Virus record (IMG/VR): IMGVR_UViG_3300036822_000050 | Location: 1-29,278 of that record | Source of the DNA: a virus | DNA: 29,278 nucleotides | Direction: 5' to 3' (one strand) | Shown here: in pieces, positions 1 to 29,278 of the stretch | Position numbering within the stretch: the stretch's first letter is position 1 | Layout of the letters: every line of letters begins with the position of its first letter | Program-made: the position numbers and the translations under genes | Notes under the pieces: generated by a model | Seen by the model: the letters and a program-made list of their open reading frames with translations, nothing else | Told to the model about the DNA's origin: nothing | Databases searched by the model: none

Positions 1-117
1 TTTTCCCCGGTGGCACGACCCCGGCTCAAGCTGGTGAAACCGGGGGACGAGGATACCGACGCCAAGGATAACCCCTGGCGCTCCCTCAAGCTGATCCCAG
101 GTGGCAAAGCGAGCTAA
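1..117 (+). CDS. C-terminal end of probable terminase small subunit (partial)
   Basis: An open frame enters from the left edge and stops with TAA at 115-117. The visible 38 residues are basic and proline-rich and end in NPWRSLKLIPGGKAS. The next gene, the large terminase, starts at GTG 101 inside this one (17-base overlap), the usual arrangement for terS-terL pairs in HK97-like phages, where the small subunit recognises the packaging site. The identity is inferred from position only; the DNA-binding N-terminus is outside the window. It could be another small gene upstream of terL. Confidence 0.5.
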   Translation, partial: FSPVARPRLKLVKPGDEDTDAKDNPWRSLKLIPGGKAS

Positions 118-1804
118 ACGCGCCGGGACCGACCCGCGCCACTTTGTCAGGGACGCCATCGGCTATGCCGAGGACATTGCCGGCAGTCGCGTGCCGGCCT
201 CCCGTCATGCACGGCTCGCCTGCGAGCGGTTTCTGCGTGACATGGAGCTTGCCTCCAGCAAGGGCAGCGAGTGGGAGTTCCGCGCCGATCTGGCGACCCG
301 TGCGATGCTGTTTGCCGCGCAAATGCCCAACATCAAGGGGCCGCAAGCCGGCCAGCCGCTGCAACTGATGGACTGGCAGAAATTTTGCTTCGCCAACATA
401 TTCGGTTTCGTGGAACGGGGCACCACGACGCGCCGGTTCCGCCAGGGGACGGTGTTTGTCCCGCGTGGCAATGGCAAGACGACCATTTCAGCACCAATCG
501 CGCTGTTTATGTCCTTCCTGGAGGGTGAAGGCGGCGCTGAGGGATATGCCGCTGCGGTCACACGGGATCAGGCGCGTATCCTGTTTGAAGCAGCGCAAAA
601 CATGGTCCGCCGGTCACCGGACCTGCAACGCGAGTTCGGCGTCGGCGTGATGACCAATTCGATCTATCAGGAGCGCACCGCATCGCGCTTCATGCCGATC
701 AGTAGCGATGCAAAGGGCCTGGATGGCCTCAACGTCGCCGTGGCGGTGTGCGACGAGATAGGCTCGCATCGCACCAGTGAGGTTTATGACGTTCTGCTCA
801 CTGCCATGGGCAAACGCCGGCAACCGTTCCTCCTGTCCATCTCCACCGCCACCGGCAATAACTCCGGCATCGGCAAGCAACTGTGGGACTACCTGATGCG
901 CGTCCTGGACGGCGCACAGGAGGCCGACCGCTATTTTGGCATCATCTATTCCGTCGATGACACCGACGACCCGTGGGACGAGGCGACGTGGATCAAGGCC
1001 AACCCAGGCTGGGGCGTCTCGGTGGTGCCGAATGCAGTGCGCGCCAACATGCAACAGGCCCGCAATAACGCCGCCCAGGAGAACGCCACGCGCACCCGGC
1101 ACCTCAACATGTGGATCGGGGCCGATGATGCACTGTTCTCCATGCGGGCCTGGACTGCCTGCACCAACACCGACCTGCGCATGGACGACTACCAGGGGCG
1201 CGAGTGCCATCTGGCGATTGACCTTGCCAGCAAGACGGACCTTGCCGCGCTGTGCATGGTGATCCCTGAGGACGACGGCTACGTGGTGTTTGCGCGCTGC
1301 TACTTGAACGAGGCAGCGGTGCTCGACCAGCGCAATGCCTCGTATCCCGGTTGGGCCGCTGAGGGACAACTCATCATCACACCGGGCAACGAAACCGATT
1401 TCCGGTGGATCGAGCGCGACATCATGGACCTTTGCCGGCGCTTCCGGGTGAGCAGCATCGCCTATGATCCATGGCAGGCGACCCACCTTGCCCAGAATCT
1501 GAGCGAGGTGCGCCTTCCGGTGGTGGAGTTCCGCAAGATCACCGCGAACTACAGTGAGCCGACCAAAGAGCTTGACGCCGCGATGCGCGCTGGCCGGCTC
1601 CAGCATGACGGCAACGGCCCGCTGTCCTGGTGCATCTCCAACGTGGTCGGCCACTACGACGCGAACTCCAACGTATTCCCGCGCCGTGCACGGGATGACG
1701 CCAAGATCGACGCCGCCGACGCGCTCATCATGGGCATTGCACGCGCGATGCAGAAACCAGTGGCCAGCGTTTACGAGCGCCGGGGACTGCTGACCTTCGG
1801 ATGA
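101..1804 (+). CDS. terL: Phage terminase large subunit (TerL)
   Basis: ATPase and nuclease motor that packages DNA into the prohead. The 567-residue length is normal for the Terminase_1 family of HK97-like phages. Visible motifs are a Walker A-type loop PRGNGKT (about residues 121-127), a Walker B strand VAVAVCDE (212-219) and a coupling motif STATGNN (248-253). The C-terminal RNase H-like nuclease shows LAIDLASKTD (Asp 374 and Asp 380), IAYDPWQA (Asp 456) and KIDAADAL (Asp 537, Asp 540) as likely metal ligands. The GTG start at 101 gives the first residues MAKRAKRAG and overlaps the upstream gene. The portal gene lies about 380 bases downstream, with one small gene between. Family assignment is secure. 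Confidence 0.95.
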   Translation: MAKRAKRAGTDPRHFVRDAIGYAEDIAGSRVPASRHARLACERFLRDMELASSKGSEWEFRADLATRAMLFAAQMPNIKGPQAGQPLQLMDWQKFCFANIFGFVERGTTTRRFRQGTVFVPRGNGKTTISAPIALFMSFLEGEGGAEGYAAAVTRDQARILFEAAQNMVRRSPDLQREFGVGVMTNSIYQERTASRFMPISSDAKGLDGLNVAVAVCDEIGSHRTSEVYDVLLTAMGKRRQPFLLSISTATGNNSGIGKQLWDYLMRVLDGAQEADRYFGIIYSVDDTDDPWDEATWIKANPGWGVSVVPNAVRANMQQARNNAAQENATRTRHLNMWIGADDALFSMRAWTACTNTDLRMDDYQGRECHLAIDLASKTDLAALCMVIPEDDGYVVFARCYLNEAAVLDQRNASYPGWAAEGQLIITPGNETDFRWIERDIMDLCRRFRVSSIAYDPWQATHLAQNLSEVRLPVVEFRKITANYSEPTKELDAAMRAGRLQHDGNGPLSWCISNVVGHYDANSNVFPRRARDDAKIDAADALIMGIARAMQKPVASVYERRGLLTFG

Positions 1805-1816
1805 AAGGATCGACCG

Positions 1817-2191
1817 ATGCCCGAGTGGAAAACTGATCCGGTGGCTCCGCAGAATGCCGGCGCGGTTCTGGGCGGCAATCAGCCTGGGCACCAGCAATGG
1901 CTGGACATGTCCGCGTCGGTGCCGATCGTCGTTACCATTGCAACGATAGCGTCGCCACTGCCAGCGGGACCCATCGCCATCTCAGGCACCGCAACCCCGG
2001 CTGTCAGTGCGGTGGAGGCAGCGCCGCTGATTGATGGTGTCCCCGGAGCCTTCGTGCCGATGACACCAGGAGCCGGCACCGCATGGTCGGGTGATGTCAC
2101 CATGGCCACCGGCACGCCGGTTCAAATCCGCGCCCGCGCCGTCGAGGAACCGGCACAGTTTGCCGATAGCAACGTGTTTACCGTGACGTGA
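1817..2191 (+). CDS. Small Ig-like-fold hypothetical protein between TerL and portal
   Basis: A 124-residue protein with a good ribosome site (AAAGGA, 7 bases before ATG 1817). It stops in a GTGA overlap with the portal start. From about residue 34 it alternates short hydrophobic strands with Pro/Gly/Ala turns (PIVVTIATIA, PIAISGTATPA, DVTMATGTPVQIRARAVE, SNVFTVT), a pattern typical of phage immunoglobulin-like beta-sandwich domains. No catalytic motif is visible and there is no signal peptide. Ig-like domains in phages usually decorate capsids or tails and may bind host-surface sugars. The Ig-like call is inference from strand pattern; function is unknown. Confidence 0.7.
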   Translation: MPEWKTDPVAPQNAGAVLGGNQPGHQQWLDMSASVPIVVTIATIASPLPAGPIAISGTATPAVSAVEAAPLIDGVPGAFVPMTPGAGTAWSGDVTMATGTPVQIRARAVEEPAQFADSNVFTVT

Positions 2192-3555
2192 GCCAACGCC
2201 CCTACGGCGCTTTGCAGGGCACGCCACGCGAGCCGCGCTTCTCCATGCCCGCAGTGGTGAAGAACGATAGTGCGGTCACCTCCACCCTGGGCGGGCTGGG
2301 TTGGCCGCAACCCATGCTCTACGCCGCGCTGGGCGGCTACGCCTCTAACACGGGCGTTCCCGTTACCCCGTTTACTGCCCTCCAGGCAGCGGCGGTCTAT
2401 GCCTGCGTGCGCGCGGTGTCCCAGGACATCGCAGTGCTGAAGCCCTTCATCCGGCGCACGATGGCAGATGGCAGCTATCGCATCATGCGCAAGCATCCTT
2501 TGCTCAAGCTGTTCGCCAATCCCAACCGCTGGCAAACGCCATTCGAGTTCTGGAGCTACGTCGTCACCTCGCTCTGCCTGCGCGGCAATGCCTTCGTGGT
2601 GGTGGAGCGCAACGGGGCCGGCGATCCGGTGGAGCTTGTCCCGATCGCGCCTGATCGCTGCACCATCATGCTCACCGATGACGGTGAAATGTGGTATCGC
2701 ATCAACTCGCGTCGTCTGGGTTATGGCCTCCTGGTGCCGCCTGACGACATGCTGCACCTCAAAAATATCAGCCTGGACGGCTACATAGGCGTCTCGCCCA
2801 TCGCCATTGCCCAGGATGTCATCGGCCTCGCTCTGGCCACCCAGCAACACGGCGGCATCCTGTTCCGCCAGGGCGGACAGGTTAGCGGCGTCATCAAGTT
2901 CCCCGGTGTTCTGAGCAAAGAAGCATCCGACAGGATGGCCAACTCGTGGCGCGAAACCCATGCCGGTGTGCAGAACGCGCACAAGATCGCCGTGCTGGAG
3001 GAAGGCGGCAGCTTCGACAAGATCGCCATGACCAACGAGGACTCGCAATTCCTGGAAACCCGGCGCTTCCAGGTGATCGACATATGCCGGCTCTATGGCG
3101 TGCCACCGCACCGGCTGGGCGAGTTGGACAAGGCCACGTTGAACAATATCGAGCAACAAAATCAGCAATACGTGGACAGCGCATTGAAGCCGACCGCGCG
3201 CTCCATCGAGCAACTGTGCGACCGCCACCTGCTATTCGAGGACGAGCGCGAGACGCTGGAGGTAAAATTCGACTTTGACGACATGACACGGGGTGACCTG
3301 CTCACCCGGTATCAGGCCTATCAGATCGGCACCCTTAACGGCTGGCTGAACCGCGATGAGGTGCGCGCGAAGGAGAACATGGACCCGATTGCCGATGGGT
3401 CCGGTGACGAATACCGCGTGCCCCTGAACACCGCAGATCCGACCAAGCCGCAGGAGGTTACGCCGCCTGTGCCGAATGCCAGTGCACCGGGGGCCGCGAA
3501 GCCCGATGCCACTGCACCCAACCCAGGACCGGGGGAGAGCGATGCAGATCGTTAG
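2188..3555 (+). CDS. Phage portal protein, HK97 family
   Basis: Dodecameric ring at the capsid vertex through which DNA enters and leaves. The 455 residues show the HK97-family portal pattern: AAAVYACVRAVSQDIAVLKP near residues 70-90, HPLLKLFANPNRWQTPFEFW, GNAFVVVERN, then PDDMLHLKNIS and YIGVSPI, and the clip and wing part with YGVPPHRLGELDKATLNNIE. The C-terminal tail is Pro/Ala-rich and disordered. The GTG start at 2188 overlaps the previous stop by four bases (GTGA); an internal ATG at 2245 is a less likely start. The protease gene begins inside the 3' end, so portal and protease are probably translationally coupled. Confidence 0.95.
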   Translation: MSQRPYGALQGTPREPRFSMPAVVKNDSAVTSTLGGLGWPQPMLYAALGGYASNTGVPVTPFTALQAAAVYACVRAVSQDIAVLKPFIRRTMADGSYRIMRKHPLLKLFANPNRWQTPFEFWSYVVTSLCLRGNAFVVVERNGAGDPVELVPIAPDRCTIMLTDDGEMWYRINSRRLGYGLLVPPDDMLHLKNISLDGYIGVSPIAIAQDVIGLALATQQHGGILFRQGGQVSGVIKFPGVLSKEASDRMANSWRETHAGVQNAHKIAVLEEGGSFDKIAMTNEDSQFLETRRFQVIDICRLYGVPPHRLGELDKATLNNIEQQNQQYVDSALKPTARSIEQLCDRHLLFEDERETLEVKFDFDDMTRGDLLTRYQAYQIGTLNGWLNRDEVRAKENMDPIADGSGDEYRVPLNTADPTKPQEVTPPVPNASAPGAAKPDATAPNPGPGESDADR

Positions 3556-4216
3556 CGCCACGCAATTTAAGACGCTGAACCGCAGCCGCAACGTCACCCG
3601 TGCCGGCCTGGGCGTGCGCAAGCAAATCATCTCAGCGCCTGAGGTGCTGGCCGGCGACCAGCGTGCGCTGCGCTTCACCATCTCCACCGGAGCAGTGGAC
3701 CGCGAGCAGGACTCCATCGCCGTCAAGGGCTGGGACCTCTCGGCATTCAAACGCAACCCGGTGGTCCTGTGGGGACACGATGCGAGCCGCCTGCCCATCG
3801 GTCGCGCGGTGGATGTCGGCATTGTCGATGATGCACTCATGGCGACGGTGGAGTTCATCCCTCCCGAGACGCCGGAGGCCGGCGCGTTTGCCGATGCCGT
3901 TTACCGGCTGGCGCGCACCGGATTTATCGCCGCGACCAGTGTTGGATTTAGGCCGCTCAAATGGTCCTTCACTGACGACCCGGAGCGCGGCGCGGACGAT
4001 TGGTGGCCTGGAGTGGATTTCGAGGCCCAGGAGCTAGTCGAGCTTTCCGTGGTCACCGTGCCGGCAAACCCCGAGGCGCTGATCGAGCCAGCGCAACAGG
4101 TGGCCACACCCAACCCGGACACCGGGGAGGAAGTGACGCAACTCAACGAAGAACAAGCAAAAGCACGGGCGCACCGCCGACGTGTGCTCCAACTCGCGAT
4201 GGCTACGGGGGCCTGA
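3542..4216 (+). CDS. HK97-family prohead maturation protease
   Basis: Serine protease (U35 type) that cleaves the capsid N-terminal scaffold domain during head maturation. The chosen start is ATG 3542, preceded by GGGGGAGAG, giving 224 residues and a 14-base overlap with the portal gene; the frame is open farther upstream without a better ribosome site. Visible are RFTISTGAVDREQDSIAVKG (44-63), the catalytic-His region LWGHD (His 79), the catalytic-Ser region TSVGFRP (Ser 133) and the strand ELSVVTVPANPEAL (167-180). The Lys/Arg-rich C-terminus may act inside the prohead. Neighbouring portal and capsid genes confirm the role. Confidence 0.93.
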   Translation: MQIVSATQFKTLNRSRNVTRAGLGVRKQIISAPEVLAGDQRALRFTISTGAVDREQDSIAVKGWDLSAFKRNPVVLWGHDASRLPIGRAVDVGIVDDALMATVEFIPPETPEAGAFADAVYRLARTGFIAATSVGFRPLKWSFTDDPERGADDWWPGVDFEAQELVELSVVTVPANPEALIEPAQQVATPNPDTGEEVTQLNEEQAKARAHRRRVLQLAMATGA

Positions 4217-4269
4217 TGCCGGCCCTGCAACTGCGCACATGGCGCATCACAAAATGAGGGACTAAGGCA

Positions 4270-5790
4270 ATGGCTACACTGTCCGAGAAACATCGCGAAT
4301 TGAAGCGTCGGCGCGCTGAGATTGTCGCCAAGATGGCAGCAATCGTCCAGCGGGAGGACGATGAGGACAAGCCGGCAGACGATGAGCAGTCCACCACGTT
4401 CGAGCAGCTTGCCGAGCAACTGGCGACACTCGATGCGCGGCTCCGCAACATCGCCGCTGCCATGCAGGCTGCGGCTGAGGGCGCAACTGATCCAGCCGAT
4501 GGCGAGGGCGACCCTGACGACGACGACAAGGCGCTGCGCGGTTTCCGCTTCCGCCAGGGAGCAGGACCAGCGCAGGCGAAAAAGACGCCCAAGGCTGGGC
4601 CTGGAATGCAGGCGGCACGCTACGTCATCGGCCTGCTGCACGCCCGTTTCCACAAGGTGTCACTGGAGAAAGCGGCAGAGTTTGTCGAAAACCGCTTCGG
4701 TGATGTGGTGGTCGCCCGTGCACTCAATGCCGGCGTGACAGGTGAAGGCGGGGCCTTAATACCGCAAGATTTTATGGCAGACCTGATCGAGCTACTGCGT
4801 GCCAACACGGCGGTGCGTGGTGCAAGCCCGATGGAGGTGGGGATGCCGATGGGTAACCTCACCATCCCCCGTCTCGCGGGCGGTGCCACGGCGGCATACC
4901 AGAACGAACTGGATGACATCGCAATCAGCCAAGAGCGATTCGATGATGTCAACTTCGTCGCGCGGAAACTGACGGCGATGGTTCCGGTCAGCAATGACCT
5001 GATCCGCCGTGCTCCCATCGGCATCGAGGAAGTCGTGCGCGATGACCTTGTGCAGACCGTGGCACGCCGGGAGGACCTTGCCTTCCTGCGCGGCGACGGC
5101 ACCGACAAGGGGCCGGTGGGAATGCGTCACCTCGCGTTGCCGGCAAACATCGTCACCGTGCCGGCCATGCCGGCCACGCCATCTGCCGGTGATGCACTGA
5201 CTGCGATCCTGGACGGTGCATCGACGGCGCTCCTGGCGTTGCAAAACGGCATGTCGCGCATGATCCGCCCGACCTGGATCATGGCACCCACCGTGGCACG
5301 CTTCATCGCCACGGCGCGCGATCAGGTGGGCGGCTTCTACTTCAAGGATGAGATGGAGGCCGGCAAATTCGAGGGTTATCCGGTGCGGCTGACGCAACAG
5401 ATACCGACCAACCTCTCGGTTGCCACCTATACCAAGGGCAGCGAAATCTACTTCGTGGATATGGCGGATTTCGTCATTGCCGACACTTACAACGTGGTCG
5501 TGGATGCCTCCGACGTTGCCTCCTACAACGATGGGACTGGCATGGTGTCCAGTTTCCAGCGCGATCAGTCGTTGTTCCGGGTGATTGCCGAGCACGACTG
5601 CAACATGCGCCACCTCCAGAGCCTCGTGGTGCTGCTCACCCAGGACTGGGCCTTCGCCGGCGTCCCAGGTGCGGCTGGCGCGCCTTACTCCACCCAGCCA
5701 CTCAACCCCACATGGTCGCAGGCTGGTGCCATCAGGCCTGCGGTGGCGACCGGGGCGAACCCGCCGCCGACGCTCACCGATCCAACGTAG
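4270..5790 (+). CDS. Major capsid protein, HK97 fold, with N-terminal scaffold (delta) domain
   Basis: Main shell protein of the head. The ATG at 4270 follows GAGGGACTAAGG. Of 506 residues, the first 110 or so are charged and coiled-coil-like (LSEKHRELKRRRAEIVAKM, then an acidic stretch with DPDDDD near 81-86), which fits an internal scaffold removed by the adjacent protease. The HK97-fold part begins around residue 155-165 with AGVTGEGGALIPQDF, then TIPRLAGG and LVPVSNDL-type sequence (MVPVSNDLIRRAP), and REDLAFLRGDGT. The C-terminus (about 470-506) is Pro/Ala-rich. The exact protease site cannot be read from sequence alone. Confidence 0.95.
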   Translation: MATLSEKHRELKRRRAEIVAKMAAIVQREDDEDKPADDEQSTTFEQLAEQLATLDARLRNIAAAMQAAAEGATDPADGEGDPDDDDKALRGFRFRQGAGPAQAKKTPKAGPGMQAARYVIGLLHARFHKVSLEKAAEFVENRFGDVVVARALNAGVTGEGGALIPQDFMADLIELLRANTAVRGASPMEVGMPMGNLTIPRLAGGATAAYQNELDDIAISQERFDDVNFVARKLTAMVPVSNDLIRRAPIGIEEVVRDDLVQTVARREDLAFLRGDGTDKGPVGMRHLALPANIVTVPAMPATPSAGDALTAILDGASTALLALQNGMSRMIRPTWIMAPTVARFIATARDQVGGFYFKDEMEAGKFEGYPVRLTQQIPTNLSVATYTKGSEIYFVDMADFVIADTYNVVVDASDVASYNDGTGMVSSFQRDQSLFRVIAEHDCNMRHLQSLVVLLTQDWAFAGVPGAAGAPYSTQPLNPTWSQAGAIRPAVATGANPPPTLTDPT

Positions 5791-5803
5791 GAGACACGCG
5801 CCA

Positions 5804-6025
5804 ATGTCCGACAACTTCATCGCCCGCGTGCGTTTCCTACGACGGTGGAATAACCTCAACACTGGCGATGTCGCTGTGTTTCCCCTGGGCATGGCGCAAT
5901 CGTTGGTGGGAAATCGCTACGCCGAGGCTATGGCACCACCGGAATCCGCTGTGGCAACTCAGGCAGTCCCACCGACCCCTGCCTCCGTGCCACAGCGGGG
6001 ACCAGCGCAGACGGTGCGCAAGTAG
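5804..6025 (+). CDS. Small hypothetical protein between capsid and connector
   Basis: A 73-residue gene starting at ATG 5804, 13 bases after the capsid stop and preceded by GGAGACACG. The first half (NFIARVRFLRRWNNLNTGD, AVFPLGMAQSLV) looks like a small folded domain. The second half is Pro/Ala/Gln-rich and probably disordered. Similar short proteins lie between capsid and gp6-type connector genes in many tailed phages, but I do not recognise the family. The open frame runs farther upstream into the capsid gene; ribosome site and gene order favour 5804. Confidence 0.7.
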   Translation: MSDNFIARVRFLRRWNNLNTGDVAVFPLGMAQSLVGNRYAEAMAPPESAVATQAVPPTPASVPQRGPAQTVRK

Positions 6026-6026
6026 G

Positions 6027-6656
6027 ATGTATGCCGGCCTGCGCGTGATCCAGGCTCCGGCGACCGAACCGCTCACGCTCGATGTCGTGCGCCAGCATTG
6101 CCGGGTGGACGCCAACTACGACGACAATCTGCTGACGATGTATCTAACCAGCGCGCGGCTATGGGCCGAGTCCTGGCTCAACCGCGCGCTGCTCACTCAA
6201 AAGCTGCAATACAGCGTCACCTGGGCACCACCACCGACCGCTACGCCCTTGGTGCCGCAATCGCTGATCGTGTTCCCGCTCAACTGGCCACCACTGGTCA
6301 AACGCCCGATCGAGCTTCCCCGTGCTCCCGCGCAATCAGTGGAAAGCATCATGTGGGGACCGCTGGAGGACATGCAGCTTGCCGATCCCAGTGACTACAC
6401 GCTGAACCTGGGCGTCGAGCCGGGTTACATCGCCGTCAAGCCGCAATTGCTCCCGCAAATCCCGCAACAGTCCATGGTGATCGACTACACCGCTGGTTAT
6501 GGCACCGACCCGACGGCGATCCCCGTGCCAATCCTTCACGCTATCCTGTTGCTGACGGCGTTCCTCTACGAGCAGCGCGGCGACATCGACTCTGCCATGC
6601 CCAACGCCGCGAAGCTGCTCATGTGGCCGCACAGGTTGTGGACGTTCAGCGGATGA
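6027..6656 (+). CDS. Head-tail connector, phiE125 gp8 / HK97 gp6-like
   Basis: Adaptor ring that attaches under the portal. The N-terminus GLRVIQAPATEPLTLDVVRQ followed by HCRVDANYDDNLL and a helix SARLWAESWLNRALL is the hallmark of the phiE125 gp8/gp6-like family; the end (MVIDYTAGYG and IPVPILHAILLLTAFLYEQRG) is also typical. The start ATG 6027 lies two bases after the upstream stop, giving 209 residues; the frame is open far upstream over the capsid 3' end, but homology begins here. The stop overlaps the next tiny gene in ATGA. Confidence 0.9.
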   Translation: MYAGLRVIQAPATEPLTLDVVRQHCRVDANYDDNLLTMYLTSARLWAESWLNRALLTQKLQYSVTWAPPPTATPLVPQSLIVFPLNWPPLVKRPIELPRAPAQSVESIMWGPLEDMQLADPSDYTLNLGVEPGYIAVKPQLLPQIPQQSMVIDYTAGYGTDPTAIPVPILHAILLLTAFLYEQRGDIDSAMPNAAKLLMWPHRLWTFSG

Positions 6657-6718
6657 AGGTGACGCTCGCGGCCATCCTGCTCCTGTGCGCGGTCATCCTG
6701 GTCGATCTCCTGTGGTGA
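6653..6718 (+). CDS. 21-residue hydrophobic peptide (candidate)
   Basis: A very short frame beginning in an ATGA overlap with the connector stop. It encodes 21 residues (MKVTLAAILLLCAVILVDLL then Trp), nearly all hydrophobic after an N-terminal Lys: one membrane-spanning segment or a signal-like peptide. The ATGA coupling and the following membrane-peptide gene support real translation; length alone does not. Function unknown; it may be a leader that couples the connector gene to the next gene. Confidence 0.45.
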   Translation: MKVTLAAILLLCAVILVDLLW

Positions 6719-6725
6719 GGTTCCC

Positions 6726-6893
6726 ATGTCACCCGTGACGCTCATCATCGTCATTCTGTTGGTGCTGCTCCTGGCGGGCGGCGGCTATGGTTTCCGCGCC
6801 GGCTGGGCACTGCCGAACTACTATTACGGCGGCGGCACCCTGCTCGTGATCCTGGTCGTTGTGCTCGTGCTGCTCCTGTTCGGCTACCTGTGA
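6726..6893 (+). CDS. 55-residue two-pass membrane protein, DUF3309-like
   Basis: ATG 6726 lies 7 bases after the previous stop, with GTGAGG just upstream. Residues 4-17 (VTLIIVILLVLLLA) and about 39-54 (LLVILVVVLVLLLFGY) are strongly hydrophobic, separated by a Gly/Tyr/Trp-rich loop with GYGFRAGW and NYYYGGG. This helix, aromatic-glycine loop, helix layout resembles DUF3309-type small proteins of proteobacteria; that assignment is from pattern only. The gene ends exactly where the head-closure gene starts (TGA then ATG). A membrane protein inside the head-tail joining block is unexpected, so it may be a moron or lysis-related gene. Confidence 0.65.
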   Translation: MSPVTLIIVILLVLLLAGGGYGFRAGWALPNYYYGGGTLLVILVVVLVLLLFGYL

Positions 6894-7325
6894 ATGCCTG
6901 ACAACCCGACCGGGCAACTTGCACGCGGCATCGGTGCACTGCGCTGGACGGTGACCTTGTACCGCCGCGATCAGGCACCAGGACCGAATGAGGCGATCAC
7001 CGAAACCCTGGTGCCTATCGGCGTGGTGCGGGCCGACGTGCAACCCTCCTATCCTTCGACGCTCTATAACTCCACCGCCGTCGATACGCCGGTCACCCAC
7101 CTGATAACCACGCGGTGGCTGAACCTGATCGAGACAACCAACGTCATCATCCGCAACACGCTGTGGCCGACGCCGCGTGCTGAGATATTCCGGGTGCGCC
7201 GTGCAAAAGAGGTGGCCGGTCGCAAACGGTTCTGCGAGTTCGAGTGCGAGTTCGAGCGGTGGGCAGCAATCAGTGATGACGGCGACCCGGCCCGCTCCCA
7301 GGCCTTCGCGGAAAATCCACCGTGA
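6894..7325 (+). CDS. Head closure / head-tail joining protein (SPP1 gp16-like)
   Basis: A 143-residue protein with the features of the phage head-tail joining family: a beta-rich N-terminus (RWTVTLYRRDQAPGPNEAI), VRADVQPSYP, and a late HLITTRWLN-type strand followed by FRVRRAKEVAGRKRF. Its place after the gp6-like connector and before the gp10-like protein matches HK97 and lambda-type morphogenesis order. ATG 6894 follows directly on the preceding stop, and the 3' end overlaps the next gene in GTGA. The ring probably seals DNA in the head and docks the tail. Family assignment is good but not certain. Confidence 0.8.
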   Translation: MPDNPTGQLARGIGALRWTVTLYRRDQAPGPNEAITETLVPIGVVRADVQPSYPSTLYNSTAVDTPVTHLITTRWLNLIETTNVIIRNTLWPTPRAEIFRVRRAKEVAGRKRFCEFECEFERWAAISDDGDPARSQAFAENPP

Positions 7326-7873
7326 GCGATCTTAAATTGCAGGTGACATCCTGGGGCGAGGTTGCCCTGGACAAGCGGCGACTCAAGGCAGTGATGCGCG
7401 CTGCCGGCAACGACGTGCGCAGCAAGACTGCCAAGCTCATCAACCAAAGCAGCGGCGGGGGGCGATCCTACGCAGGCGGTGGCGGGTCCCGGTATCGGGG
7501 GGCATACGTCAACCATCCTTACACCGCATCGGCCCCAGGCGAGGCCCCTGTGCGCGTATCAGGCACGTTGCGGCAATCCCTCAAGACGTATCCATTCAAG
7601 TCTGGCGAGGGCTTCGCCGTGCGGGCGCGGATTTATTACGCGCTGTTCCTGGAGGTCGGCGCGTTCGGTGGCCGTCCAGGCAAATCCAGGCAGCGCGAGC
7701 GTGGCAAATTGTCGCGCAGTGTGCGATCCCAGCGGGCTAAGGCACGCGGCGAGCGGCGCGAAATGGAGCCGCGCCCCTTCCTGGATCGCGTGATGGAGCA
7801 GGAGGGACCGGAGCTAGATCGCCGCGTGCGTGCCGCCCTGGTCAATAGCCTCACCTGGAAGCAAACCAAGTGA
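7322..7873 (+). CDS. HK97 gp10-like tail-joining protein
   Basis: A 183-residue basic protein starting with GTG 7322 in a GTGA overlap. Typical signals are SAPGEAPVRVSGTLRQSLKT (near residues 73-92), YYALFLEVGAFGGRPGKS and MEPRPFLDRVMEQ near the C-terminus, which is the HK97 gp10 family pattern (the 'PG.P....G.LR.S' box and 'RPFL' box). A Gly-rich insertion (SSGGGRSYAGGGGSRYRG) lies before the first box, and an Arg/Lys/Ser-rich loop between the boxes is unusually basic. It is the last gene of head or siphovirus type before the Mu-like tail genes. Confidence 0.85.
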   Translation: MSDLKLQVTSWGEVALDKRRLKAVMRAAGNDVRSKTAKLINQSSGGGRSYAGGGGSRYRGAYVNHPYTASAPGEAPVRVSGTLRQSLKTYPFKSGEGFAVRARIYYALFLEVGAFGGRPGKSRQRERGKLSRSVRSQRAKARGERREMEPRPFLDRVMEQEGPELDRRVRAALVNSLTWKQTK

Positions 7874-8475
7874 TCGACCTCGTGATTGCCAACCTGCGTG
7901 CCGGGTGCCCCCTGCTCGGTGGGCGCGTGGCCGGGGCGGCGGACTTCGCTGCTGGGTTGCGCAACTACAATGCCAACATGCTGTTGCCTGCCGCCTACGT
8001 GATCCCCCAGGCGCAGGACACCACCGGCAATCAGGTGATGACCGGACTAATCCAGGTGATCCACAAATCGGTTGCGGTGGTGGTGGAGTTCGATGCCCGC
8101 CCTGACCGGCGCGGTCAGGTGCCGGCCATGAACTATGACGCCATGGAGGCGGCGTTGTTCGCCTGCCTCATCAACTGGAAACCGGACCCTTGCCGGATGG
8201 CCAATGGCAAAGGGATGGCATTTGACGGTGCACGCTACCTGGACCTGGACCGTGCGCGGCTGTTCTACCAGTGGGAGTTCGCCGTCGATTGGCAGATCAC
8301 CGATGCCGACGGTGCCGGCCTTGGGGTGGTGGACCCGAACGCCGCCGACCTCCAGCAAATCGAGGTGGACGGGTTCAAGGTGCCGGTGGAGTCGGGCGAC
8401 CCACCTGCATTCGTCATTCCAATCCCGACCGGCGAGCCGCCATACCCGCCGCCGACTGATGGACCGTGGCCATAG
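7870..8475 (+). CDS. Tail terminator-like protein (Mu gp37-type)
   Basis: A 201-residue protein with a GTG start at 7870 overlapping the previous stop. It opens with IDLVIANLRAGCPLLGGRV, then LLPAAYVIP, and IHKSVAVVVEFDARPDRRGQ, a pattern seen in small tail-terminator proteins of Mu-like and other contractile phages, which cap the tail tube and join it to the head. The last third is Pro-rich. The following DUF2635 and sheath genes fix its place at the Mu gp37 position. Sequence resemblance is moderate, so the role rests partly on order. Confidence 0.75.
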   Translation: MIDLVIANLRAGCPLLGGRVAGAADFAAGLRNYNANMLLPAAYVIPQAQDTTGNQVMTGLIQVIHKSVAVVVEFDARPDRRGQVPAMNYDAMEAALFACLINWKPDPCRMANGKGMAFDGARYLDLDRARLFYQWEFAVDWQITDADGAGLGVVDPNAADLQQIEVDGFKVPVESGDPPAFVIPIPTGEPPYPPPTDGPWP

Positions 8476-8487
8476 GAGGACTGAGCA

Positions 8488-8664
8488 ATGCCGCACGTAA
8501 AGCCGGCACCAGGGCGAATGGTGCGCGATCCGGTGACGATGATACCGCTGCCCGAGGAAGGGGCGGACGTGCCTGATAGTTTCTTTTGGAAGCGTCGTTT
8601 GCGGGATGGCGATGTCGTGCTGACCGACGCGCCTAAGCCGCAGGAAGGGGAGGCCGCAGCGTGA
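8488..8664 (+). CDS. DUF2635 protein (Mu gp38-like)
   Basis: A 58-residue gene with a near-perfect ribosome site (AGGAGG, 11 bases before ATG 8488) and a GTGA overlap with the sheath gene. The N-terminus HVKPAPGRMVRDPVTMIPLP and the downstream FFWKRRLRDGDVVL match the DUF2635 pattern (VKPA.G..VRDP ... W.RRL.DGDV). This little protein always precedes the sheath gene in Mu-like tail clusters, where its role is unclear. Confidence 0.88.
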   Translation: MPHVKPAPGRMVRDPVTMIPLPEEGADVPDSFFWKRRLRDGDVVLTDAPKPQEGEAAA

Positions 8665-10130
8665 TAAACTTTACGCACTATCCCGACTCCAACCGGGTGC
8701 CCGGTGTCTACGTCGAGATGGACCCTTCACAGGCCAACGCCGCGACGGTGCTCCAGCGCAGCCTGTTGCTCGGTCAGATGCTGCCGACCGGCACCGCGAC
8801 ACCCGACGTGCCGGTGGAGGTCGGCTCCAAAGCCGACATTTACAGCCTGTGCGGTCAAGGCTCGATGCTCGCGACAATGGCGACGAACTACCTCACGGGT
8901 GACACGTTCGGTGACCTGTGGCTGTTGCCGGTGCTGGACAACCCTGCCGGCGTTGTCGCCGTCGGCACCATCACCATCACCGGACCTGCCACCGCAGCCG
9001 GCACGCTCAACTATTACATCGGCGGCGTGCTGGTGCAGATCGCCGTGGCAGCGGGTGACACCGAGACGGTGATTGCCACAAGGCTCGCGGCGGCAGTCAA
9101 CGCCAATCACGATCTGGCGGCTACCGCAAGCGAAGCCGCTGGTGTGGTGACCATGACGGCAAAGCACGCCGGGGCGAGTGGCAACGACATCGACATGCGC
9201 CTGAACTACCTGGGCGCACTCGGCGGCGAATACGGTGTGCCTGGGGTTGTCTCAACCTTCGGTGCGATGACCGCAGGCTCGGCCAATCCTGACATCACCG
9301 CCGCGCTGGCCAACCTCAGCGACAAGACATTTGATTTCATCGTGACCCCCTACGTCGACACCGCCAACCTCGATGCACTGAAAAACTTTCTGGATGACAT
9401 AACCGGGCGGTGGTCCTGGGAGCAGATGCTATACGGCGGCGCGTTCTCTGCCTTCCGTGGGACCCTCGGCGCGTGCACCGCATTCGGCAACACGCGCAAC
9501 GACCAGCACATGTCCATTATGTCGTTCTACGACAGTCCCGACCCGTCCTGGGTCTGGGCCGCGCAAGTCGGTGCCGCGTGTGCCAACTCGCTGCGCGTCG
9601 ACCCAGGCCTCCCGCTGCAATATATCACCACGCAACTCAAGGCCCCGCCGGTCGCGTCACGCTTCGACATCGGTGAGCGCAACACGTTGCTCTATGACGG
9701 GATGAGCACCTTTCGCACGGGCGATGATGGCAGCGTGACCATCGAGCGCATGTGCACGACCTATCAAAAGAACGCAGCCGGCGCGACCGATGACAGCTAC
9801 CTCGATACTGAAACCATGTATGGACTGATGTATGTGGCACGCGATCTGGCGAATTATCTGCTCACCAGATACGCGCGTAAAAAGCTGGTCAGTGACACCA
9901 CGCAAATCCTTGCCGGCTCCAACTGCGTCAACGCGCCGATGATTAAGGCCAGCGTGTGCGCAGAGTATCGTGCCCTGGAGGCTGGCGGCTATGTGCAGAA
10001 CAGCGCGCAATTCGCGGCTGGTGTGGTGGTGGAGAACGCCGGCAGTGGTCTGGTGAAAATCCTCGCGCCGGTCGATCTGGTCAATCAACTGCGGCAGATC
10101 GCCATTCTGCTCCAGTTCCGCAAATCATAA
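8661..10130 (+). CDS. Contractile tail sheath protein (Mu gp39/L-like)
   Basis: Forms the contractile outer tail. The 489-residue length is normal for Mu-type sheath. The N-terminus FTHYPDSNRVPGVYVEMDPS and a later LLGQMLPTGTA are sheath-like. The C-terminal third has the conserved FRTGDDGSVTIERMCTTYQ motif, DSYLDTETMYGLMYVARDL and a final LVNQLRQIAILLQFR. The GTG start at 8661 overlaps the DUF2635 stop. Its presence shows that the virion has a contractile (myovirus) tail although the head genes are of HK97 type. Confidence 0.95.
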   Translation: MINFTHYPDSNRVPGVYVEMDPSQANAATVLQRSLLLGQMLPTGTATPDVPVEVGSKADIYSLCGQGSMLATMATNYLTGDTFGDLWLLPVLDNPAGVVAVGTITITGPATAAGTLNYYIGGVLVQIAVAAGDTETVIATRLAAAVNANHDLAATASEAAGVVTMTAKHAGASGNDIDMRLNYLGALGGEYGVPGVVSTFGAMTAGSANPDITAALANLSDKTFDFIVTPYVDTANLDALKNFLDDITGRWSWEQMLYGGAFSAFRGTLGACTAFGNTRNDQHMSIMSFYDSPDPSWVWAAQVGAACANSLRVDPGLPLQYITTQLKAPPVASRFDIGERNTLLYDGMSTFRTGDDGSVTIERMCTTYQKNAAGATDDSYLDTETMYGLMYVARDLANYLLTRYARKKLVSDTTQILAGSNCVNAPMIKASVCAEYRALEAGGYVQNSAQFAAGVVVENAGSGLVKILAPVDLVNQLRQIAILLQFRKS

Positions 10131-10140
10131 GGGGGGCCTC

Positions 10141-10464
10141 ATGGCGACCACACAAATCAGCAACCAAACGCCGTTCGGTGGGATGACCAACCGGCTGACG
10201 GCGCAAATCATCTCGGCCAACACCGCCATGCGCAGGTTGCAGGAGGCCATCGCCACGGCGTCGAGCGGCTACACCGGGGTTGATGGCACGCAATTCGAGG
10301 GACCGGCTGGCCTGTTCGGCGTCGTCGCTGATCCTGAGACGCCAGGGCAGAAAGGGACGGACTACGCCTACGCCGTCAACCAACTGGCGGCGACCTGGGC
10401 GACGTTCTGGGATGCGGCCACGCCGTATCTGGAGCAGATCGACAATGGCTCCATGGCGATGTAG
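10141..10464 (+). CDS. Hypothetical tail-region protein between sheath and tube
   Basis: A 107-residue protein starting at ATG 10141 after a strong ribosome site (AAGGGGGG). It has a helical N-terminal part (MTNRLTAQIISANTAMRRLQ), then EAIATASSGYTGVDGTQFEG and an aromatic end. No membrane segment or known motif is visible. Mu has no gene between sheath (gp39) and tube (gp40), so this is an insertion relative to Mu. It could be a minor tail component; I do not recognise the family. Confidence 0.75.
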   Translation: MATTQISNQTPFGGMTNRLTAQIISANTAMRRLQEAIATASSGYTGVDGTQFEGPAGLFGVVADPETPGQKGTDYAYAVNQLAATWATFWDAATPYLEQIDNGSMAM

Positions 10465-10768
10465 CGGCGCGCTCGTTCTGTGCGTGCTCCTGGCAGACTG
10501 CGCCGGGATCAATGGCGTTCTCGATCAGATTAGCCGCACTGGAGCCGCGCCCGTCGTGCGTGGCACCGATGGCGGTTCGGCCTCCCTGGTGTTGATCGTC
10601 TGTCCGCGCACCGCTGCCGGCATCGAGGCAGCGCAAGCAGTGCTCGATCGCATGATCGAATACGGCGCAGAGATTGTGCTGGCGCGCGGCGGCGGCTCCG
10701 CAAAGCTGACCATTGATGCCTGTCCTGCCGGCATAGCGTCGGCTCCACCGCAGCGAATGAGGAAATGA
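10445..10768 (+). CDS. Exported lipoprotein-like hypothetical protein
   Basis: ATG 10445 lies inside the 3' end of the preceding gene (20-base overlap). The 107-residue product begins with a short signal-like segment: basic residue Arg 5, a hydrophobic core ALVLCVLLA, then DCAG, so Cys 19 could be a lipobox cysteine, although Asp at the -1 position is not standard. After it come IVCPRTAAGIEAAQAVLDRM and ILARGGGSAKLTIDAC, a small alpha/beta-looking domain with several cysteines. A secreted protein within a tail operon suggests a moron, a superinfection-related lipoprotein or a lysis helper, none shown by sequence. The frame is open farther upstream, but homology cannot settle the start. Confidence 0.65.
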   Translation: MAPWRCSGALVLCVLLADCAGINGVLDQISRTGAAPVVRGTDGGSASLVLIVCPRTAAGIEAAQAVLDRMIEYGAEIVLARGGGSAKLTIDACPAGIASAPPQRMRK

Positions 10769-10771
10769 ACA

Positions 10772-11146
10772 ATGGCAACGTGTGAACGTCTCGCCGGCAT
10801 CACCGGCCTGACGATTGACGGCAACGCTTACATGGTGGTGAGCGACGTAACGTGGTCACCGGCACGCTGGAAGCGTGAAACCCTGGTCGGCCTCGATGCC
10901 GTGCATGGGTTCAGCGAAGTGCCCTCGCAGGGACACATCGAGGCCACCTTGCGTGACAGCGGCGACATCACCGTGGGCGACTTCAACGAAATGCGCTGCG
11001 TCGAGGTGCTGGTCACCCTGGCGAATGGCAAGGTCGTCGGCGGTGCCAACATGTGGAACACCGCCGCGCTGGAGGTGAGGGCCGCCGAGGGCACGTTCCA
11101 AGTGCGCTTCGACGGCACCGATGTATCGGAGACGTTCAGTGGGTGA
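10772..11146 (+). CDS. Tail tube protein (Mu gp40/M-like)
   Basis: A 124-residue tube subunit through which DNA passes; the sheath contracts around it. The sequence follows the Mu-type tube family: LAGITGLTIDGNAYMVVSDV near the N-terminus, then VHGFSEVPSQGHIEATLRD, DFNEMRCVEVLVTLANGKVV and the end GTFQVRFDGTDVSETF. Starts at ATG 10772 with GAGGAA upstream. The stop overlaps the chaperone GTG start by eight bases. Confidence 0.92.
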   Translation: MATCERLAGITGLTIDGNAYMVVSDVTWSPARWKRETLVGLDAVHGFSEVPSQGHIEATLRDSGDITVGDFNEMRCVEVLVTLANGKVVGGANMWNTAALEVRAAEGTFQVRFDGTDVSETFSG

Positions 11147-11492
11147 GACGCAGACGATAAGCGGCAACGGCGTGGACCTGGACAGCCTGGAGCCGATTGA
11201 GGTCGAGCCGGAGCGCGTCCGGGACATGGCGATTGATGTCAAATGGAAGGCGCAGCACATCACCCGTTTGCATTTGTGTGAGCCGACCGGCGCGCAATTT
11301 GAAAAGGCGCTGGTGGAGATTGCACGCGGCGATGACCCGCACTCCATCCAGCGGTTCAAAATCACTTTGATTGCCCAGGTCGCCAAGGTGCCGCGTGAGG
11401 TGGTGGAGGCCATGCCGATTTCACAAATCGAGGAAGCAGCGGATTTTTTAGCGCCCTTGTTGCCCGGTGGCCGGCGAACTGGCGCGACCTAG
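11139..11492 (+). CDS. Tail assembly chaperone, short form (Mu gp41-like)
   Basis: The 0-frame product is 117 residues from GTG 11139, the start that overlaps the tube gene; the frame is open to ATG 11121 upstream. It is acidic at the start (DLDSLEPIEVEPERVRDMAI) and then resembles Mu gp41-type chaperones (LCEPTGAQFEKALVEIARG, LIAQVAKVPREVVEAMPISQ). It lies exactly between tube and tape-measure genes, where tailed phages encode a chaperone pair made by ribosomal frameshifting. It is expected to coat the tape measure during tail assembly. A slippery site near its end gives the long form described separately. Confidence 0.88.
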   Translation: MGETQTISGNGVDLDSLEPIEVEPERVRDMAIDVKWKAQHITRLHLCEPTGAQFEKALVEIARGDDPHSIQRFKITLIAQVAKVPREVVEAMPISQIEEAADFLAPLLPGGRRTGAT

Positions 11493-11629
11493 TCGCTGAC
11501 CTGACTCGCTGGTGGCAGTGGGGGCCGCATGACGGTTTCAACCTCACCGGCACGCAACTGATGTGGTGGCTGGAGCAAGCACACCGCATCGCTGACCGGG
11601 AGCGCGACATGAGGGAACAGGGCAGGTAG
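11139..11629 (+). CDS. Tail assembly chaperone, long form by -1 frameshift
   Basis: If the ribosome slips back one base on T TTT TTA (11444-11450), codons continue from AGC 11450-11452 in the -1 frame to TAG 11627-11629. The product has 104 residues of the short form plus 59 more. The extension reads SALVARWPANWRDLVADLTR, then WWQWGPHDGF, and LMWWLEQAHRIADRERDMR, a Trp-rich end like those of long-form chaperones in Mu-like and other phages. This frame has no start codon with a ribosome site of its own, so it is otherwise unexplained coding space. The stop overlaps the tape-measure GTG start. Frameshifting is inferred, not measured. Confidence 0.85.
11444..11450 (+). other. -1 ribosomal frameshift slippery heptamer T TTT TTA
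   Basis: The 0-frame codons are GAT TTT TTA, so the heptamer has the X XXY YYZ form and permits both tRNAs to re-pair in the -1 frame. An AGGA sequence at 11431-11434 lies 9 bases upstream, the placement that stimulates -1 slipping in bacterial dnaX. A small hairpin (11470-11474 with 11479-11483) follows at a distance of 19 bases, which is longer than usual. Confidence 0.85.
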
Positions 11630-13620
11630 TGGCCGGCTACAGCGTCACCTATTCAGTCGTCGATAATGCCACCAAGCAAATCGACCAGATCAACCGCCGC
11701 ATCACCCAGATGCGTGCGCCGGTCGAGCGCATGGGCAAATCCTTGTCGCGGTTCGTTGACGTGTCTGGTCTGCGCAAGGTGGGTGATGCATTCGGCTGGA
11801 TCGCACGCTCGGCGGCTGGCGCATTCCGCTCCATCGTCGCCATCGTGCCGGCCCTGGGTGCCATCACCAGCGCCGCAACCATTGCCGGGATGGCGAAGCT
11901 GGTCGGGCATTTCGCTGAATGGGGCGCGACCCTCCAGACCAACGCCCATCAACTCGACATCAATGCAGACCAATTGCAAAGACTGGAGCACGCCACCAGC
12001 CGTGCCGGCGGGTCCGCCGAGGATATGGTGTCATCCCTCAAGGCGCTGCAAAAGGCCCAGGCCGACTCGATCGTATCCGGTGGTCCTGCCCTGGCGGCAT
12101 TCAACGAGTTGCATATCAGCGCACGGGACGCGAACGGCCAGCTAAAATCCACGCCGCAGCTACTGGGCGAAGTGCTCAAGGGGCTGGACAAATACCCGCA
12201 GGGAGCCGACCGCGCCCGCATTGCCGGTGCGTTGCTGGGTGATGAGCAAGGCAAGCTCTATGAGGCATTCCGCCTGAGCGGCAAATCCTACGAAGAATGG
12301 GTTGCCGCCGAGGCAGACCACCCGATCTTGAGCAAGGAGCAGCTTGAGGGACTGAACCAATACCGCCTTGCGATGGCAGGGCTGACAACGACGTTCGGCG
12401 GACTGGGTGAGCAGATCAGTGCGACGTTGGCGAAGAACCTGACGCCGTTCCTAAAGCACCTCGACGACTTCGTGCAGAAGCACCAGCCTGAGATACTTGC
12501 CGCCATCGACGCCATCTCCACCCGGTTCGGCAACTGGCTGAGCGATCCCAGCACCTGGGCAGCATTTGAACAGGGCGCGCATGATGTGGTCACCGCGCTT
12601 AAGCTGGTGATCGACAACCTGGACACGATCACCACAATGGCCGAGGTGATCGCCGGCATCTTCGCCGCCAAGTGGGCACTCGGCATCGTCGGCTCCATTG
12701 CCCAGGTGGTCACCGCGATTGGCACAGTCAGCGGCGGCACCGCCGCAGCCGCAGCCGGTGGCACAGGATTACTCGGCGCACTGGGGAGTGTCGCTATCGT
12801 CGCGAGTGCTCTTGGGGCGGCGGCTCTCGTCCACAAAGGGCTGGAAAAGGGCAGCGACTACGTTGAGGGCAAGGTGTTCGGCGAGGATCGCGTCGAAGGC
12901 CGCAAGCAGATGCAGGAGCAGGGGGCCAGTCAGTTCTGGGGCGCTCTGGGTGACCTGGGCCGGCGCATGTGGAATGGACCGGAGGCCATCCAGCGCCAGT
13001 CCATGAACCTGCCCGAAGCGACGGTGCAACGTGGGGCCGCGATCCGGGACAAACTGGCGACCGATCTCAACCTCACGCCCGCCCAGGCCTCAGGCATCGT
13101 CGGCAACCTGCAAGCAGAGTCGGGCCTCAAGGCTGTCCAGGAGCGCAACCCGATCGGTGGTGGGCGCGGCGGCTTCGGCTGGGCACAGTGGACCGGACCA
13201 CGCCGCCGCGAGTTTGAGGCCTACGCCAAAGAGCAACACCTGGACCCGAAAAGCGACGAGGCGAATTATGGTTTCTTGTTGAAGGAGCTTAAGTCGCCGG
13301 AATACGCAGCCATGCTGGCCAAGCTCCGCGCGCAACAGGGGAGCCAAGCGGCGCAAACCTCTGCCGCCATTGTCGAGCATGACTATGAGCGCCCAGCGGT
13401 CAGCAATGCCGGGACCAGGATGAGCATGGCGGGACAGATCGCAGCCGGCCCGCCCGCTGCGCCACCACCGCCAGCCGGCACCATCAACGGCGCGGTCGAT
13501 GTCTCGATCACCCACTCCAACCCGCCGCCCGATGCGACGGTCACTGCCAAGGGCAGCGGTTCCGTCAACGTGCAACCGCTGCGCACCGAGCGGCCCCAGG
13601 TGAATTTTAGCGACGTATGA
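11629..13620 (+). CDS. Tail tape measure protein with C-terminal lysozyme-like domain
   Basis: A 663-residue protein; its length sets tail length, so the tail should be fairly short. Residues 1-300 are mostly helical (TKQIDQINRRITQMRAPVER at 16-35). Hydrophobic stretches lie at about 66-95 and 340-400 (GIVGSIAQVVTAIGTVSGG, then LLGALGSVAIVASALGAAAL). Residues about 480-590 match phage tail lysozymes: LTPAQASGIVGNLQAESGLK with likely catalytic Glu 497, GGRGGFGWAQWTGPRR, and an end with EHDYERP. The lysozyme part probably opens the peptidoglycan during DNA entry. The end is Pro/Ala-rich. GTG 11629 overlaps the chaperone stop; the 3' end overlaps the next gene in ATGA. Confidence 0.92.
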   Translation: MAGYSVTYSVVDNATKQIDQINRRITQMRAPVERMGKSLSRFVDVSGLRKVGDAFGWIARSAAGAFRSIVAIVPALGAITSAATIAGMAKLVGHFAEWGATLQTNAHQLDINADQLQRLEHATSRAGGSAEDMVSSLKALQKAQADSIVSGGPALAAFNELHISARDANGQLKSTPQLLGEVLKGLDKYPQGADRARIAGALLGDEQGKLYEAFRLSGKSYEEWVAAEADHPILSKEQLEGLNQYRLAMAGLTTTFGGLGEQISATLAKNLTPFLKHLDDFVQKHQPEILAAIDAISTRFGNWLSDPSTWAAFEQGAHDVVTALKLVIDNLDTITTMAEVIAGIFAAKWALGIVGSIAQVVTAIGTVSGGTAAAAAGGTGLLGALGSVAIVASALGAAALVHKGLEKGSDYVEGKVFGEDRVEGRKQMQEQGASQFWGALGDLGRRMWNGPEAIQRQSMNLPEATVQRGAAIRDKLATDLNLTPAQASGIVGNLQAESGLKAVQERNPIGGGRGGFGWAQWTGPRRREFEAYAKEQHLDPKSDEANYGFLLKELKSPEYAAMLAKLRAQQGSQAAQTSAAIVEHDYERPAVSNAGTRMSMAGQIAAGPPAAPPPPAGTINGAVDVSITHSNPPPDATVTAKGSGSVNVQPLRTERPQVNFSDV

Positions 13621-14420
13621 GCGGATCAACCGGCCCCCTTCCTGCGCTGCCCGGACTGGGCAGGATCATCGACAACTCCGGCCAGTCATGGTCCGCCAGC
13701 GAATGGTGGCTCCAGCTACAGCCGGGATCATGGCGCGGCGTTGGGTTCGTCATGGATACCGCCGAGACACGCGCCGGTCGCCGGGTGGCCATCCACGAAT
13801 ATCCCTACCGCGACACCGCCTGGGTGGAGGACCTGGGCAAACTGCCCCGCCGCTTCGCGATGCAGGCATTCCTCGTCGGGGATGATGTCTACTCCCAGCG
13901 TGACGCCATGGTGGCGGCGTGTGAGCAGGCAGGCTCGGGCACCCTGGTGCACCCGACCCTCGGCAGTGCCGAATGCGTCCTGCTCGACTTCGCCGTGTCT
14001 GACCGCCGCGAGCGGGGCCGGGTGGTGGAGGTTACCTTTAACTTCCTCCAGGCCAGCGCCGCGCGCCTCCCGGTCACCACGCAGTCGAGCTTGGCGGCAG
14101 TCAACGTCGCGATCGGGCACGTCAACGCCGCGATGGGGGCAGACCTGGGGACCGCGATGCTGGCGGGCCGGGTGCCCCAGGTGGCAACCAACGTCGCCGG
14201 CTACACCAACATGGCCATCGCCAGCGTCAATGATGCCACCCGTGCGCTCAATGCGGTGCGTGGTCTGGCCGGCTACTATGGGCGCTATGCCGGTGGCCGG
14301 CGCGCTGACCTGTTGCCTGCCGCCTCCACCGTCCAGAGCGTCCTGAGTGATGCCACGGTGAGCCGCACGGCTGTCCTCAGGGCAGCAGCGAGCGTGGGCA
14401 CCCTGGCGGGCCTCCTGTGA
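13617..14420 (+). CDS. Tail/DNA circulation protein, N-terminal part (Mu gp43/N-like)
   Basis: A 267-residue protein of the DNA_circ_N type. Its N-terminal half shows the family pattern: SWRGVGFVMDTAETRAGRRV, HEYPYRDTAWVEDLGKLPRR, FLVGDDVYSQRDAMVAACEQ, GTLVHPTLG, ending near EVTFNFLQA (about residue 142). In Mu this gene product is a tail component near the baseplate. The second half here is Ala/Asn/Val-rich and helical and stops early: intact relatives continue into a domain that is found in the next gene. ATGA overlap with the tape measure gene and GTGA with the next. Confidence 0.88.
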   Translation: MSGSTGPLPALPGLGRIIDNSGQSWSASEWWLQLQPGSWRGVGFVMDTAETRAGRRVAIHEYPYRDTAWVEDLGKLPRRFAMQAFLVGDDVYSQRDAMVAACEQAGSGTLVHPTLGSAECVLLDFAVSDRRERGRVVEVTFNFLQASAARLPVTTQSSLAAVNVAIGHVNAAMGADLGTAMLAGRVPQVATNVAGYTNMAIASVNDATRALNAVRGLAGYYGRYAGGRRADLLPAASTVQSVLSDATVSRTAVLRAAASVGTLAGLL

Positions 14421-14983
14421 CCACCGCTAGTGACGACTTCACCAACGCCGCCACCGCGCTCGCACAGGCGATTGGCGATGCCGTCAACGACCCTGCCGAT
14501 GCCGTGCGCCTGCTGCTGCCACTGACTGCCTGGGTGCCGCCAGCCATTGCTGGACAGGGACCGCTCGCGGCCAGGGCGCGGCTCGCCCAGGCGGCGATTG
14601 CCGACACTCTCAGAACGGCAGCGTGCGCCGCCCTGGGATCGGCCACGCTGGCGTATAATCCGGTGAGCTACCAAGACGCCCAGGCGGTCCGAAAGCTGGT
14701 GTGCGATGCCCTGGACGCCCAGGCGACCCGGTGTGCCGATGCCGGTCGCAGCACCAGCTACGAGGCCTTGCGGGAGTTGCGCGCGGCGGTCGCCGCTGAC
14801 CTTGCCATCAGGGGCGCGAATCTGGCGTGGCTGGTGGAGGTGGTCACCCTGCAATCAGTGCCCTCGCTGGCTGAGGCCTGGGCGCTCTACCAGGACACCA
14901 CACGCGAGCCGCAGCTTGCCGCCTCAGCCGACGCGCCGCATCCGCTGTTCATGCCGACCAGCTATCCGGCCCTGAACCAATGA
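14417..14983 (+). CDS. Split C-terminal part of Mu gp43-like protein
   Basis: A 188-residue protein from GTG 14417. The sequence is Ala-rich and helical. From about residue 105 it resembles the C-terminal end of gp43/DNA-circulation proteins: YEALRELRAAVAADLAIRGA, EVVTLQSVPSLAEAWALYQD, TREPQLAASADAPHPLFMP (compare A.RLY.D..R...L......HP.F.P in intact relatives). It therefore probably completes the preceding protein as a separate chain. No frame damage is visible at the joint: the two genes meet in a GTGA overlap, as elsewhere in the operon. The assignment is inference from memory of the family. Confidence 0.75.
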   Translation: MTTASDDFTNAATALAQAIGDAVNDPADAVRLLLPLTAWVPPAIAGQGPLAARARLAQAAIADTLRTAACAALGSATLAYNPVSYQDAQAVRKLVCDALDAQATRCADAGRSTSYEALRELRAAVAADLAIRGANLAWLVEVVTLQSVPSLAEAWALYQDTTREPQLAASADAPHPLFMPTSYPALNQ

Positions 14984-16119
14984 CCACCGACGACACTTTG
15001 ACGCTCCAGGTGGGCAATCAGGTCCTGTCCGGGTGGCAACGGGTGAGCGTAACGCGCTCGATGGACGACTTTCCGGCGAAATTCGACCTGGAATTGACCG
15101 AAAAGTATCCGGCAACCACCGATGTGGATATTCAGCCGGGGCAACCGTGCACCGTCTCAATCGGCGGCGATCTGGTGCTGACCGGCTACGTCGACCGCTA
15201 CGGGGCCTCATTGTCGGGCTCAATGCACACGATCCGCGTCCAGGGTCGCAGCAAGTCATCGGATCTTGTGGACTGCTCGGCCTTCACCGGCTCCATCGAC
15301 CATCCGCAAACCCAGGTGCGCAACAGTGCCACCCTGCAAATCGCGCGCATCCTGGCGGAACCGTATGGCGTGACCATCAACAGCCTTGCCGGCGACGGCA
15401 CCAGCGTCCCGCAATTCAATCTCAACCTGGGCGAGACGGTGTGGGAGGTGATCGACCGCCTGCTCCGCATCAGCGGATTCGTCGCCTATGACATGCCGGA
15501 TGGCAGTGTGATGTTCGCGCGTGCCGGCACCGAGAGCATGGCATCGGGCTTTCATGTGGGCGAGAACGTGGAGGCCGCCGACGTGACCTATTCGATGGAT
15601 CAGAGGTTCTCGGACTACGAAGGCCATTTCCTGTCAGTGATGGGCTACGTCACCGATCCAGGCGTCAACGCCACCCAGGTCGGCCCAGTGGTGCACGATG
15701 CCGGCGTGCCGCGCTTCCGCAAACGCTTCGTCGTCTCTGAGCAGATGAGCGATGGCGAGAGCATTGCCGGCCTGCGTGCCAAGTGGGAATGCAACCGACG
15801 CCAGGGCCGGTCGCAGCAATTCAACGTCGTCGCCGACTCCTGGAGGGACACCGCTGGAGCACTCTGGGCACCGAACCACCTTGCCCCGATTGACGCGACC
15901 GTGCTCAAGCTGGGTCCCAGCAACTGGCTGATCGGCGGTGTGACCTATACGCGCGATGAGAACGGCCAGCACGCACAACTCACCCTCATGCCGCCCTCGG
16001 CGTTTGATCCAGAGCCAACCGTGGCGGTCCCAGTGATGCCGCTGCTCCAGCACATCGACGGCATCAACCCGACCGCGCCGAACGCGCCCAAGGCCACACC
16101 AGAGGTCGTCGCGACGTGA
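14980..16119 (+). CDS. Baseplate hub protein (Mu gp44/P-like)
   Basis: A 379-residue protein of the late-control-D/Mu gp44 type that forms the hub on which the spike sits. Signals: [75 protein letters not shown] (about residues 88-105), then an [13 protein letters not shown] helix and [20 protein letters not shown]. The end contains [20 protein letters not shown] and [20 protein letters not shown], as in gp44 relatives. ATGA overlap upstream and GTGA downstream place it between gp43-like and gp45-like genes as in Mu. Confidence 0.92.
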
Positions 16120-18533
16120 GCAACACGGATCGGCTCTATCGGCGCATTCTGATGACGACCGCCAGTTCGGTCATCACCGCCACCAACGACGACGGACCTG
16201 TGCACAAGGTGCAGGTCAGGGTGACGCCGCGCGAGACGATTGACGACGTGCCGGTGGTGCAACTTTACGGCGTGGCCTCACACGCTCCAGCGGGCAGTGA
16301 CGCCCATCTGCTGTTCGTCACCGGGGACCGCAGCAAGGGCGTAGCCGTCGCCACCAACAATCAGAAAGCACGGCTGCGGAATCTGGCTCCCGGTGAGGTC
16401 GCACTGTATTCCGATGAGGGTGACAGCATCCGCCTGTCACGCGGCAAGACGGTCGCCCTCAACGCCGGCAACGTGCTGCAATTCACCTCGCCGTTGTCCC
16501 AGTTCTCCGACAAGGTGCTGCTCGCGCACGATCCCGGCGCACCGCTGGAGGCAGCGACCAAGCAGTATGTCGACAGCCATGCCGGCAGCGGTGCGCAAGG
16601 CCCGCCAGGACCACAGGGGCCAGCCGGCCCGCCTGGGGCAACCGGACCCAGCGGCGCACCTGGAGCCACCGGACCACAGGGACCCAAGGGTGACACCGGC
16701 ACGACCGGCGCACAGGGATTGAAGGGCGACCCAGGCGCAACCGGACCCACCGGACCACAGGGGCCGCAGGGCATCACCGGCACCACCGGAGCAACCGGAC
16801 CACAGGGGCCGGCTGGTGCCGATAGCACGGTGCCGGGACCACAGGGACCGACCGGAGCGACCGGACCACAGGGACCGATCGGCCTGACCGGAGCACAGGG
16901 GGCGAAGGGTGATCCCGGAACGCCAGGAGCAACCGGCGCACAGGGACCCAAGGGTGACACCGGATCGCAAGGCCTGACCGGAGCCACCGGCCCGCAGGGA
17001 CCAACCGGCGCAACGGGTGCCGACAGCACCGTGCCAGGACCACAGGGACCGACCGGACCGCAGGGCACCACTGGAGCAACCGGACCACAGGGGCCGCAAG
17101 GTCTGACCGGAGCAACCGGACCCACGGGGCCGCAGGGGGCAACCGGACCACAGGGACCGACCGGCGTGCCGACCGAAGCACCCTCTGACGGCACGACATA
17201 CGGGCGACTCAACGCGACCTGGACCCAGGTGCTTCCGATCGCCGGGGGCACACTCACCGGCCCGCTCATCCTCGCGACTGATCCCACTGCGCCCCTTGGT
17301 GCTGCGACCAAGGAATACGTCGACGCGCGCACGCCGATCACGTCTGATGCGCCGAACAATATCTTTTCGTATGGCCGCTCTTCTGCTGCGTGGCGTCAGA
17401 TTCCCAGCCTAAACAGCATTGCCGGCGGCGCGTTTGATCCAGGCACCATCGACACGACGAACCAAGGCCGCATAGGTCTATGGCAGATCACCAATCAAAC
17501 CGGAGCGACCGGCTGGCCTTCCGGCAATGGGGATCAGACCGGCCTCGTTCTGCACGGCTACAATTCCAATGCCGGTTGGCAGTCCCAACTGATGATAGGT
17601 GGGCGTCACGTCGGGGGCCTATATCCGCCGATATGGGTCCGCACTGAGACTGACAATATTGGTGGGCCTTTTGGTTGGTCGCCGTGGCATCTGCTGATAA
17701 CCGATGCAGGCGGCACCTTTACCGGCGCAGTGACGACCAGTGCCGCGTTGCATACGCAAGCCGGCGTCGATTTCGGTTCCCAGGTCGCCGCCTCACCGAT
17801 CGACTTCTCGCACCACATTAACCTGTGGGGCGGTCAATATGGTTTCAGCATCACTAGCAGCCGACTCAACCTTGTCAGCGGCCAAGCAACGTACTTCGTC
17901 AGCGGCACCACCGACGTCGCCTATGTCGCCTCGACCGGCCTCACCTTGCTCCAGGGCGCGGTGACGCTTGCCGCTGATCCCACCACTGCCTTGCAAGCTG
18001 TGACGAAGCAGTACAACGACCGGGATAAAACACGCGGCCTTGTAGACGTATCGACCAACGCAGCATCGCCGACCGTGGCGCAGTCGGACTACGCATACCT
18101 CTACATTTACGGTTCGCCAACCGGACCCGCTACCATCACGATGCCGGTCGCGACCACGGTGCGCGTGCTGTGGACAATGAACAACACAACCACGCAACCA
18201 GTGACGATCCAGGGCACCAGCGGTGGCACCATCACGATTCCCGGTGGTGCCTCGCAGGGCGTGTGGACCGACACCGCCGGTATCTATCCGCTTTACAATG
18301 CAGGGCAGACGCGCGGTGCTGGTGACAATTCGACCTTCCTGGCGACGACCGCGTTCGTGCAGACCAAGGCAGCGGGTTATTTGCCACTCGCGGGCGGCAC
18401 CGTGACCGGACCACTGACGCTTGCCGCTGATCCCACTGCCGCATTGCAAGCTGCGACGAAGCAATATGTCGATGCCCTGGCGGCGCGCGTGGCGAAGCTG
18501 GAGGGTGGCTCGATCTGGGATGCGCCAGCATGA
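16116..18533 (+). CDS. Mu gp45-like baseplate spike fused to collagen repeats and tail fibre
   Basis: An 805-residue fusion. Residues 1-125 match Mu gp45 ([55 protein letters not shown]), a protein far shorter in Mu. Residues 159-352 are 60 Gly-X-Y triplets in three blocks (25, 20 and 15 triplets) broken by two identical GADSTVP interruptions. Residues about 360-790 form a fibre region with repeated modules of type [20 protein letters not shown], a central beta-rich part ([28 protein letters not shown]) and a C-terminal coiled end. It is expected to trimerise through the collagen helix. GTG 16116 overlaps gp44-like. It may combine spike and receptor-binding roles; how it can pierce a membrane is unclear. 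Confidence 0.9.
16518..16577 (+). repeat. Fibre module copy 1 ([12 protein letters not shown])
   Basis: Encodes [20 protein letters not shown], directly before the collagen region. It is one of five related 20-21 codon modules in the two fibre genes of this window and probably forms a short trimeric fibre unit. Confidence 0.85.
16590..17171 (+). repeat. Collagen-like Gly-X-Y coding repeat
   Basis: Sixty in-frame Gly-X-Y codon triplets, rich in GGACCACAGGG-type units (Gly-Pro-Gln-Gly) and GCAACCGGA-type units (Ala-Thr-Gly). Two GADSTVP interruptions divide it into 25, 20 and 15 triplets. The near-identical 9- and 18-base units make it prone to length change by recombination or slippage. Confidence 0.95.
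17265..17327 (+). repeat. Fibre module copy 2
   Basis: Encodes [20 protein letters not shown], preceded by a GGTLTGP box, just after the collagen region of the spike-fibre gene. Confidence 0.85.
17961..18020 (+). repeat. Fibre module copy 3
   Basis: Encodes [20 protein letters not shown] in the spike-fibre gene. It is the most divergent copy, with Asn in place of Val in the YVD end. Confidence 0.85.
18414..18476 (+). repeat. Fibre module copy 4
   Basis: Encodes [20 protein letters not shown] close to the C-terminus of the spike-fibre protein, preceded by GGTVTGP. Its DNA is close to copy 3. Confidence 0.85.
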
Positions 18534-19120
18534 CCGGGTGGATCGAGCAAGCCGGCCTCCCGCTCGTCACGCCGCAGGGGCCGATCCCTGAGGCGACATG
18601 CGCCGGCGACATCCTCATCCAGTGGGACAACGTGCTTGTGTTGGGTGACTGGGTGCTGGCCGATGGCGACCTCCAAACCGGGCAGGACCTGGAGACGGCG
18701 TGCCTCGTTAGCTTGTTCACCGACCGGCTCGCCACACCGGATTTCGTGCCGACCGATGGGACCACTGACCGGCGCGGATGGTGGGCAGATATTTACAACG
18801 ACCTGCCGCTTGGCTCCAACCTCTGGCAACTGGAGCGCGCGAAAAAAACGAGAGACACGCTGGGCCTCGCGCGGCGCTACGCTGCCGATGCGCTGCAATG
18901 GCTGGTCACTGATGGCGTTGCCCAGAGTGTGACCGTGGATACGCAGTGGCTCGGCAATGCCTACGGCTCCACGTTCCTCGGCATTCGCATTGTCATCCTC
19001 AAGCCCGATAGCAGCGTGACGCGGTTCGCATTCGGCTGGGCCTGGGACAACCTTGCCACCCTCTCTCTGGTCACCCGTCCGACGCCGCTCGCCCTCACCG
19101 TGCAACGCACAGCGGCCTAA
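18530..19120 (+). CDS. Baseplate wedge protein (Mu gp46/W-like)
   Basis: A 196-residue protein starting in an ATGA overlap. It shows the gp46 family core: [79 protein letters not shown], ending in a strand [10 protein letters not shown]. Gp46 proteins are related to T4 gp25 and link the sheath to the baseplate wedge. The C-terminal 40 residues ([20 protein letters not shown]) are a beta extension. It is followed by a strong AAAGGAGT ribosome site that serves the next gene. Confidence 0.92.
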
Positions 19121-19130
19121 AGGAGTCCGT

Positions 19131-20243
19131 GTCACGCCATACGCACGACCGACTTTGACGATGCTCCGCAATCAGGCCATCCAGGACATCACCACCAGCG
19201 GCGTGCCGGGACTCGATGGCCTGTTGCGCAATGCCGTGTTGCGGGTGCTCGCCTGGGTGATGGCAGGGTTGAGTTACAGTATATACGGCTATGTGGACTG
19301 GATCGCCCACGAAGCGGTGCCGTTCACGGCGACGGATGAATACCTGGAGGCCTGGGCCGCGCTGGTCGGCATTTACCGGAAGGATGCGACCGCAGCATCA
19401 GGGTCGGCGCAATTCAATGGCCAACCGGGCACCGTGTTGCCCTCTGGCGCAATGCTGCAACGCCAGGATGGGACGCCCTACGTCACCACTGCGGACGGCA
19501 CGATTGACACCACCGGCAACATGGTCGTGCCGATCATCGCCAGCATCACCGGCTCCATCACCGACAGCGACATCAACACGCCCATCTCCATCATCAACCC
19601 CGTCCCAGGCATCAACTCCGGTGGATTCATGCCGACCCCGGCCAGCGGCGGTGCCGATCAGGAGATTGACGACGAACTGCGCACGCGAATGCTCATCCGA
19701 TACCGCGAGCCACCACAGGGCGGGGCGCAATCAGACTACCTCGACTGGGCGCTGGAGGTGCCCGGTGTCACCCGTGCCTGGATCGATCCCAACGGGGCCG
19801 GCGCGGGGACCGTCGTGGTCTATACGATGTTTGATGACGTGCGCTCTGCCGATGGAGGTTTCCCCCAGGGCAATGACGGTGTGGCAACCGAGGACGCAGC
19901 ACGCGGGACGGTGGCAACGGGTGACCAGTTGCTCGTCGCGGAGCACCTCTATCCGCTCCAGCCGGTGACCGCGCTGGTCTGGTCGGTTGCACCTGATGCG
20001 TATGCGATCAACGTGCACCTCGACTTCCTGATGCCCGACACGGTGGACATCCGCAGCGCCATCACCGCCGCGCTGGATGATGTGTTCCTGGAGGTGGGAA
20101 CGGTCGGCGGCATCATTTATCCGTCGCAACTCTATGATGCGATAAACGGCACGCCTGGAGTGGAGGTGTTCGTCATCGGCTCACCACAAGAGGCAGTCCA
20201 GGCACCAGCCGGCGCATTGCCGATCATGGGCACCCTCACCTGA
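19131..20243 (+). CDS. Baseplate wedge J-like protein (Mu gp47-like), start unclear
   Basis: A baseplate protein of the gpJ/Mu gp47 family: TPYARPTLTMLRNQAIQDIT, GLDGLLRNAVLRVLAWVMAG, YGYVDWIAHEAVPFTATDEY, LEAWAALVGI, then YREPPQGGAQSDYLDWALEV and VTRAWIDPNGAGAGTVVVYT. The family's N-terminal ARPTL box lies upstream of the first ATG (19161). A perfect ribosome site, AAAGGAG (19119-19125), points to 19129-19136, where the frame has only GTC (19131) or ACG (19134); a GTG at 19129 is out of frame. I place the start at 19131, giving about 370 residues. The alternatives are TTG 19053 inside gp46 (397 codons including stop), TTG 19155 and ATG 19161. Confidence 0.88.
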   Translation, partial: VTPYARPTLTMLRNQAIQDITTSGVPGLDGLLRNAVLRVLAWVMAGLSYSIYGYVDWIAHEAVPFTATDEYLEAWAALVGIYRKDATAASGSAQFNGQPGTVLPSGAMLQRQDGTPYVTTADGTIDTTGNMVVPIIASITGSITDSDINTPISIINPVPGINSGGFMPTPASGGADQEIDDELRTRMLIRYREPPQGGAQSDYLDWALEVPGVTRAWIDPNGAGAGTVVVYTMFDDVRSADGGFPQGNDGVATEDAARGTVATGDQLLVAEHLYPLQPVTALVWSVAPDAYAINVHLDFLMPDTVDIRSAITAALDDVFLEVGTVGGIIYPSQLYDAINGTPGVEVFVIGSPQEAVQAPAGALPIMGTLT

Positions 20244-20923
20244 CCTATTCAGCGGTTGACTACCTCTGGCAGTTTCAGCGGTTGCTCCCGCGTGGCCGCG
20301 TGTGGCAACGCGGCTGGGGCACCCTCCAGGCCCAGGACCTGCTCACCCTCATGCCGACCTGGGCGCGGCTGGACGCACGCGCGGCAAATCTCATCGAGGA
20401 CGCATTCCCCTGCTCCACCTCAGAATTGCTGCCCGAGTGGGAGGCCACGCTCGGCCTCCCTGATCCATGCGTCGGCCAACTAGGGAGCACCCAGGAGCGC
20501 ACCGCAGCGGTGTGCGCCAAGTTCAGTGCGCGCGGCGGTCAATCCATCTCCTACTACACGGCGCTCGCCCTCTCGCTCGGGTATGACATCACCATCCAGC
20601 AATTCGCACCGTTCCGCGTCGAGTTCAACCGTGCCGAGGACCCGCTCTATGGGGAGGACTGGGCGTATGCGTGGCAGGTCACCGTCAACACCACCCAGGG
20701 GCTGGCCTATTTCCGCACAGGCGAGAGCACCTGCGGTGAGCCGCTGGCGAGTTGGGGATCGAAATTGCTCGAATGCATGATCCAGCAATATGCACCCGCG
20801 CACACCACCCTGATCTTCGCCTACATCACCGTCTCGGTCTGGGATGGCGGCACGTCACTGTGGGACGGCGGCAGCACCGTCTGGGATGACACCCTCGCGC
20901 GCCAGGAGAACACCTTGCCATGA
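20240..20923 (+). CDS. Baseplate protein, DUF2313 (Mu gp48-like), probable CTG start
   Basis: A Mu gp48/YmfQ-type protein that finishes the Mu baseplate series. Homology seems to begin at the codon CTG 20240, which overlaps the previous stop as CTGA, the same geometry as the ATGA and GTGA joints elsewhere. The start then reads (M)TYSAVDYLWQFQRLLPRGR, the usual N-terminus of the family. The first conventional start, TTG 20282, would remove the YSAVDYL box. Later landmarks: LLTLMPTWARLDARAANLIE, TSELLPEWEATLGLPDPC, RTAAVCAKFSARGGQSISYY, IQQYAPAHTTLIFAY. The last residues repeat WDGGTSLWDGGSTVWDD, a short repeat near the C-terminus. 227 residues with the CTG start. Confidence 0.85.
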   Translation: MTYSAVDYLWQFQRLLPRGRVWQRGWGTLQAQDLLTLMPTWARLDARAANLIEDAFPCSTSELLPEWEATLGLPDPCVGQLGSTQERTAAVCAKFSARGGQSISYYTALALSLGYDITIQQFAPFRVEFNRAEDPLYGEDWAYAWQVTVNTTQGLAYFRTGESTCGEPLASWGSKLLECMIQQYAPAHTTLIFAYITVSVWDGGTSLWDGGSTVWDDTLARQENTLP

Positions 20924-22380
20924 GCAACATTGATCCCACCATACCGATCGTCGGCTCACCAACGACGGCAAGCGTGCGGGCCAACTTCGCCACCGCGAAA
21001 TCTGAGATCGAGGGCGTGGTTGCTACTGCAAATGCAGCGGTCGCGCGAGCCGGTGACACGATGACCGGACTCCTGGTGCTGTCCGCTGATCCGACCGCAC
21101 CACTGGGCGCAGTGACCAAGCAATACGTGGATAGCAAGGTCGGCGGCGTCGCGTCATGGAATACGCGCGTCGGAGCCGTGGTGCTCACCACCGCAGACCT
21201 GACCGGCGCGCTCGGTATCGTGCGAGACGCCAACTGGAATGTCGGCATCAATGTCGCGCTACCGGGCGGGGCGGCGGCGGGCGGTGGCCAGTTGTTCGCT
21301 AATATCCTGTGCGCTCCGAACCACACCAGCAACCTGTATTACGACAGCGCAGGCGCGGCGTGGCGCTATCTCGCCGCAGGCCAAGCGTGGCTGATCTCGC
21401 CAGCCGTAGCATCGGGTGCCGCCTTCCTCTGGGATTATGCCCCAGCCGGCGCAGTCGGCGCGGTGGCGACGCTGCAAAATTTGATGTCGTTGAGCACAGC
21501 CGGCGCACTGCAAACGAAAGCCGGCATCTTTGCGATGAACGATGGAGGCTTCGGCCTCACGTCGAACGCAACCTATAAATACCTCGCATGGCAAAGCGGG
21601 TGGAATGACTTCTGGCGCATTTCGGACGGACTGCGCATCTGGGGATCGCCGTCGGGAAACATGATGACGCTCGACGGCTCGGGCAATCTCGGGGTGGCGG
21701 GCGCGTTCAACGCAGCCGGCATGGTGACCGGCAGCAGTTTTATGAGCACCAGCGGCATTATGTATGTCGCCAATAACACCGCCTACTATTTCGGGCGCAG
21801 CGCCTCGGACGGCTACTGGCGGATCGTCAATAACAACACCGCCTATTTCACGCTGGACGCCAGCGGCAACCTGACCGTCAACGCCAATCTCTTGGCCCGC
21901 AACGGGAATAGCGTTTTTGGTGCCGGTGGCAATGGTGCCCTCCTGCAATTCTCACCCAGTTGGTATCTCGACTGGAACGCCACCAACGGTACGCTGACCT
22001 ATATCGGTGGGGCCGCGCTGTGGTGGGCGGATGGCAGCGGCAACATGACGTTCACGGGTTCCTGCTGGGCTAACGCCTTCAATTTGAATTCCGATCGTCG
22101 GCTCAAGCGGAACATCCAGCCGTGGACCGCGCGCGGACTGGCAGAGGTGATCCAGCTGGAACCTGTCAGCTTCGAGTTCAACGGTGAAGGCGGTCTGCAC
22201 GATGACGGCGTGACGCGCTATGGCTTCATCGCGCAGGAGGCGCAAGCGTGTCTACCCGAAGCAGTGCGCGTCACGCCATCATCCGACCATCTGACGATTG
22301 ACAGCGGCACGTTGCTCGCGGCGATGGTCAACGCGATCAGAGAACTCGCCGCGCGCGTCAACGCATTGGAGGCCCGTTAA
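20920..22380 (+). CDS. Tail fibre with C-terminal self-cleaving S74 chaperone domain
   Basis: A 486-residue fibre protein starting in an ATGA overlap. The N-terminus (DPTIPIVGSPTTASVRANFA, then AGDTMTGLLVLSADPTAPLG and AVTKQYVDSKVGG) resembles the module in the spike-fibre gene. The middle is beta-rich, with repeated forms such as GSGNLGVAGAFNAAG and DASGNLTVNANLL. Residues 391-486 form an intramolecular chaperone of the endosialidase type (peptidase S74): SDRRLKRNIQPWTARGLAEV, FGFIAQEAQ-like YGFIAQEAQACLPEAV, and a helix IRELAARVNALEAR. Ser 391 and Lys 396 are the expected catalytic pair; cleavage would fall before Ser 391 after trimer folding. It is the probable main receptor-binding fibre. 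Confidence 0.92.
   Translation: MSNIDPTIPIVGSPTTASVRANFATAKSEIEGVVATANAAVARAGDTMTGLLVLSADPTAPLGAVTKQYVDSKVGGVASWNTRVGAVVLTTADLTGALGIVRDANWNVGINVALPGGAAAGGGQLFANILCAPNHTSNLYYDSAGAAWRYLAAGQAWLISPAVASGAAFLWDYAPAGAVGAVATLQNLMSLSTAGALQTKAGIFAMNDGGFGLTSNATYKYLAWQSGWNDFWRISDGLRIWGSPSGNMMTLDGSGNLGVAGAFNAAGMVTGSSFMSTSGIMYVANNTAYYFGRSASDGYWRIVNNNTAYFTLDASGNLTVNANLLARNGNSVFGAGGNGALLQFSPSWYLDWNATNGTLTYIGGAALWWADGSGNMTFTGSCWANAFNLNSDRRLKRNIQPWTARGLAEVIQLEPVSFEFNGEGGLHDDGVTRYGFIAQEAQACLPEAVRVTPSSDHLTIDSGTLLAAMVNAIRELAARVNALEAR
21073..21135 (+). repeat. Fibre module copy 5
   Basis: Encodes [20 protein letters not shown] in the S74 fibre gene and is preceded by GDTMTG, so the GG/GD-T-x-TG-P plus DPTAPL unit is shared by two different fibre genes. 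Confidence 0.85.
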
Positions 22381-22381
22381 A

Positions 22382-22561
22382 ATGGTAACCGCACCCGACC
22401 AGCTACTCACTGCAACCCTCGAAGCGCAGCAGTGGAACGTCGTCATGGCGGCGTTGCACGATGCACCTTACCGCGTCGCCGCGCCGCTCATCGAGGCGCT
22501 GTCACGTCAACTCCAGGCAGCAGCGGCACAAACCGAAAGCGTCACCCATGCATCGCATTGA
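22382..22561 (+). CDS. Small helical hypothetical protein
   Basis: A 59-residue gene starting at ATG 22382, one base after the fibre stop, with GGAGG 9 bases upstream. It encodes mostly helix: DQLLTATLEAQQWNVVMAAL, then DAPYRVAAPLIEALSRQLQA. There is no membrane segment. The last 14 bases overlap the next gene. The composition suggests a short assembly or linker protein working with the fibre, but I do not recognise its family. Confidence 0.7.
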   Translation: MVTAPDQLLTATLEAQQWNVVMAALHDAPYRVAAPLIEALSRQLQAAAAQTESVTHASH

Positions 22562-23465
22562 TAATTCGTCAACGGCGACGACACTGCCGACGCCCAGCAC
22601 GCCAGGGACACCGGGTTACTTCACGGGCGGCAATCCCTCATCCGGCCAGCCGGCAACGGTGGTGGCGGCAGACTGGATGAACTCGGTTCAGGAGGAAATC
22701 TCCCACGTCATCGAGTCGGCAGGCATCACACTCAGCAAGACGGCGAACAACCAGCTACTGTTGGCCTTGCAGGCGCTTGCTCAATCCCCGCTGGGCTTCA
22801 CGCCGGTCCAGCAAGGCGGCGGCGTTTCGCAACTGACCGACAAGATTAAAATTGGCTATGACGGCGCTTCGGTCAGAGTGACAGTAGACACGACCGACGA
22901 GGGGCGCATTGCCTTCCTCGATCGCGCCGTCGCATTCGCCGTGCTGCAAACCTTCGCGGCTGGCCTCACGGCGAACGGGGTGATTACCGCAGCGGCTGGC
23001 CTCACGTCGGACGGACTGATTACCGCAGCGGCTGGCCTCACGTCCAACGCAGCGATCGCCTCAACGGCTGGAGACATCACGGCGGAAAGCGGCAGGCTGC
23101 GCGCCGGGGTGGCATCCACTGGCGACGCCAACGCCGCAACGATCCTGAGCGAGTTCCCGTTTGCTAATCAAGGGGGCGGCAACACTTACGCGAAGTTGCC
23201 CTCCGGCCTCATTATTCAAATGGGTTTCGTGAATGCTCCGTGGTCGGGAGCACTGACCGGCTCGGTCTGGAACCTGCCGCTCGCCTTCCCGAATGCCTTC
23301 ATCAACTGCTTCGCGAACATCTCCGGGTATGGCGGCGGCTATCCCATAGCTGGCATCACTGTTTCAGCCGGAATCGTCAGCACCAGCCAGATCGGAATTG
23401 ATGTGGATACCACCGTCTCGCACACCTCGCCGTTCGGCGTTTCCTACTTTGCTTGGGGGTACTGA
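22548..23465 (+). CDS. Second tail fibre with gp53-like C-terminal receptor-binding domain
   Basis: A 305-residue protein from ATG 22548. The N-terminus HRIDNSSTATTLPTPSTPGT, then GYFTGGN and VVAADWMNSVQEEISHVIES and LSKTANNQLLLALQALA, is common at the start of phage tail-fibre proteins that dock on the baseplate. Residues 139-174 are three 12-residue repeats (GLTANGVITAAA, GLTSDGLITAAA, GLTSNAAIASTA). From about residue 210 the end (SGLIIQMGFVNAPW, LPLAFPNAFINCFANISG, GIDVDTTVSHTSPFGVSYFA) resembles the C-terminal domain of gp53-type fibres. The ORF is open upstream, but ATG 22548 fits the homology. Confidence 0.85.
   Translation: MHRIDNSSTATTLPTPSTPGTPGYFTGGNPSSGQPATVVAADWMNSVQEEISHVIESAGITLSKTANNQLLLALQALAQSPLGFTPVQQGGGVSQLTDKIKIGYDGASVRVTVDTTDEGRIAFLDRAVAFAVLQTFAAGLTANGVITAAAGLTSDGLITAAAGLTSNAAIASTAGDITAESGRLRAGVASTGDANAATILSEFPFANQGGGNTYAKLPSGLIIQMGFVNAPWSGALTGSVWNLPLAFPNAFINCFANISGYGGGYPIAGITVSAGIVSTSQIGIDVDTTVSHTSPFGVSYFAWGY
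22962..23069 (+). repeat. Three 36-base repeats in second fibre gene
   Basis: Three in-frame 36-base units (22962-22997, 22998-23033, 23034-23069). The clearest match is TGATTACCGCAGCGGCTGGC, continuing to a 28-base run starting at 22981 and again at 23017. They encode 12-residue units of type GLTSDGLITAAA. The third unit has diverged. Confidence 0.9.
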
Positions 23466-23469
23466 AGCG

Positions 23470-24030
23470 ATGCCGTTCTATGCAGGGTTCGACCACACTC
23501 AGCCGGAGCCGATCCCGGTCAGCGGCTGGTATGATACCGACCTGATCGACTATCCCAACCTCCCCGCCGCCGACGACTTGCTGGAGATGACGCCGGAACA
23601 ATGGGCCGACCGGATGACCGGATCGTGGGCGATCGAGGGCGGTGCCCTGGTGCCCTACACGCCGCCCCCGCCTGTCCTGACGCTGCCGCAGCAAGCGACC
23701 GCCATGCTGTCCCAGCCGGTAACGGTGGACTGCATCAGCACGCCGGCCCTCTCATCGGACTATGCGAACAACGCCAACGTGCGGCAGTCAGTGACCAGCA
23801 CCGTGTCGCAAATCTCTGCCGGCCTCGGCCTGCCTGGGGGCGGGGCTACGTTCAACTGGCCAGACGTGAATGGATCCGAGATGCAGTGGCCGGAGGCCGA
23901 CTTCGTGGCGTTCGCCAAGGCCCTCACCGATTTTGCCTATGCCTGCCAGATGGTGGTGGGGGGACATAGCGCCGTCCTGCCATCCAGGACCTTGACGGTG
24001 GACGTAGCGGCCTTGCAGGGCCGCAAGTAG
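23470..24030 (+). CDS. Probable tail fibre assembly or DUF4376-like protein
   Basis: A 186-residue protein starting at ATG 23470, five bases after the fibre stop; a poly-G stretch (GGGGGT) is the likely ribosome site. Layout: an N-terminal segment (FYAGFDHTQPEPIPVSGWYD), a helix with MTPEQWADRM, a Pro-rich linker PYTPPPPVLTLPQQA, and a C-terminal helical half containing VTVDCISTPALSSDYANNAN and EADFVAFAKALTDFAYACQM, a pattern found in DUF4376-type proteins near fibre genes. It is the last gene of the rightward operon and may be a fibre chaperone. The family call is tentative. Confidence 0.72.
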   Translation: MPFYAGFDHTQPEPIPVSGWYDTDLIDYPNLPAADDLLEMTPEQWADRMTGSWAIEGGALVPYTPPPPVLTLPQQATAMLSQPVTVDCISTPALSSDYANNANVRQSVTSTVSQISAGLGLPGGGATFNWPDVNGSEMQWPEADFVAFAKALTDFAYACQMVVGGHSAVLPSRTLTVDVAALQGRK

Positions 24031-24051
24031 GGGGCCGGCGAACCGGCCCCC
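24030..24051. terminator. Bidirectional hairpin between convergent operons
   Basis: A perfect 9-base-pair stem, GGGGGCCGG with CCGGCCCCC (24030-24038 and 24043-24051) around a CGAA loop, starting at the last base of the fibre-assembly stop codon. It ends eight bases before the stop codon of the - strand HTH gene (24059). No T run follows on either side, so it may be a weak intrinsic terminator or a stabilising end for both transcripts. Confidence 0.7.
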
Positions 24052-24058
24052 GGTTCCG

Positions 24059-24526
24059 TCAATCCCCCTGCACGATCATCCCGGCATCGAGCAGGAGCCG
24101 GAGCAGGGCAACGCCGCGCTCTGCCGGTACAGTCAGGTCCAGCCGCAGCCGTGCCGATCCGTCCGCCAGGACCGCGAATTGCAGCACCTCAGGCACCCGC
24201 GCGACTGCCCCCGTGCCGGGGCTGGGGAGGCGCACCAGGGCGGTCCCCGGCTCCGCTGCCACACTCACCCGCTCACCCACCGCGCGCCGCTCCAGCGAGG
24301 CCGCAGGCACGCCCAAGACCTTGGCGAGCTTGGGCCGAATTCCAGGGCCGGGAGCGCCCTTGCCATTGATCCAATGATAGACGCCGGTATGACCGCGCTC
24401 GCGACCGATCGCCTGATTCAGATCGGCGTGGTTCATCCCCTTGGCCGTCATCGCCTCCCGGATCGCCGCCGCGACGTGGCCGAACATGGCGATTTCCCGC
24501 GCCGTGGCTGGTGTTGCCTGCCTCAT
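24059..24526 (-). CDS. HTH (XRE-like) transcriptional regulator
   Basis: A 155-residue protein starting at the ATG that overlaps the previous stop (ATGA). Residues about 20-75 form a helix-turn-helix: AAIREAMTAKGMNHADLNQA, then GVYHWINGKGAPGPGIRPKL and AKVLGV, as in XRE/Cro-CI type DNA-binding domains. Residues 105-155 are a second small domain with beta strands (LQFAVLADGSARLRLDLTVP) and a C-terminal helix ALLRLLLDAGMIV that may dimerise. No LexA-like protease motif is visible. As the last gene of the integrase-side operon it is a candidate lysogeny regulator, but its position is not the usual divergent one. Confidence 0.85.
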   Translation of the reverse strand: MRQATPATAREIAMFGHVAAAIREAMTAKGMNHADLNQAIGRERGHTGVYHWINGKGAPGPGIRPKLAKVLGVPAASLERRAVGERVSVAAEPGTALVRLPSPGTGAVARVPEVLQFAVLADGSARLRLDLTVPAERGVALLRLLLDAGMIVQGD

Positions 24527-24825
24527 GCCACCCTCCGTTGCCGGGTGGCGGTATTGTCAGCGGCGACGCGCAACCGAGGGATGGAGATGCGCGGCGGCGC
24601 TGCCTCCGCGACCAGGGCGTAGTACGCGTCGATGTAGCAGGTGGTGATGGACTTAATGCCGGTACGCTCCCGGCCTCCCTTTTTCGCTGACCAGCACCAT
24701 CCCGTCATCATCCTCAGTTCGCCCTCTTTGCGATGCTCATTCCACCGTGTGGCCATGCTCACATCGACGTAAAAGATTTTCGCCACCTCATCGACCTGGG
24801 CGACGATGTTTGCCTTAATCCACAT
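24523..24825 (-). CDS. Hypothetical protein upstream of HTH regulator
   Basis: A 100-residue basic protein beginning at ATG 24825, with the ribosome site AAAGGAAACCCG inside the preceding gene (11-base overlap). Its N-terminus, ANIVAQVDEVAKIFYVDVSM, then ATRWNEHRKEGELRMM, could be a helix-turn-helix-like segment; further on are TCYIDAYYALVAEAA and an Arg-rich tail. The stop overlaps the HTH gene's ATG in ATGA, so both are probably made together. I do not recognise the family. Confidence 0.75.
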   Translation of the reverse strand: MWIKANIVAQVDEVAKIFYVDVSMATRWNEHRKEGELRMMTGWCWSAKKGGRERTGIKSITTCYIDAYYALVAEAAPPRISIPRLRVAADNTATRQRRVA

Positions 24826-25168
24826 CGGGTTTCCTTTCAGAGATCGTGATAAACGTGACCATCAGACTCACCTCTTTCAGAGTGATGACCGGATCGGCGT
24901 TGATGTAGCCGTTCGGATATTCCTCACCGTCGATTTCACGCCCGACGACGATGCCGTTGCCGGCAAACACCCGCCCGTCATGCAGGCGAAACCAGTGCGC
25001 AGGGTCCTTTAACAGCCCTTCCTCATCAACGAACATCGTGTCGCCGTTTTGCCACAGGACCGCCGTTTCGATGAAGCCACGCACCAACTTTTGCAGGTCC
25101 GCGAGGCCGCTTATCTCCACCTCGCGAACCGTCTGGGTGGCCGAGTCAATGAACAAGGCCTTGCTCAT
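24815..25168 (-). CDS. DUF3846-like protein
   Basis: A 117-residue protein from the ATG at 25168, chosen because AAAAGGA lies 7 bases upstream; an in-frame ATG six bases earlier and an upstream open frame exist. It opens with ALFIDSATQTVREVEISGLA, then LQKLVRGFIETAVL, MFVDEEGLLKD, and FAGNGIVVGREIDGEEYPNG, a pattern like DUF3846 proteins, small acidic proteins of phages and plasmids (function unknown). The family call is from pattern only. The 3' end overlaps the next gene by 11 bases. Confidence 0.8.
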   Translation of the reverse strand: MSKALFIDSATQTVREVEISGLADLQKLVRGFIETAVLWQNGDTMFVDEEGLLKDPAHWFRLHDGRVFAGNGIVVGREIDGEEYPNGYINADPVITLKEVSLMVTFITISERKPDVD

Positions 25169-25225
25169 AGTCATTCCTTTTGGGTTTGCATTTGCGGGAA
25201 CGAAAGCCGGGTTTTGCGAGAATTG

Positions 25226-25255
25226 CAATCCCCTCCACCCGGCGAGAGGGGATTG
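25226..25255 (-). other. Stem-loop in intergenic leader upstream of DUF3846-like gene
   Basis: A perfect 10-base-pair stem, CAATCCCCTC (25226-25235) with GAGGGGATTG (25246-25255), around a 10-base loop. It lies between the preceding stop (25264) and the DUF3846-like start (25168). There is no following T run on the - strand, so it is either a leader structure or a weak terminator. Confidence 0.55.
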
Positions 25256-25261
25256 TTTCGG

Positions 25262-25489
25262 TCAGCGGACGGCTGGGCAGGTCCGCCGCGTGCCGCGCGT
25301 GAGCCAGCGCAAGCCGCCGTTGGGAAACACCACCAGGACATACCAGCCCTCGGCAGGGTAATGCCTGATTGAATAGTCATCATCAGGGTTGCTGGGTTTG
25401 TATTCCATGATGGCGACCCGTGCCTCCAGTTCATCCCGGAAGGGCACAGCGTCCACGCGATACTGGAGCGTGGTGAGGGGGAGATACAT
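25262..25489 (-). CDS. Small hypothetical protein
   Basis: A 75-residue protein from the ATG at 25489, which has ACAAAGGACCCTCAA in front, a leader nearly the same as that of the gene upstream; an ATG at 25507 overlapping the upstream stop (ATGA) would give 81 residues. The sequence contains LEARVAIMEYKPSNPDDDYS and a strand-rich end, YPAEGWYVLVVFPNGGLRWL, then a basic tail. It looks like a small soluble beta-rich protein. Family unknown. It is followed by a hairpin at 25226-25255. Confidence 0.75.
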   Translation of the reverse strand: MYLPLTTLQYRVDAVPFRDELEARVAIMEYKPSNPDDDYSIRHYPAEGWYVLVVFPNGGLRWLTRGTRRTCPAVR

Positions 25490-25503
25490 TTGAGGGTCCT
25501 TTG

Positions 25504-25713
25504 TCATTTGTTAAACAGCCAGTTCCACACCGGGCGTCCGAGGAAATAAACGACCGGCCACGCGCGCCAGAGTATCGAGGCATCGGCAATGAAAATAAGC
25601 AGGTCGTAAACCCGTATCGAAATTAACCCGGCATAGCCGAGGCCAATCGCGAGGCCCGAGAAGAGGCACCATGGGAGGTTGAACGGCCAGATGCGGAGCA
25701 GTGCTACGATCAT
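25504..25713 (-). CDS. Small membrane protein
   Basis: A 69-residue protein starting at ATG 25713 with ACAAGGAACCCGCAA in front. It has two or three hydrophobic segments: MIVALLRIWPFNLPWCLFSG, LAIGLGYAGLISI, and VYDLLIFIADASILW, followed by aromatic residues and the end VWNWLFNK. It is therefore an inner-membrane protein. No holin motif is evident, but size and topology permit it. It lies downstream of the secreted ClpP-like gene and may work with it. Its ATG also overlaps the stop of an 18-residue frame (ATGA). Confidence 0.75.
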   Translation of the reverse strand: MIVALLRIWPFNLPWCLFSGLAIGLGYAGLISIRVYDLLIFIADASILWRAWPVVYFLGRPVWNWLFNK

Positions 25714-25766
25714 TTGCGGGTTCCTTGTGATGAGGGGGGAGGCACGGTTACAATTCGCACAGCCAT
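25710..25766 (-). CDS. 18-residue leader peptide (candidate)
   Basis: A very short frame from ATG 25766, MAVRIVTVPPPSSQGTRK, ending in an ATGA overlap with the membrane protein. Its start sits behind the same hairpin and Shine-Dalgarno sequence that precedes the ClpP-like gene start, which is the main argument that this ATG is used. It may be a leader peptide or the remnant of a lost gene. Confidence 0.4.
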   Translation of the reverse strand: MAVRIVTVPPPSSQGTRK

Positions 25767-25829
25767 GGCGAAGATTGTCCCTTCGTTGTGGTCAGAGACG
25801 GCGCGAGCCTTGCAGGGGTCGCGCCGTCT
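25764..25829 (-). promoter_or_regulatory. Structured leader, copy A
   Basis: Contains a stem-loop (25796-25806 paired with 25819-25829; on the plus strand ACGGCGCG against CGCGCCGT at its core) with CCTTGCAGGGG in the loop. This is followed in - direction by CGAAGGGACAATCTTCG, in which CGAAG/CTTCG can pair and which holds the ribosome site AAGGGA, two bases before ATG 25766. It is nearly the same as copy B. Confidence 0.6.
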
Positions 25830-25835
25830 TGCTGT

Positions 25836-26783
25836 TCAGTGTGACTTAAGCGCCCGCTCATATTCCTGGGCGCTCACTGGGGGCATCGGCTTGGCGACTG
25901 GCGGCGTGGTCATCCTGGACGAGACCTTTTGTGCTTCCACCATTTGCGCGTATGCCCAGCCATAAGGATCAGGTTGCGCATAGAGCGTTTGCCACACGCT
26001 CGGGTCCTTTGCCGCCGCAGATTTTATCCAAGCGACCGTCGCGACCACCGCCTCGGCTCCGGCTTTCTGCCGAAGAAACGCCTCCGACGCATTGAGGCGA
26101 GTATTCAGTTCTGTCCATTCAGGAGTGTTGGGGGCCGGGTAGGCGACTGGCGGCGTGGTCTTGGCGACCACCGGGGCGGGCGGCTGCGTCGGTGCCGCCG
26201 TAGTGGAGGCCGGCGTAGGCGCGGGGACCGTCGTTACCAAAATACCGAGGTCGTTGGCCTTGGTTGCATTGAACCAATCAATGCCGCTGGGTGGCGCGGT
26301 CATGGTGTAAAGGATCGCCTTGTAAGACAACCCGATATGGCTGAGAAACGCGCCGATCACTGCCGACCCGGCTCCGCTCTCGGCCCCCTTGTCATCCGCT
26401 GCGGCATGGAAGCCGATATGCGAGGTCGTGACCGCGTAGCGTTGAGTTCCGGCCAGCCACATAATGCCGCAAATCGACGCGCATAACTTGTTGTCACCCA
26501 CCCAGGTCGTGAACCCGCGATCGCGAATCGTCTCCGCGATTTGGAGGCCCGCCAAGACGTTCCCGCCTTTGCTATCGAATGCAACGCGGCCTTGGCCTGT
26601 TAGCGTCTTTGCCGCCGCCTCAAACTTGGCGAAGTCGCCTTGCTCGATCTCGCCGCTGATGAAAATAATATTCACCGGGGCTGGATACACTTTGAACGTT
26701 GCGGCATGAGCCGAGACGGCAGCGCAAGAGATGCCGGCGGCAAGAGCGGCGGGGAGCAGGCGTGATATGGTTGTGTGTGTCAT
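25836..26783 (-). CDS. Secreted ClpP-like serine protease homologue (COG3904 type)
   Basis: A 315-residue protein with a clear signal peptide (LLPAALAAGISCAAVSAHA, cut after about Ala 27), so it acts in the periplasm or outside. Residues 37-180 resemble the ClpP/crotonase fold: VNIIFISGEIEQGDFAKFEA, VAFDSKGGNVLAGLQIAETI, LCASICGIMWLAG with likely nucleophile Ser 103, and SHIGFHAA with likely general base His 126. Residues 180-230 are a Pro/Thr/Ala-rich linker and 230-315 a helical tail. Such proteins occur in alphaproteobacteria; targets are unknown. It lies among small membrane proteins, which suggests an accessory (moron) unit. Starts at ATG 26783 behind structured leader B. Confidence 0.85.
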   Translation of the reverse strand: MTHTTISRLLPAALAAGISCAAVSAHAATFKVYPAPVNIIFISGEIEQGDFAKFEAAAKTLTGQGRVAFDSKGGNVLAGLQIAETIRDRGFTTWVGDNKLCASICGIMWLAGTQRYAVTTSHIGFHAAADDKGAESGAGSAVIGAFLSHIGLSYKAILYTMTAPPSGIDWFNATKANDLGILVTTVPAPTPASTTAAPTQPPAPVVAKTTPPVAYPAPNTPEWTELNTRLNASEAFLRQKAGAEAVVATVAWIKSAAAKDPSVWQTLYAQPDPYGWAYAQMVEAQKVSSRMTTPPVAKPMPPVSAQEYERALKSH

Positions 26784-26844
26784 GACGAAGATTGTCCCTT
26801 CGGGGTTGGAGGCCGGTGCGTTCCTTGCAGGGAGCCGCGCCGGT
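26781..26844 (-). promoter_or_regulatory. Structured leader, copy B
   Basis: Has the same parts as copy A: a stem (26813-26820 paired with 26836-26843, one C-A mismatch in the - transcript) with CCTTGCAGGG in the loop, then CGAAGGGACAATCTTCG directly before ATG 26783. The 22-base block next to the ATG differs from copy A by one base. Confidence 0.6.
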
Positions 26845-26858
26845 TGGGTGGTTTGAGT

Positions 26859-26987
26859 TTAGAAGTTCGACGGACTGAACAGCCATTGCCAGAGTCCGAT
26901 CTGCCAACCGTCGAAGCAGATTTTGGCGAACAGATACAGGCTAAGGGCCAGTAGGATTTGCATGAAGGTGCGAAGAACGAGAGTCAT
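26859..26987 (-). CDS. 42-residue membrane peptide
   Basis: A gene too short for usual calling: ATG 26987 lies behind CACAAGGAACCCAACCC, a ribosome site like that of the membrane protein at 25713. It encodes 42 residues with one hydrophobic segment, FMQILLALSLYLFAKICF, followed by an aromatic, Trp-rich end GWQIGLWQWLFS. It lies directly upstream of the ClpP-like gene and downstream of the integrase. Function unknown. Confidence 0.65.
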   Translation of the reverse strand: MTLVLRTFMQILLALSLYLFAKICFDGWQIGLWQWLFSPSNF

Positions 26988-27030
26988 GGGTTGGGTTCCT
27001 TGTGAGTGTGAGTGAATGAGTGGTGGCGGC

Positions 27031-28308
27031 TTATGCCGCCTTCCACAGTTGGACGACGTTGCCTTCCTGGGGGGCCTCCATGCCGATCAGGGCGAGGGCT
27101 GGAGGTGCCCCCACCATCAACAGGTCGGCCCATGCACACGCGAGCGCATGACGACGTGGCATGTGCGTGGCGTGGTCATAGTGTGCGGCTGCGGCACTGG
27201 CCTTCATTGGCTGGTGCCCGATCATCATGTCAGTGAGCCGGTAACGGGACTCATCCTGTTCGTTGAGGATCGTGACAAACGTGGAGCGCCAGCCGTGGAG
27301 CGTGTGCTTGCCCTGCAAACCGCGCCGGTCGTAGAGGTCGTTGAGGGTGGAGTCAGAGAACGGCTGATCCGACACCCCAGGTCTGGCCGGAAACACATAC
27401 CGGGCACCCAGGGTGCGCAACTGTTGCGCCGCCTGGATCACCTCCATTGCCTGGGGGGACAGGGGCACCACATGGTCGCGCCGCTGCTTGGTCCGCTTGG
27501 CGGGCAAGGTCCATTCCGCCTTGGCCAAATTGAACTCGGCCCATTGTGCCTTGGTGGCCTCCACCTTGCGCACGCCGGTTAGGGCAATCAGCCGGTGGAG
27601 CAGCTTGAGCACACCAGACGCCCGACCCGTGCTGGCCTCCACCACCTGGAGCACCGCACGGGCGTCCTCGATCGTGCTGACATGGATGTGGGGTTGCTCC
27701 GGGTTTTCCTCCCGACGCCGGCTGGGCAACCAACGCGAGTTGCGCTGGACGGGGTTGTACTGGATCAGGGGAGGATTAGCCGCCATGGCAAAGTCGAACA
27801 GGGCAGAGAGGTTGCCGCGCACATGGGTGGCCTGGGCGTAGTGGGTTTTGTCCAGTTCCAGGATGCGAAAAACGTGGTCCCTGGTCACCTCACCGATGGG
27901 CAGGTTGCCGATCACCGGATAAACGTACTTGCGCAACCGTGCCGCGTGCGCCTTGGCGACTCCCGGAGTCCAGTTTCGGTTGGCACGTTTCAGCCAGTCC
28001 TCACCGACCCGCTCAACCGTCTGGGCATTGGCCTCCAGCCGGCCCGCCACCACTGCCCGCTTGAGGGCCTGGGGATCATGCCCTTCGCTGACCTGCACGC
28101 GCACCATCTCCCGTGCATTGCGCGCCTGGGCGAGCGACATGGTGGGATAGTGGCCGAGGGTGTGCTTCTGCTTTTTGCCGTTGCGAATGACCAGACACCA
28201 CCACCGCTTATTGCCGGTGGCAGAGACGGTGAGCAGGAGGCCACGACCGGCGCGAAATTCCTCCTGCCCGGTGGCGACCGTGATGGTCCGGGGATCAAAC
28301 TTGCTCAT
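27031..28308 (-). CDS. int: Tyrosine site-specific integrase (P4/DUF4102 type)
   Basis: Integrates and excises the phage genome at a host att site. 425 residues from ATG 28308 (ribosome site GGAGG, ATGA overlap with the upstream gene; an ATG eight codons earlier is less likely). The N-terminal DUF4102-like arm contains GRGLLLTVSATGNKRWWCLV and LGHYPTMSLAQARNA. The core-binding part follows at about 95-190. The catalytic residues are visible: Arg 247 (TGVRKVEAT), a Lys in PAKRTKQRRDHVVPL, His 338 and Arg 341 (LHGWRSTF), His 365 (IGHQ) and nucleophile Tyr 377 (AAAHYDHAT). All are present, so it should be active. A hairpin GGCGGC/GCCGCC covers its stop codon. Confidence 0.94.
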   Translation of the reverse strand: MSKFDPRTITVATGQEEFRAGRGLLLTVSATGNKRWWCLVIRNGKKQKHTLGHYPTMSLAQARNAREMVRVQVSEGHDPQALKRAVVAGRLEANAQTVERVGEDWLKRANRNWTPGVAKAHAARLRKYVYPVIGNLPIGEVTRDHVFRILELDKTHYAQATHVRGNLSALFDFAMAANPPLIQYNPVQRNSRWLPSRRREENPEQPHIHVSTIEDARAVLQVVEASTGRASGVLKLLHRLIALTGVRKVEATKAQWAEFNLAKAEWTLPAKRTKQRRDHVVPLSPQAMEVIQAAQQLRTLGARYVFPARPGVSDQPFSDSTLNDLYDRRGLQGKHTLHGWRSTFVTILNEQDESRYRLTDMMIGHQPMKASAAAAHYDHATHMPRRHALACAWADLLMVGAPPALALIGMEAPQEGNVVQLWKAA

Positions 28309-28547
28309 CTGGAGCCTCCCGTGAACGGCCATTGCCGCGCCGTCTCATCACTGGGAACGGTCACCGGGGCAGGCTTCTCGACCCGCGACAGCCATGTGGC
28401 ATTGATCCGCACTGGCCGCGCACTGCCATTGAACAGGACCCACCGCATCCCCTTGGGGGACTTGTTGCCGTGCGGTGAACGGACGATGACGCCGATCTGC
28501 CCGGTGAGCCGGTTGCTCACAGCGGTGCCGAAGGTGAGGGCGCTCAT
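28305..28547 (-). CDS. Small hypothetical protein upstream of integrase
   Basis: An 80-residue protein from ATG 28547, which overlaps the stop of the gene before (ATGA-type coupling). The frame is open upstream, but the earlier part lies over the neighbour and is not protein-like. It has beta-rich, basic sequence: FGTAVSNRLTGQIGVIVRSP, then GMRWVLFNGSARPVRINATW. Its stop overlaps the integrase start. It could be a small DNA-binding or excision-related protein because of its position and charge, but no family is recognised. Confidence 0.7.
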   Translation of the reverse strand: MSALTFGTAVSNRLTGQIGVIVRSPHGNKSPKGMRWVLFNGSARPVRINATWLSRVEKPAPVTVPSDETARQWPFTGGSR

Positions 28548-28750
28548 TGTGCTGCCCCCGTGCCGGGGTTCTGGGCGACCATGGCAATGCCGGTGTCCCG
28601 TGCATCCTCCAGGTCCCCGGTGTAGTAGGCAGTGGCCTCGCCGGCCCCCCGGAAATTCACCCGGTATTCGGACCATTCCGTGGTTTTGATGACCACACCA
28701 ATCTGCCGCAACTGGGTGCGGACTGAGGTGAGGGTGAGCTTGTTTGCCAT
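28544..28750 (-). CDS. Small hypothetical protein, first gene of integrase operon
   Basis: A 68-residue protein starting at ATG 28750, with no strong ribosome site (AAAGCAAAACAAA in front). It begins KLTLTSVRTQLRQIGVVIKT and continues TEWSEYRVNFRGAGEATAYY and DLEDARDTGIAMV. Proteins with this N-terminus are, from memory, common near integrases in Bradyrhizobium-like genomes; function unknown. It is the first gene after the divergent control region. Confidence 0.75.
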   Translation of the reverse strand: MANKLTLTSVRTQLRQIGVVIKTTEWSEYRVNFRGAGEATAYYTGDLEDARDTGIAMVAQNPGTGAAQ

Positions 28751-28814
28751 TTTGTTTTGCTTTCGTGTGGGTTGGGTTAGGGGTTGTTCTAGGGGTTACC
28801 AGTCTTGCCGGGGT

Positions 28815-28831
28815 TTTGCACCCGGTGCAAA
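28815..28831. promoter_or_regulatory. Palindrome TTTGCACC-C-GGTGCAAA
   Basis: Two perfect 8-base arms with a single central base. A dimeric regulator operator or a recombination core would look like this. It lies 65 bases upstream of the first integrase-side gene. Confidence 0.5.
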
Positions 28832-28915
28832 CCACATACACCCGAAACGGTTGATTTTCCAGCGTTGTCGCACCCAAGGGGGCGCAAATGAGCCTGGGTC
28901 CATATTGTGGTGAAG

Positions 28916-28935
28916 AACATAGAGTGGCCTATGTT
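28916..28935. promoter_or_regulatory. Inverted repeat AACATAG-N6-CTATGTT
   Basis: Seven-base arms with a six-base spacer in the divergent region. The spacing is about two helical turns edge to edge, so it suits a helix-turn-helix dimer. Confidence 0.45.
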
Positions 28936-29016
28936 TTCAATGCGTTGCGGGTCGGTTTCGGGACCTGGGGGGCAGTCTATGGTGTAGGGGGCTATCAGCC
29001 ATGCACCCATTGCATC

Positions 29017-29026
29017 CTTTGCAAAG
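29017..29026. promoter_or_regulatory. Palindrome CTTTGCAAAG
   Basis: A perfect 10-base palindrome 20 bases before the + strand ATG at 29046; it shares TTTGCA with the palindrome at 28815. It could block translation or transcription of that gene when bound. Confidence 0.4.
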
Positions 29027-29045
29027 CAGGGACAGGCTGTTGCGC

Positions 29046-29278
29046 ATGTCAGAGACTCCACCAGATGATGGCCAGGAACCGCGCTCCGAGTTCTGGTGGC
29101 AGCAGCAAGAGCGCGAGCTAAGGATCACCCTCATGGGCGTGCAGATCGACAAGGGCCGGCTCGACATCGACCGGGTGCGGCAGGAAATTCAGATGGAGAA
29201 TCGCAAGTTTGCCCTCCAGGCCATCATCGCCAGTGCTGCCATCCTGGCGGCTGGCGTGGCCATCGGCAGGTTCGTGCT
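29046..29278 (+). CDS. Coiled membrane-anchored hypothetical protein (partial)
   Basis: A frame from ATG 29046 runs off the right edge; 77 complete codons are seen. The first 15 residues are acidic (SETPPDDGQEPRSE), residues about 16-53 are a long charged helix (WWQQQERELRITLMGVQIDK, then LDIDRVRQEIQMENRKFALQ), and residues 55-75 (AIIASAAILAAGVAIGRFV) look like a membrane segment. Such short helix-plus-anchor proteins are found in phage accessory and lysis regions. The ribosome site is weak. It may be a phage early gene or, if this is attR, the first host gene; the sequence alone does not decide. Confidence 0.65.
   Translation, partial: MSETPPDDGQEPRSEFWWQQQERELRITLMGVQIDKGRLDIDRVRQEIQMENRKFALQAIIASAAILAAGVAIGRFV

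Follow-up and report, generated by a model that had tools for sequence, protein, structure and literature searches.

A possible lysogenic-conversion cargo with an apparently exported ClpP-like protein at the tail-integrase junction of a temperate phage

The seven genes that separate the tail genes from the integrase in the virus record studied here look like ordinary phage cargo and not like a shared new system. We see an even chance that they are lysogenic-conversion (moron-type) cargo, carried in the tail-integrase slot by a temperate phage that has a Mu-type tail spike protein. The largest of them, clpP, encodes a protein of the ClpP fold that has an apparent signal peptide, and the new detail is a structured leader, about 70 nt long, which occurs in two direct copies, one on either side of this gene.

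Layout and coding potential of the region

Up to position 24,030, the window, which is the entire virus record of 29,278 bases, carries plus-strand genes for terminase, portal, capsid, tail sheath and baseplate; a minus-strand block and the integrase follow (Table 1). In the direction from integrase to tail genes, the minus-strand ORFs comprise 42, 315, 69, 81, 117, 100 and 155 codons, separated by short gaps, with the last five joined by overlaps or near-overlaps in two sub-operons. A 42-residue membrane peptide, an exported ClpP-like protein, a 69-residue membrane protein and small ORFs, all on one strand between integrase and regulator, had been described in the first-pass annotation; all are present, and the ORF positions bear out their arrangement.

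Using a codon table trained on the structural genes of the phage, all seven ORFs were found to score positive (0.23 to 0.45 per codon), and the overlapping ORFs tested on either strand scored negative (-0.13 to -0.67). The seven ORFs are real coding genes, and overlapping plus-strand ORFs were ruled out as genes by these scores. The hairpin at the convergent junction is likely a boundary or terminator, and strong hairpins are also present in the intergenic gaps of the module. A tRNA search returned no att-site tRNA; if the attachment site lies beside the integrase, as is presumed, the module would be located at a prophage end. A weak scan of the region detected no promoter-like (sigma-70-type) site on the minus strand.

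Table 1. Features of the module and its borders in the window
Feature	Coordinates	Strand	Evidence
Tyrosine integrase	27031..28308 (alternative start 28332)	-	Borders module; Pfam Phage_integrase 3e-14, Arm-DNA-bind_3 2.3e-16; PHROG integrase 7e-44
42-aa single-span membrane peptide	26859..26987	-	Codon score 0.45; hydrophobic stretch
Leader element, copy A	26781..26847	-	GC hairpin followed by hairpin CGAAGGGACAATCTTCG; immediately before clpP ATG
clpP-like gene, 315 aa	25836..26783	-	Sequence; AlphaFold2 model; Foldseek; VIA; hhalign
Leader element, copy B	25764..25830	-	Directly after clpP stop; direct repeat, fold, alignment
69-aa hydrophobic membrane protein	25504..25713	-	Codon score 0.27; hydrophobicity
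81-aa soluble protein of no assigned family	25262..25507	-	Coding score; start overlaps 69-aa gene stop (ATGA)
117-aa DUF3846 protein	24815..25168	-	Pfam DUF3846 2.8e-11, 43.9 bits against cut-off 27.5
100-aa protein of no assigned family	24523..24825	-	Coding score; start overlaps 117-aa gene
155-aa HTH-like regulator	24059..24526	-	HTH_3 E 0.002, below cut-off; PHROG transcriptional repressor 4.8e-5
Strong hairpin	24030..24051		Where tail genes and module converge; fold -22.5 kcal/mol

The ClpP-like protein

The 315-residue protein shows an apparent signal peptide (a hydrophobic stretch and then SAHA-A, as judged by eye), a ClpP-fold domain at about residues 31-190, a Pro/Ala/Thr linker and a helical C-terminal part predicted with low confidence. 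pLDDT values of the AlphaFold2 model are about 68-91 across most of residues 31-190. Foldseek matched this model to ClpP at 2.9e-7, VIA-align against ClpP from the PDB gave a Z of about 16 with 150 residues aligned, and hhalign against genuine ClpP from this host group gave a probability of 89.5 (E 2e-6). The Pfam PF00574 score, 11.7 bits, lies below the cut-off of 20.2. Weak Pfam matches of clpP to Herpes_U47 and MFS_MOT1 were rejected as composition noise, as were Fab matches.

The serine and histidine that had been singled out earlier are indeed found at positions 103 and 126, and both hmmsearch and hhalign align them with the nucleophile Ser and the His of ClpP; both residues are invariant among relatives of the protein. 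Cys101 and Cys105, which flank Ser103, are also invariant in the relatives, as would suit a protein that is exported and disulfide-bonded. Ser-Lys chemistry of the SppA or NfeD type was set aside because the invariant residue is His and not Lys. The column of the catalytic Asp, near the C-terminus where the alignment is less certain, holds Ile168, and among the relatives it is neither acidic nor conserved, so that the protein, if an enzyme, would use the Ser/His pair or another acid. Asp169, adjacent to this column, could substitute for the catalytic Asp. The protein is a putative enzyme. The module holds no unfoldase gene.

With its signal peptide and a ClpP domain containing C-x-S-x-C and the His motif, the protein carries the hallmarks of a family of exported ClpP-like proteins; the label 'COG3904 type' was given by resemblance and not by a COG3904 profile match. 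The GC content of clpP (0.61) is close to that of the structural genes (0.64), and the lack of a strong foreign signature counts against the cargo reading.

Small proteins of the module

The two membrane proteins pass the Kyte-Doolittle analysis, a simple test, by a modest margin, with 19-residue maxima of 1.87 and 1.78. The 42-residue peptide has no family match, and the 69-residue protein has no matches in phages, plasmids or family libraries. Similarly, PADLOC, PHROGs and Pfam provided no meaningful defence or exclusion match for the membrane proteins or for clpP, a result that carries little weight for short proteins. Neither of the unknown proteins of 81 and 100 residues has relatives in the collections searched; the 117-residue protein is a DUF3846 member whose relatives are found separately in other phages. 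Most of the small module proteins are without relatives in these collections, and single-protein scans of viral contigs with clpP, the integrase, the regulator and the 100- and 81-residue proteins gave no confirmed relative.

Related ribosome sites had also been proposed for the set. AAGGAA precedes the genes of the 42-, 69-, 117- and 100-residue proteins, in keeping with the proposal; the 81- and 155-residue genes start on ATGA overlaps, the latter with the stop of the 100-residue gene, and clpP has a leader of another type, with hairpins.

A repeated leader on either side of clpP

The two copies of the leader share an identical second hairpin, CGAAGGGACAATCTTCG, and differ in the stem sequence of the GC-rich hairpin. 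An exact 17-mer of the leader occurs only twice in the window, even when three mismatches are allowed, and the leader hairpin sequence was not found in viral contigs. Compared with shuffled sequence, only copy B folds better (z -4.6, against -0.9 for copy A). An Rfam match to SymR, at 22.9 bits (against 61) and with E 0.52, was regarded as chance.

An ATG follows both copies at equal distance; after copy A it is that of clpP, and after copy B it opens a possible leader ORF of 18 codons, MAVRIVTVPPPSSQGTRK, which with its stop overlaps the 69-residue gene's start. The would-be ribosome site AAGGGA is partly covered by the leader hairpin, which makes it possible that the leader controls translation. 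Recombination between the two copies would delete clpP precisely, and this suggests that clpP and one leader copy entered as a unit.

Comparison with a syntenic relative

The sole complete comparator, G016, is a syntenic relative of 43,436 bases, with identities to the window of 67 % for the terminase, 76 % for the portal, 77 % for the capsid and 67 % for the sheath. In this genome small ORFs come after the tail genes, and beyond the final one, of 91 residues, a minus-strand integrase follows directly, 39-41 % identical to that of the window. The module genes had 0 matches in G016, which identifies them as accessory, as had been claimed. By sequence comparison with this one complete genome, the module is variable cargo at the tail-integrase junction.

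The same comparison bears on whether the module could be a lysis-type set, in which holin-like membrane peptides and an exported protein help to breach the envelope. The module adjoins the tail genes, offers small membrane proteins and an exported enzyme-like protein, and no lysis cassette was recognised elsewhere in the window, which is an incomplete record. However, about 14 kb of early genes, roughly a third of the genome, seem to be missing with respect to G016 and could hold the lysis genes, the module runs on the strand opposite to the late genes, and the ClpP fold is not muralytic. We consider this explanation very improbable.

Relatives in bacteria

The nearest relatives of the ClpP-like protein, with about 35-43 % identity, occur on chromosomes and plasmids of Rhizobium, Neorhizobium, Sinorhizobium, Microvirga and others. 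Of 385 alphaproteobacterial genomes drawn evenly, 35 contained the family at E 1e-10 or better, some of them with several copies. The C-terminal parts vary among these relatives, as do the neighbours, which include transposition genes, a resolvase, a DNA methylase and translesion polymerase genes, among others (named by eye where genomes carried no annotation).

This distribution, sometimes multicopy and in variable neighbourhoods, agrees with the suggestion that the gene is host-fitness cargo, a captured periplasmic quality-control or stress hydrolase that benefits the lysogen and is unrelated to phage competition. Against it, the literature searched contained no known host phenotype for the family, and the recurrence of such genes in phages suggests some benefit to the phage. 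We hold this explanation to be possible, though on the unlikely side.

Conservation of the neighbourhood had been set beforehand as the test of one undescribed system. Relatives of the 42-, 69-, 81-, 117-, 100- and 155-residue proteins were found beside none of the other clpP-like loci checked, and among the matches listed, an integrase lay within 20 kb of a family gene in one genome out of 26 (G034, at 13 kb). A conserved multi-gene system is unsupported, because the genes were not found together elsewhere; the rarity of sequenced relatives leaves room for one. The region may not be one unit at all, but independent cargo next to ordinary phage accessory genes (DUF3846 and the HTH regulator) that are neighbours by chance. 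The unconserved neighbours, the leader repeats that enclose clpP alone and the separate occurrence of DUF3846 relatives in other phages all favour such a chance assembly, although the short gaps on a single strand and the linked last five genes speak for a unit. We assign to it a little less than an even chance.

Relatives in phages

More distant exported relatives are encoded by Agrobacterium phages Atu_ph07 and Atu_ph08, and a conserved gene for such a protein is found in six Vibrio phages of 122-138 kb (VnaP, VPMCC14, qdvp001, PWH3a-P1, 10AMN and IBT_VpB-34), whose proteins are 53-60 % identical among themselves. These homologues mean that the phage link of the ClpP-like gene is already known. 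The first-pass annotation had considered that it might be a host gene with no phage link; it is mostly a bacterial chromosome or plasmid gene, but the link exists, in other phages and with other neighbours. The large Vibrio phages are presumably virulent, so action in lysogens is not a requirement for genes of this kind, which counts against the cargo reading. L118, the one viral-contig relative from the alignment scan, was not counted as a phage because the part examined showed a clpP-like gene and no clear phage genes.

Recurrence of exported ClpP-like genes in unrelated phages is also an argument for a superinfection exclusion unit, in which the exported protein and one or both membrane proteins would block DNA entry of other phages. 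One example would be an attack, in the periplasm, on tail or tape-measure proteins as they are injected. The prophage-side position, the apparent export and the pair of small membrane proteins agree with how known exclusion genes such as HK97 gp15 and T4 Imm/Sp are generally laid out. On the other hand, the family searches gave no defence or exclusion match, the small proteins accompany clpP at no other locus checked, and most clpP-like homologues are host genes. We find an exclusion unit improbable. A broader idea is that unrelated phages independently took up exported, disulfide-bearing ClpP-fold proteins which act free of an unfoldase in the periplasm, here with membrane proteins under a duplicated leader, and control envelope proteins in infection or lysogeny (by exclusion, for example); we regard this as quite improbable.

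Possible mode of action as lysogenic-conversion cargo

The points counted in favour of lysogenic-conversion cargo are the coding signal, the ClpP fold, the active-site alignment, the rhizobial relatives of about 40 % identity, the absence from G016, the direct repeat of the leader around clpP and the orientation opposite to the late genes. Also counted against it are the lack of a promoter-like site in the weak minus-strand scan, and an absence from relatives which amounts to one complete comparator.

If the module is such cargo, its genes would be transcribed in the lysogen, together with the integrase or after it, apart from late tail transcription. clpP probably came from a pool in soil alphaproteobacteria, as a unit with a copy of the leader that now stands on both sides. 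Its signal peptide points to a role at the envelope; the protein would be exported to the periplasm of the lysogen, where a Cys101-Cys105 disulfide near the active site could hold it and where it may, with no need of an AAA+ unfoldase, cleave or bind proteins of the envelope or proteins on their way in. The pair of small membrane proteins might serve to anchor it or modulate its action, or might be cargo of their own.

As a system the module is a single occurrence, and joint conservation of its parts was not observed. Exported ClpP-fold proteins are widespread in alphaproteobacteria and recurrent in phages, yet the papers searched contained no functional study of them; a phage cassette this compact, with a single gene of the kind, provides a convenient test-bed for their function.

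Comparison with known systems

The window protein has the fold and the Ser/His positions of ClpP peptidase (MEROPS S14, Pfam PF00574), but differs from it in the apparent signal peptide, the disulfide-like Cys pair, the Ile at the catalytic Asp column and the sub-cut-off Pfam score. With the exported ClpP-like proteins of Rhizobiaceae and Microvirga it shares, at about 35-43 % identity over the ClpP domain, the signal peptide, the G-D-x3-F domain start, S-x-GG, I-x3-IR, C-x-S-x-C and FHAA (or close variants), whereas their C-terminal parts, none of which is common to the window protein, their neighbours and their location in bacterial genomes are different. The proteins of the Vibrio and Agrobacterium phages are phage-borne like that of the window, with C-x-S-x-C and the active His invariant in those aligned and signal-peptide-like N-termini in Atu_ph07 and VnaP. 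They differ in sequence (23-29 % identity), in the size of the phages, most of which are much larger, and in having no integrase or common small genes in the annotated stretches examined. Although no known example proved to be related in sequence, the module resembles phage morons and lysogenic-conversion genes, such as those of the lambda b region and HK97 gp15, in being dispensable-looking, placed beside the integrase and absent from a close relative.

Hairpins and relatives of the clpP-like gene

In the module, the clpP-like gene is exactly flanked by two direct copies of a leader element of two hairpins, and a further strong hairpin (CAATCCCCTC/GAGGGGATTG) lies in the gap ahead of the DUF3846 gene, so that stem-loops are found in three module gaps.

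Among bacterial relatives of the clpP-like protein, two different exported ClpP-like genes (410 and 301 aa) adjoin in Rhizobium sp. ASV20 (locus L038, 8407-10816), and a second genome, G029, carries two matches near each other, resembling this pair. In Rhizobium ruizarguesonis (locus L041, 5543-15020), the neighbours of the clpP-like gene resemble, by eye, SIR2 and CD-NTase defence proteins.

Tail and integrase-side genes

Coordinates of the features discussed
Feature	Position	Strand	Length (aa)	Match
Tape-measure-like protein	11629-13620	+		PF18013, 1.8e-22
Baseplate spike protein	16116-18533	+	805	PF06890, 7.9e-19; PF01391, 2.5e-25
Hairpin gap	25166-25265	-		
Leader element copy	25764-25830	-		
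Leader element copy	26781-26847	-		
Protein upstream of integrase	28547-28750	-	68	phrog_7884, 7.3e-7

The protein encoded upstream of the integrase matches a family of unknown function, and its gene is possibly an excisionase-side accessory gene. The tape-measure-like protein contains a phage tail lysozyme domain.

In the spike protein, a Mu Gp45-type baseplate spike domain is followed by four collagen-repeat stretches as well as a long tail-appendage-like part. Fusion of a collagen-like fibre onto the spike gene looks to be an unusual arrangement; the gp45-like gene of G016, the syntenic relative without the module, encodes only 166 aa, as against the full length of the window protein.
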